A program made the position numbers and the translations under genes. Positions 1-64,000 of a DNA stretch of 64,000 nucleotides are shown one piece after another. Under the pieces are notes generated by a model. That model was not told the DNA's origin, did not search any database, and worked only from the letters and a program-made list of their open reading frames with translations. The DNA comes from Candidatus Saccharibacteria bacterium oral taxon 488. GTDB lineage: Bacteria > Patescibacteriota > Saccharimonadia > Saccharimonadales > Saccharimonadaceae. The stretch spans positions 62,001 through 126,000 of the forward strand of contig CP040001.1 of the NCBI GenBank assembly GCA_013100825.1, read 5' to 3'. Every line of letters begins with the position of its first letter. Position 1 is the stretch's first letter.

Positions 1-1
1 T

Positions 2-976
2 ATTATGCCGGACGTGGTGGCGGTGCGGACTGAGGGTCATGACAAGCCGCCGCGCAGTATCGGCGAAAAAATTGCTATTTCGTCTGGCGTGCGCCGCGAG
101 GGAATTATTATGATGCCAAATGTTGACACCGTGTATGAAGTGCCATTGACGGTGTACCGTGATTTGGGTAAGTTATTGGGCGAATTTACCGACAATTCAG
201 TGGAGCCGAATTTGCAGCGATGGAAACGTTTGGCAAAGCGTGATAAAACTGAGTATGACAAGCGGGTAACCGTTGGCTTGGTGGCTAAATACATTGATAA
301 TTCTGATACCTACTTGTCGGTAACCGAGGCGCTAAAGTCTGCCGCTTGGGCGAACAAAAGCGAGATTTCTATCAAGTGGATTAACGCTGAGACAGCCAGT
401 GAAGCTGATTTTGCCAGCGTTGACGCTATCGTGGTGCCGGGCGGTTTTGGTACGCGCGGCGTGGAGGGCAAGATCAAGGCGGCTGAATATTGTATAAAAA
501 ACAACAAGCCGTATCTAGGAATTTGCCTGGGTTTGCAGGCGGCGGTCATTGCGGCAGCGCGTTTGGGCGGCGTGGCGAATGCTAACAGTGAAGAGTTCGG
601 TGCTGAGCCTGGCGCGAATGTGGTGTACATCATGGACGGCCAGCAGGGCAAGCAGTTGACCGGCGGCACGATGCGCCTCGGTGATTATCTGGCGGTACTG
701 AAATCTGGTTCGCTCGTTGCTAAAATTTATGGTAAAACAGAGGTAATTGAGCGGCATCGCCATCGCTACGAAGTGAATCAAGATTTTGTTCAAGCGATTG
801 AGAGGGGCGGCCTGGTGATTTCTGGCACGTCGCCGAACGGTCAGCTGGTGGAATTTATCGAAGCGCCGCATCATCGGTATTTCGTGGCCACGCAAGCTCA
901 TCCTGAATTTAAGTCGCGCCCGTTCCGCCCGCATCCATTATTTGACGGGCTGATTCGAGCTGCCTTGACAAAGTAA
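2..976 (+). CDS. pyrG: CTP synthase, C-terminal part (5' truncated by window)
   Basis: CTP synthase aminates UTP to CTP with glutamine and ATP in the cytoplasm. The frame is open from base 2 and the first ATG at base 5 is internal, because the family is about 540 residues and only 324 are seen; roughly 200 residues of the synthetase domain lie upstream. Visible are the end of the amidoligase domain (VDTVYEVPL) and the whole class I glutamine amidotransferase domain: PGGFG oxyanion strand, nucleophile Cys about residue 174 in GICLGLQ, and the His-Glu pair in AHPEFKSRP near the C terminus. The usual QFHPE is QAHPE here. The catalytic set is complete, so the enzyme should be active. A TTGACA at the 3' end of the gene belongs to the promoter of the next gene. 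Confidence 0.96.
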   Translation: MMPDVVAVRTEGHDKPPRSIGEKIAISSGVRREGIIMMPNVDTVYEVPLTVYRDLGKLLGEFTDNSVEPNLQRWKRLAKRDKTEYDKRVTVGLVAKYIDNSDTYLSVTEALKSAAWANKSEISIKWINAETASEADFASVDAIVVPGGFGTRGVEGKIKAAEYCIKNNKPYLGICLGLQAAVIAAARLGGVANANSEEFGAEPGANVVYIMDGQQGKQLTGGTMRLGDYLAVLKSGSLVAKIYGKTEVIERHRHRYEVNQDFVQAIERGGLVISGTSPNGQLVEFIEAPHHRYFVATQAHPEFKSRPFRPHPLFDGLIRAALTK

Positions 977-993
977 AAAACTTATGCTAACAT
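965..993 (+). promoter_or_regulatory. Promoter for the 51-residue ORF (TTGACA - 17 - TAACAT)
   Basis: TTGACA at 965-970 lies inside the pyrG 3' end and TAACAT at 988-993 follows with a 17-nt spacer. A TGC precedes the -10. The leader to the ATG at 1030 is about 30 nt and holds a weak AAGGAAT site. Confidence 0.6.
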
Positions 994-1029
994 ACGGCCA
1001 GATAGTACCTAACATAAAAAGGAATAAAA

Positions 1030-1185
1030 ATGGCTGAAGAAACAATTGAAACACATGATCCGCTTGATGGGACGACGTTAAGTCATGACGATGCCTCGGC
1101 GCTTGGGTATGTTTTGCGTCACGTCAAGGGTTCGAGTCCGAGTTCGGTGACGCTGCTGCAGCTGGAAGAACTGAGCCAGGACTAA
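1030..1185 (+). CDS. Small acidic protein of 51 residues, unknown function
   Basis: This short frame begins MAEETIETHD and ends LLQLEELSQD. It is acidic, has no membrane segment and no Cys. Support comes from a good promoter (TTGACA-17-TAACAT), a purine-rich AAGGAAT just upstream of the ATG, and its fit in the gap between pyrG and argS. No family is recognised. The segment HVKGSSPSSVTLLQLEEL could form a short helix. It may be a small regulatory or ribosome-associated peptide, but nothing in the sequence shows that. A non-coding leader of argS is the alternative, though argS has its own -10 directly at its start. Confidence 0.5.
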   Translation: MAEETIETHDPLDGTTLSHDDASALGYVLRHVKGSSPSSVTLLQLEELSQD

Positions 1186-1202
1186 AACCGCTCGCCGTCT
1201 GT

Positions 1203-1208
1203 TATACT
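1203..1208 (+). promoter_or_regulatory. -10 box (TATACT) for leaderless argS
   Basis: TATACT ends 7 nt before the argS ATG, so the predicted transcript starts at or within 1-2 nt of the start codon. No convincing -35 box is seen. Confidence 0.6.
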
Positions 1209-1215
1209 GGAAGGT

Positions 1216-2847
1216 ATGGAACAGATTATTTCTCAGGCGGTGAAACAACTTTTTGATCAAGATGTATCGGTGCAATTGACGCGCCCCGACCCGAAGTTCG
1301 GCGACTTTGCGACGAATGTGGCGCTGCAACTAGCAAAACCCTTGGGCAAAAATCCGCGTGAGATTGCTGAGGCGATTGCCGAAGAGTTGCGCGGTCACCA
1401 GGATTTTAGCGAGGTTAGCGTGGCTGGTCCGGGGTTTATCAATGTGAAATTAAGCGACCAAGCGGTGTTGGAGTCGCTGAAAGTGCGCCCAGCGACTAAT
1501 CGTGCAGGAAAAACAGTGGTCATTGAGACTAATTGCCCAAATCCGTTTAAGGCCATGCACATTGGCCACGCCTTGAATTCAATTCTGGCGGACACGATGG
1601 CGAATTTGCTGGCAGTGGACGGCGCGGCGGTACACCGGGTGAGTTATCACGGCGATGTCGGTACGCATGTCGGCAAGAGTATGTGGGCGATTCTTCGCGA
1701 GATTGATGGCGATGTCAGCAAGTTAGATGCTATCCCGGCTGATAAGCGCAACGAGTTTATGAGCCGTATGTATGTTGAAGGAACGCGGGCGGCCAAGGAA
1801 TCGCCAGAGGCACGGGCAGAAATCGACGAGCTAGCCAAGCAATCGTTTGTGCTAGACGATCCGCTGTACAAGCAAGTGTACGAGATTTGTAAGGCCTGGA
1901 GTTTTGATGAAATTGACGCCAATGTGGCGCGACTGGGCAATGTGCCAATTGAGCGGCGCTATGTCGAGAGCGAAACCGAAGTGCCAGGCAAAGCCTTGAT
2001 CAAAGCAAAAACCCCAGAGGTCTTTACCGAATCAGACGGTGCATATATATTCAAAGGTAGTCAATACGGTGCGTTTGATAATGTGTTTATCGGTTCGCAC
2101 GGCAACGGGTTGTACGGCGCACACGATATGGGGCTGATTCAGCTGAAACATCAAGATTATCCAAATTTGGACTTGTCGATTACGGTCAACGGTGAGGAGC
2201 AGGCGGCGTATTTCCGTGGGGTGATCGCCGCCAGCGAATTGGCGATTTCAGAGCTGAAAGGTAAATTGTTTAATTATGCGACTGGCCTCGTCAAACTAAC
2301 GACCGGCAAGATGAGCTCGCGCACTGGTGAGGTAATCACTATCGATTGGCTGTTTAACGAGTTCAAAAAGGCCATCAAGCAAGCTGGCGGCGAGCCGACC
2401 GACGAAGTAGTGGCGGGCGCACTGCGCTATCAATTCCTGAAAGTGAAAATTGGTAGCGACGTGGTGTTTGATATCAATGATGCGGTCAGTCTAACAGGTA
2501 ACACCGGTAGTTATCTGCAATACGCGCACGCTCGGGCGCGGGGCATCTTGGCAAAGTCTGAACAGGCAGTCACGTTCCCGACGGAATTGTTCGACGAAGA
2601 TCGGCTATTGGTCAGGAAATTGAGTGAATATACGGAGGCGGTTAACCGCGCCACCGAAAGTTTGGAGCCGCATCATATTTGCACCTATTTGTTTGAATTG
2701 GCGCAGGAGTTCAACCGCTATTACGAGAAAAATCAAGTTGTTGGCAGCGATAAAGAAGCACACCGCGTCGGTTTGGTGGCAGTGTATGCTGATATCTTGA
2801 AGGCGGGACTCACCATTCTTGGTATCAGTGCCCCTGATAAATTGTAA
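1216..2847 (+). CDS. argS: Arginyl-tRNA synthetase
   Basis: Class I synthetase that charges tRNA-Arg in the cytoplasm. The order of parts is normal: N-terminal additional domain (residues 1-90), Rossmann catalytic domain with HIGH at 115-118 (KAMHIGHALN), a KMSS loop near 365 (TGKMSSRTG), and the C-terminal helical anticodon-binding domain with SLTGNTGSYLQYAHAR at its start. Arginyl enzymes often lack a canonical KMSK; here KMSS is present. At 543 residues it is slightly short for the family. The start is set by the -10 box 7 nt upstream, with no Shine-Dalgarno. A tRNA-Arg(CCT) gene lies at 56.9 kb in the same window. Confidence 0.97.
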   Translation: MEQIISQAVKQLFDQDVSVQLTRPDPKFGDFATNVALQLAKPLGKNPREIAEAIAEELRGHQDFSEVSVAGPGFINVKLSDQAVLESLKVRPATNRAGKTVVIETNCPNPFKAMHIGHALNSILADTMANLLAVDGAAVHRVSYHGDVGTHVGKSMWAILREIDGDVSKLDAIPADKRNEFMSRMYVEGTRAAKESPEARAEIDELAKQSFVLDDPLYKQVYEICKAWSFDEIDANVARLGNVPIERRYVESETEVPGKALIKAKTPEVFTESDGAYIFKGSQYGAFDNVFIGSHGNGLYGAHDMGLIQLKHQDYPNLDLSITVNGEEQAAYFRGVIAASELAISELKGKLFNYATGLVKLTTGKMSSRTGEVITIDWLFNEFKKAIKQAGGEPTDEVVAGALRYQFLKVKIGSDVVFDINDAVSLTGNTGSYLQYAHARARGILAKSEQAVTFPTELFDEDRLLVRKLSEYTEAVNRATESLEPHHICTYLFELAQEFNRYYEKNQVVGSDKEAHRVGLVAVYADILKAGLTILGISAPDKL

Positions 2848-2864
2848 AATATTAGTAAATATTG

Positions 2865-2870
2865 TATGAT
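2865..2870 (+). promoter_or_regulatory. -10 box (TATGAT) for leaderless transglutaminase-like gene
   Basis: TATGAT ends 9 nt before the ATG at 2880. It argues against an upstream TTG at 2862, which would lie in the -10 box itself. Confidence 0.5.
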
Positions 2871-2879
2871 ACAGCAGAG

Positions 2880-3950
2880 ATGGACGAGTATCTTTCTGCT
2901 AATTTGATGACACCTAAATGGCGATTAGTTGAGGCTGGTCCAGGACTACGGCGTGAGTTTTTATTAGACTCGCAGCAGCTGAAGTTGATTTGTGCGGTGT
3001 ATGAACAGTCTCCGCAGATGTTTGATGATGCAACGAAAGCAGCGGTTGACATAGCACGGGTGGTACGACAAACGGTGGATTTTGCTCCGACTTTGGCTAA
3101 CTCACCGCTACTCGATGCAATTGAAGTTGCCAATCGTGAGGCCACAAATTGTTTTGGCCATGTCATTATTGCGTCAGAGTGTCTGGAGCAGCTCGGCATT
3201 GAGCATTTTGTCAGTTATGCGAATCAGCACGCCATGGTGACACTATTTGATCGGAGCAGCGAGCGAGCTTTTTTGCTGGATGTAGCGACGGAGGAGTTGT
3301 GCTGTGATATGACTGGCGTAATTGGCAGCGGCGCGTCCAACCCGCTTGACCAGTTGGCGATGGGTGAGTTGCGGGCAGTGAATGCGTTTTTTTCAGAGGA
3401 ACTCTTGAAACGACTACCGCCGTCGATTGATAGGCAAAAGTTTATGAGCTCAAGGCCATGGCTGTCATTTGATGCTATTGATGCGGCACAATCTCACGAA
3501 TATAAGCCCCGAAATCGGATATTACAGTTCTTAACATTACCCTCAGTACCGGGGCGTATGTTGTTGATTCAGCAGTATAATGCTGCCCGACGAGCGGGGT
3601 CGGGCGACATTGAAGCAGCAAGTGAAGAGCTGTCAGAATTATCAGGGATATATCTTGATGTTGATTCGCGAAATGGCCTGAAAGAAGTTGATGAGTTGTG
3701 CCGTCGGCTAATATCGGCGGGAAAATATGACGAAGCAATTGATTTGGCGACTATGGTGGACGAGAGCTTGGTTCCAGACGACAAATCGAAAAATAAGCTA
3801 TTTTTGCCAGATGTCATGCGAAAAATTGCCAAACAGAAGGGCGACAAGAGACTTGCCCAAGAAGCCATTGCACTATATGAGGCGAAACCGCCAAATAGCC
3901 TGCGCAACGGCAAGCTTGCTGCAGCCAGAAAACTTTTAAATAATTTGTAA
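2880..3950 (+). CDS. Transglutaminase-like (Cys-His-Asp) protein, unknown role
   Basis: The 356-residue product has a transglutaminase-like catalytic arrangement: Cys91 at a helix start (ATNCFGHVIIASECLEQLG), His117 on the next strand (NQHAMVTLF) and Asp134 on the following strand (FLLDVAT). That order and spacing fit the papain/transglutaminase-like fold used by bacterial proteases and peptide cyclases. The second half (about 220-356) is helical with TPR-like pairs. There is no signal peptide, so it is probably cytoplasmic. It stands alone between argS and mscL. Fold assignment is inference from motif spacing, and the substrate is unknown. Confidence 0.55.
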   Translation: MDEYLSANLMTPKWRLVEAGPGLRREFLLDSQQLKLICAVYEQSPQMFDDATKAAVDIARVVRQTVDFAPTLANSPLLDAIEVANREATNCFGHVIIASECLEQLGIEHFVSYANQHAMVTLFDRSSERAFLLDVATEELCCDMTGVIGSGASNPLDQLAMGELRAVNAFFSEELLKRLPPSIDRQKFMSSRPWLSFDAIDAAQSHEYKPRNRILQFLTLPSVPGRMLLIQQYNAARRAGSGDIEAASEELSELSGIYLDVDSRNGLKEVDELCRRLISAGKYDEAIDLATMVDESLVPDDKSKNKLFLPDVMRKIAKQKGDKRLAQEAIALYEAKPPNSLRNGKLAAARKLLNNL

Positions 3951-3960
3951 AGTTTTATGC

Positions 3961-3966
3961 TACAAT
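3961..3966 (+). promoter_or_regulatory. Extended -10 (TGC-TACAAT) for mscL
   Basis: TATGC directly precedes TACAAT. A 30-nt leader follows with AAAGGAG at 3985-3991, 5 nt before the ATG at 3997, so this gene is translated from a normal Shine-Dalgarno site. Confidence 0.6.
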
Positions 3967-3996
3967 CAAGACACCACTTAACATAAAGGAGTTTTT

Positions 3997-4431
3997 ATGG
4001 CAGAGAAAAAAGTAGCCAAAAAGGCGACTACTAAACAGACGACTGCTAAGAAATCAATTGTGAAAAAACCAAGTGTGGCGGCACTGAAAGAAAAAGCGGC
4101 AGCAGTCAAGGGCCATGGCGGCGGTTTTATGACATTTATCCGTGAGCAGGGCGTGGTTGGCTTGGCTGTCGGTCTGGCGATCGGTACAGCGGCTGGCGAT
4201 ACCGTGAAAAAGTTGGTGACAGCGTTTATCGACCCGCTGGTGCAGTTGATTGTCGGCTCGCAGGAAGGTCTGCAAGCGGCATCATTCTCTGTTGAAATTG
4301 CCGGTCGTAAGGGTGAGTTTCTGTACGGCGCGTTTGTTAGCTCGCTCATCACTTTGTTAGCGGTGGCCTTTGTGGTGTATGCGATTATTCACTTCTTGAA
4401 GCTGGATAAATTAGACAAGAAAAAAGACTAA
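3997..4431 (+). CDS. mscL: Large-conductance mechanosensitive channel-like protein with Lys/Ala-rich N-tail
   Basis: MscL channels open under membrane tension to release solutes during osmotic downshock. Residues about 44-80 match the first transmembrane helix region (REQGVVGLAVGLAIGTAAGD, then LVTAFIDPLV), and residues about 105-135 form the second helix (VSSLITLLAVAFVVYAIIHF). The loop between them is short. The odd part is an N-terminal extension of about 40 residues made almost only of Lys, Ala, Thr, Val and Ser, like a histone H1 tail; normal MscL starts a few residues before the first helix. The C-terminal cytoplasmic helix is reduced to a Lys/Asp run. A strong terminator follows. Confidence 0.75.
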   Translation: MAEKKVAKKATTKQTTAKKSIVKKPSVAALKEKAAAVKGHGGGFMTFIREQGVVGLAVGLAIGTAAGDTVKKLVTAFIDPLVQLIVGSQEGLQAASFSVEIAGRKGEFLYGAFVSSLITLLAVAFVVYAIIHFLKLDKLDKKKD

Positions 4432-4448
4432 TTGGGCCTTAAAAACAG

Positions 4449-4480
4449 ATCCGCCGGATAAATGACGGCGGATTTTTATA
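4449..4480 (+). terminator. Intrinsic terminator after mscL
   Basis: Stem ATCCGCCG (4449-4456) pairs with CGGCGGAT (4466-4473) around a 9-nt loop and is followed by a T run. It may also serve pyrH, which ends nearby on the other strand. Confidence 0.85.
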
Positions 4481-4543
4481 TGAAACGGTTTATGCTAGAA
4501 CAAGGCGTACCGCTCCTAGCGCGAGAGTATGGTGCTTAGTGGG

Positions 4544-5248
4544 CTAGGAAATTAGCGTGCCGACCGTCTCGCCGCGAGCGGCCCGGGCGATGTTGCCGTC
4601 GGTGAGCAGGTCGCAGATGATGACCGGTTTGTTCTCCTCGGCGGCCAGTCCAATGGCGGCCTTGTCCATAACAGTGATGTCAGGATTGGTGAGGATTTGG
4701 TCGTAGTTAAGATGGTCAAATTTAACGGCGTCAGGGAATTTAGCTGGGTCTTTGTCGTATACACCGTCGACTTTCGTCGTTTTGATCACAACGTCGCACT
4801 GCATCTCGAGGGCGAGGTTGAGAGCGGCGGTGTCGGTAGTCAGGAAGGGCCGGCCAGTGCCGCAGGCAACGATGACGATGCGGCCCTTCTTGATATGACT
4901 AAGGGCGCGGCGGAAGGTGTATTGGTCGATGAATTGATTAATCTCGACGGTGGACAGGGCGCGGGTCGGTAGGGCAGCGTCGTTGAACACATCGGCCAGA
5001 GCGATGGCGTTCATCAGAGTAGAGAGCATGCCGATATTGTGGGCCGAGACGGGCTGGATACCGTGGCCAATGATTTGGTTGCCGCGGACGTAATTGCCGC
5101 CGCCGACCATGATGACGACTTCGGCGCCGCTGCTCAAGGCCGGTTTGATTTGTTCGGCGATCCAACGAGCCCGCTTAGGATCGAAGCCGCTGGCGAACTC
5201 GCCCTGGAGCTGCTCGCCGGATAATTTGAGAAGGATACGTTTTGCCAT
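4544..5248 (-). CDS. pyrH: UMP kinase
   Basis: Hexameric amino-acid-kinase-fold enzyme that phosphorylates UMP to UDP. The 234-residue product starts MAKRILLKLSGEQL, carrying the LKLSGE phosphate-binding motif, then GGGNYVRG (UMP binding) and a DAALPTRALS segment, and ends in the usual domain with KTTKVDGVYDKDP for ATP binding. An in-frame ATG 60 bases upstream was rejected because the -10 box TACACT lies between it and the chosen start, 6 nt from the ATG. With pyrG at the window start this gives two steps of pyrimidine nucleotide synthesis. Divergent from orn. Confidence 0.95.
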   Translation of the reverse strand: MAKRILLKLSGEQLQGEFASGFDPKRARWIAEQIKPALSSGAEVVIMVGGGNYVRGNQIIGHGIQPVSAHNIGMLSTLMNAIALADVFNDAALPTRALSTVEINQFIDQYTFRRALSHIKKGRIVIVACGTGRPFLTTDTAALNLALEMQCDVVIKTTKVDGVYDKDPAKFPDAVKFDHLNYDQILTNPDITVMDKAAIGLAAEENKPVIICDLLTDGNIARAARGETVGTLIS

Positions 5249-5254
5249 AACTTT

Positions 5255-5263
5255 AGTGTAGCA
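5255..5263 (-). promoter_or_regulatory. Extended -10 (TGC-TACACT) for leaderless pyrH
   Basis: On the minus strand TGC precedes TACACT (5255-5260), which ends 6 nt before the pyrH ATG. Confidence 0.6.
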
Positions 5264-5279
5264 TGCTGCAAGGAAGTGG

Positions 5280-5285
5280 TAAAAT
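5280..5285 (+). promoter_or_regulatory. -10 box (TAAAAT) for leaderless orn
   Basis: TAAAAT ends 6 nt before the orn ATG at 5292. The pyrH and orn promoters share a 43-bp divergent region. Confidence 0.55.
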
Positions 5286-5291
5286 AGAAAC

Positions 5292-5846
5292 ATGAAAGCG
5301 AAATTCAAGCCGCAGCGAATTTTATGGCTGGATATGGAAATGACCGGGCTAGATCCGGTGGAGGATTTTCCGATTGAGGTGGCGATGATTGTGACCGACT
5401 GGGGGTTTACGGAAATTGCTCATTTTGAGGGTGCAGCGCACTGGTGTAGCAAGAAAATGCAAGCACGATTTGATAAGAATAAATCATTTTGGTATGGCGA
5501 TGGTGCGGCTGCGCGAGAGCAGCTGATAGCGCAAAACAAGATCACCAAGACAACTAAGGCGCAGCTCGAGCGCGATATCTTGGCATTTTTGGATGAGTAT
5601 TTTGATGATGCACCAATTTTATTGGCGGGTAATTCAATTCATCAAGACCGGCGCTTTATCGATCATTGGTTCAAGAAATTTTCAAAACGCCTCCACTACC
5701 GAATGCTGGATGTTAGTGCCTGGAAGGTGGTATTTGAAGGTAAATATGGCAAAAAATTTGCCAAACCAGAGGATCATCGGGCGCTGGAGGATATCCGCGG
5801 CAGTATCATGGAACTACAATATTATTTGAAAAAGGTGAAACGCTAG
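5292..5846 (+). CDS. orn: Oligoribonuclease (DEDDh exonuclease)
   Basis: Degrades 2-5 nt RNA fragments left by other nucleases. All DEDDh positions are visible in 184 residues: Asp14 and Glu16 in LWLDMEMTGLD, the second Asp in GNSIHQDRRFID, and the His...Asp pair in HRALEDI. Length is normal for Orn. Leaderless start. The window also encodes PNPase and RNase J, so a whole RNA decay route down to mononucleotides is present. Orn is typical of Proteobacteria and Actinobacteria rather than Firmicutes. Confidence 0.95.
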   Translation: MKAKFKPQRILWLDMEMTGLDPVEDFPIEVAMIVTDWGFTEIAHFEGAAHWCSKKMQARFDKNKSFWYGDGAAAREQLIAQNKITKTTKAQLERDILAFLDEYFDDAPILLAGNSIHQDRRFIDHWFKKFSKRLHYRMLDVSAWKVVFEGKYGKKFAKPEDHRALEDIRGSIMELQYYLKKVKR

Positions 5847-5882
5847 GTCTACCAGCTGGCATATTCATGGTCGCTGAGTTAT

Positions 5883-5909
5883 TTGACAAGAGTGTACTTA
5901 TCTGATACT
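5883..5909 (+). promoter_or_regulatory. Promoter (TTGACA - 15 - GATACT) for helical-repeat gene
   Basis: TTGACA at 5883-5888 and GATACT at 5904-5909. The spacer is short. The leader carries AAAGGAG at 5919-5925. Confidence 0.5.
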
Positions 5910-5934
5910 CTCTTGGTAAAAGGAGTTGACGGAA

Positions 5935-6648
5935 ATGTGTGCAATGAGTTCTGAGTTACAGCAATATATGACCGGGCTAACGAATGAGATTTCGCGCGGC
6001 CATTTTGATGAGGCTGTACGGCTTGGCGAGAATGCGCTGATAATGGAGGAGCTGCATGGTGAGGGTAACGAGTCACTGCTAGGGGAGGTGTATCGCAACA
6101 TGGCCGCCGCGAGCGATCGTTTGGGCCGAACTGATGAGGCACTTGAATATATTGATCGAGCATATGATGTTCATGATATAGCGGTCAATAAGAATTCTGA
6201 AGCTGAGACGTTACGAGAGCGGTCTGCCACGGCATCATATGTTGGTATATTTGCATTAAAGGCGTATCTATTGACAGACGGTAGGGATGAAGCATTGGCA
6301 GACAAGGCACGACTCATGACGCGGCAAGCTGCGCTGGACATGGCAAAAGTAAATCAGCTTTCTAAAGAAGAGAATGCTGACCAGTACGAGATAAATATGG
6401 CATCTCGCTGGAGTATGATTGAAAGTCTAGTGGGTGACAAGCAGCGAGGCTTGGCGTTGGCGGGCCGGGCAATCCAATTAGCGTGGCAATCAGAGCGAGA
6501 TCAGCAAAAGGGTTTGACAAAGCGAGATGTTCTCAGGGCGCGAACACGAGCGGCGCTTCGCGGTATGGCGGCCGTGGCGGTAAATGCCGCAAGTCGATTT
6601 GGCGCGATGCGGGGTATGGCTGAGAAAATTGCTCTCAAGACGCTGTGA
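5935..6648 (+). CDS. TPR-like helical protein, unknown function
   Basis: The 237-residue all-helical protein has two recognisable TPR-like units: GHFDEAVRLGENALIMEELHG, and a second containing LGRTDEALEYIDRAYDVHD. The rest continues as helical pairs and ends with a basic amphipathic helix (about 200-237). There is no signal peptide or membrane segment. It likely mediates protein-protein contacts. The start ATG at 5935 lies 9 nt after AAAGGAG; an ATG at 5944 is also possible, and a TTG at 5926 is too close to the ribosome-binding site. No neighbour suggests a pathway. Confidence 0.6.
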   Translation: MCAMSSELQQYMTGLTNEISRGHFDEAVRLGENALIMEELHGEGNESLLGEVYRNMAAASDRLGRTDEALEYIDRAYDVHDIAVNKNSEAETLRERSATASYVGIFALKAYLLTDGRDEALADKARLMTRQAALDMAKVNQLSKEENADQYEINMASRWSMIESLVGDKQRGLALAGRAIQLAWQSERDQQKGLTKRDVLRARTRAALRGMAAVAVNAASRFGAMRGMAEKIALKTL

Positions 6649-6651
6649 TTG

Positions 6652-6657
6652 TATACT
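6652..6657 (+). promoter_or_regulatory. -10 box (TATACT) for leaderless MmcQ/YjbR-like gene
   Basis: TATACT ends 6 nt before the ATG at 6664 and lies 4 nt after the previous stop codon. Confidence 0.6.
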
Positions 6658-6663
6658 GAGAGC

Positions 6664-6999
6664 ATGACCCATAAACAATTTGAAGAATTTATCCTGAGTT
6701 TGCCCGGCGTGTGGCTGGATTATCCGTTTGGCGAGGATGTTGCGGTGTATAAGTTTGGCAAGAGTAATAACGGCGCGGGGAAGATGGTGGCACTAGTGAC
6801 AGAGGGCTCGAAGCCGCTCAGGGTTAGTCTGAAGTGCGACCCACTACTAGCTGAGAATCTCCGCGAGAAGTACGAGACGGTGCTGCCGGGGTATCATCTG
6901 AATAAGAAGCATTGGAATACGATTATCTGCTCGGGGCAACTGAGTGATGAGGAAATTTTTGACTTGGCGCGGCTAAGTTATCAGCTGGTGGCGGAGTGA
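6664..6999 (+). CDS. MmcQ/YjbR family protein
   Basis: The 111-residue product has the layout of the small MmcQ/YjbR (DUF419) family: an N-terminal helix and LPGVWLDYPFGEDVAVYKFG, a central KMVALV strand, SLKCDPLLAENLREKYETVLPGYHLNKKHWNTI, then the closing helices. The fold resembles a CyaY-like or MotA C-terminal-like domain, and the family is sometimes called DNA binding, although its molecular role is not settled. The start at 6664 is chosen because it directly follows a -10 box; an in-frame start 15 bases upstream would overlap that box. Confidence 0.8.
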   Translation: MTHKQFEEFILSLPGVWLDYPFGEDVAVYKFGKSNNGAGKMVALVTEGSKPLRVSLKCDPLLAENLREKYETVLPGYHLNKKHWNTIICSGQLSDEEIFDLARLSYQLVAE

Positions 7000-7070
7000 G
7001 TAAGGCAGCGTAAACTGAGTGCTGGGAGAAATAGTGCTGCTCCGACCGACTTGTGCCGCGTCGTGCGTGG

Positions 7071-7691
7071 TTATGACTTGTCCGAATCACCGGTGATCGC
7101 CATGAGCTGCTTGCGTACGTTGGTGAGGTCGGAAATGGTTTTCTCAAGAAAGTCAATTGTGCTTTTGCTGCGCGAACCCTCTTTGATACGATTCATCATC
7201 AAGAGCGTATCAGCCAGTTCGGTATTCATGGTGTAGGCATAGGTGTTGTCGAGGTCGGCATTGAGATAGGCCTCCTCAAATTTTTCCTCGAGTTTTGTCG
7301 GTGGGTCGAGCGCGGTGATGTTTTTGAGGTCTTTTTTGACGTCGATGTTCTGGGCGGCGGCTGGTGTCTCGATAGACTTATTGGCAGTGGTGAGAACGGC
7401 GGTAAGCGAGCTATTAGCGTCTTGGAGCTGGCTGGATTTGAGGCGGGAAGTAAATTTCTCGGAGACAGTTTGGAGTTTTTGTAGACGAGCGATGAGGTTA
7501 TTTAATGAAGGGCCGCGGGAGGCATTTTGGGCGGCGTTGATGATGAATACCAGGCCGAGTAGTCCGACGATACCGAGAACGAGCAAGATAATCTTTGATT
7601 TTTTATCAAAGCCTTGCGGCGCTGGTGGTGCAGAAATCTGATTAAGATAATCAATACCGGTTGGCACGTCATAGTCATTGTGTGGCTGCAT
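7071..7691 (-). CDS. Single-pass membrane protein with helical external domain
   Basis: The 206-residue protein begins MQPHNDYDVP, has a Pro-rich cytoplasmic tail, one transmembrane segment at about 34-53 (IILLVLGIVGLLGLVFII), and then about 150 residues of predicted helix with few aromatic residues and no Cys. The architecture is like the protein at 27423-28301, so the two may be distant relatives. The start was chosen because a TTTAAT box lies 6 nt upstream; a longer frame would run through the dnaG promoter region. Function unknown. Divergent from dnaG. Confidence 0.65.
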   Translation of the reverse strand: MQPHNDYDVPTGIDYLNQISAPPAPQGFDKKSKIILLVLGIVGLLGLVFIINAAQNASRGPSLNNLIARLQKLQTVSEKFTSRLKSSQLQDANSSLTAVLTTANKSIETPAAAQNIDVKKDLKNITALDPPTKLEEKFEEAYLNADLDNTYAYTMNTELADTLLMMNRIKEGSRSKSTIDFLEKTISDLTNVRKQLMAITGDSDKS

Positions 7692-7697
7692 ATACCC

Positions 7698-7703
7698 ATT
7701 AAA
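7698..7703 (-). promoter_or_regulatory. -10 box (TTTAAT) for the membrane protein gene
   Basis: On the minus strand TTTAAT ends 6 nt before the ATG at 7691. A second candidate, TATGCT, lies further upstream. Confidence 0.4.
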
Positions 7704-7732
7704 GCATAAACAACAACAGAGGTAAAGAGTGA

Positions 7733-7738
7733 TATAAT
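7733..7738 (+). promoter_or_regulatory. -10 box (TATAAT) for leaderless dnaG-rpoD operon
   Basis: Perfect TATAAT ending 7 nt before the dnaG ATG at 7746. No ribosome-binding site lies between. Confidence 0.75.
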
Positions 7739-7745
7739 AAAAACC

Positions 7746-9479
7746 ATGCAAGATGCCAAGGAAGAAGTGCGGGCGCGGCTAAATATCGAGGACGTGATCG
7801 GCGAATATGTTCAGCTGAAGCGGGCGGGTCGTAATCTGAAGGGACTGAGTCCGTTTACCGATGAGCGGACGCCGAGTTTTATGGTCAGTCCGGAAAAGCA
7901 GATTTGGCATGATTTTTCTTCGGGCAAGGGAGGCGATATTTTTACGTTCGTGATGCTGGTGGAGGGGATGGATTTCCGGCAGGCGTTGGAACATTTGGCG
8001 CGCAAGGCAGGCGTGGATTTGAGTTTGTTTTCTGGTGGTGATGGGCGCACGGCCAAGCGGCGGGCGCGGGCAGGGGAGGCGCTGAAATTGGCCGCGAATT
8101 TCTATCAGCAAAATTTGGTGAAAAATTCGGCAGCACGAGAATACGCGGTGAAAAAACGGCGGCTGAATCGGCAGACGATCGGTGATTTTATCATCGGCTA
8201 TGCGCCGGATCAGAGTGATGCGCTGACGAAAGCGCTGGAGAAGCGGGGATTTTCGCGCCGGGAACTGGCTGACGCGGGGCTGGTGAATCGGTTTGGCGGC
8301 GACTTGTTTCGGGGGCGGATGATGGTGGTCTTGAGCGATAGCAGCGGCGAGGTGGTTGGCTTTACGGGGCGGATTATCCGCGACGATCCGCGTGCGCCGA
8401 AATATTTGAATACGCCGCAGACATTGCTATTTGATAAATCGCGCCATATTTTTGGGCTGTATCAGGCGAAAGAGGCGATTCGTAGGAGCGACGCCGCGGT
8501 GATTGTCGAGGGGAATTTGGACGTGGTTAGCAGCCACCAAGCCGGCGTCAAAAACGTGGTGGCGACGGCGGGGACAGCGATGACACTGCAACATCTGAAG
8601 GCGTTGAGTCGGTTGGCAGGGCGGATTCGTGTGGCGTTTGACGGCGACCGGGCGGGCGTCAGCGCGACGGAGCGGGCGATCAATTTGGCGCAAGAAATTG
8701 GTGTGGAACTAGAGGTGGTGAGCTTGCCGGATGGTGTGAAAGATCCAGACGAATTGATCCAAAAGGATGCGGCATTATGGCAGCTGGCGGTTGAGCAGGC
8801 GCAGCCGGCGGTGGATTGGGTAATTGCTCGGCACGCCGAGATGGAAGATTTGGCGACGGCCGAAGGCAAGCGGCGATTTTCGACAACTGCACTCAGAATT
8901 GTGCGCAGTCTGAAAGATCCGGTGGAGCAAGAGCATTATTTGGCGGTGATTTCTAAAGAAACTGGCGCTAGTCTCGCGGCCTTGCGGGCAAAGCTCGGCG
9001 CTGAGAGATCAACGCCGCCCGCTCAGCTCAAACAACCAAAGATTGAAAAGGCGACTCCCAGTAAACCTCGTGACGAATTAGCGGACATCATCGTCGGTCT
9101 AGCGCTTAGTCAGCCGTCGACGCGGCGCTGGGTTGGGGCGCTCGAGGCGGCAAGCTTGGACGAGCCAGCTCGAGCAGTGGTGACGTCGCTGCAGGCTGAG
9201 CCGCTACTTGACATAGAAAAATTACCCCGTCCCTTGCAAAAATTTGAGCAGTATGTGAAAATAGTACAGTTAAAAAGTGAACGCCGCTACATGGACTGGG
9301 AGCCGGAGGCTCTGGACAGTGAAATGGCGCGTTTGGTAAAGCAATTGATACGTAAACACCGCGACACAAAAAAACAACAACTATTAGACAATTTGCGTGA
9401 GGCTGAGGAGCTTAGCGATGAGGCGCAGGCGCGCACCTTGCGGCAGCAGCTGAACGCACTGATTAAGGAGAATGCGTGA
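7746..9479 (+). CDS. dnaG: DNA primase with a ligand-less zinc-binding domain
   Basis: Makes RNA primers at the replication fork. The 577-residue protein has the N-terminal CHC2-type domain, the TOPRIM catalytic domain (VEGNLDVV about 255; FDGDRAG about 298) and a C-terminal helicase-interaction region. In the N-terminal domain the surrounding motif is intact (PF-x-x-E-R-TPSF and SSGKGGD), but all four zinc ligands are replaced: Ser35 for Cys, Thr38 for His, Asp56 for Cys and Ser59 for Cys. So the fold seems kept without zinc. The gene overlaps rpoD by GTGA. No rpsU precedes it, unlike the classical macromolecular synthesis operon. Confidence 0.95.
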
Positions 9480-10441
9480 ACAACGACCAGCAATACACCC
9501 CGACCAATGACGATCCACTCGAGCCAGATTTGACGGCGGTACATGATGACGAGGAGATAGAAGATCTCGAGGCGTTGAACGCTGGCCAGTATCTGGATGA
9601 TATTTCGGACGATTCGGTGCGGTTGTATTTGCGTGAGATCGGTAAGATCCCGCTGTTAAGTTCGGATGAGGAAATGGAGCTGGCGCGGCGAATCATCGAG
9701 GGCGATAAGAAGGCTAAGGACAAGATGGCCGAGGCGAACATGCGTTTGGTGGTGTCGATTGCCAAGCGGTATTCGGGCCGTGGGTTGGATTTTCTGGACT
9801 TGATCCAGGAAGGTAATACCGGCTTGTTGCGCGCCGTGGAGAAGTTTGATCCGGACAAGGGCTTTAAGTTTTCGACCTACGCGACGTGGTGGATTCGCCA
9901 GGCGATTACCCGGGCGATCGCTGATCAGGCGCGGACGATTCGCATTCCCGTGCACATGATCGAGACGATTAACAAGCTGGTGCGGACGCAGCGACGGCTT
10001 ACCCAGGAGCTGAACCGCGAGCCGACGATGGAAGAATTGTCCAAGGAAATGGACATGGAGCCGGAAAAAATTGAGTACATCAATAAAATTCGGCAAGAGA
10101 CGTCGAGTTTGGATGCCGGTATCGGGCGTGATGGTGATGAGGAAGATTCGGTGTTGGGTGATTTCATCGAGGATGAAGATACAATTTCGCCAGAAGAGTC
10201 AGCGACCAATCAGCTGCTGAAAGAAAAGGTCGCCGAGGTGCTGTCGAGCCTGTCTGATCGCGAGCAAAAAATTGTGCGCATGCGGTTTGGGCTGGATAAT
10301 GGTGGCAAAAGCCATACGCTCGAGGAAGTCGGCCAGCAATTTGCTGTGACGCGCGAACGAATTCGCCAGATTGAAGCGAAGGCTTTGGCGAAACTGCGGA
10401 AGCACAAAGACGCCAAGAAATTGTACGAATATCTGAGTTAG
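9476..10441 (+). CDS. rpoD: Primary sigma factor (sigma-70 family, short form)
   Basis: Directs RNA polymerase to the housekeeping promoters listed here. The 321-residue protein lacks region 1.1 and has only an acidic N-tail of about 45 residues. Region 1.2 starts at [17 protein letters not shown]. Regions 2.1-2.4 are very well conserved ([33 protein letters not shown]). Region 3 follows at REPTMEELS, and region 4.2 is the helix-turn-helix [22 protein letters not shown] start overlaps the dnaG stop, so translation is probably coupled. The many TGC-preceded -10 boxes in the window fit reading of an extended -10 by region 3.0. Confidence 0.97.
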
Positions 10442-10456
10442 ATTGACGGGCGATAA

Positions 10457-10489
10457 TAAAAAGGCCAGGCGGATATGTCTGGCTTTTTT
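10457..10489 (+). terminator. Intrinsic terminator between rpoD and the convergent kinase gene
   Basis: GCCAG pairs with CTGGC around a 10-nt loop, flanked by an A run and a T run, so it can act in both directions. Confidence 0.8.
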
Positions 10490-10502
10490 GATGCGTTGTG
10501 AC

Positions 10503-11090
10503 TCAGCACTGCTCAGGCGCCTTACAAAAATGTTCGTGGTGAGTGACGGCTTCTAGCTGCGCGTATAGCTCGTCCAGTCCGTGGTCGTTCATCACAAAAT
10601 AATCGGCGATGGCAATTGGTCCGCCTTTTTCCAGGTTTTCAATTTCCGACCAATCGCGTTGGTCAACTTCGCGTGGTTGCATCGGTCGCTCAGGGCGTTT
10701 GGCCATACGTTGATAACGCAGGTGTTTTGGCGTGACAACGGCGATGACGGACATTTGGCCAGGGAATTCGTGCTTGAGAATTTTATATTCACTCCAGGTA
10801 TACAAGCCGTCCAGGACGATCAGTTTTTGGCCAGCGTCAATCAAGTCATGCGCGGATTTAACGACGCGCTTGACCACGAAATCTTTGCCTTCGCGTCGGC
10901 GAATTTCCTCACGGAATTTTTGCTGATTATCCCACGTTGGTTCAATGCCGGCCTCTTCCATGGCCTTGTAGATGATGCCGCCAAAATAGATTTTCGGAAT
11001 ACCCTTTTTGGTGAAATATTCGACCGCCGAACTTTTGCCGCTACCAGCCAGACCGACGAGGGCGATAATGTTTGCATGTGGTTGTGTCAT
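10503..11090 (-). CDS. P-loop kinase, dephospho-CoA-kinase-like / UPF0200-like
   Basis: The 195-residue protein has a Walker A motif in the first 20 residues (GLAGSGKSSAV), a lid-like basic segment (RYQRMAKRPERPMQPREVDQRD) and a typical nucleoside-monophosphate-kinase core (LIVLDGLYTWSEY). The overall layout resembles the archaeal UPF0200 / dephospho-CoA-kinase-like group more than classical CoaE, whose signature is GLTGGIGSGKS. It could phosphorylate dephospho-CoA or a nucleotide; the sequence does not decide. Start ATG lies 6 nt after a TATACT box that forms half of a palindrome shared with polA. Terminates into the bidirectional terminator after rpoD. Confidence 0.7.
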   Translation of the reverse strand: MTQPHANIIALVGLAGSGKSSAVEYFTKKGIPKIYFGGIIYKAMEEAGIEPTWDNQQKFREEIRRREGKDFVVKRVVKSAHDLIDAGQKLIVLDGLYTWSEYKILKHEFPGQMSVIAVVTPKHLRYQRMAKRPERPMQPREVDQRDWSEIENLEKGGPIAIADYFVMNDHGLDELYAQLEAVTHHEHFCKAPEQC

Positions 11091-11096
11091 GTTGTT

Positions 11097-11118
11097 AGTA
11101 TAGCAAATTTGCTATACT
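11097..11118. promoter_or_regulatory. Palindromic divergent promoter, kinase gene / polA
   Basis: A perfect 20-bp palindrome at 11098-11117 (GTATAGCAAATTTGCTATAC) forms both -10 boxes: TATACT at 11113-11118 for polA and TATACT at 11097-11102 on the minus strand. Each box ends 6 nt before its start codon, and both are preceded by TGC. Confidence 0.75.
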
Positions 11119-11124
11119 GAGTAT

Positions 11125-13659
11125 ATGAAGCGTTTGGCGGTCATCGACGGAAAATCAGTGTTTTACCGAGGGTATTATGCCATGCCAGGTCTCAGTACGG
11201 CGAATGGTACGCCGACCGGTGGCGTGTATGGATTTGTGAGTTTGGCAATTGAGCTGATCAAGAAATTGGAGCCGGACTACGTGGCGGTGGCATGGGACAA
11301 GCGCGGCACTAACATCCGTAAGCGGCGGGAATTATACCCAGAGTACAAGGCGGGTCGCAAGCCAGCGCCCGATGATTTTTATCAGCAAATTCCGATTTTG
11401 ATGGAACTTTTGGATGCCTTTGGCTGGCCGCTGTATGAACTGGATGATTATGAGGCGGACGATATCATGGGTGCGTTTGCCAGGCAAGCGGAGGCGCGCG
11501 GCGTGCAAACCTGTCTGCTGACGTCGGATTTGGATGCGTTGCAATTGGTGTCGCCGCTGACTAAAGTCTACGCCATGAAAAATGGTCTGAGGAACATCGA
11601 GGAATTTACGGCGGAATATTTTGAACAAAAATATGGCATTCGGACAGATCAGTTTTTGGATTTGAAGGCGCTGAAGGGTGACTCCAGTGATAATTTGCCG
11701 GGTGTGCCGGGCGTTGGTGAAAAAACTGCGGTGAAATTATTGCAAGCATATGACACGCTGGACGGCGTGTACGCGCACGTGGATGAGCAAACAGGCGCTC
11801 TGCGGGCAAAGCTAGAAGCGGGCCGCGAGTCGGCGTATTTGACCAAGCAAGTGGCGGAAATTTGGACAGACGCGCCAGTAGAGCTGGATTGGGAAGTGGC
11901 GGATGTCAATGACTGTGACTTTGCGCGGGTGGCGGAGATTTTGCGGAAATTGGAGTTTCATTCGCTGATCGGGCGGTTGCCAAAGACAATGCAGGTGGCG
12001 GATGAGGCAGTGGAGACGGCGGAGCTGGAGTTACCACGTGTTGAAAATTTGCCGGCTGAGCCGCTGTTTGAGTCAGAAAATATTATCTATATTGATCCAT
12101 CAGAGCCGGACACGGTCTATATCAATTCCAAGCCTGGCGTGGCGTGGCGGGCGAAGATGATTGAGATTGGTCAACATGTTTGGCAATTGCTGGCGCAGGG
12201 TGTGGTGATCGCGGTGGATGTCAAGGAGTTGTATCATGCACTGGACACCCATGACGTGGCGGTGCGTTTTCATGAGGTCTGGGATGTTGGGCAGGCGGCG
12301 TTTTTGATCGATCCGCTGAGGCGCGACCGTCGTTTGGCGGCACTGGCGGGCGATTTTTCTGAGGATAATTCCGCGTTGCGACAGTTGGCGCGACTCCGCC
12401 AGATTTACCATCAGCAGCAGGATTATATGGCGACCCATCAGCAGATTGCCGGGGTGCTTCGCGAGTTTGATTTTCCGGTGATTTGGCCGCTGTTTCAGAT
12501 GGAAAAGCGCGGCATGAAGCTGGACACGGCGCTGCTTGAACAGATGGGCCAGGAGCTGAGGGCGGAGGTGAGCCAGCTTGAACAACAAATGTATACGATG
12601 GCCGGGCGTGAATTCAACGCTGCTAGCCCAGCACAGCTGTCCGAGGTGCTATTTACCAAGTTGCAGCTGCCGACGGCTGGCATCAAAAAAGGTAAAACTG
12701 GCTATTCGACAGGACAGAAAGAGCTGGATAAACTGCGCGGCCAGCACCCAATCATCGAGCTGATTGAGCGGTACCGGGAGCTGACTAAACTAATCAGTAC
12801 CTACATTGAAGCGCTGCCGAAGTTGGTGGCAGAGGACGGGCGGATTCATACCACCTTTAATCAAGACGTCACCAGCACCGGGCGGTTGAGTAGTACCAAT
12901 CCCAACCTACAGAATATTCCGGTGCGCACAGAACTGGGCCGGAAGATTCGTCAGGCGTTTGTGCCCAGTCAGGGCAAGGTATTTGTTGGCGCGGATTATT
13001 CACAATTTGAGCTGCGACTGGCGGCAGTGCTGGCGGGTGACACGGGATTGATTGACGATTTTAATAGCGACGTGGATATTCATACCAAGACGGCAGCCGA
13101 GACTTACGGTGTGCCGATGGCTGAGGTGACAAAATTGCAGCGGCGGGCGGCTAAGGTGATCAACTTTGGCGTGCTGTATGGTATGAGTCCGCATGGGCTG
13201 GCGGCAGCTACTGGCATGACCTTTACTGAGGCGAAACAGTTTATTGAACACTATTTTGCGGTACGCCAGCCAATCCGCCAGTATTTGGACACAATTTTAG
13301 TTCAAGCGCGTGAACAGGGTTTTGTCGAGACCTATTTTGGTCGGCGCCGACCAACGCCCGACGTTAAGTCGAGCAATTTTATGGTGCGTTCGGCGGCCGA
13401 GCGGGCAGCCATGAACATGCCGATTCAGGGTACGGAAGCGGATTTGATGAAGCTGGCGATGATTCGGCTGGAGGATAAATTGGCTGGGCTGGCCGAGCCG
13501 GTCCTGCAGGTTCACGACTCAATTTTGGTGGAGTGCCGACCGGAAGATGCCGAGCGAGTTGGCGACATCATGTGTGCGGAGATGGAAGGCGTTTGCCCAG
13601 AACTGCCAATTCGATTGAAGGTTGATGTTGAATTGGGGTATAATTGGGGTAATCTGTAA
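11125..13659 (+). CDS. polA: DNA polymerase I, motif A Phe variant, degenerate proofreading domain
   Basis: Repair and Okazaki-fragment polymerase, 844 residues. Domain order: 5'-nuclease (1-290, with DDYEADDIMGAF and the GVPGVGEKTA helix-hairpin-helix), a 3'-5' exonuclease-fold region (about 330-430), and the polymerase domain (about 430-844). Motif A is DYSQFELRLA with Phe628 where Ile is usual; motif B is RRAAKVINFGVLYG from 673; motif C is VHDS at 796-799. The exonuclease-fold region shows none of the usual DxE metal ligands, so proofreading is probably lost. Leaderless start. A DUF262 defence gene follows after 17 nt. Confidence 0.97.
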   Translation: MKRLAVIDGKSVFYRGYYAMPGLSTANGTPTGGVYGFVSLAIELIKKLEPDYVAVAWDKRGTNIRKRRELYPEYKAGRKPAPDDFYQQIPILMELLDAFGWPLYELDDYEADDIMGAFARQAEARGVQTCLLTSDLDALQLVSPLTKVYAMKNGLRNIEEFTAEYFEQKYGIRTDQFLDLKALKGDSSDNLPGVPGVGEKTAVKLLQAYDTLDGVYAHVDEQTGALRAKLEAGRESAYLTKQVAEIWTDAPVELDWEVADVNDCDFARVAEILRKLEFHSLIGRLPKTMQVADEAVETAELELPRVENLPAEPLFESENIIYIDPSEPDTVYINSKPGVAWRAKMIEIGQHVWQLLAQGVVIAVDVKELYHALDTHDVAVRFHEVWDVGQAAFLIDPLRRDRRLAALAGDFSEDNSALRQLARLRQIYHQQQDYMATHQQIAGVLREFDFPVIWPLFQMEKRGMKLDTALLEQMGQELRAEVSQLEQQMYTMAGREFNAASPAQLSEVLFTKLQLPTAGIKKGKTGYSTGQKELDKLRGQHPIIELIERYRELTKLISTYIEALPKLVAEDGRIHTTFNQDVTSTGRLSSTNPNLQNIPVRTELGRKIRQAFVPSQGKVFVGADYSQFELRLAAVLAGDTGLIDDFNSDVDIHTKTAAETYGVPMAEVTKLQRRAAKVINFGVLYGMSPHGLAAATGMTFTEAKQFIEHYFAVRQPIRQYLDTILVQAREQGFVETYFGRRRPTPDVKSSNFMVRSAAERAAMNMPIQGTEADLMKLAMIRLEDKLAGLAEPVLQVHDSILVECRPEDAERVGDIMCAEMEGVCPELPIRLKVDVELGYNWGNL

Positions 13660-13676
13660 AAGGGAGGGTTAGACTA

Positions 13677-15446
13677 GTGTCGGGATTTAAGGCTCGTGAA
13701 GCAACATTACAAAATTTATTCGATAGTGGCGACTATGATCAGTTTGTGATCCCGCATTATCAACGTAGTTATGTGTGGGGTCAAGACGAATTGGAGAATT
13801 TCTGGAATGATTTTATTGAACGTAAAGAAGTAGGACAGCTTTATTTACTTGGCTCAGTCATTGTTAGTAGGACAAAACAAAAACGTTCTTTTGGGGTTGT
13901 GGATGGTCAACAACGTCTTATTACAAGCTCGGTGTTTATAACAGCCTTGAAAGATGTTTGGAGCGAAAAGTTTGGTCGTGATGAGGAATATTTTTCTTTG
14001 GAAAGATTTATTAAAAAGAAGGTATTAGGTAGCAATAATGCCATCTTTAAGATAGATGTTGCGGGCAGTCTGAAGCAATGCTATATTGACATGATTATTT
14101 CAGGAAGTATCAAAAAGGAATATAAGAACGAAGATCAGAAAAATCTTCATCGTGCATATGATTACTTCAAAGATAAGTTACGTGACTCGTACGATGCAAA
14201 TAAAGCTAATGATAATCAACGAAAAAAGTTGCTGCTACAAAAACTTGAGAATCTTCTAGACACTAATCTAGTGCTGGTTATTCTTGACGATGAGGACGAT
14301 GCTTACGAAGTGTTTGAGGGGTTCAATGCTCGTGGTGTAGATCTTTCTATCTCGGACTTGTTTAAAAACCTTTTTCTACAAAAGATAAAAGGAACAGAAG
14401 AAGAAAAAGCAAGAGCACTTGAAGAGTGGGATAATATTATTCAGATAGTTACAGAATTGCGGATTCCAAAGTTTACGATTAATACGTTTATTAGGTATTA
14501 TTGGATAAGAAACCACTCGTTTATAGGCGAGCGTCAGCTTTACAAGAAAATTAAGAAAGAAACAAAGAATTATAGGGAATTGCTTTCTGATATGTATCAG
14601 ATCGCGGAATCTTTACGGGTATTATTTAATGGATCGCCTTATGAGATAAGGGATTTTCTTGGGCACCCAGAAGCAAAAGCAGAATATGCAAAATCTATCA
14701 GTGATTCATTACGTGCTTTGAGGGTTATGAATACTCAGAGCTATATGGTTTGGCTGATGTCTATAGCAGCTAAGCGAAATAAAGAATTTATTAGTCTTAA
14801 GATGTTTGCTCGATCGCTTGGTCAGATAGAAAGGTTTTCATTTAGGTATTTTGTAGTTTCAAAATTACCAGCAAATCGTGTTGAAAAAATGTATGCTAAA
14901 TTTTCAAACGAACTATTTAAATTGTCCGATACTCGGGATAAACAAAGAATAGCAACTTTATTAGATAAGGAGCTTTTGAATAGAATTGAACAAGATAAAC
15001 TTCTACCTCCACGAGAGCAGTTTATTGCTGATTTTGGTTTATTGTGCCTAAAATCTAATAATAAAAATCTTGTTCGGTACATTTTAACTCAAATAGAAAA
15101 TCAGTTAAGTAGCGGCGAGAAGGGCGTTACTCAAGAAGTTGTTACAATTGAGCATATTATGCCCCAGAGGTTAAACAAGGGGTGGAATATATCGCAAACC
15201 GATCATAAAAACTGTGTTAATATGCTTGGTAATTTGACAATCCTAAAAGGTGCGTTAAACTCATCTGCAAGCAATAAAGCAATTAACGAAAAGATTCGTC
15301 ATTTTAAAGATTCAGACTTAAAGATGAATGGTGATCTAGTTGATCTAATAAATAAAAAAAGCGATTGGGGTAAAGACGAAATAATAGAAAGACAAAATGC
15401 TTTTGCAGAAGCATCCGATGGTATCTGGTCTGTAGATAAAAGATAA
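13677..15446 (+). CDS. DUF262/DUF1524 protein, GmrSD-like type IV restriction enzyme
   Basis: The 589-residue protein joins a ParB/Srx-like DUF262 domain at the N terminus (IPHYQRSYVW about 25-34, DGQQR about 76-80, FEGFNARGVDLSISDLFKN about 220) to a C-terminal DUF1524 HNH nuclease domain (EHIMPQ about 491, then LGNLTILKGALNSSASN). This is the layout of GmrSD and BrxU, which cut phage DNA bearing modified bases. Codon use is visibly AT-rich compared with polA and mutM, which suggests transfer. The GTG start has GGGAGGG 8 nt upstream. No methylase or partner gene is near, so it is a solitary defence gene. Confidence 0.88.
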   Translation: MSGFKAREATLQNLFDSGDYDQFVIPHYQRSYVWGQDELENFWNDFIERKEVGQLYLLGSVIVSRTKQKRSFGVVDGQQRLITSSVFITALKDVWSEKFGRDEEYFSLERFIKKKVLGSNNAIFKIDVAGSLKQCYIDMIISGSIKKEYKNEDQKNLHRAYDYFKDKLRDSYDANKANDNQRKKLLLQKLENLLDTNLVLVILDDEDDAYEVFEGFNARGVDLSISDLFKNLFLQKIKGTEEEKARALEEWDNIIQIVTELRIPKFTINTFIRYYWIRNHSFIGERQLYKKIKKETKNYRELLSDMYQIAESLRVLFNGSPYEIRDFLGHPEAKAEYAKSISDSLRALRVMNTQSYMVWLMSIAAKRNKEFISLKMFARSLGQIERFSFRYFVVSKLPANRVEKMYAKFSNELFKLSDTRDKQRIATLLDKELLNRIEQDKLLPPREQFIADFGLLCLKSNNKNLVRYILTQIENQLSSGEKGVTQEVVTIEHIMPQRLNKGWNISQTDHKNCVNMLGNLTILKGALNSSASNKAINEKIRHFKDSDLKMNGDLVDLINKKSDWGKDEIIERQNAFAEASDGIWSVDKR

Positions 15447-15551
15447 ATACTGCCCTAAGTAAGGTAATATTAAGGTATTAGTATGCTAATCTGACTGTAC
15501 TAAATAATGTAGGATATTCCTGGTGACTAGTGCAAAAATCTAATATTATGG

Positions 15552-15557
15552 TATAAT
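15552..15557 (+). promoter_or_regulatory. -10 box (TATAAT) for leaderless membrane protein gene
   Basis: TATAAT ends 6 nt before the ATG at 15564. Confidence 0.7.
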
Positions 15558-15563
15558 CACCCC

Positions 15564-16211
15564 ATGAGGCGTACGTATAATTCTTTTAATTCCTTTTCTC
15601 GGTTTGTGCCGATTTTACTAGTCATTATTATCACCATCGTGACAATCGTCGCGATTATCAGCATCAGCCGGTCGATATTTGGTGGCGATGAGCAAAAGCA
15701 GCAGCAGGAGACAACTGAGCAGAAAAAAAGCGACTTGCTACAAACCGACGAGAGCCGAGCGGTCAGGCTGACAGTGCGTGGCCCGATTGTCGCTGATGAG
15801 AAATTCCGTTCGTATCAAATAACCATTGCGCCGTCGTCGCGGGTGATGACGACGTATGAGGGGTATGTTGAGAAGCAGCTGAACACCAAGCAGCTGAATA
15901 ATAACGCCAAGGCCTATGAAGAGTTGGTGTACGCGCTGGACAAGCGCAAGATGATGGAGGGGCGACAGCTGAGCGATGAGCAGAATGACTTGCGCGGCAT
16001 TTGTGCAACTGGCAAGGTGTACAAATTTGAATTGTTGATGAATGGAACAGCGATCAAGGCACTATGGACGTCAGATTGCAGTGGCTCTAAGGGTTCAGCG
16101 GTTGCCAATGTCGAGGAAATTGTCGATATGTTTATCAAGCAAATCCCTGATGGCAGCAAAATGGCCACCTCTATCGGGCTGTACCAGCGGGATACGCTGT
16201 TCAAATTTTAG
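15564..16211 (+). CDS. Single-pass membrane protein, unknown function
   Basis: The 215-residue protein has one transmembrane segment near the N terminus (about 14-37, VPILLVIIITIVTIVAIISI), a Gln/Glu-rich linker, and then an external mixed domain with two Cys (ICATGK and TSDCSGSKG), which could form a disulfide. No family is recognised. It ends 9 nt before mutM, so the two are probably co-transcribed. Lone membrane-anchored external domains of this kind recur across this window. Confidence 0.7.
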   Translation: MRRTYNSFNSFSRFVPILLVIIITIVTIVAIISISRSIFGGDEQKQQQETTEQKKSDLLQTDESRAVRLTVRGPIVADEKFRSYQITIAPSSRVMTTYEGYVEKQLNTKQLNNNAKAYEELVYALDKRKMMEGRQLSDEQNDLRGICATGKVYKFELLMNGTAIKALWTSDCSGSKGSAVANVEEIVDMFIKQIPDGSKMATSIGLYQRDTLFKF

Positions 16212-16220
16212 GGGCGTCTG

Positions 16221-17198
16221 ATGCCGGAACTTCCCGAAGTCGAAACAGTTCGCCGCGGGTTGGCGGAGCTACTGCCGGGCCGAGTGGTGGCGCGAACGGC
16301 AGTATTTGATTCGCCAAAAAGCTTTCCGAATGCGCCGGCTGATGTTAAACAATTTTTATATGGCGCGCGCGTGACGGCGGTACGGCGGCGGGCAAAGGTG
16401 CTGATGATTGATCTGGACACTCGCTACTCGCTGGTGGTGCATTTGAAGATGACGGGGCAGTTGGTGTTTCGTCAAAGCTCTCGTCATGGCGCTCGGGTAT
16501 CCCCAAAAGGATCTCGGGACCCACGTAACCTTGCCCGCAATTTTTCTGCGGATACCGCTCGCGAGATCGACGACTTTGCTGGCGGGCATCCAAGCGACAG
16601 TTTAATTGGTGAGCTGCCAGATCGGTCAACGCGGGTGCAAATTGAGTTTACCGATGGGTCGCGGCTGTTTTTTAACGATCAGCGCAAGTTTGGTTGGGTA
16701 AAATTGCTGCCGACTGATGAAGTAAAAAACCTGCCGTTCATGCAAAAAGTTGGGCCGGAACCGCTTGATCCTCAGACGCGTGCCGAGGATTTTATCCAGC
16801 GGATTCGCCGCCGCCAGAATTCGATGATTAAGCCAGCATTGCTTGACCAAGCGGTGATCGCCGGGGTTGGTAATATTTATGCTGACGAGGCGCTGTGGGC
16901 AGCACAGATTCATCCGCAAACGCGGGTAAAAAATGTTAGCGATCAGCAGTTGAACACATTATTTACTGAGCTGCGGCGCGTCTTGCAGCTCAGTATTGAT
17001 CAAGGCGGCTCAACCGATAAAAATTATGTTGATGCCGAGGGCCGAAAAGGGAATTATCTAACATTTGCTCATGTGTTTCGCCGCGAAGGTCAAGCCTGCC
17101 ATCGCCACCCCGACCAAGAAATCATCAAGCTAAAAGTCGGCGGCCGCGGCACGCATGTGTGTCCGGTCTGCCAGAAACCACCGATATTTGACAAATAG
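16221..17198 (+). CDS. mutM: Formamidopyrimidine-DNA glycosylase with in-frame insertion
   Basis: Base-excision repair enzyme that removes 8-oxoguanine and nicks the strand. The N terminus MPELPEVETVRRGL carries catalytic Pro2 and Glu3. The H2TH region (QAVIAGVGNIYADEALW) and the C-terminal zinc finger follow. The finger reads ACHRH...HVCPVC, so its second ligand is His in place of Cys. At 325 residues it is about 45 longer than usual. Residues about 86-116 are an Arg/Ser-rich insertion between the MTGQLVF strand and FAGGHPSDSLIGELPDRSTRVQ. Repair genes polA and mutM lie within 5 kb. Confidence 0.94.
   Translation: MPELPEVETVRRGLAELLPGRVVARTAVFDSPKSFPNAPADVKQFLYGARVTAVRRRAKVLMIDLDTRYSLVVHLKMTGQLVFRQSSRHGARVSPKGSRDPRNLARNFSADTAREIDDFAGGHPSDSLIGELPDRSTRVQIEFTDGSRLFFNDQRKFGWVKLLPTDEVKNLPFMQKVGPEPLDPQTRAEDFIQRIRRRQNSMIKPALLDQAVIAGVGNIYADEALWAAQIHPQTRVKNVSDQQLNTLFTELRRVLQLSIDQGGSTDKNYVDAEGRKGNYLTFAHVFRREGQACHRHPDQEIIKLKVGGRGTHVCPVCQKPPIFDK
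16476..16568 (+). repeat. 93-bp in-frame insertion in mutM with crossing inverted repeats
   Basis: The extra codons of mutM contain two 7-bp inverted repeats: GGTATCC (16496-16502) with GGATACC (16550-16556), and GATCTCG (16510-16516) with CGAGATC (16562-16568). The pairs interleave, as in a pseudoknot. This resembles small palindromic elements that insert within genes, but no second copy was found in the window. Confidence 0.4.
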
Positions 17199-17216
17199 TG
17201 GTTTATAGTGTAAAAT
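17188..17216 (+). promoter_or_regulatory. Promoter (TTGACA - 17 - TAAAAT), near-leaderless
   Basis: TTGACA at 17188-17193 and TAAAAT at 17211-17216; the spacer holds the mutM stop codon. The -10 ends 8 nt before the ATG at 17225. Confidence 0.75.
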
Positions 17217-17224
17217 GCATTATT

Positions 17225-18106
17225 ATGACAAGAGGAGAGCCTCCATTACATGGTGAATTTGATCGGCCAAGGGCTAATTTAGATCAAGAGTGGGTAAAAT
17301 ACCTGATAGCGATGGGGGAAGGAGAAGAGACAGTCTCCGGACTTAGAGAGGCTCGGCTGAAGGTCAATGGCATGCTAGACAAGCATGAAGTGGACACAAT
17401 TTATCGGCCAGGATTGAGTGGAGAAGAGCTGCTTGAGCGAGGGAGGGGCGTTCTTAATATTGGTCTACGACGCCTAGAAAGTAATGATTTTAGCACGTTG
17501 GATTTATCAGATTATGAAGGCCATTGCAATGGTGATCCAGAACTAAAGAGGACAACCGCTCGACAAGTAATAATGTATCAAATTCTTGAGCGTGTCTTGA
17601 TGGAGAGATCCGCGATAGGCGTGTCGTTAGTTGAAATGGCCCCTCGTACAATAACAGGTGATACGATTGAACCAATGAGGAAAATAGCCGTGATCACAGA
17701 GCGTCTGCTTGACCTTAAGGAGACGGTCCGCTCGCCTTGGTTTAGTTTTCTCAATGAAGCACTTGGTGGTGAGGATGTTTCACCAGAACAGGTAGAGCGG
17801 GCAATGAATGCTCAAGCTGCCGCCAATAAGACACGTGATCAGGATGCTGAATTTCTCGAGCTTCTTGACGGCATATTTATGGAGACTGGTGGTGGACTCT
17901 CTGATGATCAGATGGTGTCTGTGGCAAACAATGTGTCCAGCCTTGCAATAATAGAAGAGATGGGCGGTCAGGATCACAAAGAGGGGTTCTTATACTCAAA
18001 TTATATGGCGGACTTGAAAAGAATTGGCTTATCTGATGAGCAAATAACTACGCTGATAGCTATATATAAAGAGATTATGCAAAAGCCGAATAACGCGGAA
18101 GAATAA
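17225..18106 (+). CDS. Helical cytoplasmic protein, unknown function
   Basis: The 293-residue, mostly helical protein has no membrane segment, signal peptide or familiar motif. It has acidic and basic patches and a single Cys (EGHCNGDPEL). The ATG at 17225 was chosen over a GTG at 17198 because a consensus promoter places the transcript start close to 17225, and the GTG lies upstream of that -10 box. Base composition is a little more AT-rich than mutM or holA. It stands alone between the two, with holA having its own promoter. Confidence 0.6.
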   Translation: MTRGEPPLHGEFDRPRANLDQEWVKYLIAMGEGEETVSGLREARLKVNGMLDKHEVDTIYRPGLSGEELLERGRGVLNIGLRRLESNDFSTLDLSDYEGHCNGDPELKRTTARQVIMYQILERVLMERSAIGVSLVEMAPRTITGDTIEPMRKIAVITERLLDLKETVRSPWFSFLNEALGGEDVSPEQVERAMNAQAAANKTRDQDAEFLELLDGIFMETGGGLSDDQMVSVANNVSSLAIIEEMGGQDHKEGFLYSNYMADLKRIGLSDEQITTLIAIYKEIMQKPNNAEE

Positions 18107-18144
18107 ATCAGTATACCAAAAGCTATTGCCTAGGGGGTATTTGG

Positions 18145-18150
18145 TATAAT
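18145..18150 (+). promoter_or_regulatory. -10 box (TATAAT) for leaderless GTG-start holA
   Basis: TATAAT ends 6 nt before the GTG at 18157. A leaderless GTG start is notable because leaderless initiation usually favours ATG. Confidence 0.65.
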
Positions 18151-18156
18151 TAGGTC

Positions 18157-19068
18157 GTGATCTATCTCCTCTACGGCGACAACGAATTTGAGAAACGGGC
18201 GGCGCTTGCGGCGCTGGTTGGTGATATGGAGGTGGTGCGGCGCGACGGTGAAGAGCTGACGGCCACCGAGGTCTGTGAGGTGGTGATGGGGCAAAGTTTG
18301 TTCGCCGTCAAGCAAGCAGTGGTCATTACTGATGCGAGTCAGAATGTGGCTCTGTGGCGTGATTTGCCGGAGCTACTGGGTGATACGGCAACCACGGTTG
18401 TCCTTCTGGAGACAAAACTCGACAAGCGCACAAAGACGTATAAGTGGCTGCAAAGCCATGCCGAGGTAAGGAAATGCGCTCATTTCACTGAACGTCAAAA
18501 GCCGCAGCTAAGTGCGTGGTGTATTGAGCGAGCCAAGGTGCATGGGGCAGTGTTGACAGCGGCACAGGCAACAACGTTGATCGATCGGCTGGGGTTTGAT
18601 CAACTGCGACTTGATCTGGTGTTGCAGCAGTTGGCGTTGGCCGGTGAATTGAATGATGAGCTAATCGATGCACTGGTGCCGCTGGCTCCGGTTGAAAGTG
18701 CGTTTGAGTTGTTTGCGGCAATGCTGGATGGCGACCGGGGAAAAGTGCACGCGATCATTGCCTATCTCGAGGCGGAGAGCGGTGATGATGGGGCGTACCA
18801 GACGCTGGGGCTATTGGTTTCACAATTGGTGCAGCTGAACGCGCTGGTGCTATCTGGCGGTGACATGGGGGCGGTGGCTCGTGATTTTGCGGCCCATCCG
18901 TATGCACTGCGAAAGGTAGCGCCGTATGCAGCGCGGACGACACCGGCGCAGCTCGCGGTAATTAACCCTGCCTTGGCGCAGGCTGATGAACATATGAAAA
19001 CGACCCGCGTGTCGCCGTGGCTGTTGGTTGAGGCGGCGCTGATTGATATTGCCAGGCATATAACATAG
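18157..19068 (+). CDS. holA: DNA polymerase III delta subunit
   Basis: Delta opens the sliding clamp within the clamp loader. The 303-residue protein opens with IYLLYGDNEFEKRAAL, the typical YGDE/D-like start of the AAA-fold domain without Walker residues. It continues with VVLLETKLDKRTKTYKWL and the conserved central helices (LIDRLGFDQLRLDLVLQQLAL), and ends in the C-terminal collar domain (ALRKVAPYAARTTPAQL). Length is normal. A hairpin terminator follows, shared with convergent rpsT. Confidence 0.88.
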   Translation: MIYLLYGDNEFEKRAALAALVGDMEVVRRDGEELTATEVCEVVMGQSLFAVKQAVVITDASQNVALWRDLPELLGDTATTVVLLETKLDKRTKTYKWLQSHAEVRKCAHFTERQKPQLSAWCIERAKVHGAVLTAAQATTLIDRLGFDQLRLDLVLQQLALAGELNDELIDALVPLAPVESAFELFAAMLDGDRGKVHAIIAYLEAESGDDGAYQTLGLLVSQLVQLNALVLSGGDMGAVARDFAAHPYALRKVAPYAARTTPAQLAVINPALAQADEHMKTTRVSPWLLVEAALIDIARHIT

Positions 19069-19074
19069 TAAAAT

Positions 19075-19096
19075 ACTCCCGCCAACCGACGGGAGT
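19075..19096. terminator. Hairpin terminator between holA and rpsT
   Basis: ACTCCCG (19075-19081) pairs with CGGGAGT (19090-19096) around an 8-nt loop. The T tract on the plus side is weak. Confidence 0.6.
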
Positions 19097-19119
19097 GTTA
19101 TTTATGCAGACGTGAATAG

Positions 19120-19488
19120 CTAGTTAGCCTCTTTGGCAGCTGGCTTTTTCGCAGCTGGCTTTTTGACGGTGGTTGATTTCGCGGTGGTTTTTGCCGCCGT
19201 CTTTACTGGGGCTTTGGCAGTTGATTTTTTGGTCGCTTCAAGCTTCACGCCGGCCTTTTTAGCGATAGCTGAGAGAGCGCTCTTGCGTCGGGCAGCAGTA
19301 TTTTTCTTGAGCAGGTTCTTCTTGACAGCGGTGTCAAGCTCACTGTGAGCAGCGGCTAGCGCCTCAGTACTCGGCTCAGCCATGAAAGCTTTGACGGCTG
19401 ACTTGATGTCGCGCTTGATGCCGATATTGCGTTCGCGGCGCTTTAGGGTTTGTTTGGCCCGTTTGATGGCGGATTTGATGATTGGCAT
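19120..19488 (-). CDS. rpsT: 30S ribosomal protein S20 with Lys/Ala-rich C-tail
   Basis: S20 is a primary 16S rRNA binder. The first 85 residues match S20: MPIIKSAIKRAKQTLKRRERN, then SELDTAVKKNLLKKNTAARRKSAL. A C-terminal extension of about 35 residues (KAPVKTAAKTTAKSTTVKK and so on) is made of Lys, Ala, Thr and Pro, like a histone H1 tail; ordinary S20 stops at about 87. The leader is 45 nt with AAAGGA before the ATG, and TATAAT at 19534-19539 on the minus strand drives it, so unlike many neighbours it is not leaderless. Confidence 0.93.
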   Translation of the reverse strand: MPIIKSAIKRAKQTLKRRERNIGIKRDIKSAVKAFMAEPSTEALAAAHSELDTAVKKNLLKKNTAARRKSALSAIAKKAGVKLEATKKSTAKAPVKTAAKTTAKSTTVKKPAAKKPAAKEAN

Positions 19489-19533
19489 AGATTTCCTTTA
19501 CCTCTATAAATTTGTTTCGCTAATCAAGGATGG

Positions 19534-19539
19534 ATTATA
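19534..19539 (-). promoter_or_regulatory. -10 box (TATAAT) for rpsT
   Basis: Minus-strand TATAAT with a leader of about 40 nt and an AAAGGA ribosome-binding site at 19495-19500. Confidence 0.6.
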
Positions 19540-19588
19540 CAGAAAAACCCAATAAAAGTAAAGAGTGGTTCGTATTGACGATAATCTA

Positions 19589-19617
19589 TTGACTTTCCTG
19601 AAATGCTTATGTATAAT
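19589..19617 (+). promoter_or_regulatory. Promoter (TTGACT - 17 - TATAAT) for the DHH-like gene and truB
   Basis: TTGACT at 19589-19594 and TATAAT at 19612-19617. The leader is about 35 nt with only a weak GGGA site. Confidence 0.75.
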
Positions 19618-19658
19618 GTGATTCAACGGTATAAACAAAAATAAACAGGGACACAACA

Positions 19659-21428
19659 ATGGCGAGCCAGTCACAAAAGCAGCAGATCATTCAGAGCATC
19701 AAAGATGTGACTAATATCTTGGTGACGGTGAGCGCTGACCCATCGGTGGACGAGCTGTCGGCAGCGCTGGGGCTGACAATTTTCCTAAATAAACTGGGCA
19801 AGCATGCTACGGCTGTTTTTAGTGGTAAAATTCCGCCGGCGATTTCATTCCTCGAGCCGGATGAGACGTTTGAGGCCACGGCGGACAGCCTGCGTGATTT
19901 TATCATCGCGCTTGATAAGGAAAAGGCTGATCATCTGCGCTACAAGGTGGTTGATGATGCGGTGAAGATTTTTATCACGCCGTACCGGGCGACAATTACC
20001 GAGGCTGATTTAGAGTTTTCGCAGGGCGATTATAACATTGAATTGGTGCTCGCATTGAACGTTGAGAGTCAGGATCATCTCGACAAGGCGCTGACGGCCC
20101 ATGGCAAGATTTTGCATGATGCGGTGGTGTCGACGGTGACTGCTGGTATGGTGAGGAGTAGTCTCGGGACGGTTGATTGGCATGATGATAAGGCATCAGG
20201 CGTGAGCGAGATGCTGGTTGACCTGATTGATGAGTTACGAACACCGAAAGTGACCATGGATGAGCAGATCGCAACAGCACTGCTGACCGGTGTTGTGGCG
20301 GCGACGGAGCGGTTCAGTAATAACCTAACCTCGTCGCGGGTGATGACGTTGGCGGCAGAGCTGATGGCGGTTGGCGCGAACCAGCAATTGATTGCTACTA
20401 AGTTGGCCGAGGGGCAGGCGATTAAAGCCGAGGAGCACTCAGAGCTAGAGCAATCAAAGCAAGCGGCCGATGCAGCTGATGATGAGATGCACGATAATGA
20501 CGGCCAGGATGGTGCTAATTTTAAGGTCGAGCGGGGAAAACGCTCAAAGCCGGCTGAGTCAAAAAGAGATGATGGCGCGTTGTCAATCAGCCATGAGCGG
20601 CGGGGTAGCCTTGATGATGTGGCCAAGCAGACTCGGGCCGAAGAGCAGGATGCAGCGGCTCGTGTGGCTACGGCGCAGCTTGATCGCCTTCGAGCGGCGT
20701 CAGTGACGAGCGGACGGAGCAGTGCGCCATCGACATCGCAACCAATCAGTGCGTCGGTGTCGGCTGAGCCAGAAACGGCCACGCCACTACTAGGTGGAAC
20801 GTTGAACGCAACGACGGAGCGGGCGGCTGAGGATAAGCGCCGCGATCTTGACACTGATCAAAACAAGACTATCTTGCATCACGGCACCTACGTCGGTGCG
20901 TCGCGGCCGGCCCTCGGCGAATCGCCGTTGAATGCCGCCATGGGGAAGTCTGATGAACCGCCGAGCGTTGACCCGTTTGCGACCACCAATAAAGACGAAG
21001 CGGTCATTGCCGCGCTAAAAGAGGAGACGCAGGCGCTGGCTGACAAGCAGACTCAATCTACCTCGCTGCCATCGCTACCAGATTCTGAGCGCGACGCCCG
21101 CGCGGCAATTACCGAGGCGCTGGCTGCTGCACCGCCGCTTGAATCTGCGGCTTCGCCCGCTCCGGTAGTTTCATCTTCGCCGCTACCGACAGTGTCGTCT
21201 GCTCCGGCTACGCTCGCTGATATTGAGTCTAATGTGATGCATGGCTTGCCACCGCTGCCTGATTTCTCTGACTTTTCAGGATCAGGCTTGCCACCGCTGC
21301 CACCAGCTCCGGTCGGTGCTGCCGATGGTGGACTGCCAGCGTTGAACACATCGCCTTCAGCGCCATCCGCCCCGGCGCCGCCGCGCACCTTTAATCCGTC
21401 CCAGTTCCAGATCCCGGGGCAAAAATAG
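19659..21428 (+). CDS. Degenerate DHH-family phosphoesterase-like protein with Pro/Ser-rich C-half
   Basis: Residues 1-240 follow the DHH (NrnA/RecJ-like) fold. The start is VSADPSVDELSAALGLTIFL, where active enzymes have HxNPDGDALGS. Then comes ALLTGVVAATERFSNNLTSSRVMTLAAELMAVGAN, matching the family segment with GIxxDTGxF...T...AAxLLxxGA. Key Asp/His residues of active DHH enzymes are missing, so it is probably not a phosphodiesterase. The C-terminal 350 residues are acidic, then Ala/Pro/Ser-rich and disordered. It is followed after 3 nt by truB. A scaffolding or nucleotide-sensing role is possible but unproven. Confidence 0.65.
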   Translation: MASQSQKQQIIQSIKDVTNILVTVSADPSVDELSAALGLTIFLNKLGKHATAVFSGKIPPAISFLEPDETFEATADSLRDFIIALDKEKADHLRYKVVDDAVKIFITPYRATITEADLEFSQGDYNIELVLALNVESQDHLDKALTAHGKILHDAVVSTVTAGMVRSSLGTVDWHDDKASGVSEMLVDLIDELRTPKVTMDEQIATALLTGVVAATERFSNNLTSSRVMTLAAELMAVGANQQLIATKLAEGQAIKAEEHSELEQSKQAADAADDEMHDNDGQDGANFKVERGKRSKPAESKRDDGALSISHERRGSLDDVAKQTRAEEQDAAARVATAQLDRLRAASVTSGRSSAPSTSQPISASVSAEPETATPLLGGTLNATTERAAEDKRRDLDTDQNKTILHHGTYVGASRPALGESPLNAAMGKSDEPPSVDPFATTNKDEAVIAALKEETQALADKQTQSTSLPSLPDSERDARAAITEALAAAPPLESAASPAPVVSSSPLPTVSSAPATLADIESNVMHGLPPLPDFSDFSGSGLPPLPPAPVGAADGGLPALNTSPSAPSAPAPPRTFNPSQFQIPGQK

Positions 21429-21431
21429 CCC

Positions 21432-22088
21432 ATGGACGAGGTGCTGCTCATTGATAAGCCGGCTGGCATGACGAGTTTTGGGGTAGTAGCGCGGTTGCGG
21501 CGAGTGCTCAGCCAGGCGGCGGGCAAGAAAGTGAAAGTTGGCCATACTGGTACGCTCGATCCGTTCGCTACGGGACTGATGATTATCGTGACGGGCAAGA
21601 AGTGCCGTGAGGCTGATACCTTTACGAAGCTTGATAAGTGGTATGAAGCAGAAATCATGCTTGGCGAGACGTCGACGACCGGTGATCCTGAGGGTGAACT
21701 GACTCGCGTGTCGGAGCGGCAGCCGCCTCGCAGTGAGGTTGAAGCGGTACTCAGTACATTAGTGGGTGAAATTAAACAGCGCCCACCGATATTTAGCGCC
21801 ATCAAGATCAATGGCCGTCGGGCCTATCAGCTGGCACGTCAGGGTCAGTCGGTCGATATGCCAGAGCGCACCGTGTCGATCTATGCCCTGGAGCTTGTCG
21901 CGTATGAGTATCCTCGTCTGGTGATTCGAGCGCATGTTTCGAGCGGTACGTACATTCGGAGCCTAGCGGTTGATATTGGTCAGAAGCTGGGAACAGGGGC
22001 CTACTGCCACCAGCTGCGCCGCCAGGCTATCGCTGAATATGACGTCGCTCAGGCAAAACCATTAGCGGATTTTGGGATTTCGTCTTGA
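21432..22088 (+). CDS. truB: tRNA pseudouridine-55 synthase
   Basis: Makes the universal pseudouridine 55 in the tRNA T loop. The 218-residue protein has DKPAGMTSFGVV at the N terminus, the catalytic Asp in GHTGTLDPFATG, the KWYEAEIMLGETSTTGDPEG segment and RAHVSSGTYIRSLAVDIG. It lacks the C-terminal PUA-like part, so it is a short form. It starts 3 nt after the stop of the DHH-like gene and must be read from the same transcript. Stop codon TGA confirms the standard code. Confidence 0.95.
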   Translation: MDEVLLIDKPAGMTSFGVVARLRRVLSQAAGKKVKVGHTGTLDPFATGLMIIVTGKKCREADTFTKLDKWYEAEIMLGETSTTGDPEGELTRVSERQPPRSEVEAVLSTLVGEIKQRPPIFSAIKINGRRAYQLARQGQSVDMPERTVSIYALELVAYEYPRLVIRAHVSSGTYIRSLAVDIGQKLGTGAYCHQLRRQAIAEYDVAQAKPLADFGISS

Positions 22089-22090
22089 AG

Positions 22091-22099
22091 TGCTATTAT
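22091..22099 (+). promoter_or_regulatory. Extended -10 (TGC-TATTAT) for leaderless prepilin gene
   Basis: TGC precedes TATTAT (22094-22099), which ends 6 nt before the ATG at 22106. Confidence 0.6.
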
Positions 22100-22105
22100 C
22101 AAAGC

Positions 22106-22600
22106 ATGGGTAGGCAGACAGGTTTTACAATCGTTGAACTATTAATTGTGATGGTCGTGATCGCGATTTTGGCAACCATCGGTATTGTGGCGTATTCGGG
22201 CGTGCGCCAGGACGCTACCGATACCAAGATCCGTTCCATCGTCAAGATCGCTGGGGACGCGCTGCAGATATATGATACACAGAAGCGAACGCTGCCGTCA
22301 GGACAGGGGACGTTCAACAACGCTAATAGCGTTGACTCGCTTGTACCACAGTATATCCAGCCGGGGTATCGTGAGGGTGTCAGCAGCAAGAACGCGTCTA
22401 GTCCAGACGATATTTTTGTCTGGTATCCATGCAAAGATACCTCTGGTAAGATAACAGGTATTGCGGTATTTGCGGCCCTTAATTCCGCCAAGCCGCAGGA
22501 GTCGGCTCAGGTTAATGCGGTCAAGGCGACCTGCAACATTCCGGGTGCAGCTGTGCCGACTACGGGTAGACCAGCTTATAACTACGTGCAGACCTTTTAG
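22106..22600 (+). CDS. Type IV prepilin-like protein outside the pilus cluster
   Basis: The 164-residue protein has a class III signal: MGRQTG then FTIVELLIVMVVIAILATIG, with Gly at -1, Phe at +1 and Glu at +5, cut by the prepilin peptidase encoded at 51290. The head has two Cys (WYPCKDTSG and KATCNIPG) that probably form the C-terminal disulfide loop of pilins. It lies 20 kb from the main pilus cluster, between truB and rpsO, so it may be an extra pilin or pseudopilin. The first in-frame start (22085) would overlap truB and the promoter, and was rejected. Confidence 0.88.
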   Translation: MGRQTGFTIVELLIVMVVIAILATIGIVAYSGVRQDATDTKIRSIVKIAGDALQIYDTQKRTLPSGQGTFNNANSVDSLVPQYIQPGYREGVSSKNASSPDDIFVWYPCKDTSGKITGIAVFAALNSAKPQESAQVNAVKATCNIPGAAVPTTGRPAYNYVQTF

Positions 22601-22636
22601 TAGTGCAGCTGATTTGCGTTTTTAGCGTAGCATTGG

Positions 22637-22642
22637 TATAAT
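22637..22642 (+). promoter_or_regulatory. -10 box (TATAAT) for leaderless rpsO
   Basis: TATAAT ends 9 nt before the ATG at 22652, so the S15 mRNA has almost no leader and cannot carry the autoregulatory structure known from E. coli rpsO. Confidence 0.65.
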
Positions 22643-22651
22643 GACGAGGCT

Positions 22652-22918
22652 ATGATTAGCAAAGACGATAAAGCGAAAGCAATTGCTTTGACTCAGGTCA
22701 ACAAGGACGACGTTGGCAGCCCGCAGGCGCAGGTGTCGATCTTGACGGCTCGTATCAAAGAGGTCACAAAGCACCTGAAGGCGAATAAGCACGACTTCAT
22801 GGCACGCCGTGGCTTAATCCAGATGGTTGGCAAGCGTAAGCGCCTGCTCAAATACCTGGAGCGAACTGATTTTGAGAGTTATAAAGCGGTTGTGGCTGCC
22901 CTGGGTCTGCGTAAATAG
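22652..22918 (+). CDS. rpsO: 30S ribosomal protein S15
   Basis: Binds 16S rRNA helices 20-22. The 88-residue protein shows the S15 pattern: QVNKDDVGSPQAQVSILTARI, then HLKANKHDFMARRGLIQMVGKRKRLLKYLE. It is leaderless, with no Shine-Dalgarno. A strong hairpin terminator follows. rpsO and pnp, adjacent in many bacteria, are separated here by a sortase and two unknown genes. Confidence 0.97.
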   Translation: MISKDDKAKAIALTQVNKDDVGSPQAQVSILTARIKEVTKHLKANKHDFMARRGLIQMVGKRKRLLKYLERTDFESYKAVVAALGLRK

Positions 22919-22940
22919 TCGCGCCTCGGTAGTTGTACGG

Positions 22941-22972
22941 ATATCCACCTTGATATATCACGAGGTGGATAT
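22941..22972. terminator. Bidirectional terminator between rpsO and sortase gene
   Basis: Ten-bp stem ATATCCACCT (22941-22950) with AGGTGGATAT (22963-22972) and a T-rich flank. Confidence 0.85.
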
Positions 22973-22978
22973 TTTGAT

Positions 22979-23572
22979 TTAACGTGGCGTAGCTACAAAA
23001 ACCGTCCGGCCGTCGGCTGCGCCGCCAAGCGTGCATGAATAGAGGGTAAGCTGTGGCTTGTTGGTTCGGTTTTCGATGTGAACGGCATCCGGCTTGACAT
23101 CAAATAGCCGGGATATGACGTAGGTATAGCGCCTGCCACGGTAGTCAATGATTATTTCATCGCCAATGCGTAGTTTATCAATATTGTAGAATGGTGATTT
23201 TTGGATGGTTTGCTGCGGCGTCAGGCCCATGATAAATCGATGGGCCGACAAGACGAAGTTGCCGCCGTCGACTGGATTGCCATTCTCTGGCCGACGCCAC
23301 CATGCACCTCGCTCCATAGTTTCGGCGCCGCCAGTAGCGTACGGCACATTAATATCAATTTTGGGAATATAGAGACGATCCTCGGTGATGCTGGTTTCTG
23401 GCGTAGCGGCGAGAAGCTGGGTGGTTTCGTTGCGCGTTGGGTTAATGAGCTGAGCGCGAAAGAATGGACTAAACGCCGTGATGAGTGTGTAGCCGCCACC
23501 GGCGAGCATGATAATAGCCAGATTTATACTGAGCCATCGGCGGCGGTTTCTGGCGTGGGTTATCTGCTTCAC
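22979..23572 (-). CDS. Sortase, class D/E-like
   Basis: Membrane-anchored transpeptidase that attaches surface proteins to the cell wall or to pilins. The 197-residue protein has an N-terminal anchor (about 14-37) and the sortase barrel. Catalytic residues are visible: His111 (LSAHRF), Cys180 (LTLYSCTLGG) and Arg189 (DGRTVFVATP). The TLxSC-like strand and the short spacing to Arg fit classes D and E. Substrates with an LPxTG-type tail were not found in this window. The GTG start follows a TGC-TACAAT box by 6 nt. Confidence 0.9.
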   Translation of the reverse strand: MKQITHARNRRRWLSINLAIIMLAGGGYTLITAFSPFFRAQLINPTRNETTQLLAATPETSITEDRLYIPKIDINVPYATGGAETMERGAWWRRPENGNPVDGGNFVLSAHRFIMGLTPQQTIQKSPFYNIDKLRIGDEIIIDYRGRRYTYVISRLFDVKPDAVHIENRTNKPQLTLYSCTLGGAADGRTVFVATPR

Positions 23573-23578
23573 TTGTTA

Positions 23579-23587
23579 ATTGTAGCA
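23579..23587 (-). promoter_or_regulatory. Extended -10 (TGC-TACAAT) for leaderless sortase gene
   Basis: Minus-strand TACAAT (23579-23584), preceded by TGC, ends 6 nt before the GTG start. Confidence 0.6.
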
Positions 23588-23657
23588 TGGGCGGGTTTTT
23601 CTGGCAGTATGGGTTGTTGCCTTATCGGAGTGGGTTGATCTATTTAGGGGTATTAAA

Positions 23658-23686
23658 TTGACTTTTTATAGTTTTTATGCTAAATT
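23658..23686 (+). promoter_or_regulatory. Promoter (TTGACT - 17 - TAAATT) for the first frameshifted gene
   Basis: TTGACT at 23658-23663 and TAAATT at 23681-23686, preceded by TGC. The -10 ends 7 nt before the ATG at 23694. Confidence 0.65.
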
Positions 23687-23693
23687 ACAGATT

Positions 23694-24316
23694 ATGAGTG
23701 AATACGCACCGCGGGCTGATAAATTACCGCCAGATGTGGCTGACCAAGTTGCGAATATTAGCGATATTATGATTGCTGTTAGGGAGCAGATTGGTCCGTC
23801 TGGTGAATGGTTGAGCAGTGACTTAGTGCATATCGAGGGGCAGCTAGAATCAGAGTTACGCGCTAATGATCATAACTCAAGATTTACAGATGCGGATGAC
23901 TTTTGGAAAAACGGCATGGATCCACCGCGAGTAAATCCGTCGCAAGACGACTCTGATACGCCTGAAAAACTGCCGAGTAAATTTGTTAATAATTTTTGGC
24001 AGTACTTTTTCCGGATGAAATGTTTAAGGGTGACTTGCTGGGGCCAACGGTCCTGAATAAACCACCGCGAAAACTGCTCAAAGAAACAGGAGGAGAACTC
24101 CTCGCATCGGTTCAGCAGCTATTCGGGATGTTATTTGAGGATACCATGATTGATAGTCACAAACTTGCTGCCTTGGAGTCAGCAGCTGGTGAGGAGCACC
24201 TTAACGATCTTAAGGAGGCAATGTTTATACTCTATGAGCTGGCACTGCGTACGGTTACTCAACAAGATGTTATTGCGGCTGAGTGCTCAAGTGCGCATGA
24301 GTATTTGTGCAAATAG
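23694..24316 (+). pseudogene. Frameshifted gene for a helical protein, unknown function
   Basis: The frame starting MSEYAPRADKLPPDVADQVAN runs to 24056, but the natural-looking sequence switches at a T5 run (24006-24010). Before it the frame reads KFVNNFWQY, and after it the -1 frame reads FPDEMFKGDLLGPTVLNK and continues as an amphipathic helical protein to 24316. Adding one T would join them into one protein of about 207 residues. Causes may be a real mutation, slippage, or an assembly error. No family recognised. It is probably cytoplasmic and translationally linked to the next gene, which starts 9 nt later. Confidence 0.65.
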
Positions 24317-24325
24317 GAGTTCGGT

Positions 24326-25116
24326 ATGGTAAGAAATATGAATACAGAGCCACCAAAGATAAGCCGGCGTGGTCTGTTATGTGGTGCGGTTGGTGCGTCG
24401 GCTGTGCTGATAGGTGGCGAGCTGCTAGCGAGTGACGGTAGTGATAAAAATCAGCCGAAGCCATCGGTAGAGACGAATGCTCCGAAGCTTGACCTTGATG
24501 GGGCGTATGAGATATATGATGCGGTGTACGGTATGTTCCTGCGATGTATCAGAGAAGTACCTACGACTCCTGTATTTACTGGTCGTGAGCCATTAGCGCT
24601 ACCACCGCCAGCCTCAGCATCGCGTACTGGTGGGAAGGGGTATGGATTTATGACCGGAGAAGCAGTGGTGAAAAATGGTAAGGCCAATTTTTATATGGGA
24701 TCTGGGATGGTGCCGGTCCGTGGTGATGATTCACAAGTTGAAGTGGGAATTCATCTCTCGCTCCAAACTGGCCAGCCAAGTCTCACGGTAGCTGAAATGA
24801 ATGCGACGTGGACTGTAGCGCGGGTGGCTGTAGCTATGCGAACGGATAATAATTTTTTGAAATATATCGAGCAGTGTGCTCCAGGCGTAATTGCTTTGTC
24901 TTTCGTGCCAGAGTTGGAACGGCCACCACACGTTTCGCATGGTAGCGAGCAGAACTATGAGAGATATACGCTAGCACCGGGTGTGGAGGCTTTGCTATTA
25001 GTCATCGAGGGGGGCATGGGTTACAGTGGCTTTTGCCGACAGATGAAGCGCTCTCTGGTGTCAGTGAAGTTTTTGGTAGTATTCAGAGCGAGTTTCACCA
25101 GGCTGGCTTCCTCTAA
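24326..25116 (+). pseudogene. Frameshifted gene for an exported protein, unknown function
   Basis: The product begins MVRNMNTEPPKISRRGLLCG, with a twin-arginine-like SRRGLL followed by a hydrophobic stretch (AVGASAVLIGGELLA), which suggests export. An Arg-rich start and a mixed external domain follow. At a G6 run (25009-25014) the frame appears to lose one base: with seven Gs the reading continues HGLQWLLPTDEALSG and stops at 25116, giving a protein of about 263 residues. Without it, translation runs on into the pnp promoter to 25138 with an atypical Ser/Arg tail. TAGGAG at 24315-24320 supports the start. No family recognised. Confidence 0.6.
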
Positions 25117-25133
25117 AGCGTGCGGCGCTGTGA

Positions 25134-25139
25134 TATAAT
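25134..25139 (+). promoter_or_regulatory. -10 box (TATAAT) for pnp
   Basis: TATAAT about 105 nt before the pnp ATG. The long leader may carry regulation, but no clear stem was seen. Confidence 0.6.
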
Positions 25140-25244
25140 AAATAGTACGAAGTATAACCCGCAGACGGTGATGGATGTGTGGTGTGTTGATAGTAAACCA
25201 GCATGCGTACACCTGTTACTGTCTTTGCGAGAAAGAGAGGATCT

Positions 25245-27362
25245 ATGGCAATTATTAATCCAAGTGGTAAGGAGATTTTTTCGGTTACGACGGAATTATG
25301 CGGGCGGCCGTTGACGCTGGAGGTCAACCGGGTCGGCTTCCGGACGACCGGTAGTGTGCTGGTGCGTTACGGCGATACGGTGGTTTTGGGCAGTGCTCAG
25401 GTGGGCAGCCGGCCGGTGCAGCTAGATTATTTCCCGCTGTCGATTGATTATGAAGAGCGGTTTTATGCGGCGGGTAAAATTTCTGGCTCGCGGTTTATTA
25501 AGCGCGAGGGTCGGCCGAGCGACGAGGCGGTGCTGATCGGCCGGTTGATCGACCGTCCGATTCGGCCGCTGTTTCCAAAGGGCTACCGCCAAGAAGTGCA
25601 AGTAGTGGCGACAGTCTTAAGCATGGATCCGGATTTCCGCCCGGACGTGGTGGCGATGATTGCAGCGTCGAGTGCCTTGATGCTGACCGGCACGCCGTTT
25701 GACGGGCCGGTGGCGGGCCTGCGGGTGGGTCGTGTGAACGGCGAGTTTAAGGCCTTTTTGACACCGGAAGAGCGCGAGCAGTCTGATCTTGACCTGGTAG
25801 TGGCTGGCATCGAGAGTGGCATCACCATGGTGGAGGCCGGCGCCAAGGAAGTATCAGAAGAGGTGATCGTCGACGCGATGGCGTGGGCGCACCAGATGAT
25901 GCAGCCAGCGATTCAGGTGCAGCGAGAGTTGGCAGCCAAAGTGGCGCCAGCCGCACAAGAATATGAATTAGTTTTACCTGATGAAGCAATTCAGCAGACG
26001 GCTGATGCGTGGGTTGATGGCAAGCTGGGCGAGAAAATTCGCCGACCATATCCGGAGCGCAACGAAATGATTCGCGATATTCGTGCTGAATTTCATGAAG
26101 CGATGGCCGAAAAACTTGGCATAGGCGAAGAAGAATATAACGAAGTTCGCAATGATTATGACGAGGCGTTCACGCTGGCATTGCACAAAGACGTTCGCCG
26201 CGGTGTCGTTGAGGACAGTAAGCGCCCAGACGGCCGCGCTTTGACGGAAATTCGCCCGCTCAGCTCAGAAGTTGGTTTGCTGCCGCGAGCACACGGCTCG
26301 AGCCTGTTTACCCGCGGCGTGACTCAAGGTATGAATATCGTGACTTTAGCGCCGTTGAGTTACGCGCAGCTGGTTGATACTATGGAGGTCAACGACGGCG
26401 AACGGCGCTACATGCATCATTACAATGCGCCGGGCTATACGGTTGGCGAGGTTAAGCGGATGGGCAGCCCGGGCCGGCGCGAAATTGGCCACGGATATCT
26501 CGCGGAGCGAGCCTTGACGCCGGTGTTGCCGAGCGAAGAAGACTTCCCGTACGCCATTCGCAGCGTTACCGAAATTATGAGCCAGAACGGTTCGACGTCG
26601 ATGGCAGCGACCTGTTCGAGCTGTCTGGCGTTGATGGATGCTGGCGTGCCTCTCTCGGCACCAGTTAGCGGTATCGCCATGGGTCTGATGATGGACGGTG
26701 ATATACCGTACGTATTGAGCGATATTGCCGATGCCGAGGACTTTGCCGGTGACATGGACTTCAAGGTGACTGGTACAGCCAAGGGCATCACGGCGCTGCA
26801 GATGGATATGAAGGTGCATGGTTTGCCGGTGGCAGTGCTGCGCCAAGCGATTGAGCAGAGTAAGGCTGGCCGGGCATTTATCCTTGACCATATGCTAAGT
26901 ATTTTGCCAGCGCCGCGCGAAGCACTCAGCCCATACGCGCCGCGGATTGAAAAGCTAAAAATTGACCCAGATAAAATCGGCGCGGTCATTGGCAAGGGCG
27001 GCGAGGTGATTAACAAGATCACCAGCGAGACTGGCGCCGAGGTTGATATTAAGGAAGACGGCTTGATCACCATCGCCAGCCCGAATGGCGAATCGATCGA
27101 GAAAGCTCTCAATTGGATCAAGAGCCTGGTTGAGGAGCCGGAAGTTGGCAAAATCTATGAGGGCAAGGTGGTCAGCATCAAAGATTTCGGAGCCTTCGTG
27201 AATATTCTGCCGGGAGTTGACGGGATGGTGCACATCTCGAAGCTGGCCGATCATCGCGTGGCTAAGGTGACTGATGTGGTCAAGGAAGGACAAACCGTTC
27301 GCGTGAAAATCACTGGCATCGATGAGCGCGGTAAGATTAACTTGACGATGATCGGGTTGTAA
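25245..27362 (+). CDS. pnp: Polyribonucleotide nucleotidyltransferase (PNPase)
   Basis: Trimeric 3'-5' phosphorolytic exoribonuclease, 705 residues. Order: first RNase PH domain, helical linker, second RNase PH domain with the catalytic segment (QNGSTSMAATCSSC, then GDMDFKVTGTAKGITALQMD), a KH domain (IGAVIGKGGEVINKIT) and an S1 domain (GKVVSIKDFGAFVNILPGVDGMVHIS). It ends right after S1. The ATG at 25245 was chosen because GAGAGG lies 5 nt upstream; an in-frame ATG at 25203 has no such site. It acts with RNase J and Orn, also encoded here. Confidence 0.97.
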   Translation: MAIINPSGKEIFSVTTELCGRPLTLEVNRVGFRTTGSVLVRYGDTVVLGSAQVGSRPVQLDYFPLSIDYEERFYAAGKISGSRFIKREGRPSDEAVLIGRLIDRPIRPLFPKGYRQEVQVVATVLSMDPDFRPDVVAMIAASSALMLTGTPFDGPVAGLRVGRVNGEFKAFLTPEEREQSDLDLVVAGIESGITMVEAGAKEVSEEVIVDAMAWAHQMMQPAIQVQRELAAKVAPAAQEYELVLPDEAIQQTADAWVDGKLGEKIRRPYPERNEMIRDIRAEFHEAMAEKLGIGEEEYNEVRNDYDEAFTLALHKDVRRGVVEDSKRPDGRALTEIRPLSSEVGLLPRAHGSSLFTRGVTQGMNIVTLAPLSYAQLVDTMEVNDGERRYMHHYNAPGYTVGEVKRMGSPGRREIGHGYLAERALTPVLPSEEDFPYAIRSVTEIMSQNGSTSMAATCSSCLALMDAGVPLSAPVSGIAMGLMMDGDIPYVLSDIADAEDFAGDMDFKVTGTAKGITALQMDMKVHGLPVAVLRQAIEQSKAGRAFILDHMLSILPAPREALSPYAPRIEKLKIDPDKIGAVIGKGGEVINKITSETGAEVDIKEDGLITIASPNGESIEKALNWIKSLVEEPEVGKIYEGKVVSIKDFGAFVNILPGVDGMVHISKLADHRVAKVTDVVKEGQTVRVKITGIDERGKINLTMIGL

Positions 27363-27386
27363 CTTTTGCTTTTTAGCAAAGTACGC

Positions 27387-27392
27387 TACAAT
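27387..27392 (+). promoter_or_regulatory. -10 box (TACAAT) for the membrane protein at 27423
   Basis: TACAAT lies 30 nt before the ATG. The leader holds GAGGGGG just before the start. A small hairpin (TTTGCT/AGCAAA) lies between the pnp stop and this box. Confidence 0.5.
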
Positions 27393-27422
27393 AGGAGAAT
27401 ATAAGACTAATTGAGGGGGATT

Positions 27423-28301
27423 ATGGACGATAAGAATAATAAAAACGTACCACAACCGACAGCAACACCGCCAGCAGCAAATGAGCAGGCTGCTCCAGTA
27501 GTACCACAGCCAGTACCATCGGCTCCACAATCGCAGCAGCCGCTGCAGCAGGGTGTGCCAATGCAGCCCAAAAAGGGCTTGAGCAAGGGTGCGCTATGGG
27601 GTATCATCGGTGGCTCAATTGGTTTGATAGTCATTGTCGTTGGTATCGTGTTGGCAGTTATATTCCTTGGTGGGCCATCAAAGGCTGATTACCAAGAAGC
27701 TGCTAAGGCCATGAAAGAGTTTGACGGCAACAGCCTCAACTCGGCACTCAAGTCGTCGAATGCTGATAACGCAAAGAAGCTGATTGAAGAGGCGGTGGAG
27801 CGTGCTGATACAATGATGAAAAAACTTGATGCATCAAAGATTATGCGCGACGAGGAGACCAAAAAATCTTTCGGTGAATATAAGACTGCCTACGAAAAAG
27901 TACGCCCGAATTTGCTTGCCATTGCCAGTCTGATAGGAGATATGAAGGACTTTTCTAAGAAGTGCGCACCAAGCTTCTTCGGCTATGTCGGTAAGTCAGG
28001 AGACGAAGTAAAGAAGCTCTACGATGAAAAGATGAGCGACTGCTATAAGCTGCTCGATAACGTTGCCAAATCAGAACAGAAAGAAGCACAGGACTTTGGC
28101 AAGCAAATGAAAGAGTATTACAAGTTGCTGGGTGATTACTTCGTGGCACGCGCTAATAAAGACTACACTACTCGGGTACCGCGTCTACCGTCGGGTAGCT
28201 CAAATCCACTGGCCGGCTTTGCTAAAAAGATTCAAGAGTCAAACCTACAGAAACACGAGCGAGAATTCATCAACTTAGTGAAAGAAAAAGCTGAAAAGTA
28301 A
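27423..28301 (+). CDS. Membrane-anchored helical protein with Pro/Gln-rich tail
   Basis: The 292-residue protein has a disordered cytoplasmic N-tail rich in Pro, Gln and Ala (1-50), a transmembrane segment with Gly zippers (about 58-83, WGIIGGSIGLIVIVVGIVLA), and an external all-helical domain with two Cys (KKCAPSFF and SDCYKLL). The layout matches the minus-strand protein at 7071-7691, so this looks like a recurring Saccharibacteria surface protein type. Function unknown. Start ATG follows GAGGGGG. A perfect hairpin terminator follows the gene. Confidence 0.7.
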   Translation: MDDKNNKNVPQPTATPPAANEQAAPVVPQPVPSAPQSQQPLQQGVPMQPKKGLSKGALWGIIGGSIGLIVIVVGIVLAVIFLGGPSKADYQEAAKAMKEFDGNSLNSALKSSNADNAKKLIEEAVERADTMMKKLDASKIMRDEETKKSFGEYKTAYEKVRPNLLAIASLIGDMKDFSKKCAPSFFGYVGKSGDEVKKLYDEKMSDCYKLLDNVAKSEQKEAQDFGKQMKEYYKLLGDYFVARANKDYTTRVPRLPSGSSNPLAGFAKKIQESNLQKHEREFINLVKEKAEK

Positions 28302-28320
28302 TTTTCGCCTCAGCATCAAG

Positions 28321-28352
28321 CAAAACACCTCGCATAGTGACGAGGTGTTTTG
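28321..28352 (+). terminator. Terminator abutting the next promoter
   Basis: Perfect 12-bp stem CAAAACACCTCG / CGAGGTGTTTTG with an 8-nt loop. The last base of the stem is directly followed by TATAAT of the next gene. Confidence 0.88.
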
Positions 28353-28358
28353 TATAAT
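28353..28358 (+). promoter_or_regulatory. -10 box (TATAAT) for leaderless UDG gene
   Basis: TATAAT ends 6 nt before the ATG at 28365. Its -35 zone lies within the terminator stem of the upstream gene. Confidence 0.7.
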
Positions 28359-28364
28359 AGAAAT

Positions 28365-28943
28365 ATGGATGAGGCAGCGCAACTGGAGGTTTTGGCGGCA
28401 GAGATTATCACTCATGATGTTTGTCATGATCTAGCAGAGCAGGCGACACAGCTGGTGATGGGTGATGGCCGAGCTGACGCAGACATTGTATTTATCGGTG
28501 AAGCGCCAGGAAAAAACGAAGATCTTCAGGGCAAACCATTCGTTGGGGCAGCTGGTACATTTCTTGACGAGATGTTAGCCGCAGCCCAGTTACGTCGTCA
28601 AGATGTCTATATCACCAATATCGTTAAATATCGGCCGCCAAACAATCGTGACCCGCTGCCGGAGGAGAAGCGCGCTTTTTGGCCGTATTTGATGCGCCAA
28701 TTGCAAATTATTCAACCAAAGGTAGTCATCACATTGGGTCGGCATAGCGGCATGGCATTTATTCCTGACTTGGCGATCTCGCGTGATCATGGCAATCCGC
28801 GCTGGGCACAGTTCAACGGTTTGAAGTTCTTGGTGATTCCGCTGTATCATCCGGCAGCGGCGCTGTATAACGGGGCGTTGCGGCAGACGTTAATTGACGA
28901 TTTTGTGCGGGCGGCGCAATTGGCCGTCCAGGCGAGCGCCTGA
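28365..28943 (+). CDS. Family-4-like uracil-DNA glycosylase lacking Fe-S cysteines
   Basis: Removes uracil from DNA. The 192-residue protein has the family 4 motif A (GEAPGKNEDLQGKPFVG), NIVKYRPPNNRDP and motif B (LYHPAAALYN). Family 4 enzymes bind a [4Fe-4S] cluster with four Cys. Here only one Cys remains (DVCHDL). The conserved Cys in the EExxACxPYL segment is Phe (AFWPYLMRQL), and the one in the PKVxCTLG strand is Ile (KVVITLG). So it is either a cluster-free variant or a relaxed family 5-like enzyme. Leaderless start. Confidence 0.85.
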   Translation: MDEAAQLEVLAAEIITHDVCHDLAEQATQLVMGDGRADADIVFIGEAPGKNEDLQGKPFVGAAGTFLDEMLAAAQLRRQDVYITNIVKYRPPNNRDPLPEEKRAFWPYLMRQLQIIQPKVVITLGRHSGMAFIPDLAISRDHGNPRWAQFNGLKFLVIPLYHPAAALYNGALRQTLIDDFVRAAQLAVQASA

Positions 28944-28950
28944 GCTATTT

Positions 28951-28980
28951 TTGACAAGAGCTGGCGCCCCGTGCTATAAT
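28951..28980 (+). promoter_or_regulatory. Promoter (TTGACA - 18 - TATAAT) for RNase J gene
   Basis: TTGACA at 28951-28956, TATAAT at 28975-28980 with TGC before it. The transcript starts near 28987, leaving a 100-nt leader. Confidence 0.8.
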
Positions 28981-28993
28981 GAACGCAATTGTT

Positions 28994-29035
28994 AGGGGAT
29001 AGATTTGTCGTACGTTGCCCCCATGTCTATCGCCT
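28994..29035 (+). promoter_or_regulatory. 5' UTR hairpin of the RNase J mRNA
   Basis: AGGGGATAGA (28994-29003) pairs with TCTATCGCCT (29026-29035) with a single G-G mismatch, forming a hairpin near the 5' end of the leader. Leaders of RNase genes often control their own decay; that role here is inference. Confidence 0.5.
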
Positions 29036-29086
29036 GTCATTCTAATTTTGCAAGGTATTTATTTTTATAAAAGGAGAACAATACGC

Positions 29087-31255
29087 ATGGGCCAGAGACG
29101 ACTTGCGACGCCGAAGGGCGATGATCAGTCAAAACGACCAGCTACAAAAAAAAGTAACACAGCGGTGATGAATAGCACTACTACTCGCAAGGGTGAGGTG
29201 TTTCGGGCGCAGCGGCGCACGAGTGAGAACGTTAATCTCAGGGCATCGCAGCACGTGATCGATATTCCGGTCAACAAATCAGTTTACAACGGCTATGGCG
29301 GCGAGCAATTTAGCGCCAAAATGCAGCCAAAACGCACTCGCGGCGGCAAACCGAAGTTGAGGATTATCCCAATCGGCGGTGTCGGCGAAATGGGTATTGG
29401 TAAAAACATGAACGCCATTGAGTATGACGATGAGATTATCATTGTGGACATGGGTTTCCTGTTTCCGGGCAGCGATTATCCAGGTATTAATTACATCACG
29501 CCAGATATCACCTGGCTGGAGGAAAATAAACATAAAATCAAGGCGCATGTGTTCACCCACGGGCACCTTGATCACATTGGTTCATTCCGGCACTTTATCC
29601 ACCGGATTCCAGCACCGGTCTATGCATCGAAATTTACCATCGGCATGCTAGATAAGTCGCTGGCTGACGCGGATACTGATTTCCAGCCGGACTTTCGGGT
29701 GATGGACCCATTGAGCCACGAAGTTGTTCAGGTGTCGAAGCACTTTTCGGTAGAATTGGTGCGGGTGAATCACTCGATTCCAGATTCAACGGCGGTGGTG
29801 ATTCGGACGCCGCTGGGCGTGGTGATTGACTCTGGTGACTGGCGATTTGAGGAAAGTCCGGTTGATGGTCAGAAGTTCGACCTCAAACGGATGACTGAAG
29901 TGGCGTCCAAAGAAGGCGTGTTGATGTTCATGAACGAATCGACCAACTGTGAATCGGCCGGTACGCACACTCACACTGAGTTTGATATTCAATATTCCAT
30001 CGGCCAGGTGATGGATAAATTCAGTAATAGCCGAGTGATTTTAAGTTGTTTCTCTTCGCAGGTGCACCGTTTGCAATTAATTTTGGAAGAAGCGCATAAG
30101 CATGGGCGTAAGGTGGCGTTTGCCGGATTTTCGATGATTCAGAACTTGGAAGTGGCGCTGCGCTCAGGAACCATTAAGATCCCGAAAAATACCGTCATGA
30201 AGATGGAAGATATCATCAAGCTGCCGGATAGCCAGATTACCGTGGTTTGTACTGGCTCGCAGGGTGAGTTTAATGCCGTGCTAAGCCGTATGGCGACTGG
30301 CGCGCATAAATACATGAAGATCAAAGGCTCTGACGTGGTGGTGTTTAGCTCTAATCCGATTCCGGGCAATGAGAAAAACGTGGTGCGAACAGTCGATGGC
30401 TTAATGCGCGAGGGCTCTGATGTGATTCAGAATGGCAAGACGCACTTGACGGGGATTGGGCCGCTGCACTTGTCGGGTCATGGTTACTACGACGATCACA
30501 TTAAGCTGATTAATGCCTTGAACCCAACATACTATATGCCAATTCACGGTGAATTCCACATGCTGGTGCACAATGCGCGGCTGGCAGAGAAAGAGTGTGG
30601 TATTCCGAGGAAGAATATCTTTGTGTGTGACGCTGGTGACATTATTGAAATTGATATTGAACGCCAAGCCAAGAAAGCCGGTCGAATTCAAGTTGGCGGC
30701 GTGATGTATGATGATACGGGTGCTATTGTATCCGAGGTGGTACTGAAAGACCGCATTCATATGTCTCAAGAGGGAATGTTCGTGGTGGTATTGACGGTGC
30801 AACGCGGCACCGGTCGGTTACTGACCAGCCCAGACATTATTTCCCGCGGTTTCATCTATCTGCGTGATTCCGAGGAATTGATGAATATGATTCGTCAGTA
30901 TTTGAAACAGAAGGCAGCGCGCAGTTTTGCTGGTAAGTACGACCTTGACGTGGTGAAAAAGGAAATCAAGGACGAAGTTACGCATATTTTGTATGACCAG
31001 ACGCGTCGGACACCGATTGTTATCCCGGTGATTAACGAAGTGGGTGGCTTGAAGACAGTAAAATCAGCCGCTACCTCGAGTACTTCTACCGCAAAAGCAC
31101 CGGCACGCAGTAAAAAGGTTGTGACTAACTCGGCGGCGGAGCCAAAAATGACTCTGCCAACTATGCCGCGCCGCCGCTTCCCGCGCCGCCAGGTGCCAGA
31201 CACCGAGGCAAATGACACCAAGGCGCGAGAGGTCGGCCGAGTGCGCGCATACTAG
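29087..31255 (+). CDS. rnj: Ribonuclease J
   Basis: Metallo-beta-lactamase/beta-CASP RNase with 5'-3' exo and endo activity, the main mRNA decay enzyme in bacteria lacking RNase E. The 722-residue protein has a basic N-terminal extension of about 85 residues, then the core with HGHLDHIGS (metal ligands), NHSIPDS, DSGDWRFEE, a beta-CASP region ending SGHGYYDDH, and MPIHGEFHM. The usual SDSTNAE is NESTNCESA here. It ends with a disordered basic tail (PRRRFPRRQ). AAAGGAG at 29069-29075 fixes the start at 29087. Confidence 0.95.
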   Translation: MGQRRLATPKGDDQSKRPATKKSNTAVMNSTTTRKGEVFRAQRRTSENVNLRASQHVIDIPVNKSVYNGYGGEQFSAKMQPKRTRGGKPKLRIIPIGGVGEMGIGKNMNAIEYDDEIIIVDMGFLFPGSDYPGINYITPDITWLEENKHKIKAHVFTHGHLDHIGSFRHFIHRIPAPVYASKFTIGMLDKSLADADTDFQPDFRVMDPLSHEVVQVSKHFSVELVRVNHSIPDSTAVVIRTPLGVVIDSGDWRFEESPVDGQKFDLKRMTEVASKEGVLMFMNESTNCESAGTHTHTEFDIQYSIGQVMDKFSNSRVILSCFSSQVHRLQLILEEAHKHGRKVAFAGFSMIQNLEVALRSGTIKIPKNTVMKMEDIIKLPDSQITVVCTGSQGEFNAVLSRMATGAHKYMKIKGSDVVVFSSNPIPGNEKNVVRTVDGLMREGSDVIQNGKTHLTGIGPLHLSGHGYYDDHIKLINALNPTYYMPIHGEFHMLVHNARLAEKECGIPRKNIFVCDAGDIIEIDIERQAKKAGRIQVGGVMYDDTGAIVSEVVLKDRIHMSQEGMFVVVLTVQRGTGRLLTSPDIISRGFIYLRDSEELMNMIRQYLKQKAARSFAGKYDLDVVKKEIKDEVTHILYDQTRRTPIVIPVINEVGGLKTVKSAATSSTSTAKAPARSKKVVTNSAAEPKMTLPTMPRRRFPRRQVPDTEANDTKAREVGRVRAY

Positions 31256-31282
31256 CCAACACTTGCTATTTGTTGTAAAATA

Positions 31283-31316
31283 TGCTACAATGTGAACGTC
31301 GGTAAAGTGATATAAT
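31283..31316 (+). promoter_or_regulatory. Tandem -10 boxes for ftsK
   Basis: TGC-TACAAT at 31283-31291 and TATAAT at 31311-31316. The second ends 10 nt before the ATG and would give a leaderless message; the first gives a leader of about 30 nt. Confidence 0.6.
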
Positions 31317-31326
31317 AAAAACAGGT

Positions 31327-33549
31327 ATGCCAAAAAAACGAAAATCTACCCGCAAGAAATCAGTTTCCACCGCTCCAAAACATGATGTGCCGAGCGGCTT
31401 TTGGGCGCAAGTCGGCGCGGTACTGCTCGTCGTGTTGTCGCTTCTTCTGGTGGTGGCGTGGTTTGGTGTTGGTGGTCCGGTGCTGGAGTGGCTACATAAG
31501 GCGACCCTGAGCATGCTTGGTTACGCGATGTATGGACTGCCAGTTTTGCTGATATATATTGCTGTGGAGATTTTCCGCGCGGAGAATAATCGGTTGCCGC
31601 TGGCGATGAAATTAGCAGCCATCCTCGAGGTGGTGTGGTTGTCTGGTTTGTTTGGATTATTAAAGACACCAACCCGCCCAAATGCTGGTGGATTTATCGG
31701 TGATACGGCCAATCGGGCGATGAGTGCCATGGTTGACCCGGGCATCGCTGCGTTGATATATGTAGTGCTCATCGTCATCACCGCGCTATTTATCACCCAG
31801 ACGTCGCCGTTCACAGTGATCAAGAAAGTAGCCGAGGCGTTCAAGCGTGACCACTCTGAGGAGGATAACAATGCGGCGGTGATGAAGAAGGCGGCTCGTG
31901 AAGATGCGGCCAGCGCCAAATCATCGAGCGACATCAAGTTGAATGCCGGCGTCCCAACCGTCGATCCGGTTACGCCAAAGGATAAAAAGGCATCGCCGTT
32001 GAGCAGTCTGCGTGGTAGTGTAGCGCGGGATAAGGCAGCTGAGGAGCAGGCAGCACTGGTGGCGGCACACGACCCGAATTGGCAGGCACCGAGCCTTGAT
32101 CTATTGGAGAAGAAGCAAAGTCCAGCTGATGCTGGTGATATTCGGCAGAATGCGCAGATTATTCATGATACCTTGGCAGAATTTAACATTGATGTGGAGA
32201 TGGAAGACGCAAATATTGGACCAAAGGTGACGCAGTATACCTTGCGGCCGCCGAGTGGTGTGAAGTTGACACGCATCACGGCACTGGAGACGAATATTGC
32301 TTTGAATCTGGCGGCGCAGAGCTTGCGGATTGAAGCGCCAATTCCTGGGCAAAAAGCCGTTGGTATTGAGGTGCCAAATCGCCGAGCGGCTGATGTGCGG
32401 CTGTATGGCGTGTTGGATTCTAAGCAGTGGAAGCATGCTCGCGAGCCGCTGAGCTTTGCGATTGGTAAGGACATCTCTGGTGAAGCAGTGGTCGGTGAGC
32501 TCAACAAAATGCCACATATGTTGATCGCTGGACAGACTGGTTCTGGTAAGTCGGTGATGATTAATACCCTACTGACCAGTTTGCTATATCGCAACAGCCC
32601 GAGCGATATGAAATTGATTTTAGTTGACCCAAAGCAGGTGGAAATGGCGCCGTACGAAGATATCCCGCATCTGTTAACCCCAGTGATTACCGAGCCAGAA
32701 AAGACCATTTCGGCCTTGAAATGGGCGGTCAATGAGATGGAGCGGCGCTATAAATTACTGGCGGCGGAGAAGATCCGCGATATTAAAGGGTATAATCAAC
32801 GGCTAGCCACGCGAGCTAAAAAAATCCCGGTAGCGGACGCCGATGGCAATATTCAACAGCACGAAGACGGGGCGATGCCGTACATCGTTATTGTAATTGA
32901 TGAGCTAGCCGATTTGATGATGGTGGCAGCACGCGACGTCGAGGCGCTGATTGTTCGCTTGGCGCAGAAAGCCCGAGCGGTGGGTATTCACTTGGTCCTG
33001 GCAACGCAGCGGCCAAGTGTTGACGTAATTACCGGATTGATCAAGGCGAACGTGCCAGCGCGTATCGGCTTTACCGTGGCGTCGCAGGTTGACTCGCGGA
33101 CCATTCTTGACCAAATTGGTGCCGAGAAACTGCTTGGCCAGGGTGATATGCTGCTGTATACGCCGAGCATGAGTAAGCCAAAACGTATCCAGGGCGCGTG
33201 GGTGACCGATGACGAGGTCAATAAAATTACTGACCATTTGCGGATGCAGTCAGCACCGCAGTATAATGATGAGGTGGTGGCGCAGCCAGTACAACTAAAT
33301 GGCAAGGGCGGCCTGGCAGTTGACTTTAGCGGCGGCGGTGAAGACGAAGCATTTATGGACGCGGTGCGAGTGGTGATTGAGGGCGGCAAGGCCTCTACCA
33401 GCTATTTGCAGCGGCGGCTACGGATTGGCTACGGCAAGGCAGCGCGACTGATTGAAGAGATGGAAGAGCGTGGCATCGTCGGCCCAGCGAACGGCTCAAA
33501 AGCTCGTGATGTTTTGGTCTCAAGCATAGACGAGCTGGGTAATAGCTAG
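31327..33549 (+). CDS. ftsK: DNA translocase FtsK/SpoIIIE
   Basis: Pumps chromosome ends across the division septum. The 740-residue protein has four transmembrane helices (about 25-165), a Lys/Asp-rich linker, the alpha/beta motor with Walker A (AGQTGSGKSVMINT, about 400) and Walker B (YIVIVIDELADLMM), and the C-terminal gamma winged helix that reads KOPS sites (ASTSYLQRRLRIGYGKAARLIEEMEERG). All parts are complete. The linker is short compared with E. coli. Its Xer partner could be the recombinase at 55.3 kb. Confidence 0.97.
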   Translation: MPKKRKSTRKKSVSTAPKHDVPSGFWAQVGAVLLVVLSLLLVVAWFGVGGPVLEWLHKATLSMLGYAMYGLPVLLIYIAVEIFRAENNRLPLAMKLAAILEVVWLSGLFGLLKTPTRPNAGGFIGDTANRAMSAMVDPGIAALIYVVLIVITALFITQTSPFTVIKKVAEAFKRDHSEEDNNAAVMKKAAREDAASAKSSSDIKLNAGVPTVDPVTPKDKKASPLSSLRGSVARDKAAEEQAALVAAHDPNWQAPSLDLLEKKQSPADAGDIRQNAQIIHDTLAEFNIDVEMEDANIGPKVTQYTLRPPSGVKLTRITALETNIALNLAAQSLRIEAPIPGQKAVGIEVPNRRAADVRLYGVLDSKQWKHAREPLSFAIGKDISGEAVVGELNKMPHMLIAGQTGSGKSVMINTLLTSLLYRNSPSDMKLILVDPKQVEMAPYEDIPHLLTPVITEPEKTISALKWAVNEMERRYKLLAAEKIRDIKGYNQRLATRAKKIPVADADGNIQQHEDGAMPYIVIVIDELADLMMVAARDVEALIVRLAQKARAVGIHLVLATQRPSVDVITGLIKANVPARIGFTVASQVDSRTILDQIGAEKLLGQGDMLLYTPSMSKPKRIQGAWVTDDEVNKITDHLRMQSAPQYNDEVVAQPVQLNGKGGLAVDFSGGGEDEAFMDAVRVVIEGGKASTSYLQRRLRIGYGKAARLIEEMEERGIVGPANGSKARDVLVSSIDELGNS

Positions 33550-33550
33550 C

Positions 33551-33579
33551 TTGACATAATTATTTTTATAGGTTATAAT
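33551..33579 (+). promoter_or_regulatory. Consensus promoter (TTGACA - 17 - TATAAT)
   Basis: Both hexamers are perfect with an ideal spacer, the best sigma-70 promoter in the window. It starts right at the ftsK stop codon and drives the frameshifted gene at 33604. Confidence 0.85.
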
Positions 33580-33603
33580 ACGCTAAGTGAGAAATTGATT
33601 TGT

Positions 33604-34528
33604 ATGTGGAAGGATGGCTACGTGGCGCGCATAAGTTGTAGAAATAATGGAGAATTATCCCCTAATAGTAGAGGCGACAGATTAAGGAAGCCTCTTGTGC
33701 TGGGGGTTGCTGCGGTCACGTTAGCCGTATCGGGTATACTTGGGTATAGTCTTGGCCGGTCACACAATGTTCCGCCCGCACCATCAGTAGAAAATACCGA
33801 TGGTGGAACATTCAAAGAGTCCAATGATAGTTCGAGAGCGGAAGAAATTACATTTACGCTACCAGACACCGAAGGCCGTCAAGAGGCAGAGGTCTTTTTA
33901 AAGAATCCTGATATGCTTCGACAGGCACGCGGTATTGCCGGACGAGTGCTTACTGCTGCGGGGAAGTTGGTTGATAGTAAGGCCGCTCGACTTACTCGCC
34001 AAGATTATCATGATGATCACAATAGGCTTAAACAGCAGTCAATAGCGATTACAGATGATAGGGGAAATGTGGTATCGGGTTGATGTTACTCAAGGCGACA
34101 AAAGGCTTGGTGGAAGTGAGATCGCAGTAGAAGTTGCCACTGATATGATTGAGGTCGGCGCAAAGAGTAGACAGACGGACCGGATAACGTGGCGGTTAGA
34201 TTTTTTGTCTCCAGAACCTGTGGCACATCAGCATATTGAATCTCCAGAAGCACTACTACCGGCCCTCGAAGGCGTGTTACTGACGAAAGTGGAATGGTCG
34301 CACAGACAGATCACTGATGGTTGGTCGGAGACTAAGGCAATTACAATCGTTTCACCAAAGTCTGTCTCGCCATCGAGACCAGATTATGAAAGCATAGCGG
34401 CGGTACCGGCTAAGGGAGAGATTAACGGTCGGGCCGTGAAGAGTGCTAAGGTATATGATGCGGCAAAAAGCCTATTTGATCGGCTCGCGACCGATGGTGA
34501 TATATCCGATATCTTGCCTTCTCAGTAA
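33604..34528 (+). pseudogene. Frameshifted gene for a membrane-anchored protein, unknown function
   Basis: The first frame has a transmembrane segment (PLVLGVAAVTLAVSGILGYSLG) and an external helical part, and ends with a stop at 34081-34083. A second frame overlaps it and continues MWYRVDVTQGDKRLGG to 34528. Removing one G from the G4 run at 34061-34064 joins them as ITDDREMWYRVDVTQ, giving a protein of about 307 residues. Start is either ATG 33604 or GTG 33622, the latter with AAGGA upstream. A perfect promoter drives it, so it is probably transcribed. No family recognised. Confidence 0.6.
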
Positions 34529-34529
34529 A

Positions 34530-35339
34530 CTAACGTGCCGCCAGATATTCACCGAGTAATGTTACTTTGTGACCAGTTGAGGTAATTTTATTGATGGCGT
34601 GATGCAATGACGGGCCGGCAGCGTCAACGGTCATGAAGAATTTGTAGTTCCATGGTTGGCCGATGATGGGTTGGGACTGGAGGCTGGTGAGGTTAATGGA
34701 CTGATCGGCGAATGTGCGGAGTATTTCAAGGAGGCTGCCTGGTTGATGGGCAGTGGTCACCACAAGTGTTGCTCGATTGGCGTCAGTTACTGTCGTTGTC
34801 TGGTCGAGGACCAGGAAACGAGTGATATTGTCCTGACCGTCTTGGATGTGTCGCCTGAGAATTGGCATATTGTATAGTTGGGCAGCGGTTTCACCGGCGA
34901 TGGCTGCCAGGTGTGGTGAACCCTGTTGCTTGATGAATTCGACAGCGCCAGCGGTATCAAAATATTCAATTTGTGCAGCTTGCGGTAGGCGTTCTTGGAG
35001 AAAACGCTGACATTGTGACAAGGCGACAGGATGTGAATAGACAGCGGTAATGTCTTCAAGTTTTGTGCCCAGATTGGTGATGAGTGTTTGTTGAATGGTA
35101 AGTGTTACTTCCCCGACGATGGGAGCACTGCAGGATTCAATGTGACGGTAAGTTTCGTTGACGGTGCCGTAAATGGTATTTTCCACTGCCACGACAACGG
35201 CGTCGGCCTTACTGCGAGCATAGGTTTGAAAGACATCGCCAAAGGTCATGCACGGAACAATGGTGATGTCAGATCCATACCATTGTTTTGCCGCTTGTTC
35301 GTGAAATGACCCAGCTTGTCCTTGAATGGCGATACGCAT
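34530..35339 (-). CDS. pheA: Prephenate dehydratase with ACT domain
   Basis: Converts prephenate to phenylpyruvate, the next-to-last step of phenylalanine synthesis. The 269-residue protein has the periplasmic-binding-like dehydratase domain (MRIAIQGQAGSFHEQAA, VVAVENTIYGTV, DNITRFLVL with the catalytic TRF) and a C-terminal ACT domain (HQPGSLLEILRTFADQSINLTSL). The usual ESRP allosteric motif after LTxI is LQSQP here, so phenylalanine sensing may be altered. No other aromatic pathway gene is in the window. Start lies 7 nt after TGC-TACAAT. Confidence 0.93.
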   Translation of the reverse strand: MRIAIQGQAGSFHEQAAKQWYGSDITIVPCMTFGDVFQTYARSKADAVVVAVENTIYGTVNETYRHIESCSAPIVGEVTLTIQQTLITNLGTKLEDITAVYSHPVALSQCQRFLQERLPQAAQIEYFDTAGAVEFIKQQGSPHLAAIAGETAAQLYNMPILRRHIQDGQDNITRFLVLDQTTTVTDANRATLVVTTAHQPGSLLEILRTFADQSINLTSLQSQPIIGQPWNYKFFMTVDAAGPSLHHAINKITSTGHKVTLLGEYLAAR

Positions 35340-35346
35340 GGACCCT

Positions 35347-35355
35347 ATTGTAGCA
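35347..35355 (-). promoter_or_regulatory. Extended -10 (TGC-TACAAT) for leaderless pheA
   Basis: Minus-strand TACAAT at 35347-35352 with TGC before it, ending 7 nt before the ATG. Confidence 0.6.
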
Positions 35356-35399
35356 TGGTCTGGCGGGGTGCATCACTGGACTTTTGCATTAGATTACCG

Positions 35400-35405
35400 T
35401 ATAAT
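35400..35405 (+). promoter_or_regulatory. -10 box (TATAAT) of the rpsF-ssb-rpsR operon
   Basis: TATAAT with a leader of about 65 nt before the rpsF ATG at 35476. Confidence 0.65.
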
Positions 35406-35416
35406 ACGGAGGAATA

Positions 35417-35447
35417 ATAACCTAAGGTTATGTGCGATAACATAACC
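35417..35447 (+). promoter_or_regulatory. Alternative-hairpin leader of the rpsF operon
   Basis: ATAACC (35417-35422), GGTTAT (35426-35431) and ATAACC (35442-35447) allow two mutually exclusive stems sharing GGTTAT. The downstream stem is GGTTATG/CATAACC with a 8-nt loop. This could be a feedback site for S6 or the S6-S18 pair. Confidence 0.45.
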
Positions 35448-35475
35448 ATCCGTAATGGATTCCAAAGGAGGAAAC

Positions 35476-35835
35476 ATGAACGAATACGAACTGACTGTTC
35501 TTATTCACCCAGATTTGGAAGCAAATTTGGATACGGCCCTAGACAAGGTCCGGTCGCTTGTCACTACCAATGGTGGCGAAATTACTAAAGAAGACAATTG
35601 GGGCAAGAAAAAGCTAGCCTATGCAATTCGTCGTGAAGACTTTGCGGTGTATGTTTACTTTGAGGTGAAGTTGCCAAGCAGTGCGCCGCTCAAGATATCA
35701 AATGTTCTGAATATCACCGACGAGGTGCTTCGTTATTTGTTGGTTAAGACCGACGAGAAGACACGTCGAGCGCTTGCTGAGCAGAAAGAGCGCGAAGCTA
35801 AGGTCGCTACCGAGGCGGCTGATAAAGAAGCCTAA
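35476..35835 (+). CDS. rpsF: 30S ribosomal protein S6
   Basis: S6 binds S18 and the central domain of 16S rRNA. The 119-residue protein starts MNEYELTVLIHPDLE and has the NWGKKKLAYAIRREDFAVYVYFEV core, then a charged C-tail of about 25 residues rich in Glu, Lys and Ala. ATG 35476 has AAAGGAGG 5 nt upstream; an in-frame ATG at 35455 would place that site inside the gene. First gene of the classical rpsF-ssb-rpsR operon. Confidence 0.96.
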   Translation: MNEYELTVLIHPDLEANLDTALDKVRSLVTTNGGEITKEDNWGKKKLAYAIRREDFAVYVYFEVKLPSSAPLKISNVLNITDEVLRYLLVKTDEKTRRALAEQKEREAKVATEAADKEA

Positions 35836-35872
35836 TATTCGACGCGATACATAATAAAAAAGGAGGGTCATC

Positions 35873-36301
35873 ATGGCACGAAGTATCAACCAAGTTATTT
35901 TACTAGGGCGGTTAACGCGCGATCCAGAGCAGCGGACAACGCCATCAGGTCGGACAGTTGTTAGCTTTAGTATCGCGGTTGATCGTGCCGGACAGGATGA
36001 TCAAGCTGATTTTTTCGACGTTACCGCGTGGGAAAAATTGGGCGAACTGGTGATGCAGTACCTGTCAAAAGGCCGCCGCGTGTTGGTCCAGGGTCGGTTG
36101 CGACAGGACAGCTGGGATGATAAAGAAACCGGCAAGCGCCGCTCGCGTATTGAAGTGACGGCGACCGATGTAACATTCCTTGACGCTCCGAGCGGCGATA
36201 GCGCGAATACAACCGCACCACGTAATACTAATACTAAGCAGGCTGAGACCGTAGCGGATATTGACGATAAGCCGATCGATCTTAGCGAGATACCGTTCTA
36301 A
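35873..36301 (+). CDS. ssb: Single-stranded DNA-binding protein
   Basis: Coats single-stranded DNA during replication and repair. The 142-residue protein has the OB fold ([55 protein letters not shown]), a disordered linker, and the partner-binding tail ending LSEIPF, a variant of the usual DDDIPF. AAGGAGG lies 6 nt before the ATG. Middle gene of the rpsF operon, 37 nt after rpsF. Confidence 0.96.
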
Positions 36302-36312
36302 AGGAGAACAAA

Positions 36313-36516
36313 ATGGCAAAACGATTAAAGAAGGACACCCCAACGGTTTTTGACTATAAGGATGTTAAAACATTAATGCGCTATGTTAATGCGTATGGTC
36401 AAATTGAGCCGATAGCGAAGACGGGTCTCAGTGTCAAGCAGCAGCGTAGCTTGGCAGTGGCAATCAAGCGTGCTCGGCACTTAGCATTGCTGCCGTTTGT
36501 ATCGCAAGGGCAATAA
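36313..36516 (+). CDS. rpsR: 30S ribosomal protein S18
   Basis: S18 pairs with S6 on the platform of the small subunit. The 67-residue protein matches the family: [21 protein letters not shown], then [26 protein letters not shown]. It lacks the N-terminal Cys-rich segment found in zinc-binding S18 forms. It starts 11 nt after ssb with AAAGGAG. It is the last gene of the operon and is followed by a structured 278-nt gap. Confidence 0.96.
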
Positions 36517-36533
36517 AAGTATACATTGAGGGA

Positions 36534-36737
36534 ACTCTCTAGCCCCCGAACGTATTTATAGATAAGAAAGAGAGTCGAGTGGTCTGTGCAGGGTAAGGCA
36601 CGGGCCACTGTTGTTTGTGGGCGGCTGTACAGCGTATTTTTATTTTTGATACAAGATAGTATTATGATGTTACTAAGACCACCGTGGGGTATTTGAGTAA
36701 AAAATATGTTCAGTCAGCGAGAAATACTCTGCCGCCC
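36534..36737 (+). ncRNA. Candidate structured RNA between rpsR and efp
   Basis: Three stems nest or follow each other: ACTCTCT (36534-36540) with AGAGAGT (36569-36575); a 12-bp hairpin at 36578-36609 with only G-U wobbles as deviations; and the long-range pair GGGCGGC (36619-36625) with GCCGCCC (36731-36737), inside which AGTATT (36658-36663) can pair with AATACT (36723-36728). The region has no open frame of note. The 12-bp hairpin alone could be the operon terminator. No hallmark of tmRNA, SRP RNA or RNase P RNA was seen. Confidence 0.4.
36578..36609 (+). terminator. Possible terminator hairpin of the rpsF operon
   Basis: Stem AGTGGTCTGTGC with GCACGGGCCACT, 12 bp including two G-U pairs, loop of 8 nt, followed by a moderately T-rich TGTTGTTTGT. 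Confidence 0.5.
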
Positions 36738-36794
36738 GAAAGAATGTTAGAATTAGGTACGGTAGCTTAATAGTTATAGGAAAGGAAAAACAAT

Positions 36795-37355
36795 ATGTAT
36801 CAGCCGACAGATCTTAAAAAGGGTACGGTTTGTCAGATTGACGGTAAGCCATATCGCGTCATTGAATATGGACAGAAGGTTATGGGGCGTGGAGGTTCTA
36901 TTGTGAACGTTAAATTGAAAAACTTACTGGATGGAAGTGTCATCCCGAAGACCTTTAAGGGTCAAGACAAAATTGAGCCAGCTGAAGTGGCTAGCAAGAC
37001 TGTTCAATATTTATATCATGACGGAGATATGTTCTGCTTCATGGATCCAGAAAATTTTGAACAATTTGAATTGTCTAATGATGTGGTAGATGAGGCGAAA
37101 GATTATTTGAAAGAGGGTTGTGAGCTGAATCTCCAGGTGTTTGATGGGCGAGTGATTAATGTTGAATTACCAAAAAATCTCTATCTCGAAGTTACATATA
37201 CTGAAGATGTCGTAAAGGGCGATACAACCTCAAGCGTACTTAAGGATGCAACGCTTGAGACGGGCCTTATTATTAAGGTACCAGCATTCATTAAACAGGG
37301 CGATATTGTCAGTGTTGACACAGCGACGGGTGAATATCGAGAGCGCAAAAAATAA
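36795..37355 (+). CDS. efp: Translation elongation factor P, Arg-tip type
   Basis: EF-P rescues ribosomes stalled at polyproline. The 186-residue protein has the three beta-barrel domains: KOW-like domain I (MYQPTDLKKGTVCQIDGKPYRV), domain II, and domain III (LETGLIIKVPAFIKQGDIVSVDT). The tip loop of domain I reads VMGRGGS where E. coli has KPGKGQA, so Arg replaces the modified Lys and the Pro is Met. The ribosome-binding site GGAAAGGA lies 7 nt before the ATG. A good terminator follows. Confidence 0.96.
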   Translation: MYQPTDLKKGTVCQIDGKPYRVIEYGQKVMGRGGSIVNVKLKNLLDGSVIPKTFKGQDKIEPAEVASKTVQYLYHDGDMFCFMDPENFEQFELSNDVVDEAKDYLKEGCELNLQVFDGRVINVELPKNLYLEVTYTEDVVKGDTTSSVLKDATLETGLIIKVPAFIKQGDIVSVDTATGEYRERKK

Positions 37356-37376
37356 CAAAGGGGTCTTCTTGTCGGA

Positions 37377-37410
37377 AGCGTCGCCCAGGGTGTTCGGGCG
37401 ATGCTTTTTG
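37377..37410 (+). terminator. Intrinsic terminator after efp
   Basis: Ten-bp stem AGCGTCGCCC (37377-37386) with GGGCGATGCT (37396-37405), one G-U pair, then TTTTT. Confidence 0.88.
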
Positions 37411-37455
37411 TTGTTGTTAATACATCAAATAACGATAAAGAGTGGAGCAAGAGTT

Positions 37456-37760
37456 TAGGTATTGATGCTAAAAATACAACGTAATATATGTATAGCTGGT
37501 GGGGTGTTTTTGGTGATACATACGACAACTGTTTTCATGAAAATTATGGGTCTATTTGCGATAATGGTGAGAGTATCCTTGGCCACTACAGAGGTAAATA
37601 TAACTATTGATGTATAAATTACACTGGTGTGTAGTATACAACGTTGTATTTTAGTTAACGTAGAATTAACGATAGCGAAGATCGGCCTATAGGTAAAAGT
37701 AAGAATAATTATTGATGTATTTATAACAGCAGTTCTACTATCACAATAGGCCACTAGTGA
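37456..37760. repeat. AT-rich spacer with degenerate tandem repeats
   Basis: No supported gene. A motif near AGGTAAA-N-TATTGATGTAT-N-AT recurs at about 37596-37620 and 37692-37720, with a weaker copy at 37460-37480 (GGTATTGATGCTAAAAATAC). On the minus strand an open frame of 99 codons shows the same repeat as TxVIxTSIxI units, but it lacks a ribosome-binding site or promoter. It may be a decayed repeat protein gene or a structural spacer. Confidence 0.4.
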
Positions 37761-37783
37761 TTGAGAAAAATATGTATTCAGGC

Positions 37784-37789
37784 TACAAT
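37784..37789 (+). promoter_or_regulatory. -10 box (TACAAT) for tlyA
   Basis: TACAAT ends 10 nt before the ATG at 37800. An ATG at 37788 overlaps the box and was rejected as start. Confidence 0.5.
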
Positions 37790-37799
37790 GAGAAGTGAC

Positions 37800-38519
37800 A
37801 TGAAGCAGCGATTAGATAAAATGATACTAGAACGTGGGTTGGTTGAATCGCGTTCAGAAGCAGAGAATTGGATAGGCTTAGGGCAAGTCATGGTCAATGG
37901 TAGGGTGGCGACGCGTCCCGGATGTTTCGTTAATGATACAGCAGACATTACATTGCTGACTCGTGAGCGGTACGTTTCGCGTGCAGGCCTCAAACTAGCG
38001 AGTGTGGCGGATAGTTTTCGGTTGGACTTTCAGGGGAAAACAGTGCTGGACATAGGGTCGAGTACTGGTGGATTTACTGATTTTGCGCTGCGTCATGGCG
38101 CCCGACGCGTGTATGCTGTTGATGTGGGCACGAATCAGTTGCATCATCGACTGCGTGACGATCGGCGTATAATATTACACGAAAAGACAGACATTCGTGA
38201 CTTTGAGCTTGATTGTCCACCAGACATTATCGTGGGAGACGTGTCATTTATTAGTCTGCGCGACATTCTACCACACGTTGCAAAACGGCTGATGGGCAGT
38301 GCGACGGTGCTTGTAGCAATGGTAAAACCGCAGTTTGAGGCAGGGCGTCATTTGGTACAAAAGGGTGTTGTAAAAAATACTGCTATACGACGAAAGATCC
38401 TGACCGATTTTGAGCAATGGGCAAAACAGTATTTTGTAGTTCTTGATAAAAAGGATAGCACCGTCGCTGGCAGTAAGGGTAACGTTGAGCGCTTCTATAA
38501 GCTACAACTGAAAAAATAA
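37800..38519 (+). CDS. tlyA: TlyA-family rRNA 2'-O-methyltransferase (S4 + FtsJ-like)
   Basis: TlyA methylates ribose of 16S and 23S rRNA and sets capreomycin sensitivity in mycobacteria. The 239-residue protein has an N-terminal S4 RNA-binding domain (MKQRLDKMILERGLVESRSEAENWI) and an FtsJ-like SAM domain with VLDIGSSTGGFTD, the DVGTNQL ligand strand, DVSFISL and MVKPQFEAGR. The protein was once called hemolysin A. Length is usual. It lies convergent to ychF, with a 70-nt gap that holds a weak GTTG/CAAC hairpin. Confidence 0.93.
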   Translation: MKQRLDKMILERGLVESRSEAENWIGLGQVMVNGRVATRPGCFVNDTADITLLTRERYVSRAGLKLASVADSFRLDFQGKTVLDIGSSTGGFTDFALRHGARRVYAVDVGTNQLHHRLRDDRRIILHEKTDIRDFELDCPPDIIVGDVSFISLRDILPHVAKRLMGSATVLVAMVKPQFEAGRHLVQKGVVKNTAIRRKILTDFEQWAKQYFVVLDKKDSTVAGSKGNVERFYKLQLKK

Positions 38520-38588
38520 CAGAGGTAATAACTGTAGTAAAAATAGCATCGTTGTATTTATGGCAACGTAGTATACTATACAATAAGG

Positions 38589-39668
38589 TTAGACATTGAA
38601 CCGAAATTCGACGACATCGTTAGGTTGCATGATGTAATTTTTACCCTCAGTACGTATTTTACCCGCTTCACGGGCCTTAGCTTCTGAACCTGCGGCAACA
38701 AGGTCGTGGTAGCTAATGACTTGTGCAGCGATGAATCCGCGCTCAAAGTCTGAGTGGATGACGCCAGCAGCCTGTGGCGCCGTCCAGCCTTTATGTATTG
38801 TCCATGCTCTAACTTCCTTCTGACCTGCCGTGAGATAGCTCTGTAGACCAAGTGTGTCGTACGCGGCATGGATAAGCTGCGACAATCCAGTTTCGGAAGC
38901 TCCGTAGCTATCAAGCAGTTCCAAGGCGTCATTATTTGATAATTCTCTGAGCTCTTCTTCAAGCTTGGCACAAATAAATAATACTCGGGCTGGCGCGACG
39001 AGTTTGGTAAGCTTTTCCTGCAGGGCATGGTCGCCGAGCCCCGCCTCGTCAACATTAAATGTATAAATAATTGGCTTGGCAGTGAGTAAATGAAGATCAT
39101 TAATTATCTCATATTTGATATTTTCTATGGATACTATCGGCGTACCTGAATTAAGTGATGTCAGGAGTGTTTCAAGGTGTGTAGCGACCTGTCGTGCCTC
39201 CGGCTTGGCTTTGGCTTCTTTTTGGAGACGAGGCAGACGATGTTCTATGGTTTGGATGTCGGCAAGGATAAGTTCGGTATTGATGATATCAATGTCGGCT
39301 TGAGGGTTAATCGGGGTATTGTCGTGTCGTAATATATCTGAGTTTTCAAAGGCGCGAACGATGTGGATAATGGCGTCGCATTCGCGAATATTGTGCAGGA
39401 ATTTATTGCCAAGTCCTTCTCCTTTTGAGGCGCCAGCTACCAATCCAGCGATGTCGACGAACGTTACGGTCGCGGGGATAATTTTTTGCGTATCATACAG
39501 TTTTGCGAGTACATCGAGCCGCTCATCGGGAACCGGTACGATGCCAGTATTCGGTTCAATGGTGGCAAACGGGTAATTAGCCGCTAGAATATTATTGTTA
39601 GTAAGTGCATTAAATATGGTCGACTTACCGACATTTGGCAGGCCGACGATTCCGATTGATAGACTCAT
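38589..39668 (-). CDS. ychF: Ribosome-binding ATPase YchF
   Basis: Obg-family P-loop protein that prefers ATP and binds ribosomes under stress. The 359-residue protein starts MSLSIGIVGLPNVGKSTIFNALT, with G1 intact, DIAGLVAGASKGEGLGNKFL as the G3/switch II region, the coiled insert, and a C-terminal TGS domain (AWTIHKGWTAPQAAGVIHSDFERGFIAAQVI). Its NxxE-type specificity motif sits in TFNVDEAGLG. Start lies 7 nt after TATAAT, so the mRNA is leaderless. Confidence 0.96.
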   Translation of the reverse strand: MSLSIGIVGLPNVGKSTIFNALTNNNILAANYPFATIEPNTGIVPVPDERLDVLAKLYDTQKIIPATVTFVDIAGLVAGASKGEGLGNKFLHNIRECDAIIHIVRAFENSDILRHDNTPINPQADIDIINTELILADIQTIEHRLPRLQKEAKAKPEARQVATHLETLLTSLNSGTPIVSIENIKYEIINDLHLLTAKPIIYTFNVDEAGLGDHALQEKLTKLVAPARVLFICAKLEEELRELSNNDALELLDSYGASETGLSQLIHAAYDTLGLQSYLTAGQKEVRAWTIHKGWTAPQAAGVIHSDFERGFIAAQVISYHDLVAAGSEAKAREAGKIRTEGKNYIMQPNDVVEFRFNV

Positions 39669-39675
39669 ATCGTGT

Positions 39676-39681
39676 ATTATA
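39676..39681 (-). promoter_or_regulatory. -10 box (TATAAT) for leaderless ychF
   Basis: Minus-strand TATAAT ends 7 nt before the ychF ATG. Confidence 0.65.
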
Positions 39682-39707
39682 ACAAATTATACAAACTTGC
39701 CTCAGTA

Positions 39708-39713
39708 TATAAT
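39708..39713 (+). promoter_or_regulatory. -10 box (TATAAT) for the 39733 gene
   Basis: TATAAT with a short leader of about 12 nt and no ribosome-binding site. It may drive the two secreted-protein genes downstream as well. Confidence 0.5.
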
Positions 39714-39732
39714 ATGTATTAGAATAAGCAGT

Positions 39733-40227
39733 ATGAATAAGGTTATTGTCTCGCGAATATTTATGATAGTGGGTATCGTGTTGAGTGTCGGGGCGATAGT
39801 CGCCGTTATCATGATGGTGATGGGGCGATTGCATGTTGGATTAAAAGAGCCGAGCCAAGATATCGCGCCAACCGCTAAGATGATATGTGGCGAGGATATG
39901 ATAAAAGAATATCAATCAATTATCGCTGCACCGAATGGGTATGGTCCGACAGCGCTTGAGGGGCTGGTGAAGAAGATTTCAGAGCGTGGCGGCCCGGGTG
40001 ACGATACGGTGTGTCACTATGTTGTGCTTCACGATGCATCACTACGGAATGATCGCCAGCGGATTGATCAGATTCATCAAGGGTTGATCAACTCAATGAA
40101 GATGCGCCAGGCGGTCGAGCCATTTTATCGACTGGGTATTAATCAGGATACGGTAAAAGCACTGGTCGAGATCGGTAAGGCTGATGCGGGTGCGGGGAAT
40201 AAGGATGGTACACCGGGTCAGGGCTAG
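39733..40227 (+). CDS. Small membrane-anchored protein, unknown function
   Basis: The 164-residue protein has one transmembrane segment (about 8-31, IFMIVGIVLSVGAIVAVIMMVM) and an external helical domain with two Cys (MICGEDM and TVCHYVV), probably a disulfide. No family recognised. It overlaps the start of the next gene, so the two are translated together. Position at the head of the run leading to the pilus genes suggests a surface role, by inference only. Confidence 0.65.
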   Translation: MNKVIVSRIFMIVGIVLSVGAIVAVIMMVMGRLHVGLKEPSQDIAPTAKMICGEDMIKEYQSIIAAPNGYGPTALEGLVKKISERGGPGDDTVCHYVVLHDASLRNDRQRIDQIHQGLINSMKMRQAVEPFYRLGINQDTVKALVEIGKADAGAGNKDGTPGQG

Positions 40228-41863
40228 GGTCGGACTGCGGCTCATTATTGGCTATATGCTGGCACTTGTGGTTGTCGCATCGACGTTGGTGATTATTGGT
40301 GCGGATAAAGCAGAGGCGGTGGACTGTAGCGGTTTGAGCGGTCGACGACATTTGATGTGTATTAATGCGCGCAATGATGGTGAACGGTTTGCGGTGCAAT
40401 ATATCTGTAAGGGCGGCGGAACGCGGTGCGGTGCGATGTGGATGTCGTCGCCTGGGGCGTCGTATACGAATGATGTTATTAACACCGTTAGCTGGAATGC
40501 GACGTCATTATCACTTGACTTGAGGGGGTCGGTGAACGGCAACGGTCAGTCGCGAGCACGGGTGTGGGCGACAAATGTAACGGTTAGTCAGAATGGTCGG
40601 ACATTACTATCTGGCGGTACGCTTGATCGTGGGACGCATCCATCGGGCGCGTACCACTGGGTTGATGGCGGTAGTAGTATTCGAGTAAATGGAATTGACA
40701 TATCTGGTGTAGTTGCGCCAGGAAGTTCCGGCCGTATCATTTTGCAGGTGCGGCGCTGTTTCTATAGTAGTCCAGGCGGTAGCGGTGCTTGTGCGACACA
40801 AGATGTCGAGGTGTGGATTAAGCGTGAGCAGGCGCCAAACCAATGGACTGTTGAAGGGCAATCGCGAGTGTCAATCAATGGTGGCAGTTTAGTGCAAAAC
40901 GCGACCGCTGCGCCAGGACAGCGCGTACGTTTTTTTCATTATCTACGGAATAATTCTTCGTACACGATTCCTCCCTATACCCTAAAGCGCATAGGAATTA
41001 ATCAGGATGTTAATGGTACGACAACGCATCACGCGTGGGTGTCGCCGTATACGCATAGTGCTAGCCCGTGGAATACGTTTTATGAGCCGAGCGATGTTAA
41101 GCCATATAATAATGTCTTTGGGGCTGAGGGGATCGTGACGCAGGATGATGTCGGTAAAACAGTGTGTCAAAAGATTTTATGGCTGCCGGGCGCGTGGAAT
41201 ACTGATGGCTGGGGGGTCTCATCGAATGCCTGTGCGTCGGTGCCGTATGACTATGAGTTGCGACCTGAAGTGCAGGCGCCAGATTATATTAATGAAGGAA
41301 CGATTGAGGTGAGTGGCGTGACCGCGCGAATTAATCATACAGGATCGACACGGTCAAATCGGGCGAATTATGCTGTGGTGCGGTTTGTGTTAAGGGGCGG
41401 TGGAAATTATACTGTGCCAGGCGGTGAGGGGGTTGTCGTACCGTATGATAGACGTTCGCCGGGTAATTTAGTGGGCGATTGGGATTGTTATATCGCCAAG
41501 AACACGATTAAAAATAGTCGACCGGGTTTACAGGTGGCAGATTGTACATCAAATAATTTGGCGCGTAATGGCGCGGGAACAATTATCCAGCGAGGTGGGC
41601 TGGAAATTCCGCTCGGTAAGGATAATTTGAGCGGAGTGACGATGACGACTGGCGACCAGTTGTGCTATATGACTATTGTGAGTACATATAACCAACATGT
41701 GAATACCAGTACGTTTCGCTATGCGGTAGATTGTGCAAAGGTTGCCGGACGGCCAAAAGTTCAGTTTTGGGGGGCGGATGTGCGAGTTGGTATCGGAATA
41801 GACGGTAGTGCGGGTAATAATAATGCGGAAGTCAGGACATCACTGACGAGAGTGAGGCGATAG
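40205..41863 (+). CDS. Large secreted protein with signal peptide, unknown function
   Basis: The 552-residue protein starts with a classical signal peptide (RLIIGYMLALVVVASTLVIIGADKAEA), probably cut after AEA. The mature part is rich in Gly, Ser, Thr, Asn and Trp, with paired Cys (VDCSG, LMCIN, QYICKGGGTRCG), and looks beta-rich like an extracellular adhesin or wall protein. An in-frame ATG at 40184 is an alternative start; 40205 is preferred because of GGGGAATAAGG just upstream. The stop is followed at once by the next start. No LPxTG tail is seen. Confidence 0.7.
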   Translation: MVHRVRARVGLRLIIGYMLALVVVASTLVIIGADKAEAVDCSGLSGRRHLMCINARNDGERFAVQYICKGGGTRCGAMWMSSPGASYTNDVINTVSWNATSLSLDLRGSVNGNGQSRARVWATNVTVSQNGRTLLSGGTLDRGTHPSGAYHWVDGGSSIRVNGIDISGVVAPGSSGRIILQVRRCFYSSPGGSGACATQDVEVWIKREQAPNQWTVEGQSRVSINGGSLVQNATAAPGQRVRFFHYLRNNSSYTIPPYTLKRIGINQDVNGTTTHHAWVSPYTHSASPWNTFYEPSDVKPYNNVFGAEGIVTQDDVGKTVCQKILWLPGAWNTDGWGVSSNACASVPYDYELRPEVQAPDYINEGTIEVSGVTARINHTGSTRSNRANYAVVRFVLRGGGNYTVPGGEGVVVPYDRRSPGNLVGDWDCYIAKNTIKNSRPGLQVADCTSNNLARNGAGTIIQRGGLEIPLGKDNLSGVTMTTGDQLCYMTIVSTYNQHVNTSTFRYAVDCAKVAGRPKVQFWGADVRVGIGIDGSAGNNNAEVRTSLTRVRR

Positions 41864-43873
41864 ATGGCGCTGCAGTTAAAAACCCAAAGGTGGTGGATCG
41901 GAGTCGGTGTTGTTGGGCTAGTGGTATTCGGAAGCCTTGGAGTGTATATCTGGCGTCATTATATCAGCGTGACGGCGCAAGTAGCGCCTGACGTAACTCA
42001 CGTCGAGAGGGCGGTGCTAGCAGCAAGCACGACAACGCCACCGGGCGGCAGTAGTTATGGCCCAGCCACGTCATATCACATGCCATGGGAGAAATATCCG
42101 GTTGGCGAGAGAGAGCAGATCGGCGGGACACCAGAACGGATTAGCAATTGGCCAACGGCTGGGGATGGTGGGTCTGACTGTCGTGTGAACGCAAATGCCA
42201 CGACAGTGGTCGATGGTATTGGCGGGACGTTTAATTATGGTGGGTTTATGATGATGCCATTACCGATGTCTGGTAATCGGACGGCTGGTCAGGATAAGTG
42301 TAGTGGATCGGTGTCAGCATGGACGGCACCGGATGGTGAAAATAGCACGTCTTCGGCGACGCCAGCGCCGAGTTGGTTTGACGATGTGGTAGCGGCTAAT
42401 AGCGGTGGTCTAGCGGGTGGAGCATATGTTAATCCACGAGCGTATGGTGGCTGGGCGACGGACGCTAATACCACGACGAAAGTGCCGTTTGGTGTACCCG
42501 CCCAGCGATCGGGCGCGGCTGGGGCGGCCGAGTTTGCCGAATGCGGCGGGGTTGCCAAGGAATCGGGGACATCGGCGTGGGCGACTGACGGGGCTTTTCG
42601 GCAGTCAATGTATGATCAAGGCGGCCAATCAAAGCCGCTCTGGGGTGCGCGTTGCAAGGATGAGACGAAGTTAAAGGAGTTCTTAACTCGACGCCATAAT
42701 GCGCCGCAAACTGATACTAATGGTGGAAATTACGTGAAGTCGTCTGGCGTGACGCTATTTCGGCAGAAATTCCGGCTGACGAGCCAGCAGCTCGAAGAGA
42801 TTCGTCAGCTGGATTTGTTGAACGATGGGCGCTCAGGGCTATACTTGCGTTTGGCGGTTGATGATTATGCTGCGGTGTACGTTAATGGCAAGCCAGTCTT
42901 CGCTAATCCGAAAGCGTCGTCTGGTGTCGAGATGAAGAGAATCATCGCGGATTATTTACGGGCTGGTGATAATGTGATTGCCCTAGAGGTGCAAGATGCG
43001 ATTGCTCCAACTAGCCTCGCCAATGCTAATGCGGCTGCTCGGTGGCTGCTCGGTGTGTATGCGCCAAAGGGGTGGCAGCCGGTGCCGGGGGAGCCGCGGC
43101 TGTACGGATCGTGGGCGGAATATGCCATTAGTGCACCTGGACAAATTATTTCCTCTTCGGGAGCAGGACTATCGTCTACGCCGACAGGGCGAACGGGGGC
43201 GATTGAGGCACGGCAATATAATGATCTGACGTTTCAGAACACTAACATCCCGTTTGGTAATTTTCGCGACAAGATGCCGACCGTACGCACACCTGATGCC
43301 TATTTTACGAACACGGGAAATTTATCCGGGGCGGTGTCTATGAGTGACGTGGCCGGTGGTGTGTATCAGGCTGGCAACCTGACGATTACCGGTGGAGAAA
43401 TTAAGCGTGGCCGGCAAATTGTTATCAAATCGGGCGGCGTGGTGACTATCAAGGGTGACGTAAAGCAGGAGGGCGGTAACTATTCGGCGGCTCGGGATCT
43501 GCCGCAGTTGATTATCAGCGCTCGGCATATTATCATTGAGCCGAATGTCACGCAGCTTGATGCTTGGCTGGTGGCCAAGAATGGTACAATCAATACCTGT
43601 GATACCATAGTTCGTGATAGTCGTCAGTGGCTGTCGGGGCTGGATGCGAAAACGTGTGAAAAACAGCTGCGGATCAACGGTCCGATTATCGCGAAGCACC
43701 TCTTTTTGCGTCGTACCTTTACCAAGGGTGGCGATACCTCTGGCAATAATCCGGGCGAGCCGGCGGAAATATTGAATTTGCGTGCTGATGCATATTTGTG
43801 GGGAAATGAGCGGTCGAAAGAATCGGGGGCTATCAAAACGATGCATCTAAAAGAGCTACCGCCACGATTTTAA
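41864..43873 (+). CDS. Large secreted or signal-anchored protein, unknown function
   Basis: The 669-residue protein has an N-terminal anchor (about 11-33, WWIGVGVVGLVVFGSLGVYIW) and a long Gly/Ala/Thr-rich external part. It includes a jelly-roll-like segment (LYLRLAVDDYAAVYVNGKPVF, DYLRAGDNVIALEVQD), as in carbohydrate-binding or PA14-like domains, and a C-terminal right-handed beta-helix-like stretch (GNLTITGGEIKRGRQIVIKSGG, LIISARHIIIEPNV). It starts with zero spacing after the previous stop, so the two are coupled. It precedes pilM and may be part of the pilus or surface layer; this is inference. Confidence 0.65.
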   Translation: MALQLKTQRWWIGVGVVGLVVFGSLGVYIWRHYISVTAQVAPDVTHVERAVLAASTTTPPGGSSYGPATSYHMPWEKYPVGEREQIGGTPERISNWPTAGDGGSDCRVNANATTVVDGIGGTFNYGGFMMMPLPMSGNRTAGQDKCSGSVSAWTAPDGENSTSSATPAPSWFDDVVAANSGGLAGGAYVNPRAYGGWATDANTTTKVPFGVPAQRSGAAGAAEFAECGGVAKESGTSAWATDGAFRQSMYDQGGQSKPLWGARCKDETKLKEFLTRRHNAPQTDTNGGNYVKSSGVTLFRQKFRLTSQQLEEIRQLDLLNDGRSGLYLRLAVDDYAAVYVNGKPVFANPKASSGVEMKRIIADYLRAGDNVIALEVQDAIAPTSLANANAAARWLLGVYAPKGWQPVPGEPRLYGSWAEYAISAPGQIISSSGAGLSSTPTGRTGAIEARQYNDLTFQNTNIPFGNFRDKMPTVRTPDAYFTNTGNLSGAVSMSDVAGGVYQAGNLTITGGEIKRGRQIVIKSGGVVTIKGDVKQEGGNYSAARDLPQLIISARHIIIEPNVTQLDAWLVAKNGTINTCDTIVRDSRQWLSGLDAKTCEKQLRINGPIIAKHLFLRRTFTKGGDTSGNNPGEPAEILNLRADAYLWGNERSKESGAIKTMHLKELPPRF

Positions 43874-43899
43874 GGGTTTTACATTTCAATATGCTTATG

Positions 43900-43905
43900 T
43901 ATAAT
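43900..43905 (+). promoter_or_regulatory. -10 box (TATAAT) for leaderless pilM operon
   Basis: TATAAT ends 8 nt before the pilM ATG at 43914 and presumably drives pilM through pilC. Confidence 0.65.
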
Positions 43906-43913
43906 AGAATAGT

Positions 43914-44960
43914 ATGAAATTAGCTAAAGGGCTGGGCGACTTTTTCGGATTAGACATCGGGACGAATGCGGTGCGTGTCGTTCAGTTGGCACGAACGAGC
44001 AACGGATGGAATCTGCTGCACTATGGTTATGCACCTGTTGACCCGAAGGTTACGGGTAGTGATTCGCCAGAGGCGCAGCGTAAGCTTGGTGAAGTGATCA
44101 TGACTGCTGTCGGACAGAGCGGTATCAAGACGCAAAATGTAGCGATTGGGCTACCGTCGAGCAAGACCTTTACGGCGATTATTGATGTGCCAAAAGTGTC
44201 AGACCAAGAGCTAAAGGCGACTATGAAATACCAGGTTGATCAGTACATTCCTATGGCGATTGAGGATGCCAAGGTTGATTGGGCACTGCTCGGCGACAGT
44301 TTGCGCGAGCAAGGCCAGTATGAGGTGTTATTGACGAGTGCAGCGATTAGCTATGTCGAGGAGCGGCTTGAGTTCATCGAAGGTCTTGGCTTTAATGTGG
44401 TTGCTGAGGAGCCGGATCCGATCGCGATGCTTCGGGCATTAGCACCGACTGATGGAGCGACCGCAAAGTTAGTACTAGATATGGGCGAACACTCGACCGA
44501 TTTGGCGGTCATTTATGGCGATATGCCGCGGTTAGTGCGCACGGTGCCGAGCGGATTGCAGGCGCTGGTGCGAGCGGCGGTGCAAAATCTCAACGTGCAG
44601 GATGATCAGGCTCGCCAGTTTATTATCAAGTTTGGTTTGGCGCCTGACCGGCTTGAAGGGCAAGTCCTCAGGGCGATTGATGGCGTGCTGGATAACTTTG
44701 CGACCGAGCTGACCAAATCAATTAAGTTCTTTCAGACGCGCTATCCGAGTATTTCCGTGTCAGGAATTTTACTATCGGGCTTTGGCGCGGCGATACCGAT
44801 GATGGATAATTATATTACTAACAAGACTGGTATACCGGCGACTACGGCCGATCCGTGGCAGCATGTTAGTCTTGGGCAGGCCGATCAGCAAAAATTAGCA
44901 CCAATTGCCTCGGAGTTTGCGACGGTTGTTGGTCTAGCGCAGCGGAGGAGTGGGTCGTGA
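43914..44960 (+). CDS. pilM: Type IV pilus assembly ATPase-like protein PilM
   Basis: Actin-like inner-membrane-associated protein that bridges PilN and the pilus motor. The 348-residue protein starts with KGLGDFFGLDIGTNAVRVVQL, the phosphate-1 loop of the actin fold, and has VLDMGEHSTDLAVIYGDMPRLVRTVPSG as phosphate-2 and ILLSGFGAAIPMMDNYI as the adenosine motif. It is the first gene of the operon, overlapping pilN by GTGA. Leaderless. Confidence 0.93.
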   Translation: MKLAKGLGDFFGLDIGTNAVRVVQLARTSNGWNLLHYGYAPVDPKVTGSDSPEAQRKLGEVIMTAVGQSGIKTQNVAIGLPSSKTFTAIIDVPKVSDQELKATMKYQVDQYIPMAIEDAKVDWALLGDSLREQGQYEVLLTSAAISYVEERLEFIEGLGFNVVAEEPDPIAMLRALAPTDGATAKLVLDMGEHSTDLAVIYGDMPRLVRTVPSGLQALVRAAVQNLNVQDDQARQFIIKFGLAPDRLEGQVLRAIDGVLDNFATELTKSIKFFQTRYPSISVSGILLSGFGAAIPMMDNYITNKTGIPATTADPWQHVSLGQADQQKLAPIASEFATVVGLAQRRSGS

Positions 44961-45688
44961 TTGAGATTAACTTGATTCCCGATGTCAAGCGCGAGCTGCT
45001 TCGGGCAAAAATGATGCGCAACACCGTGACAGCGATGTCGATAACCGTCAGCATGATCGCGGTCGGAGTGGCGGTTGCTCTCGGCTTAATCTTTGGTGGT
45101 CAGATAGCCTTGGAGGCGCTGCATGATGGAACAATTAAGAGTAAGACGCGCGAGCTGACGTCGATTGAAGATCTCGATAAGTTAGTGACCATTCAGCATC
45201 AGCTGGCGACAATTAACAAACTATCAAGTGAGCGTCAGGCCGATTCGCGGCTATTTGACGTGATGACGGCGGTCAATCCGGTGGCGCCAAATAGTATTAA
45301 AATTGCGACGCTAAAACTCAAGCCAGAGTCACGGACAATTACTATTGAGGGATCAGCTGAGAATGGCTATATTGCGCTGGAGATATTTAAGAAGACGATT
45401 ACTAATACGACTGTGCAGACAACACAAAATGGGCAAGAGGTTAAACAGCCGCTGGCTGAGAATCTGCAGGCGGGTGAGGCCAGCTTTGGTGAAGATGCCA
45501 ACGGTAAGAAGGTGTTGCGCTTCTCGTTCACGTTTACCTATCCGGCAGAATTGTTTTCGAAAACGAGTGGCTCAGTGGTGATTGCGACGCCAAACGGTAA
45601 AGTTGATGTGACTGATTCGCGGCTGGGGGTACCAGAGAGCCTATTTGCCAAGAAGCCAAAAGACGCTTCAAATAAGGAGAAAAACTAA
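44957..45688 (+). CDS. pilN: Type IV pilus assembly protein PilN
   Basis: Inner-membrane alignment protein whose N-terminal tail docks in PilM. The 243-residue protein starts MIEINLIPDVKRELLRAK, matching the INLLP-type motif, followed by one transmembrane helix (about 25-50) and an external ferredoxin-like domain. GTG start overlaps the pilM stop; its own stop overlaps the pilO ATG by one base, so translation is coupled. Confidence 0.9.
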   Translation: MIEINLIPDVKRELLRAKMMRNTVTAMSITVSMIAVGVAVALGLIFGGQIALEALHDGTIKSKTRELTSIEDLDKLVTIQHQLATINKLSSERQADSRLFDVMTAVNPVAPNSIKIATLKLKPESRTITIEGSAENGYIALEIFKKTITNTTVQTTQNGQEVKQPLAENLQAGEASFGEDANGKKVLRFSFTFTYPAELFSKTSGSVVIATPNGKVDVTDSRLGVPESLFAKKPKDASNKEKN

Positions 45689-46365
45689 TGCCTGAAAACA
45701 AAGACGTTGCCATCCGTAAACGCCAGCAGATTGATTCATCAAAGAAAACCATGTTTCTGTTCGTGGCGGGTGCGGCATTTGTGAGTGGCGTGGCAATTGT
45801 GGTGTCGTTCTTCCTCGTGCGGCAGATTTTGTTTCATGGCGCAGTTGTCCTTGCGAAGCAAGACACCATCAACACACTGGAGAATAATAAAAAGGCGGCC
45901 GAGTCGCTCAAAGATAATGTGCGTTCACTAGAGGCGAATGAGGCGCTTAACTCAGTGAAGTTAAAGGATAGTAGTAGTCCATTGCAGACGATTCTTGATG
46001 CACTGCCGGCTAGTGCGAATGCCGATGCGCTTGGTGCGTCCATCCAGAAGAAGTTCGTTAATGGCATCGCCGGTCTGTCACTAGAAAGTATCTCGGTCCA
46101 CTATACGGCGAATGAGTCGGGTGCGGAGCAAGAGGACGCTGGTGATGGTCGCTCGGCGGTGAGTTTTACCATGACAGTGAGCGGCACGTCATCGAGCCTC
46201 AAGGAGCTATTGACGCGCTTTGAAAAATCAATTCGGGTTATCAATATTACCGAGATCGAGATGCAGGCCAGCGAGGACGGCAAGATGACGATGGATATCT
46301 CTGGCAAGGCTTATTTTGAGCCGGCGCAAAAAGTTGGATTAGGAAAGAAGGTGATCAAGCCATGA
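45688..46365 (+). CDS. pilO: Type IV pilus assembly protein PilO
   Basis: Forms a heterodimer with PilN in the inner membrane. The 225-residue protein has a short basic cytoplasmic tail, a transmembrane helix (about 16-42), a coiled coil (about 50-85) and an external domain ending SGKAYFEPAQK. Position directly between pilN and the small downstream gene, and topology, support the call; sequence similarity to PilO is low, as is usual for this family. Confidence 0.82.
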   Translation: MPENKDVAIRKRQQIDSSKKTMFLFVAGAAFVSGVAIVVSFFLVRQILFHGAVVLAKQDTINTLENNKKAAESLKDNVRSLEANEALNSVKLKDSSSPLQTILDALPASANADALGASIQKKFVNGIAGLSLESISVHYTANESGAEQEDAGDGRSAVSFTMTVSGTSSSLKELLTRFEKSIRVINITEIEMQASEDGKMTMDISGKAYFEPAQKVGLGKKVIKP

Positions 46366-46592
46366 AGAAGAGCGATATAGCGATGATTGTGTTGATAGCC
46401 AGTCTCGGCGTTGTAGTGGCATATTTCGTTGCCAGTAGTATTCCGTTCTTGCGCGTACCGTCATCAGGTGTAGAGGTACAGACGATATCAAAAATTAGTC
46501 CAGATATTGAGCAGCCGGATAAGGCAGTGTTTCATCGCGATGCTATTAACCCAACGGTGGAAGCAATTGTTGGTAAAGCGACTGGTAGTTAG
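46362..46592 (+). CDS. Small membrane protein in the PilP position
   Basis: The 76-residue protein has an N-terminal hydrophobic segment (IAMIVLIASLGVVVAYFVASSI) and a short external tail. It overlaps pilO by ATGA and lies just before pilB, where PilP sits in many pilus operons, but it lacks a lipobox and is less than half the PilP length. It may be a reduced partner of PilN and PilO; in a cell without an outer membrane a true PilP-PilQ link is not needed. Confidence 0.6.
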   Translation: MKKSDIAMIVLIASLGVVVAYFVASSIPFLRVPSSGVEVQTISKISPDIEQPDKAVFHRDAINPTVEAIVGKATGS

Positions 46593-46604
46593 CGCGGAGG
46601 TGAT

Positions 46605-48368
46605 ATGGCGCTACTGACGGATGATATGCAGGGAAAATTGATTGGCTTGCTGACGAGCGAGGGCTTGATTGAGCGGTCGGTTGTTAAGGAGGCGCAAAAG
46701 CGTGCCAGCGAGTCGGGTAAGCCGTTACTGTCGCTGTTGACCGAGGAGCACCTTTTGGAGAATGAATTATTGGTGCATGCGGTGGCGCAATTGTCTGGTG
46801 TGCCGTATGTTAATCTCGCAAGCAGCGTGATTGAGCAGCACATCTTGAACCTGCTGCCGGAGGATGTTGCCGAGCGATTTATGGCGGTACCGCTGGCCGA
46901 GGTGCAGGGGCGCTTGGCGGTGGCGATGATTGACGCCAATAATGTCCAGGCGGTTGACTACCTAGCAAATCGTATTCAGCGGCCGCTGAAGGTATTTATG
47001 GCCTCCGAAGAAAGCATCCGTCATGTCCTTGGCCAGTACAGAACAGACTTATCATCGGTCAATGAGGCAGCGGAGGACTCACAGCGCGAAGCACTGGATG
47101 AGTCGTCGCAGAACATTGTGACGATCGTTCAAGATTCGCCGATCTCGCGGGCGCTTAGTACAATCCTAGAGTATGCAGTAAAGAGCCATGCCTCGGACGT
47201 GCACATTGAGCCGTTAGAAAAGGCGTTGAAAATTCGCTGCCGTGTTGATGGCGTGTTGCGGGAAATTATGCAGCTACCAAAAAGTATTGAACCAGCGCTG
47301 GTTAGCCGTATTAAAATTCTATCAAATCTCAAAATTGATGAGCATCGAATTCCGCAGGATGGCCAGTTTGCAGTCAATGTGGCTGGCAAGGACGTCGACC
47401 TACGTATCGCGATTTCGCCGGTGGTATGGGGAGAGCAGGTGGTGATTCGTCTGCTTGATAAGACAGGTAACTCGTTTGATCTGACTGATATGGGATACGC
47501 CGGGCGCGCACTGAGAGCCATCCAAAAAGGCATCAAGCGGCCGAGCGGAATGATCTTGACATCTGGGCCGACCGGTTCAGGTAAATCAACCAGTCTATAT
47601 GCGCTGATCAAGGAAATCAAGGACGACTCGATCAATATTGTGACGCTGGAGGATCCGGTGGAGTACAAGATTGACGGCGTCAATCAGATTCAGGTGCACG
47701 CTGATGTTGGACTGACGTTTGCGTCGGGCTTACGGTCAATCCTCCGGCAGGATCCCGACGTGGTGATGGTCGGTGAGATCCGCGATACTGAGACGGCGAA
47801 CTTGGCGGTGCAAGCGGCATTGACCGGACACTTGGTATTTTCGACGCTGCACACTAATTCGGCGGCGGGTGTGCTACCGCGGTTGCTGGATATGGGGATT
47901 GAACCGTTCTTGATTGCTAGTACCGTGAACACCATTATTGGCCAGCGGCTAGTCAGGCGGGTGGCACCAAAGTATGATTCATATCAATCGTCACCACTTG
48001 AAACGGAGACCATTCAGTCAACGGTTGGCCATCTCCTGCCAAAAACCCAGGCTGACATATCGACTGTTTCGCAGGATTTGGGCTACAAGGCCTTGCCATT
48101 ATCTGGTCAAGCCGCTTATACTTTAGTCAGGGGCCGCGATATGCCGCAGACGCCGCAAGGTTACTCTGGCCGGTGCGGTTTGTACGAGGTTATGGACGTC
48201 ACTGAGGAAGTTCAAAACCTGATCGTCAAGCGGGCAACCAGCGCCGAGATTCAGCGGCTTGCCATTCAGCAAGGCATGATAACGATGCGTCAAGATGGTT
48301 ATCTCAAGGCGCTCAGTGGTGTGACAACATTAGAAGAAGTAAATCGGGTAGCAGCCGATACAGCATAA
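46605..48368 (+). CDS. pilB: Type IV pilus extension ATPase PilB, zinc motif lost
   Basis: Hexameric motor that polymerises pilin. The 587-residue protein has the N1 (MshE-N-like) domain, the N2 domain, and the ATPase core with Walker A (SGPTGSGKSTSLYAL, about 320), the Asp box (TLEDPVEY), Walker B (DPDVVMVGEIRDTETA) and the His box (TGHLVFSTLHTNSA). The tetracysteine zinc insert of normal PilB is not present: RLVRRVAPKYDSYQ has Ala and Tyr where CxxC is expected, and YSGRCGLYE follows without the second CxxC. GGAGGTGAT precedes the ATG. Confidence 0.95.
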   Translation: MALLTDDMQGKLIGLLTSEGLIERSVVKEAQKRASESGKPLLSLLTEEHLLENELLVHAVAQLSGVPYVNLASSVIEQHILNLLPEDVAERFMAVPLAEVQGRLAVAMIDANNVQAVDYLANRIQRPLKVFMASEESIRHVLGQYRTDLSSVNEAAEDSQREALDESSQNIVTIVQDSPISRALSTILEYAVKSHASDVHIEPLEKALKIRCRVDGVLREIMQLPKSIEPALVSRIKILSNLKIDEHRIPQDGQFAVNVAGKDVDLRIAISPVVWGEQVVIRLLDKTGNSFDLTDMGYAGRALRAIQKGIKRPSGMILTSGPTGSGKSTSLYALIKEIKDDSINIVTLEDPVEYKIDGVNQIQVHADVGLTFASGLRSILRQDPDVVMVGEIRDTETANLAVQAALTGHLVFSTLHTNSAAGVLPRLLDMGIEPFLIASTVNTIIGQRLVRRVAPKYDSYQSSPLETETIQSTVGHLLPKTQADISTVSQDLGYKALPLSGQAAYTLVRGRDMPQTPQGYSGRCGLYEVMDVTEEVQNLIVKRATSAEIQRLAIQQGMITMRQDGYLKALSGVTTLEEVNRVAADTA

Positions 48369-48386
48369 AAGAAAAGGGGGACGATT

Positions 48387-49457
48387 ATGAACAATCAAGA
48401 ATTACGCATCGAAATTTTACTCGAAGAGGTGGTTAAAAAGCGGGCCTCAGACCTTCACATTCAAGTGGGCCTGCCACCGATGCTGCGTATTGACGGAACA
48501 TTGGTCGCAGCAACGGGCACGCAGCCACTTGATGAGGCGACCGTGGAGCGGCTGGTATTTCAGATTCTTGATGAGGATCAGCGGCAAATTTTGCTCAAAG
48601 ATAAGGAGTTTGACTTTTCGTTTGCGTTCGGTACACTAGGACGATTCCGGGTGAATGCCTTTCATGAGAGGGGTAACTTGGCGGCGGCGCTGCGCTTAAT
48701 TCCAAACGAGATCAAGACTGCGCAGGAGCTGGGCATGCCGCCAATTGTCAATACATTTGCCGATTTCCCACGCGGTTTGGTGTTGGTGACGGGGCCGACT
48801 GGTTCTGGTAAATCGACGACGCTGGCGGCGCTGGTCGACAAAATTAACGCCGAAAAGTCGCAGCACATCATTACTATCGAAGACCCGATTGAGTTCACGC
48901 ACAAGTCAAAAAAATCAGTGGTGGTGCAGCGTGAGGTTCATTATGACACCTATTCGTTCTCAGCGGCGCTGCGCTCGAGCCTGCGCCAAGACCCAGACGT
49001 GGTGCTGATCGGTGAGATGCGCGACCTCGAGACAATCTCGGCGGCGATTACCATTGCCGAGACCGGGCACTTGGTGTTTGCGACGCTACACACCAACTCG
49101 GCGGCGCAGTCGATTGACCGTATGATCGACGTCTTCCCGCCGCATCAACAGCCGCAAATCCGGGCGCAGCTATCAAACATCCTGATGGCAATTTGTTCGC
49201 AGCGGCTGGTGCCGTCTATCGGTGGTGGTCGGGTGGTGGCGGCCGAGATCATGATTGCTAATCCAGCGGTGCGTAACATTATTCGCGAAGGCAAGAGCCA
49301 TCAGCTGGATGCCGTCATTCAGACGGGTGCTGATCAGGGTATGCAGACCATGGATCGGACGCTGGTAAATCTGGTACAAAACGGTACGATTACCTATGAT
49401 AGTGCCCGTGAGTTTGCGGTTGATCTAGCGGAGTTTGAGCGGCTTATCAGGGGATAG
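48387..49457 (+). CDS. pilT: Type IV pilus retraction ATPase PilT
   Basis: Depolymerises the pilus and powers twitching. The 356-residue protein has the PAS-like N-domain (KKRASDLHIQVGLPPMLRIDG), Walker A (TGPTGSGKSTTLAAL), Asp box (TIEDPIEF), Walker B (DPDVVLIGEMRDLET), His box (TGHLVFATLHTNSAAQSIDRMID) and the AIRNLIRE-like motif as AVRNIIREGK. All features are intact. AAAGGGGGAC lies upstream of the ATG, 18 nt after pilB. Confidence 0.96.
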   Translation: MNNQELRIEILLEEVVKKRASDLHIQVGLPPMLRIDGTLVAATGTQPLDEATVERLVFQILDEDQRQILLKDKEFDFSFAFGTLGRFRVNAFHERGNLAAALRLIPNEIKTAQELGMPPIVNTFADFPRGLVLVTGPTGSGKSTTLAALVDKINAEKSQHIITIEDPIEFTHKSKKSVVVQREVHYDTYSFSAALRSSLRQDPDVVLIGEMRDLETISAAITIAETGHLVFATLHTNSAAQSIDRMIDVFPPHQQPQIRAQLSNILMAICSQRLVPSIGGGRVVAAEIMIANPAVRNIIREGKSHQLDAVIQTGADQGMQTMDRTLVNLVQNGTITYDSAREFAVDLAEFERLIRG

Positions 49458-49460
49458 CAC

Positions 49461-50672
49461 ATGAAAAAATATTACTATGAAGCCAGGGATTCGGCCACGC
49501 AAAAGATTACCAAGTCGGTTGTGCAGGCTGAGAGCGAGGTCGCCGCGGCGAAATTGCTGAGCGCTCAGGGTTTCGTGCCGCTGAAAATTGAGCTTCAAGA
49601 TGAGCGTGAGGGCTTCTTTCAGCGATTGTCAAATAAAATATCGTCCAAGGACAAGATCGTCTTTACGCGGCAGCTAGCGACGTTGATTGGTGCGGGGTTG
49701 CCGCTGGCGCAGAGCATGCATACGGTACTGGAGCAGACGCAAAACAAGCGGATGCAGAGTATCATTCAGGAGATAATTTCCGATATTGAGGGCGGTCGGC
49801 AATTATCAAGTGCGTTCGAGAAGCATCCAGAAGTATTTGACAATGTGTATGTAGCATTGGTGGCGGCCGGTGAGGTATCAGGAACGTTGGATGAAGCGCT
49901 TAAGCGCATCGCGTCACAACAAGAAAAAGATACAGCGATGCTTAGCAAAGTGCGTGGCGCCATGGTCTATCCGGCGATTGTGCTGTTAGTGATCATCGCA
50001 GTGGTGGTATTCATGCTCGTGATGGTAGTGCCGCAGGTCGAAGGGCTGTATGGTAGCTTACATAAAGAGCTACCGTTTACAACGAAGGCCATGGTCAGCG
50101 TCGCTGGTTTTTTGGCGCAGTTTTGGTGGGCGCTGGTGATTTTACTTGGTATCGGTTTGTATTTCTTTCAGCAGTATCTCAAAACCGAGGCTGGTATTCG
50201 CGCTAAAGATACGTTCAAGCTGAACATACCAGTGTTTGACGCCATGTTCCGCAAGCTGTACATGGCTCGCTTTACCCGTACTGGTCAAACGCTTCTCAAT
50301 AGCGGGGTGGCGATGCTGGACATGCTGCGCATCACCGCTCGGGCAGTCAATAATTCAGTTATCCGTCAAGGCATTGAGCATGCTAGCGAGAAGGTGAAGG
50401 GCGGCAAGGCGCTGTCGGTGTCCTTAAAAAATGAGGACTATATCTTGCCAATGGTGCCGCAGATGATCAAGATTGGCGAACAGTCGGGTAAGATTGATGA
50501 GATGATGGGCAAGTGTGCGCAGATTTACGAAGATGAGCTGGATGAAGAGATCAAGGCGATCACGACGACCATTGAACCGGTGCTGATGGTGGTCTTGGCG
50601 GTCGTGGCCGGCGTGATGGTGGGTGCGATAATCTTTCCAATTTATAATCTGGTCGGAGACATTAGCCTCTAG
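49461..50672 (+). CDS. pilC: Type IV pilus inner membrane platform PilC
   Basis: Polytopic platform on which pilins are inserted. The 403-residue protein has two GspF repeats: the first with FTRQLATLIGAGLPLAQSM, the second with FTRTGQTLLNSGVAMLDML, and three transmembrane segments (about 170-200, 215-245, 375-400). It begins 3 nt after the pilT stop. The fit to the family is close along the whole length. Confidence 0.95.
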   Translation: MKKYYYEARDSATQKITKSVVQAESEVAAAKLLSAQGFVPLKIELQDEREGFFQRLSNKISSKDKIVFTRQLATLIGAGLPLAQSMHTVLEQTQNKRMQSIIQEIISDIEGGRQLSSAFEKHPEVFDNVYVALVAAGEVSGTLDEALKRIASQQEKDTAMLSKVRGAMVYPAIVLLVIIAVVVFMLVMVVPQVEGLYGSLHKELPFTTKAMVSVAGFLAQFWWALVILLGIGLYFFQQYLKTEAGIRAKDTFKLNIPVFDAMFRKLYMARFTRTGQTLLNSGVAMLDMLRITARAVNNSVIRQGIEHASEKVKGGKALSVSLKNEDYILPMVPQMIKIGEQSGKIDEMMGKCAQIYEDELDEEIKAITTTIEPVLMVVLAVVAGVMVGAIIFPIYNLVGDISL

Positions 50673-50692
50673 ACAATCCATAAGCAGTACAG

Positions 50693-50698
50693 TATAAT
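50693..50698 (+). promoter_or_regulatory. -10 box (TATAAT) for the major pilin-like gene
   Basis: TATAAT with a leader of about 35 nt that carries AAAGGTGG, 8 nt before the ATG at 50738. A separate promoter would allow higher pilin expression than the assembly genes. Confidence 0.6.
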
Positions 50699-50737
50699 AG
50701 TAAGAGAAAGTTAAGTCACAGAAAGGTGGGCAACTTC

Positions 50738-51211
50738 ATGGCTCAGCAAAAAGCAAATAAAGGATTCACAATCATCGAGGTCGTGTTGGTGCTGGCAATC
50801 GCTGGGCTGATATTCTTGATGGTATTCTTGGCATGGCCGGCCCTGCAGCGCAGTCAGCGCGATACACAACGACGGAGCGATGTGACCAGGTTTGTCTCGC
50901 AGGTGAATAGTTACGCGACGAACAACAAAGGAAGTATCCCGAAAACCGATACGGGGTCGATTAATAGTTTCCTTGATTCGTATATGAAGCGTGGCAATGG
51001 TGAATTCAAGGATCCGCAGACAGGCAATAATTACAGCGTGGTAACTGGCGTCGCCCAACAAGGTTCGGCAACGACCGAGAAGATGGTCTATGCCACGAGC
51101 GCTCAATGTGATGGCGAAAATATTGTTGCCAAAAGTGGTTCGCCGCGCTCGTTCGCCGTCAAGGTGCAATTGGAAGGAAGCGGTGCGTTTTGTAAAGACA
51201 ACCAAAACTAA
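50738..51211 (+). CDS. pilA: Type IV prepilin, candidate major pilin
   Basis: The 157-residue protein has the class III signal MAQQKANKG followed by FTIIEVVLVLAIAGLIFLMV, with Phe at +1 and Glu at +5. The head domain ends with a pair of Cys (AQCDGENI and AFCKDNQ) forming the D-loop typical of pilins. It has its own promoter and its own terminator, as expected of a highly made major pilin. An in-frame start 12 bases upstream would overlap the ribosome-binding site. Confidence 0.88.
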   Translation: MAQQKANKGFTIIEVVLVLAIAGLIFLMVFLAWPALQRSQRDTQRRSDVTRFVSQVNSYATNNKGSIPKTDTGSINSFLDSYMKRGNGEFKDPQTGNNYSVVTGVAQQGSATTEKMVYATSAQCDGENIVAKSGSPRSFAVKVQLEGSGAFCKDNQN

Positions 51212-51229
51212 CCAGAGACAACGAATTAT

Positions 51230-51263
51230 TGGTAGCCTCCTACTATCAGGGGGCTGCTTTTTT
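51230..51263 (+). terminator. Terminator after pilA
   Basis: AGCCTCC (51234-51240) pairs with GGGGGCT (51249-51255) with one G-U, 8-nt loop, then GC and six Ts. Confidence 0.85.
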
Positions 51264-51289
51264 CATGATTTCTTGTTACCATTAACAGT

Positions 51290-52156
51290 ATGATGATAGT
51301 GACAATACTGGTGGGCGTGGCGATCCTTGGCGCGGTGGCGGGAAGTTTTATCGGTGCTCAGGTGTGGCGAGTCCGTGCTCGGCAGCTCGTTGAAGACAAG
51401 CAGGCCGGCGAACCAGTTGATACGCTGGAGCTCCGCCGCCTGAAGCCGCTGCTTAAGCCTCTCAAGGACGATCGATCGCAGTGTCTTTCCTGCGGGCACG
51501 AGCTACGCTGGTATGATTTGCTGCCAGTGGTGAGCTGGCTGGTTGCTAGGGGTCGCTGTCGGTACTGCCAGGCACCGATTGGCTGGATGGAGCTGGGGCT
51601 CGAGATGGCGATGGCCGGGTTGTTTGTCGCAGTGACGTGGCATGGCATGATGACGTTTACGGCGCCACTAGTGATAACGAAGGTTGCGATTATGTTGATG
51701 GGGCTATCGTATCTAGCGTTCCTGTTCGTGTATGACAAGCGGTGGTTTTTGCTTCCGGACGTGGCGAATTGGCCGTTCGTGATGTTAGGGGCGCTATTTG
51801 CTGGGATTCACGTAGCAACTGGCCAGCTGCCGGGCGGAGTGCTGGGGTTGATAGCGGCGGTTGTTATCCTCAGTGGCATGTATGCATTGCTCTACGTTGT
51901 GTCGAGTGGTCGCTGGATAGGGTTCGGTGATGTCAAGCTGACACTCGGCCTCGCCCTCTTTTTGATGGATTGGCGGCTAGCATTTCTCGCGCTCTTTTTA
52001 GCGAATTTACTCGGCACGCTACTGGTACTACCGGGGATGCTTCGGGGTACAGTGCAGCGTGGAGCGCGAATCCCATTTGGGCCGCTACTAATCGTCGGCT
52101 TTCTTATTTCGTGGTTTTTCGGCGTGAGGATCGTGGATTGGCTTATCGTGATTTGA
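51290..52156 (+). CDS. pilD: Prepilin peptidase
   Basis: Membrane aspartic protease that cuts and may N-methylate prepilins. The 288-residue protein has the N-terminal cytoplasmic domain with two CxxC pairs (CLSCGHELRWYDLLPVVSWL, CRYCQ) and eight membrane segments. The two catalytic Asp are in DKRWFLLPD and GFGDVKL. Unlike DnaG, UDG and PilB of this window, its zinc cysteines are kept. It probably processes all six prepilin-like proteins encoded here. Confidence 0.95.
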   Translation: MMIVTILVGVAILGAVAGSFIGAQVWRVRARQLVEDKQAGEPVDTLELRRLKPLLKPLKDDRSQCLSCGHELRWYDLLPVVSWLVARGRCRYCQAPIGWMELGLEMAMAGLFVAVTWHGMMTFTAPLVITKVAIMLMGLSYLAFLFVYDKRWFLLPDVANWPFVMLGALFAGIHVATGQLPGGVLGLIAAVVILSGMYALLYVVSSGRWIGFGDVKLTLGLALFLMDWRLAFLALFLANLLGTLLVLPGMLRGTVQRGARIPFGPLLIVGFLISWFFGVRIVDWLIVI

Positions 52157-52165
52157 TAGTGCTTA

Positions 52166-52174
52166 TGCTATAAT
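52166..52174 (+). promoter_or_regulatory. Extended -10 (TGC-TATAAT) for the minor pilin operon
   Basis: TGC (52166-52168) and TATAAT (52169-52174) end 9 nt before the ATG at 52184. Confidence 0.65.
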
Positions 52175-52183
52175 AATGAGCAT

Positions 52184-52921
52184 ATGAAGCGGTGGCAATC
52201 CGGGTTTACAATCGTTGAAGTGGTGTTGTTCTTGGCGATCACCGGCCTATTGACCGTTGGCTTGTTAGCTGGCGTGAGCGCTGCGCTGCGTCAACAGCAG
52301 TATCATGACGCTGTTCAATCGTTCGCCGGCTTTATTCGTGATCAGTATAGCCGAGTGATTAGTATCGAGAATGATCGGGGCGATCGCGACACATGTCCTG
52401 TTAAGGGTGCAACAAACGACGGAGCTCGGGGCCAGTCGAATTGCGTTGTCGTTGGTCGTTATATCAAGTCAACGAATTCCGAGGCACGTTCATTTACCGC
52501 CTATCCGCTGTACGCTCTGAAACGCTCGGGAGTGTGGACGTATAGTTACAGTGAGAGCGAGGCAAATACCTATACGGTTGGCTGGGGTGCGCAGGTACGC
52601 TCGCTCACGGCAACCAATACCATTGGTAGAGAACTGGCTTTATTAATATACCGCGATCCAGATAGCGGGCAGGTTATCGTACGCACGAATGATGCGCCGT
52701 ATTCACCAGCTAATATTAATAATTTTATTCGCAATATGCAGCCGAATGGCGGTATGTATACGGCCGATTTACAGCTGCGGCAGCGAGAGTTTTGTATCTA
52801 TGATACTGGCTGGTCAGTTGGCCAGAGACTGTCAGTCTTTTTGGGGGCAAAGGCTGGCTCGAGCGAGGCAGTGACGGTCGGTCATGCGACAAAGGGGTGC
52901 GATAATGAAGCGACGGCATAG
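52184..52921 (+). CDS. Minor pilin / pseudopilin
   Basis: The 245-residue protein has the prepilin signal MKRWQSG then FTIVEVVLFLAITGLLTVGL, with Glu at +5. The head has several Cys (RDTCPVKG, SNCVVVG, FCIYDTG, KGCDNE) suggesting two disulfides. It opens a run of four overlapping pilin-like genes, which fits the minor pilin complex that primes assembly at the tip (FimT/GspH-like position). Confidence 0.85.
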   Translation: MKRWQSGFTIVEVVLFLAITGLLTVGLLAGVSAALRQQQYHDAVQSFAGFIRDQYSRVISIENDRGDRDTCPVKGATNDGARGQSNCVVVGRYIKSTNSEARSFTAYPLYALKRSGVWTYSYSESEANTYTVGWGAQVRSLTATNTIGRELALLIYRDPDSGQVIVRTNDAPYSPANINNFIRNMQPNGGMYTADLQLRQREFCIYDTGWSVGQRLSVFLGAKAGSSEAVTVGHATKGCDNEATA

Positions 52922-53465
52922 CGCGCGGGGCGACACGATCATTGAAGTGGTAATGGCGGTAGCAATGTTTAGCATGCTGGCGATCGGTATCATGGCACTC
53001 ATGAACAGCGGTATTGCTATGGCGCAGCGATCATTAGAGTTGACGCTTGTGCGGCAACAGATTGATAGTCAAGCAGAAATGCTGCGCTACATTCACGACA
53101 AGTCATCTCAGGCCGGCAGCTCATTTGCTACCCTCTGGGACGCGATGAAAGGTCGGACTATTGACCACGCCAATTCGCTACTGAATGTTAATCGATGTCC
53201 AGAGGCAATGCCGAGTGGGGGATTCGCACTAGCACCCAGCAAAAATACCTTTCAGTTGATTACCAATAAGTATGAATTATCGCCGACATATGCCAAGATT
53301 TCAACTGCTCGAAATCCAATTTCTCAGGGCATTTCAATTCAGCTGGTACGTGTTGAAGGCGGCCGCGCCTATGATGCGTACATTCAGGCCTGCTGGATGA
53401 GTGTGGGGACTGACCGGCCGATGACCACGGGGACGATTGTGAGGATGTATGACACGGCGGTATAG
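52905..53465 (+). CDS. Minor pilin with Asp at +1 (GspI/PilV-like)
   Basis: The 186-residue protein starts MKRRHSARG followed by DTIIEVVMAVAMFSMLAIGI. The cleavage site Gly/Asp is unusual since +1 is normally Phe or Met, but Glu at +5 is kept. Length and position fit GspI or PilV. It overlaps the previous gene by 17 bases and the next by 17 bases, so the operon is tightly coupled. Two Cys (NRCPEAM, QACWMSV) occur in the head. Confidence 0.8.
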   Translation: MKRRHSARGDTIIEVVMAVAMFSMLAIGIMALMNSGIAMAQRSLELTLVRQQIDSQAEMLRYIHDKSSQAGSSFATLWDAMKGRTIDHANSLLNVNRCPEAMPSGGFALAPSKNTFQLITNKYELSPTYAKISTARNPISQGISIQLVRVEGGRAYDAYIQACWMSVGTDRPMTTGTIVRMYDTAV

Positions 53466-54183
53466 ACAATATGGATTTACCTTGGTTGAACTGATGCTGG
53501 CGATGGCATTTGTGTCGGTGTTGCTACTGGCGATTGCTACGATAGCAATCCAGGCCGGCAAGCTGTATAATCGAGGCCTCACGCTCAAAAGTATCAATCA
53601 GTCCGGCCGCGAAATTAGCGATAGCTTGCGGCGCGACTTTTTGCAGGCTAATGCCGGCAAGATAAGTGGTAATGCTAATTTGGCCGTTGTCATGGTGCAG
53701 GCGGGTGGTGCTGATCGGAGCGGCCGACTCTGCCTCGGTGACTATTCATATGTCTGGAATGTGCCAAAGGTTGTCTCTGGAGAAGTGAAGGCCGGTGCGG
53801 GTATTATTACCGAAGTTGGTGGGCCGCATTCTGGTCGTCCGATTAATTTTGCTCGAGTGATTGACCCAGATGGTATGCTGTGCCAGAAAAATGAAACAAC
53901 GGGGGCGTACATGTCAACAGTCGCGACGGATAAAGTGACACATCTTCTCAAGCCAGCCGGGTCGAATGATGTGGTGCTGGCAATTCATCAAATGAAAGCA
54001 GCGCGAGTGGCGGGTGATAGCGGGGCAGACAGTCTGTATCGTTTGGAATTTGTCCTTGGAACCAGTCAGCTTGAGGCGGTCAATACAGCTAATGGCACCT
54101 GTAAGCCACCGGCGGATAACAGTGAGAATCTCGACTTTTGCGCAATAAATAGCTTTGAGATGATTGTGAGGACAAATGGATAA
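53449..54183 (+). CDS. Minor pilin (GspJ/PilW-like)
   Basis: The 244-residue protein has the signal MTRRYRQYG then FTLVELMLAMAFVSVLLLAI, with Phe +1 and Glu +5. After the helix comes SGREISDSLRRDFLQAN, typical of GspJ/PilW, and a long head with Cys in RLCLGDYS, MLCQKNE, GTCKPP and DFCAIN. It overlaps both neighbours. Confidence 0.83.
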   Translation: MTRRYRQYGFTLVELMLAMAFVSVLLLAIATIAIQAGKLYNRGLTLKSINQSGREISDSLRRDFLQANAGKISGNANLAVVMVQAGGADRSGRLCLGDYSYVWNVPKVVSGEVKAGAGIITEVGGPHSGRPINFARVIDPDGMLCQKNETTGAYMSTVATDKVTHLLKPAGSNDVVLAIHQMKAARVAGDSGADSLYRLEFVLGTSQLEAVNTANGTCKPPADNSENLDFCAINSFEMIVRTNG

Positions 54184-55330
54184 AATAGCGAGAAATAATC
54201 AATTAGGTGCGGTGTCGTTATTTGCAGTGATCTTTGCGACACTGTTACTAACGGTTTTGATGCTCGGCTTCATGCGGCTCATAATGGTTGATCAGCGACA
54301 GGCCCTGAACAATGAGCTGTCACAAAGTGCGTATGATGCGGCACTGTCCGGTGTTGAAGACGCCAAGCGAGTCGTGCGTGCCTGTCAAAAAGGAGATAAC
54401 GGTGGCAAGGCTTGCGAACAGTTACGACTGCCTGATGACTGTAAAGTGGTCGCACGTGCGGGCGTTGCCGGTAATGTGGCCGCTAACGAGACGCTGATTC
54501 AGTCACGTCGCTCGGGGGATGGTAAAGAGTTCAACCAAGCCTATACCTGCGTCAACATCACGATGGACACGGAAGATTTCTTGGTAAACATACCCGAAGG
54601 ATCATCTCGTTTGGTGCCGCTGAAAGCCAAATCTGAATTTAATAAAATTGTCCTCGAGTGGTTTACTAAAGAGGACGCGAACGGCAACGTGGCTGCTGGA
54701 CGAGTAAAAAATGCTGCCTCCGTATCAACTTCGCTGCCGGCGTACAGTGACTGGGATGAGTCGCCGTCTCGTCCTGCACCCGCGCTACTGCGCACTCAGA
54801 TGATTTTTCCAGGCGATACATTTGACCTTGCTAGTCTTGATAGCTCTCGTGTTGCGACGATGTTCCTTTATCCACGGACGCTGAGTGTCCCCGGGCCGAC
54901 GAACGGAGGTGTATCGGCAATTAATCTACCGCGAGCGGGCGGTGGAGGGCAATTTAACAATGCTCCGACGCCGGTGAGCTGTTCTCCGGATTTTGCTAAT
55001 AGTGGTTATTCGTGCCGAGCCACAATTGATATATCACCTGTTACGGCTGCCGCCAGCGTTAATTCATTCTTGCGTCTGACGCCGCTATATCGCATGTCAC
55101 ACGTGCGAATTGCCCTATATAATGGTGCAGAACCGGTCAAGTTTGATGGCGTTCAGCCAGCGGTTGATGCAACTGGTCGTGCTAGTAATGTGTTTCGGCG
55201 GGTTGAGGCGCGCCTTCAGATAGGTGACGATTTCCCGTATCCTGAAAATGCTATCGATCTTGAGAATAGCCTCTGTAAAGACTTTTCGGTGACTGAGGGT
55301 AGTGTAACGCCGGGTAGCTGTCGGCCGTAG
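54176..55330 (+). CDS. Minor pilin-like protein without Glu+5 (GspK/PilX-like)
   Basis: The 384-residue protein begins MDKIARNNQLG then AVSLFAVIFATLLLTVLMLG. A Gly/Ala site is followed by a hydrophobic helix with no Glu at +5. Tip pseudopilin GspK likewise lacks that Glu. The segment LSQSAYDAALSGVEDAKRVVRAC resembles the PilX N-terminal region (AxxxAxxGxExAR). The large head with Cys pairs suits a tip adhesin. Last gene of the operon, overlapping the previous by 8 bases. Confidence 0.78.
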   Translation: MDKIARNNQLGAVSLFAVIFATLLLTVLMLGFMRLIMVDQRQALNNELSQSAYDAALSGVEDAKRVVRACQKGDNGGKACEQLRLPDDCKVVARAGVAGNVAANETLIQSRRSGDGKEFNQAYTCVNITMDTEDFLVNIPEGSSRLVPLKAKSEFNKIVLEWFTKEDANGNVAAGRVKNAASVSTSLPAYSDWDESPSRPAPALLRTQMIFPGDTFDLASLDSSRVATMFLYPRTLSVPGPTNGGVSAINLPRAGGGGQFNNAPTPVSCSPDFANSGYSCRATIDISPVTAAASVNSFLRLTPLYRMSHVRIALYNGAEPVKFDGVQPAVDATGRASNVFRRVEARLQIGDDFPYPENAIDLENSLCKDFSVTEGSVTPGSCRP

Positions 55331-55342
55331 TGTCTTAGGGGT

Positions 55343-56263
55343 CTATCTCGTATCACTGTGAAAGCGCTCGTGGACGTCTTTGAGGTGCTGGTCGGTGACG
55401 TGTGTGTAAATCTGGGTCGTGGCGATATTGCTATGACCGAGCATCGATTGTACCGCCCGTAGGTCCGCTCCATTCATCAGAAGGTCGGTGGCAAAGCTAT
55501 GACGCATAGTGTGCGGGCTAACGTGCTTGGTGATGCCAGCAAGTCGGGCGTAGTGCGACACCATTCGCTGGATCGAGCGAGCACCCAGCCGACGATAATC
55601 GCCAGAAACTGATGGTTTTGTTGGGCGCCTGCTATAGCTGATGAATAGAGCCGGCAAGCTGTCACTTCGCGCATCAAGGTAGTTTTTGACGTGCTCGGCA
55701 GCGGACATTGAAACGAATACCGGCCGGTCTTTCTGGCCCTTGCCGCGTACCATAAACTCGCGTCGAGCGAGATTGATGTGGTCACGATTCAAGTTAACAA
55801 GCTCCGACACGCGCAGTCCGCTCGAAAACAAAAGCTCAATGATTGCTCGGTCGCGAAGGCCCGGTTCATTGTCCAGCGGGATCTGCTCAATTAGTCGTAC
55901 CACCTCGTCGTAGTGAAGAAATGTGACTTGTTTGCGAATGGTTTTTGGTAGGGTAATCTTGTCGGCTGCCAGTGATGAGATGTCTCGTTGTGATAAATAC
56001 GTCAATAATCCACGCAGGGCGATCAAGTGATAGTTTTGTGTGATTAACAACAATTCTTCACCGGTGTTGCTATTTTTATAACGGTTTAACCAGAGGCGAT
56101 ATTTACGAATTGTCTCTGATGTTATTTTTGCAACATCAATATCACCAGCAAAATCAATGAAGCGTTCAAGGTATAATTTGTAGTTCTCAATGGTGCGAGG
56201 GCTGCGTCCGCCCTCAACTTCTAGGTGCTCCAGGAAATCTGCTAATGCTTCAGAAAGATACAT
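55343..56263 (-). CDS. xerC: Tyrosine recombinase, XerC/XerD-like
   Basis: Resolves chromosome dimers at dif with FtsK. The 306-residue protein has an N-terminal SAM-like core-binding domain (LADFLEHLEVEGGRSPRTIENY) and the catalytic domain with Arg151 (SSGLRVSELV), Lys175 (RGKGQKDR), His251 and Arg254 (SPHTMRHSFAT), His277 and Tyr286 (LGHSNIATTQIYTHV). It stands alone with its own leaderless promoter, not inside an element, so a housekeeping Xer role is likely, with FtsK encoded at 31 kb. No dif-like site was recognised. Confidence 0.92.
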   Translation of the reverse strand: MYLSEALADFLEHLEVEGGRSPRTIENYKLYLERFIDFAGDIDVAKITSETIRKYRLWLNRYKNSNTGEELLLITQNYHLIALRGLLTYLSQRDISSLAADKITLPKTIRKQVTFLHYDEVVRLIEQIPLDNEPGLRDRAIIELLFSSGLRVSELVNLNRDHINLARREFMVRGKGQKDRPVFVSMSAAEHVKNYLDARSDSLPALFISYSRRPTKPSVSGDYRRLGARSIQRMVSHYARLAGITKHVSPHTMRHSFATDLLMNGADLRAVQSMLGHSNIATTQIYTHVTDQHLKDVHERFHSDTR

Positions 56264-56269
56264 GATTTA

Positions 56270-56275
56270 ATTTTA
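56270..56275 (-). promoter_or_regulatory. -10 box (TAAAAT) for leaderless xerC
   Basis: Minus-strand TAAAAT ends 6 nt before the ATG at 56263. Confidence 0.5.
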
Positions 56276-56313
56276 ACAACATCTATACCGTTTATCAAAT
56301 GGCTAGTTTTTGT

Positions 56314-56319
56314 TATGAT
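56314..56319 (+). promoter_or_regulatory. -10 box (TATGAT) for ndk
   Basis: TATGAT with a leader of about 20 nt containing GAAGGAGG before the ATG at 56347. Confidence 0.55.
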
Positions 56320-56346
56320 GAAGAAAATAATACACGAAGGAGGCGT

Positions 56347-56874
56347 ATGACCGAATCAAAAGAGAAGAACATGTGTGGCATTGAACGAACACTGATTGTG
56401 TTCAAGCCTGATGCAGTACAGCGGGGGATCGTCGGCGAAATCTTGCAGCGGTTTGAGCGTGTTGGTCTCAAGATTATCGGTGTCAAGATGGTAGCTCCGG
56501 GTCGTGAGCATTACTTTGCGCACTACGAAACGATTGGCAAGATGGTGACCCGTCGTGGTGAAGAAATTTTTGACATGACGCTTGATATGATGATGGACGG
56601 GCCGGTTATCGCTATGGTTCTTGAAGGAGTTGAAGCGGTTGCCGTGGTGCGTAAAATTGTTGGCCCAACCGAGCCAAAGTCTGCCGATATGGGTACGATT
56701 CGTGGTGACTATTCGCATGTTAGCTTTGGCTACGCCAACGAGTGCCAGAAGGGTGTGCCGAACTTGATTCACGCATCGGGTGATCCTGACGAGGCGGCGC
56801 AAGAAGTCGCCCACTGGTTTAAACCCGAAGAGTTGATGGATTATGCGACGTTAAACGAAAAGTTTACTCGGTAG
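56347..56874 (+). CDS. ndk: Nucleoside diphosphate kinase
   Basis: Makes nucleoside triphosphates with a phospho-His intermediate. The 175-residue protein has ERTLIVFKPDAVQRGIVGEIL, the active His142 in NLIHASGD (usual NxxHGSD), and the helical hairpin. Between TIRGDYS and NLIHASG lies an insert of about 13 residues (HVSFGYANECQKG) absent from E. coli Ndk. The ATG at 56347 follows GAAGGAGG by 3 nt. It completes UDP/CTP supply begun by PyrH and PyrG. Confidence 0.95.
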   Translation: MTESKEKNMCGIERTLIVFKPDAVQRGIVGEILQRFERVGLKIIGVKMVAPGREHYFAHYETIGKMVTRRGEEIFDMTLDMMMDGPVIAMVLEGVEAVAVVRKIVGPTEPKSADMGTIRGDYSHVSFGYANECQKGVPNLIHASGDPDEAAQEVAHWFKPEELMDYATLNEKFTR

Positions 56875-56891
56875 CATTGTCGCGACCGACG

Positions 56892-56921
56892 ACCACCCGT
56901 GTTATAATTAACACGGGTGGT
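56892..56921 (+). terminator. Terminator of ndk containing the tRNA-Arg -10 box
   Basis: A 13-bp perfect stem, ACCACCCGTGTTA with TAACACGGGTGGT, with a TAAT tetraloop and six Ts. TATAAT at 56903-56908 spans the loop and is the likely -10 of the tRNA gene. Confidence 0.9.
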
Positions 56922-56932
56922 TTTTTATGTGT

Positions 56933-57009
56933 GCCTCGGTAGCTCAACTGGATAGAGCAGATCCGTCCTAAGGATAAGGTTGTAGGTTCGACTCCTGCCC
57001 GGGGTACCA
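56933..57009 (+). tRNA. tRNA-Arg (anticodon CCT)
   Basis: Cloverleaf: acceptor GCCTCGG / CCGGGGT with two wobble pairs, D stem GCTC/GAGC, anticodon stem ATCC/GGAT with loop GTCCTAA (CCT at 34-36), T arm GTAGG TTCGACT CCTGC, discriminator A and encoded CCA. It reads AGG codons. Starts about 25 nt after the -10 box inside the ndk terminator. Confidence 0.92.
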
Positions 57010-57016
57010 AAGAATT

Positions 57017-57550
57017 ATGACGAAGAAAGCCAAATTAGATAAATCATTTGATGGCCAGCGCGATGGCGAGGAGTTGCTGTTTGTGTTTCGCCGGCATATT
57101 ATTGCTATGCGTAAGGGTTTTTATCTATTACTCATCCCGATGACGATTGGCGCGCTGCCGTATCTTATTTGGCAGGATAATCTCAATCTTTTATGGGTAT
57201 TTCTCGGCAGCTTCATCTTTGGACTCGTTCTGTTTGGTTATCATTTTTTAATGTGGTTTTATACATATTACATTGTGACAAATCAGCGACTTCGCCAGAT
57301 AACGCAGCATGGTTTTTTTGGTAAGGATGTAATTGAACTTAAACTAGCGAAAGTCCAGAATATCAGTTATGTCGTGCCTGGTTTTACGGGCGAAATGTTC
57401 AAATTTGGTACAATAGTTATTCAGACGTTTGTCGGGGACCTTGTCATTAAAAATGTCGAGCACCCAGATAAGATTTATAATAAGCTGCAAGATGCGGTGG
57501 ACCTCGCTGCTGAAAGGAGTGATCATGCTAAAGAAGACAACGAAGGGTAA
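57017..57550 (+). CDS. PH-domain (bPH2-like) membrane protein
   Basis: The 177-residue protein has two membrane helices (about 37-57 and 62-85) followed by a bacterial PH-like domain starting YYIVTNQRLRQITQHGFFGKDVIELKLAKVQNISY, the standard bPH2 motif. Such proteins sit at the inner face of the membrane; their function is poorly known. It starts only 8 nt after the tRNA-Arg CCA, so it may be co-transcribed with the tRNA. It overlaps the next gene by 26 bases. Confidence 0.82.
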   Translation: MTKKAKLDKSFDGQRDGEELLFVFRRHIIAMRKGFYLLLIPMTIGALPYLIWQDNLNLLWVFLGSFIFGLVLFGYHFLMWFYTYYIVTNQRLRQITQHGFFGKDVIELKLAKVQNISYVVPGFTGEMFKFGTIVIQTFVGDLVIKNVEHPDKIYNKLQDAVDLAAERSDHAKEDNEG

Positions 57551-58547
57551 GAAAAAGGACAAACGCTCACTGCCGTCACGGATTACCAATGACACGGTCG
57601 CGGAGCATCGCGAAAAGGTGCTGGCTGGTGGGCGCAAACACAAATACCCGATACAATACTCCAAACATAAACTAGTCTGGAACACGGTATTTATTAGTAT
57701 TGCTGGACTCGTGACGGTGATTGTCCTATTGTATCTGCAACTCTATGTCTGGAAGGACACAAGCGATTTAGCATATCGTATTACCAAAATTTTGCCGCTA
57801 CCGGCCGGTTCAGTTGAAGGGGAATTTGTGCGCTATAGTGATTATTTACTATATAACCGCGGTAATATGGCGGTGCTTAAGACTCAGGGTCAAGATCAGG
57901 CTGGTGATAAAGTCGCTTTTCAGCGGCAGCGGGCCATGAACCAAGCGGTGCAGGATGCATATGTGCGTAAGCTAGCGAGAGAAAGGGGTATATCAGTTGA
58001 TGATCGAAAAGTTGATGAAGAGATGGACCGCCAGCAAAAGGATGCCGGCCTGTCAAAAGAAGCCTACCGTTCGGCGGTAAAAGATATGATTGGCTGGTCG
58101 CTTGATGAGGCGCGTGATGGCATTAGGGCATCGCTGCTGCGCTGGGAAGTATCGTTTGCCGTTGATGAAGCGGCGGCCAACCTTGTTAAGGAAGTTGAAG
58201 CACAGCTCAAGGCCGGTAAATCGTTGACCGATGTCGCGGCGGCGTTAGGCGAACGAGTACAAGTAATGCCAGAGACTGTTGTTCCGAAGACCAACAAAGA
58301 CGGTGGCTTGACCGAGGCGGCGATTAGAACCGCAGATGGCACGATCTCTGGGGTTATTAAGCCGCTCGGTGGCGATGGCTACTACTTTGTTCAGCCACGC
58401 TCACGGGATAACGGTTCAATCACCTACTCATACCTCAAGATTCCATTGACGACATTTAAAGCTAATTTTGATAAGTTGATCAATGACAAGAAAGTTACCT
58501 ATTACGTTCATCTTGATCAGCCAGCCGAACAAAAGTCTGGTGAGTAG
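57525..58547 (+). CDS. Membrane-anchored SurA/PpiC-like chaperone or isomerase
   Basis: The 340-residue protein has a basic cytoplasmic tail, one membrane segment (about 46-70, WNTVFISIAGLVTVIVLLYLQLYVW), a SurA-N-like helical domain (RAMNQAVQDAYVRKLARERGISVDDRKVDEEMDRQQ) and a reduced parvulin-like C-terminal domain. The isomerase residues are not clear, so it may be chaperone only. ATG 57525 has AAAGGAG upstream. It probably folds or delivers secreted proteins such as pilins and surface proteins; that is inference. Confidence 0.75.
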   Translation: MLKKTTKGKKKDKRSLPSRITNDTVAEHREKVLAGGRKHKYPIQYSKHKLVWNTVFISIAGLVTVIVLLYLQLYVWKDTSDLAYRITKILPLPAGSVEGEFVRYSDYLLYNRGNMAVLKTQGQDQAGDKVAFQRQRAMNQAVQDAYVRKLARERGISVDDRKVDEEMDRQQKDAGLSKEAYRSAVKDMIGWSLDEARDGIRASLLRWEVSFAVDEAAANLVKEVEAQLKAGKSLTDVAAALGERVQVMPETVVPKTNKDGGLTEAAIRTADGTISGVIKPLGGDGYYFVQPRSRDNGSITYSYLKIPLTTFKANFDKLINDKKVTYYVHLDQPAEQKSGE

Positions 58548-58600
58548 AAATAGCCTCCGGCCTGCTCGTCATCATCTTTGCGAAAGCCTCACTCATCTGC

Positions 58601-58606
58601 TATAAT
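58601..58606 (+). promoter_or_regulatory. Extended -10 (TGC-TATAAT) for tRNA-Thr
   Basis: TATAAT preceded by TGC, 14 nt before the tRNA 5' end. Confidence 0.7.
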
Positions 58607-58620
58607 TCTTGGGGAGACAT

Positions 58621-58696
58621 GCCGCTGTAGCTCAGTTGGTAGAGCGGCGCTTTCGTAAAGCGTAGGTCACCGGTTCGAATCCGGTCAGCGGCTCCA
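58621..58696 (+). tRNA. tRNA-Thr (anticodon CGT)
   Basis: Acceptor GCCGCTG / CAGCGGC, D arm GCTC AGTTGGTA GAGC, anticodon stem GCGCT/AGCGT with CGT in the loop, T arm with GGTTCGAATCC, discriminator T and encoded CCA. It reads ACG. The U73 discriminator is the partner of the A in the TGGA bulge of the thrS T-box. Confidence 0.95.
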
Positions 58697-58703
58697 GAAC
58701 AGC

Positions 58704-59081
58704 ATGAAGAACCATATTACAAACACATTACGACAGATAATGAAAGACCGCTGGCTACTTGGTCTTGTTATTGTTAATATCTTACTAGCGTCAATAATTA
58801 TTATCTCCTTTGCTGTTACTATCAAGCCTAAAGAAACCCAAGTTATTGTTCAGCATAGTGCATTTAGTGTGACGGGGCTTTATCGTGGTCACTGGTATTC
58901 GCTTTGGACGTATGGCGTGTTGCAGCTTATGATTACGGTTGGGCACATCATATTGAGCGCTAAGCTTGCTGTGGTACAGCGTCGAGACTTAGCACTGGCA
59001 CTTCTTTGGCTCACAATCGCTATATCAGTTATACTAGCACTGTTTGCTTACTCAATAATCGTAATCGCGTCGGTGGTGTAG
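58704..59081 (+). CDS. Small three-helix membrane protein, unknown function
   Basis: The 125-residue protein has three hydrophobic segments (about 18-40, 68-88 and 96-122) and few charged residues. It starts 8 nt after the tRNA-Thr CCA and ends 4 nt before the glycosyltransferase, so it is probably an operon partner and may assist that enzyme in the membrane. No family recognised. Confidence 0.7.
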   Translation: MKNHITNTLRQIMKDRWLLGLVIVNILLASIIIISFAVTIKPKETQVIVQHSAFSVTGLYRGHWYSLWTYGVLQLMITVGHIILSAKLAVVQRRDLALALLWLTIAISVILALFAYSIIVIASVV

Positions 59082-59085
59082 AATT

Positions 59086-60768
59086 ATGGATATAGAAATA
59101 CCACTTGGTAAACGAAAGCCGCTCTATCGATTTCTAGAGATTCTGCCGGGTCTGTTGAGCTATGGTGCAATTATTCTTCTTGTCATATTGTCGATTTTTA
59201 GTCCACTGCTTGCGTCACTCTATCTGCTTATTATCATCCTGTCGATGATGGTGCGCGTGGTTGGCATTACCTATCATATGGTCGCTGGCCGTGCCAGGAT
59301 GGATAAGGCGTGTCTGATCAATTGGCATGCGCGTCTTGAAGATCTCGAAGATCCGCAGGCGGTATATGCACGTATTCGTGACCAGCGACAGAAGGAGGTC
59401 GGCTTTGCAGAGCACAAAGAAAACTTACGTCTCATTGCTTCTGCACAGCCAGGGTTTTTCCCGAAACCATCTGAAATTTATAATGCAGTCATCATGCCAG
59501 CCTATAATGAGAGCATTGAGGTAATCGAACCAGCCATTCAAGCAGTAATCGCTACTACGTATGATAAAAAGCGTATGATTATGGTATTTGCGTATGAAGA
59601 GCGAGGTGGTAAGGATATCGACACGACCGCCAAGACACTGCAAAAACGCTATGGCAAGTATTTTCACGCCTTTCATATCGTCAAGCATCCAAAAGACATT
59701 CCGAATGAGGTGATCGGCAAGGGTGGCAATATTACACATGCCGGGCGCTGGCTGAAGGGGTGGCTTGAGAAGCAGCATATTCCGTACGGTAATGTTATTG
59801 TCACGACGATGGACTGTGATAATAAGCCACATGAAACCTACTTTGACTACCTGACATACGAATATATCGTCCGCGAGGACCGTAAGCACTACTCGTATCA
59901 ACCGGTTTGCCTATTTACTAGTAATATTTGGGATGTGCCGGCGCCGATGCGTGTGGTCGCGACGGGTAACTCATTCTGGAATATTATTAGCTCAATGCGC
60001 CCTCATTCGCTACGTAATTTTGCTTCACATGCTCAGCCGATGGATGCGCTCGTTGAGATGGACTTCTGGAGTGTTCGAACGATCGTCGAAGACGGCCACC
60101 AGTATTGGCGCAGCTACTTCTATTTTGGTGGTAACTACGGGGTCGTGCCACTCCATGTACCGATTTATCAAGACGCGGTATTGTCAGCTACGTATATAAA
60201 AACGCTCAAAGCGCAGTTTATCCAGTTTCGTCGTTGGGCGTATGGGGCATCTGATGTTGCGTATGTTGGTGAACGGGTCTTTACTAAGCAGCGTAATGTA
60301 CCATTTTGGGCTGGTTTCTCACGGTTTGTGCGGCTACTTGATGGAAATGTGACGTTAGCCTGCAATTCGGTTCTAGTTGCTTTTGGTGGCTGGGTGCCGC
60401 TTATTGTTAATGCCGAAGCAGCTCGTAGTGTCGCCGCGCATCAATTGCCTGATACGGTGAGTACGCTGCAGCAAATTGCGTTGATTGGTATGGCGATAGC
60501 GATTTTTAGTGCTTTCAAGATTTTACCACCGCGTCCAGTTCGCTACACGCGACGTCGAAGTGTCTGGATGCTTTTACAATGGGTACTAATGCCAGTGACG
60601 TCTATTGTCTATAGCTCTGCTGCGGCGTTTGCCGCGCAGACTCGCCTGTTAGTCGGGCGATATCTCGATAAGTTTGACGTCACCGAAAAAGCCACAGCGG
60701 CGATTAACGCTCGCCAGAGGGCGGCTGCACGTAAACGGTCGAAGACCTCCCGCGTCGTCGAGAAGTGA
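59086..60768 (+). CDS. Membrane glycosyltransferase, GT2 family
   Basis: Processive-type glycosyltransferase for a surface polysaccharide or glycolipid. The 560-residue protein has two N-terminal membrane helices, a GT-A domain with AVIMPAYNES, the DxD motif in TTMDCDNKPH, an acceptor-site ED region (VEDGHQYWRS) and QFRRWAYG, a QxxRW-type motif, then three or more C-terminal helices. The C-tail (ARQRAAARKRSKTSR) is strongly basic and its last 65 bases overlap the convergent nrdR gene. Sugar substrate unknown. Confidence 0.88.
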   Translation: MDIEIPLGKRKPLYRFLEILPGLLSYGAIILLVILSIFSPLLASLYLLIIILSMMVRVVGITYHMVAGRARMDKACLINWHARLEDLEDPQAVYARIRDQRQKEVGFAEHKENLRLIASAQPGFFPKPSEIYNAVIMPAYNESIEVIEPAIQAVIATTYDKKRMIMVFAYEERGGKDIDTTAKTLQKRYGKYFHAFHIVKHPKDIPNEVIGKGGNITHAGRWLKGWLEKQHIPYGNVIVTTMDCDNKPHETYFDYLTYEYIVREDRKHYSYQPVCLFTSNIWDVPAPMRVVATGNSFWNIISSMRPHSLRNFASHAQPMDALVEMDFWSVRTIVEDGHQYWRSYFYFGGNYGVVPLHVPIYQDAVLSATYIKTLKAQFIQFRRWAYGASDVAYVGERVFTKQRNVPFWAGFSRFVRLLDGNVTLACNSVLVAFGGWVPLIVNAEAARSVAAHQLPDTVSTLQQIALIGMAIAIFSAFKILPPRPVRYTRRRSVWMLLQWVLMPVTSIVYSSAAAFAAQTRLLVGRYLDKFDVTEKATAAINARQRAAARKRSKTSRVVEK

Positions 60769-61168
60769 TGAGGCGGTGCTGAGCGGCATACTGGAGTGCC
60801 GCTATTGGATCGTAGCGTTGGAGAATCATGTGTGTTATTTGAGTGATGATTTGCGTAGATAGCGGCTTACCTTGCTTGATAATCTGTTGCTGCACAGTTT
60901 GTGCAAGGAAGTAGCTATCATGTGCTGCAGCATGCTTATTATGTTGAAAGCTACGGCTAATGCTTATGATGAGCTTTCCTAAATTGAAAGGGATGGTTGA
61001 CCCGTCGTGTGTTAGCACCATGCGCCCGTCTAGCGTAGCCTGTTCGTATGTCGTAAAGACTGCGCCACATTCTGGACAGGCCCGTCGCCGCCAGACGCTG
61101 GGGTGTTTCGTGTGCTTGCGGGAGTTTTTTGTAGTAGTTTTATCGTGAAAACAATTTATACAAATCAT
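60704..61168 (-). CDS. nrdR: Transcriptional repressor NrdR
   Basis: Represses ribonucleotide reductase genes in response to dATP/ATP. The 154-residue protein has the zinc ribbon with Cys3, Cys6, Cys31 and Cys34 (MICINC, then RRACPECGAVFTTYE) and the ATP cone (MVLTHDGSTIPFNLGKLIISISRSFQ). It keeps all four zinc ligands. No nrd genes or NrdR boxes were recognised in the window, so its targets lie elsewhere. The C-terminal tail, which is Arg/Ser-rich, overlaps the glycosyltransferase gene on the other strand by 65 bases. Confidence 0.9.
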   Translation of the reverse strand: MICINCFHDKTTTKNSRKHTKHPSVWRRRACPECGAVFTTYEQATLDGRMVLTHDGSTIPFNLGKLIISISRSFQHNKHAAAHDSYFLAQTVQQQIIKQGKPLSTQIITQITHMILQRYDPIAALQYAAQHRLITSRRRGRSSTVYVQPPSGER

Positions 61169-61245
61169 ATCAATATATTGACATATCGCTATAAAAAATA
61201 CTAGTGGAAAAGTATATAAAAATGTGTAAAATAGAAAAAACTAAA

Positions 61246-61267
61246 AACCCTCCGCACTGCGAGGGTT
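61246..61267 (-). terminator. Terminator after tRNA-Val (minus strand)
   Basis: AACCCTC (61246-61252) and GAGGGTT (61261-61267) pair around an 8-nt loop; on the minus strand the stem is followed by TTTTAG and further Ts. Confidence 0.8.
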
Positions 61268-61278
61268 GTATGCAATAA

Positions 61279-61355
61279 TGGTGGGCAATAGAGGATTCGA
61301 ACCTCTCACCTCTTCAACGTCAATGAAGCGCTCTAGCCAAATGAGCTAATCGCCC
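61279..61355 (-). tRNA. tRNA-Val (anticodon GAC)
   Basis: Minus-strand cloverleaf: acceptor GGGCGAT / ATTGCCC, D arm GCTC...GAGC, anticodon stem CTTCA/TGAAG with loop TTGACGT (GAC), T arm AGAGG TTCGAAT CCTCT, discriminator A, encoded CCA. It reads GTC and GTT. Confidence 0.95.
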
Positions 61356-61366
61356 GACTATTGTCA

Positions 61367-61395
61367 ATAATAGCAGGAATTAGTGGTGAATGCAA
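61367..61395 (-). promoter_or_regulatory. Promoter for tRNA-Val (TTGCAT - 17 - TATTAT)
   Basis: On the minus strand TTGCAT (61390-61395) and TATTAT (61367-61372) are 17 nt apart, with TGC before the -10. Confidence 0.7.
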
Positions 61396-61399
61396 TTAC

Positions 61400-61516
61400 C
61401 TCTTGCGGAGAGCGTAGGGGTTGGCCGTCATGTCGTTTCTTGGTGTAGTATTACGGATCCGCTACCTAGTCCATGCGTCGTAAGGGTTGCCCGGAACTTT
61501 TAACTATGATACGGTG
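61400..61516. other. Unassigned spacer between tRNA-Val promoter and thrS T-box
   Basis: No gene was found. A TATGAT at 61505-61510 could be the -10 of the thrS leader, but no good -35 box is spaced from it. GGGTTGCCC and other short inverted repeats occur, so the T-box leader may begin earlier than assumed. Confidence 0.4.
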
Positions 61517-61693
61517 AGAATAGCAAGGACAGAGACTAACCACCTCTCGAGCAACGTGAAAGCGGTTGCGGCGCACGAAACCAGCCGGAGCAAGAGTCAT
61601 CGCCAAGGTGGAACCTCCTGGCTCGTCCCCAGGACCGAGGCACGCACGCTATACGCGTTGGGCGTGCTTTTATAATTACTTAAAGGAGGTTTT
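61517..61693 (+). promoter_or_regulatory. T-box riboswitch controlling thrS
   Basis: A tRNA-sensing leader. Visible in order: a short stem AGAG/CTCT whose loop (61535-61543) holds the Thr codon ACC as specifier; stem GCAAC/GTTGC (61551-61569); stem GGCG/CGCC (61570-61604); the T-box core AAGGTGGAACC (61605-61615), with bulge TGGA (61609-61612) to pair with the UCCA end of tRNA-Thr; the hallmark TCGTCCC; and a terminator hairpin. AACCTCCT (61612-61619) is exactly complementary to the thrS Shine-Dalgarno AGGAGGTT (61684-61691), as in actinobacterial translational T-boxes. The 5' end and stem I shape are inferred. Confidence 0.85.
61640..61672 (+). terminator. Hairpin with T run in the thrS leader
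   Basis: GCACGC (61640-61645) pairs with GCGTGC (61662-61667), with inner ACGC/GCGT and a TGG bulge, followed by TTTTAT. It lies between the T-box core and the Shine-Dalgarno site. Confidence 0.7.
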
Positions 61694-63505
61694 ATGAGCG
61701 AAGATAAACTCTATGCAATGCGACACAGCCTGGCGCATATTATGGCGGCGGCTGTGCAGCGGGTATGGCCAGACGCCAAGTTTGGAGTTGGTCCGGTTAT
61801 TGAACATGGGTTTTATTACGATATTGATCTTGGTGAAACGAAGATCAGTGAGCAGCAGTTTAATAAAATTGAAAAGGTAATGCGACGAATCATTGCCGAA
61901 AAGCAAGACTTTGTGTGCACAAAATGCCCAATTGATGAAGCAATTCAATGGGCCAAAGATAGCCATCAGCCATATAAAGAAGAACTTCTTAATGACCTAA
62001 AACGTGCCGGGACAACGGTAGCAAAAGATCTGGACGCTGCAGAAATGGGTACAATTGCCGAAGGTGATAGCGCGCTCGATGAAGTTTCGTTTTATACCAA
62101 CGGGTCGTTTAAGGATCTGTGTCGTGGACCGCATGCTGTAAATACCAGTCAGGTTGGTGCATTTAAGTTGATGCGGGTTGCGGGCGCCTATTGGCGGGGC
62201 AATGAAAAGAATCCTCAAATGCAGCGACTATACGGTGTAGCTTTTGCTACGCAGGAAGAGCTGGATAAATATTTGGAGAAATTAGAGCTGGCCAAACAGC
62301 GTGATCACCGCAAGTTAGGCAAGGAGCTTGATCTGTATACCACCTCGCCGCTCGTGGGGGTTGGTTTGCCATTATTTACACCTCGTGGAACTATCTTGCG
62401 CGATACCGTGGCCCAATACTCAAATCAGCTGCGTCAGAGGTTTGGTTTTGAAAAAGTCTGGACGCCGCATATTACCAAAAAGGATTTGTATGAAACGTCA
62501 GGCCACTGGGCCAAATTTGGCGAAGAGCTGTTTTTGGTTAAAAGCCAGGAAACCAGTGATGAAATGGCGTTAAAGCCGATGAACTGCCCGCACCATACGC
62601 AGATTTTTGCTTCACAACCTCGTAGCTACCGCGATATGCCGGTGCGCTATTTAGAGACAACCACTGATTATCGTGACGAGAAAACCGGTGAGCTTGGCGG
62701 TCTGAATCGTGTGCGCTCGCTGACCCAGGATGACAGCCATGTCTTTTGTCGCCCAGACCAAATTGAACAAGAAATCAATAATTTATTGTCTGCTGCCCAG
62801 GAACTGTACGGTACTATTGATATGAAGCTGCGGGTTCGGCTCAGTTACCGTGATGACTCTGATGCATACTTGGGTGAACGTGAATTGTGGGCTTCTGCAC
62901 AAAATCAGTTGAAATCAGCAGTTGAAAAAGTTGGCTTGGACTATTTTGAGCAGGAAGGTGAGGCTGCTTTTTACGGACCAAAAATTGATTTCATGGCAAC
63001 TGACGCTATCGGTCGTGAGCACCAAGTCGCGACAGTGCAGCTAGACTTCGTGCAGCCGCAACGGTTTGGTTTGGAATACACAGATAGTGATGGTAATTTT
63101 ACAACACCTGTGATGATTCACTGTGCGCTGCTCGGGTCGATTGAACGATTCTTGAGCGTCTTCATTGAACACACGGGTGGTTGGTTCCCGTTTTGGGCGG
63201 CGCCAGAACAAGTACGTATTCTAACGATTAATGACACCGTCTCAGACTACGTTGATGAAATTACATCGATTTTATCAGAGGTGACCTTAATGAAACCAAT
63301 AAAATACAACGATGTAAGATTTACAATAGATAGTCGTAATGAATCCCTTGGGAAAAAGATTCGTGAGGCGACTGTTGTAAAAATACCAATACAGATTATT
63401 GTTGGGCCAAAGGATCAGATAGCACGTGTCGTAAGTATCAGGACGCATGCGGGTGAAGAGCAAATTCCGCTTGAACAGCTAGCTGAATATATACGGGGAC
63501 TGTAA
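61694..63505 (+). CDS. thrS: Threonyl-tRNA synthetase without TGS domain
   Basis: Charges tRNA-Thr and edits Ser-tRNA-Thr. The 603-residue protein starts directly at the N2 editing domain (MRHSLAHIMAAAV with HxxxH, DLCRGPH with Cys and His), so the N1 TGS domain is absent. The class II catalytic core has MNCPHH (zinc Cys), RVRSLTQDDSHVF, and a motif 3 region reading MIHCALLGSIERFLSVFIEH, where the usual IHR is IHC. The anticodon-binding domain closes the protein (VRILTINDTVSDYVDEI). AAAGGAGGTTTT before the ATG is the site masked by the T-box. Confidence 0.97.
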   Translation: MSEDKLYAMRHSLAHIMAAAVQRVWPDAKFGVGPVIEHGFYYDIDLGETKISEQQFNKIEKVMRRIIAEKQDFVCTKCPIDEAIQWAKDSHQPYKEELLNDLKRAGTTVAKDLDAAEMGTIAEGDSALDEVSFYTNGSFKDLCRGPHAVNTSQVGAFKLMRVAGAYWRGNEKNPQMQRLYGVAFATQEELDKYLEKLELAKQRDHRKLGKELDLYTTSPLVGVGLPLFTPRGTILRDTVAQYSNQLRQRFGFEKVWTPHITKKDLYETSGHWAKFGEELFLVKSQETSDEMALKPMNCPHHTQIFASQPRSYRDMPVRYLETTTDYRDEKTGELGGLNRVRSLTQDDSHVFCRPDQIEQEINNLLSAAQELYGTIDMKLRVRLSYRDDSDAYLGERELWASAQNQLKSAVEKVGLDYFEQEGEAAFYGPKIDFMATDAIGREHQVATVQLDFVQPQRFGLEYTDSDGNFTTPVMIHCALLGSIERFLSVFIEHTGGWFPFWAAPEQVRILTINDTVSDYVDEITSILSEVTLMKPIKYNDVRFTIDSRNESLGKKIREATVVKIPIQIIVGPKDQIARVVSIRTHAGEEQIPLEQLAEYIRGL

Positions 63506-63509
63506 TCTT

Positions 63510-64000
63510 GTGCGTAGGCTAAGAATTGCAATTGATATTGACGATGTTTTAGCAGAAAACGCAATCGGGTTCGTGGCATTTAGTAATGAACGGTGGGGCA
63601 CACGATTGAGGGTTGATGACTATAGCGAACATTGGTCAGAGATGTGGCATGTTGATAGCGAGGAGGCAGAACGGCGTGCTCATGTCTTTCACGACTCTGG
63701 TGCGATAAAGGGATATGCTCATATAGGGGGGGGCGGAGGAGGTGCTTAGAAACATGTCGCAGGTGCATCATCTCATGGTGGCTACTTCGCGTCGCTTGCA
63801 GGTGCAAAGCGATACACTGCTTTGGATCGAGGAGCATTTTCCAGGGGTTTTCGCCAGTTCTGCGGTCTACTTCTCTGGCCTATGGGATACGGTGCACGAG
63901 GACTCTCATAAACTGACAAAAACAGAGTTAATCACGCAAATTAATGCTGATGTTTTAATTGATGATCAGTTGAAACACTGTTTAGCTGTTTCCGAGACTG
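63510..64000 (+). pseudogene. HAD-family 5'(3')-deoxyribonucleotidase-like gene, frameshifted, 3' end outside window
   Basis: The GTG-started frame begins RRLRIAIDIDDVLAEN, the DxD motif I of HAD phosphatases in the NT5C-like group, and continues to GAIKGYAHI. At a G8 run (63726-63733) the frame slips: with seven Gs it would continue EEVLRNMSQVHHLMVATSRR (motif II) and reach DVLIDDQLKHC (motif IV) near the window end. As written it stops at 63749 after a poly-Gly stretch. It starts 4 nt after thrS and may be co-transcribed. It would dephosphorylate nucleotides or a related phosphate ester. Confidence 0.75.

Follow-up and report, generated by a model that had tools for sequence, protein, structure and literature searches.

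The threonyl-tRNA synthetase gene thrS of this Saccharibacteria genome is almost certainly controlled by a threonine-specific T-box riboswitch, which would act by transcription attenuation. The gene lies in the window, by which we mean the whole analysed stretch of 64,000 nucleotides. An earlier note on this DNA had proposed such a T-box in front of thrS, and the proposal is borne out by a match to a covariance model built with the window excluded, by the recurrence of the layout in relatives, by covariation and by the behaviour of the Rfam T-box family RF00230 on those relatives. Sequence and covariation document the parts of the leader and how well these are conserved, show that codon, bulge base and discriminator agree with each other and with the gene, and reveal that helix A1 overlaps the terminator. 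The data place tRNA-sensing riboswitches, with codon and discriminator agreeing for four amino acids, in the Patescibacteria, which are reduced, largely uncultivated organisms whose regulation is little known, and they bear on the age or the spread of T-boxes.

T-boxes sense uncharged tRNA. They are listed for Firmicutes, Actinobacteria, Chloroflexi, Deinococcus/Thermus and Proteobacteria in Table 3 of PMC2494555, and TBDB is presented in PMC7778990. Combining T-box with Saccharibacteria, Patescibacteria, Candidate Phyla Radiation or Parcubacteria in searches of the open-licence PMC literature, a body apart from subscription papers and preprints, returned no paper, in line with the note, to which no described Saccharibacteria example was known. 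The available text of PMC11665869 and PMC4508563, which combine riboswitch and Saccharibacteria, does not contain the term T-box.

Results and Discussion

The gene thrS (61694–63505, + strand, ATG at 61694) encodes a protein of 603 aa that matches TIGR00418 with 603.9 bits at a cut-off of 383.65. Its leader spans 61523–61671, and all elements described in the following are on the + strand. Stem I (61523–61552) starts with the C-stem GC/GC (61523–61524 with 61551–61552), continues with a K-turn, in which a bulge (61525–61527) is followed by GA 61528–61529 opposite GA 61549–61550, and ends with the NC stem AGAG/CTCT (61531–61534 with 61544–61547) and a 9-nt apical loop (61535–61543). Inside this loop lies the specifier codon ACC (61539–61541), followed by A61542, exactly the threonine codon in an upstream stem-loop that had been claimed before. 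An H-type pseudoknot of the IIA/B kind follows (61555–61591), with P1 formed by CGTG 61555–61558 and CACG 61574–61577 and P2 by 61562–61563/61590–61591 and 61569–61572/61584–61587. The purine string AAGAG (61592–61596), which fits RRRxG, stands 5′ of the discriminator, the window copy having this string only and no stem III.

The antiterminator (61602–61641) consists of A1 (61602–61604/61639–61641 and 61607–61608/61635–61636), which reads GCC..GG / CC..GGC, and of A2 (61616–61621/61629–61634). Between them sits the T-box bulge TGGAACC (61609–61615), whose A61612 would face the tRNA discriminator U73; by direct reading, AAGGTGGAACC occupies 61605–61615. The earlier note had taken TCGTCCC (61623–61629) as the 3′ strand of the T-box, which does not hold: 61622–61628 form the loop of A2, only the last C (61629) is paired, and the string is not conserved, the loop of relative L001 having ATGA. 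The intrinsic terminator (61637–61671) takes 61637–61641 of the A1 strand into its stem and ends in a U tract (61668–61671) within a short U run, UUUUAU. What the note's "normal order" of stems does not bring out is that Stem I is ultrashort, that the codon is apical and that a Stem II with S-turn is absent. The Shine-Dalgarno sequence AAAGGAGG plus TT of thrS, read from the sequence, covers 61682–61691. Just 5′ of Stem I we find the −10-like hexamer TATGAT (61505–61510), whose position suggests a transcription start near Stem I. Of 40 leaders, 39 have a hexamer with 5–6 of 6 matches to TATAAT no further than 26 nt 5′ of Stem I (L018, the exception, scores 4/6), compared with 67 of 399 control windows taken further upstream.

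A contig search with the ThrS protein gave 131 relatives, and the best 80 were kept, mostly Saccharibacteria, Saccharimonadia or Patescibacteria, with L001 being 87% identical. The motif GGTGGNACC, with N left free, was found no more than 600 nt upstream of the ThrS match in 40 of the best 80 relatives and in the window. All 41 leaders carry the bulge TGGAACC, although N was free in the search. The covariance model R2, built from 26 Saccharibacteria thrS leaders (group A below) with the window excluded, adds L015 and brings the layout to 41 of the best 80 thrS loci; 26 of these 41 are the training set of R2, but the motif alone had identified 40 of them beforehand. More importantly, R2 matches the window with 49.0 bits (E 9.4e-11 over 64 kb). 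The model R1, to whose training set the window belongs, gives 102.9 bits. In the class, which we take to be Saccharimonadia in the phylum Patescibacteria (the class of G003 in GTDB), R2 matches 90 of 195 genomes at E<=0.05, four of them (G031, G034, G058, G060) owing to an ileS leader, and R1 matches 140 of 392 at E<=0.001, with the downstream gene checked for returned loci only. The other 39 of the best 80 thrS loci, among them L057–L080, several from animal gut samples, have no match. Three of the 39 (L031, L053, L055) come almost without upstream sequence and L041 starts inside the gene; the remaining ones look like true absences or losses.

TM7i (L012) is a relative with a complete genome on record, in which a LOOT RNA (RF03000; L012:4012–4138) lies between tRNA-Val and the thrS leader. 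A small ORF stands between T-box and thrS in L006 (2630–3025), L038 (4567–5004) and L029; the L006 ORF was tested and belongs to no named family.

For the analysis of covariation the leaders were aligned as two sub-groups, A with 26 leaders and B with 15 including the window. From 5′ to 3′ they share the order of C-stem, K-turn (3-nt bulge and GA/GA, with the 3′ GA altered in L005), 4-bp stem and 9-nt loop, which is NNUAACCAN in most leaders. Stem I is followed by a strand, mostly CGU, pairing into the H-type pseudoknot, by an AAG-type purine stretch, and then by helix A1, UGGAACC, helix A2 and the terminator. Helix A1 is mostly GUC-CGG/CCG-A-GAC in group A and GCC-AA-GG/CC-GA-GGC in group B. 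In group A 91.4% of 676 cells are paired, 104 cells are changed on both sides and 18 of 26 pairs have such changes; the values for group B are 89.9% of 378 cells, 35 cells and 15 of 26 pairs. None of 500 shuffles reached the values of either group, and sliding the partners by 1–3 columns left only 24–44% paired; kinship among the leaders can inflate the shuffle control, the slid-partner control less so. As judged from these alignments most leader helices covary, which is the outcome that the note had proposed to look for among related thrS leaders.

The individual helices behave as follows. The C-stem is paired in 100% of cells and the NC stem in 98.1% (A) and 100% (B), and all eight Stem I pairs of group A have changes on both sides. 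P1 of the pseudoknot reaches 93.6% (A) and 90.0% (B), again with both-side changes. Inner P2 aligns badly (57.7% in A, 55.0% in B) and outer P2 reaches 86.7% in group B, so that we claim no covariation for P2. In group B, A1 and A2 are paired in 100% and 98.6% of cells with both-side changes in two and three pairs, respectively. The RRRxG–stem III–AA consensus is taken from PMC7583486; stem III is plain in six of the 26 group A leaders (L005, L008, L024, L026, L030, L045). The base 3′ of the specifier is a purine in 41 of 41 leaders (A in 35, G in 6). A single-sequence fold of the window leader is not better than that of shuffles (z-score −0.46), and in the predicted fold the specifier loop and the bulge pair with each other, so that Stem I does not form.

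Next to the structure, codon, bulge base and tRNA discriminator can be compared. A first hairpin scan forced ACC, ACT or ACG into the loop and gives no evidence on the codon, so that we used a scan in which the codon was open and the hairpin geometries were set after inspecting the leaders. Of the 67 thrS leaders left after removal of duplicates, 58 gave the K-turn hairpin with 9-nt loop in this codon-free scan, which missed nine partly by anchoring on an earlier TGG and returned the specifier triplets ACC (42), ACG (5) and ACT (4), all others occurring at most four times each. In the same class, 26 of 36 ileS leaders have a hairpin with a 7-nt loop, with ATC in 23, and the aspS leaders have GAC in a 6-nt loop (3/3). 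Synthetases were labelled IleS or AspS by BLAST, with L146 and L148 as the respective single references: L146, which the locus end truncates, scores best with the ileS family (483 bits at a cut-off of 621), and L148 lies above the cut-off for aspartate–tRNA(Asn) ligase. A generic finder for K-turn hairpins was dropped, as it picked tRNA T-loops and other hairpins.

After removal of 22 duplicate rows the bulge is TGGA in all 67 thrS leaders (including TGGAACC in L042 and TGGAACA in L138), TGGT in 34 of 36 ileS leaders and TGGC in all three aspS leaders. The group "other" of this count holds L134 and L135 (cut thrS), L123 (cut ileS), L159, L162 and L167. In L159 the leader (1994–2188, − strand) has a TGGG bulge and a K-turn hairpin with the loop ATTCACGAC, which holds CAC, and it precedes hisG (1267–1956, − strand; above the family cut-off). 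Apparently, a histidine-pathway gene is here under the control of tRNA-His in a reduced genome. The N is U in the RF00230 consensus and A in the R2 training set, which biases the searches slightly; even so, with RF00230 on its own, U, C and G were all recovered in the bulge 5′ of different genes.

On the tRNA side, U73 is found in 36 of 36 tRNA-Thr(CGU) and G73 in 29 of 29 tRNA-Asp from the best 80 of 131 loci and the window. TM7i and GWC2_44_17 have U73 in tRNA-Thr, A73 in tRNA-Ile, G73 in tRNA-Asp and C73 in tRNA-His, the hisG genome has C73 in tRNA-His and U73 in tRNA-Thr (30 of its 37 tRNAs examined), and in each of three genomes all three Thr tRNAs carry U73. The earlier note had placed a tRNA-Thr with U73 and anticodon GGT upstream of thrS. 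The gene (58621–58696, + strand) and its U73 are there, and U73 fits the A of all 41 bulges, as the note had reasoned; its anticodon is, however, CGU, which reads ACG. A tRNA-Thr(GGU), also with U73, is present in three relatives but was not found in the window. No more than about 5 kb separate the tRNA-Thr(CGT) gene from thrS in the window and in 35 of the best 80 of 131 relatives. Taken together, codon, bulge and discriminator agree as ACC/ACG/ACU–UGGA–U73 for thrS, AUC–UGGU–A73 for ileS with two exceptions of 36, GAC–UGGC–G73 for aspS (three loci) and CAC–UGGG–C73 for hisG (one locus). The two ileS exceptions, L093 and L166, have UGGA though tRNA-Ile there has A73.

The same agreement bears on the idea that ThrRS binds its own leader. 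In the E. coli thrS operator ThrRS recognizes the leader as a tRNA mimic, and translation is blocked. The thrS leader described here also has a small 5′ hairpin, but its loop holds the codon (ACC/ACG/ACU) and not an anticodon, and the design is common to ileS, aspS and hisG, each with its own codon and bulge base. We therefore regard a ThrRS-binding mimic as very improbable and keep to the T-box.

The ileS T-boxes (AUC, UGGU), which occur in many Saccharimonadia genomes, are L119, L121, L125–L129, L139, L142–L147 and L149–L158, and further ones are L160, L161, L163–L166, L168–L173 and L093. Between T-box and ileS there is a tag-like gene in L093 and an unnamed ORF in L145, L151, L154 and L155. 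L140, L141 and L148 have T-boxes with GAC loop and UGGC 5′ of a synthetase of the aspartate–tRNA(Asn) ligase kind. A UGGG T-box is also seen in L167 (949–1638), 5′ of a D-Ala-D-Ala dipeptidase-like protein (below the curated cut-off).

For the attenuation of thrS we propose the following sequence of events, in which the binding of tRNA, the recognition of its charging state and the direction in which the gene is regulated would follow established T-box knowledge. The short Stem I would present its ACC to the tRNA-Thr(GGU) anticodon. When this tRNA is uncharged, its 3′ UCCA would pair with the bulge UGGA and hold the A1/A2 antiterminator, and RNA polymerase would read through into thrS. With charged tRNA-Thr the amino acid would block the contact with the bulge, the 3′ strand of A1 would join the terminator, and transcription would stop. 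A stem with a U-run is present by script rule in 39 of 41 leaders, and in 38 of the 39 leaders that were scored the 3′ strand of A1 gives up 3–5 of its 7 bases to the terminator stem. This scoring left out L051 and the window, neither of which has a U-run by the rule; the window was folded separately, and five bases are taken there. L026, a fragment that ends early, scored 0. For the window the terminator form is calculated at −29.3 kcal/mol and the forced antiterminator at −25.2 kcal/mol, a cost of 4.1 kcal/mol, and in these folds antiterminator and terminator are mutually exclusive. The overlap together with this cost points to a default OFF state that would be overturned by uncharged tRNA, the standard T-box logic according to PMC7583486.

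A terminator 5′ of thrS would also be expected for attenuation by a leader peptide with threonine codons, and a frame of 62 codons with TTG start (61487–61675) does contain eight threonines. These are scattered, however, and do not form a run, and what is conserved and covaries are RNA helices, so that we give this explanation next to no weight compared with the T-box.

More serious is the possibility of a purely translational T-box, in which the charging state would govern access to the ribosome-binding site and the hairpin would be no working terminator. In the window AACCTCCT in the bulge and A2 (61612–61619) is the exact complement of AGGAGGTT (61684–61691) in the ribosome-binding site of thrS. 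Around the start of thrS, 7 of the 15 group B leaders have a complement of at least 6 nt, compared with 15 of 210 control windows placed within the gene; of 20 further group B leaders 18 are thrS-adjacent, and 9 of these have one. Predicted folds form this pairing in the window, L023, L025, L027, L028 and L051, and translational T-boxes typically have a short Stem I (PMC7583486). In group A, however, only 2 of 26 leaders have 6 nt or more, neither at the ribosome-binding site (controls 36 of 364), the L012 fold lacks the pairing and L001 forms it only weakly. Moreover, the frequency of the U-run stem and of its overlap with A1 given above speaks for termination, the short U run of the window notwithstanding. 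We thus consider an exclusively translational mode unlikely and favour transcription attenuation. The complementarity perhaps provides a second, translational lock in the window and some relatives. GGAGGTT stands 5′ of thrS in six loci, compared with a single one of the 48 other RBS-like contexts in these loci, though many of the 48 are probably not real. The second lock stays conjectural because these six loci are related and were chosen for the complement, and because a Shine-Dalgarno sequence is always partly complementary to CCUCC.

The Rfam search that the note had proposed as a check gave a divided answer. At gathering scores the whole window returns three tRNAs only and no T-box, and the region around the window copy (61356–61720) gives no T-box even at E<=10; relatives do match RF00230, below its cut-off. 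The gathering threshold was reached neither by the window nor by 12 relatives nor by 147 class genomes, 47 of which match below the cut-off at E<=1, a level at which 6 of 14 named control genomes, one archaeon among them, match as well. At E<=0.01 at least 131 of 379 genomes of the phylum match (five candidates were scored per genome, which makes this a lower bound), 13 of them above the cut-off, with 5 of 14 controls. Given these 13, automatic annotation may already label some. Matches in the class were confirmed 5′ of thrS in L103, L111 and L105, and those in G125 and G122 coincide with R2 matches. In runs among all 4227 Rfam families, RF00230 aligns its model positions 1–219 to three thrS leaders (E 3.6e-5, 7e-5 and 2.3e-4), and in eight loci no family other than T-box and tRNA reaches E<=0.01; these loci were chosen for an earlier sub-threshold match, and their match rate does not inform on frequency. 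With RF00230 the thrS leader shares the K-turn, the specifier, a pseudoknot with a CGU (F-box-like) strand, the 7-nt bulge UGGNACC, A1/A2 and the terminator. It differs in A1, which in the window includes a 2x2 internal loop where the model has GGG/CCC, and in score, the relatives reaching 34–45 bits at a cut-off of 93 and the window copy going undetected. A gathering threshold is operational in nature and is not itself a structural feature.

In Bacillota, thrS T-boxes have a long Stem I with IDTM, the module that binds the tRNA elbow, plus Stem II. They share gene and amino acid with the leader described here (PMC2494555, PMC12452182) and are often tandem (PMC12452182). A Stem I that presents the codon of the regulated amino acid is obligate in T-boxes according to PMC7583486, and the thrS leaders have this codon-bearing 5′ Stem I as well as the 7-nt UGGNACC bulge between A1 and A2, which marks the essential discriminator domain. 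What they lack are the auxiliary elements. The tip of Stem I is a 9-nt loop over 4–5 bp, which leaves no long Stem I with IDTM, and the S-turn strand [GU]UAGA is found in 2 of 56 thrS leaders with placed hairpin, compared with 21 of 23 for ileS and 3 of 3 for aspS. A looser two-strand test gives 2/67, 27/36 and 3/3, respectively. Additionally, Stem I and bulge are separated by a median of 62 nt in thrS (53–87) and 107 nt in ileS. By these features the ileS and aspS leaders of the class look like class III, while in the thrS leaders Stem II was either lost or never present; an internal loop in P2 might take the place of the S-turn. The "C rule" of specifiers is tied to the S-turn in PMC7583486; among 51 Thr specifiers nine have G or U as their last base, as expected if this constraint is gone.

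At least four T-box classes are distinguished in PMC10482949, binding being augmented by IDTM, by the Stem II S-turn or by both. Class III, exemplified there by Nocardia farcinica ileS, resembles the thrS leader in its short Stem I without IDTM, apical-loop specifier, K-turn and pseudoknot, but it requires the S-turn Stem II, has a loop of 5–6 instead of 9 nt and is mostly translational, whereas the thrS leader has an intrinsic terminator. Class II (B. subtilis glyQS) is likewise transcriptional and without S-turn Stem II, but it is glycine-specific, its Stem I is long and bears an IDTM, and its linker is single-stranded, where the thrS leader has a pseudoknot and a Stem I that is short. With no elbow-binding tip on Stem I, and with the S-turn missing from 54 of 56 leaders, the thrS leader fits none of the four classes as given there. 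Judged by its architecture, it is a new T-box variant, without IDTM or Stem II S-turn and with an intrinsic terminator. Such a natural minimal T-box would stand against the rule of augmented binding just cited and against the general need of transcriptional T-boxes for a long Stem I, as stated in PMC7583486. A further step, possible but in our view rather doubtful, would be a fifth, terminating class, which relies on codon–anticodon and acceptor-end pairing only, without touching the elbow and without an S-turn, and whose bulge, in the clade of the window, doubles as anti-Shine-Dalgarno, a single tRNA 3′ end thus freeing both the terminator and the ribosome-binding site.

Larger Stem I regions are seen by eye in L174–L203, higher-scoring RF00230 T-boxes from other Patescibacteria, with thrS (L175) and ileS (L194) as the genes identified 3′ of them. 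In the window itself, a run of eight G (63726–63733) lies in a reading frame 3′ of thrS, which then seems interrupted; it is either a sequencing error or a slippage site.
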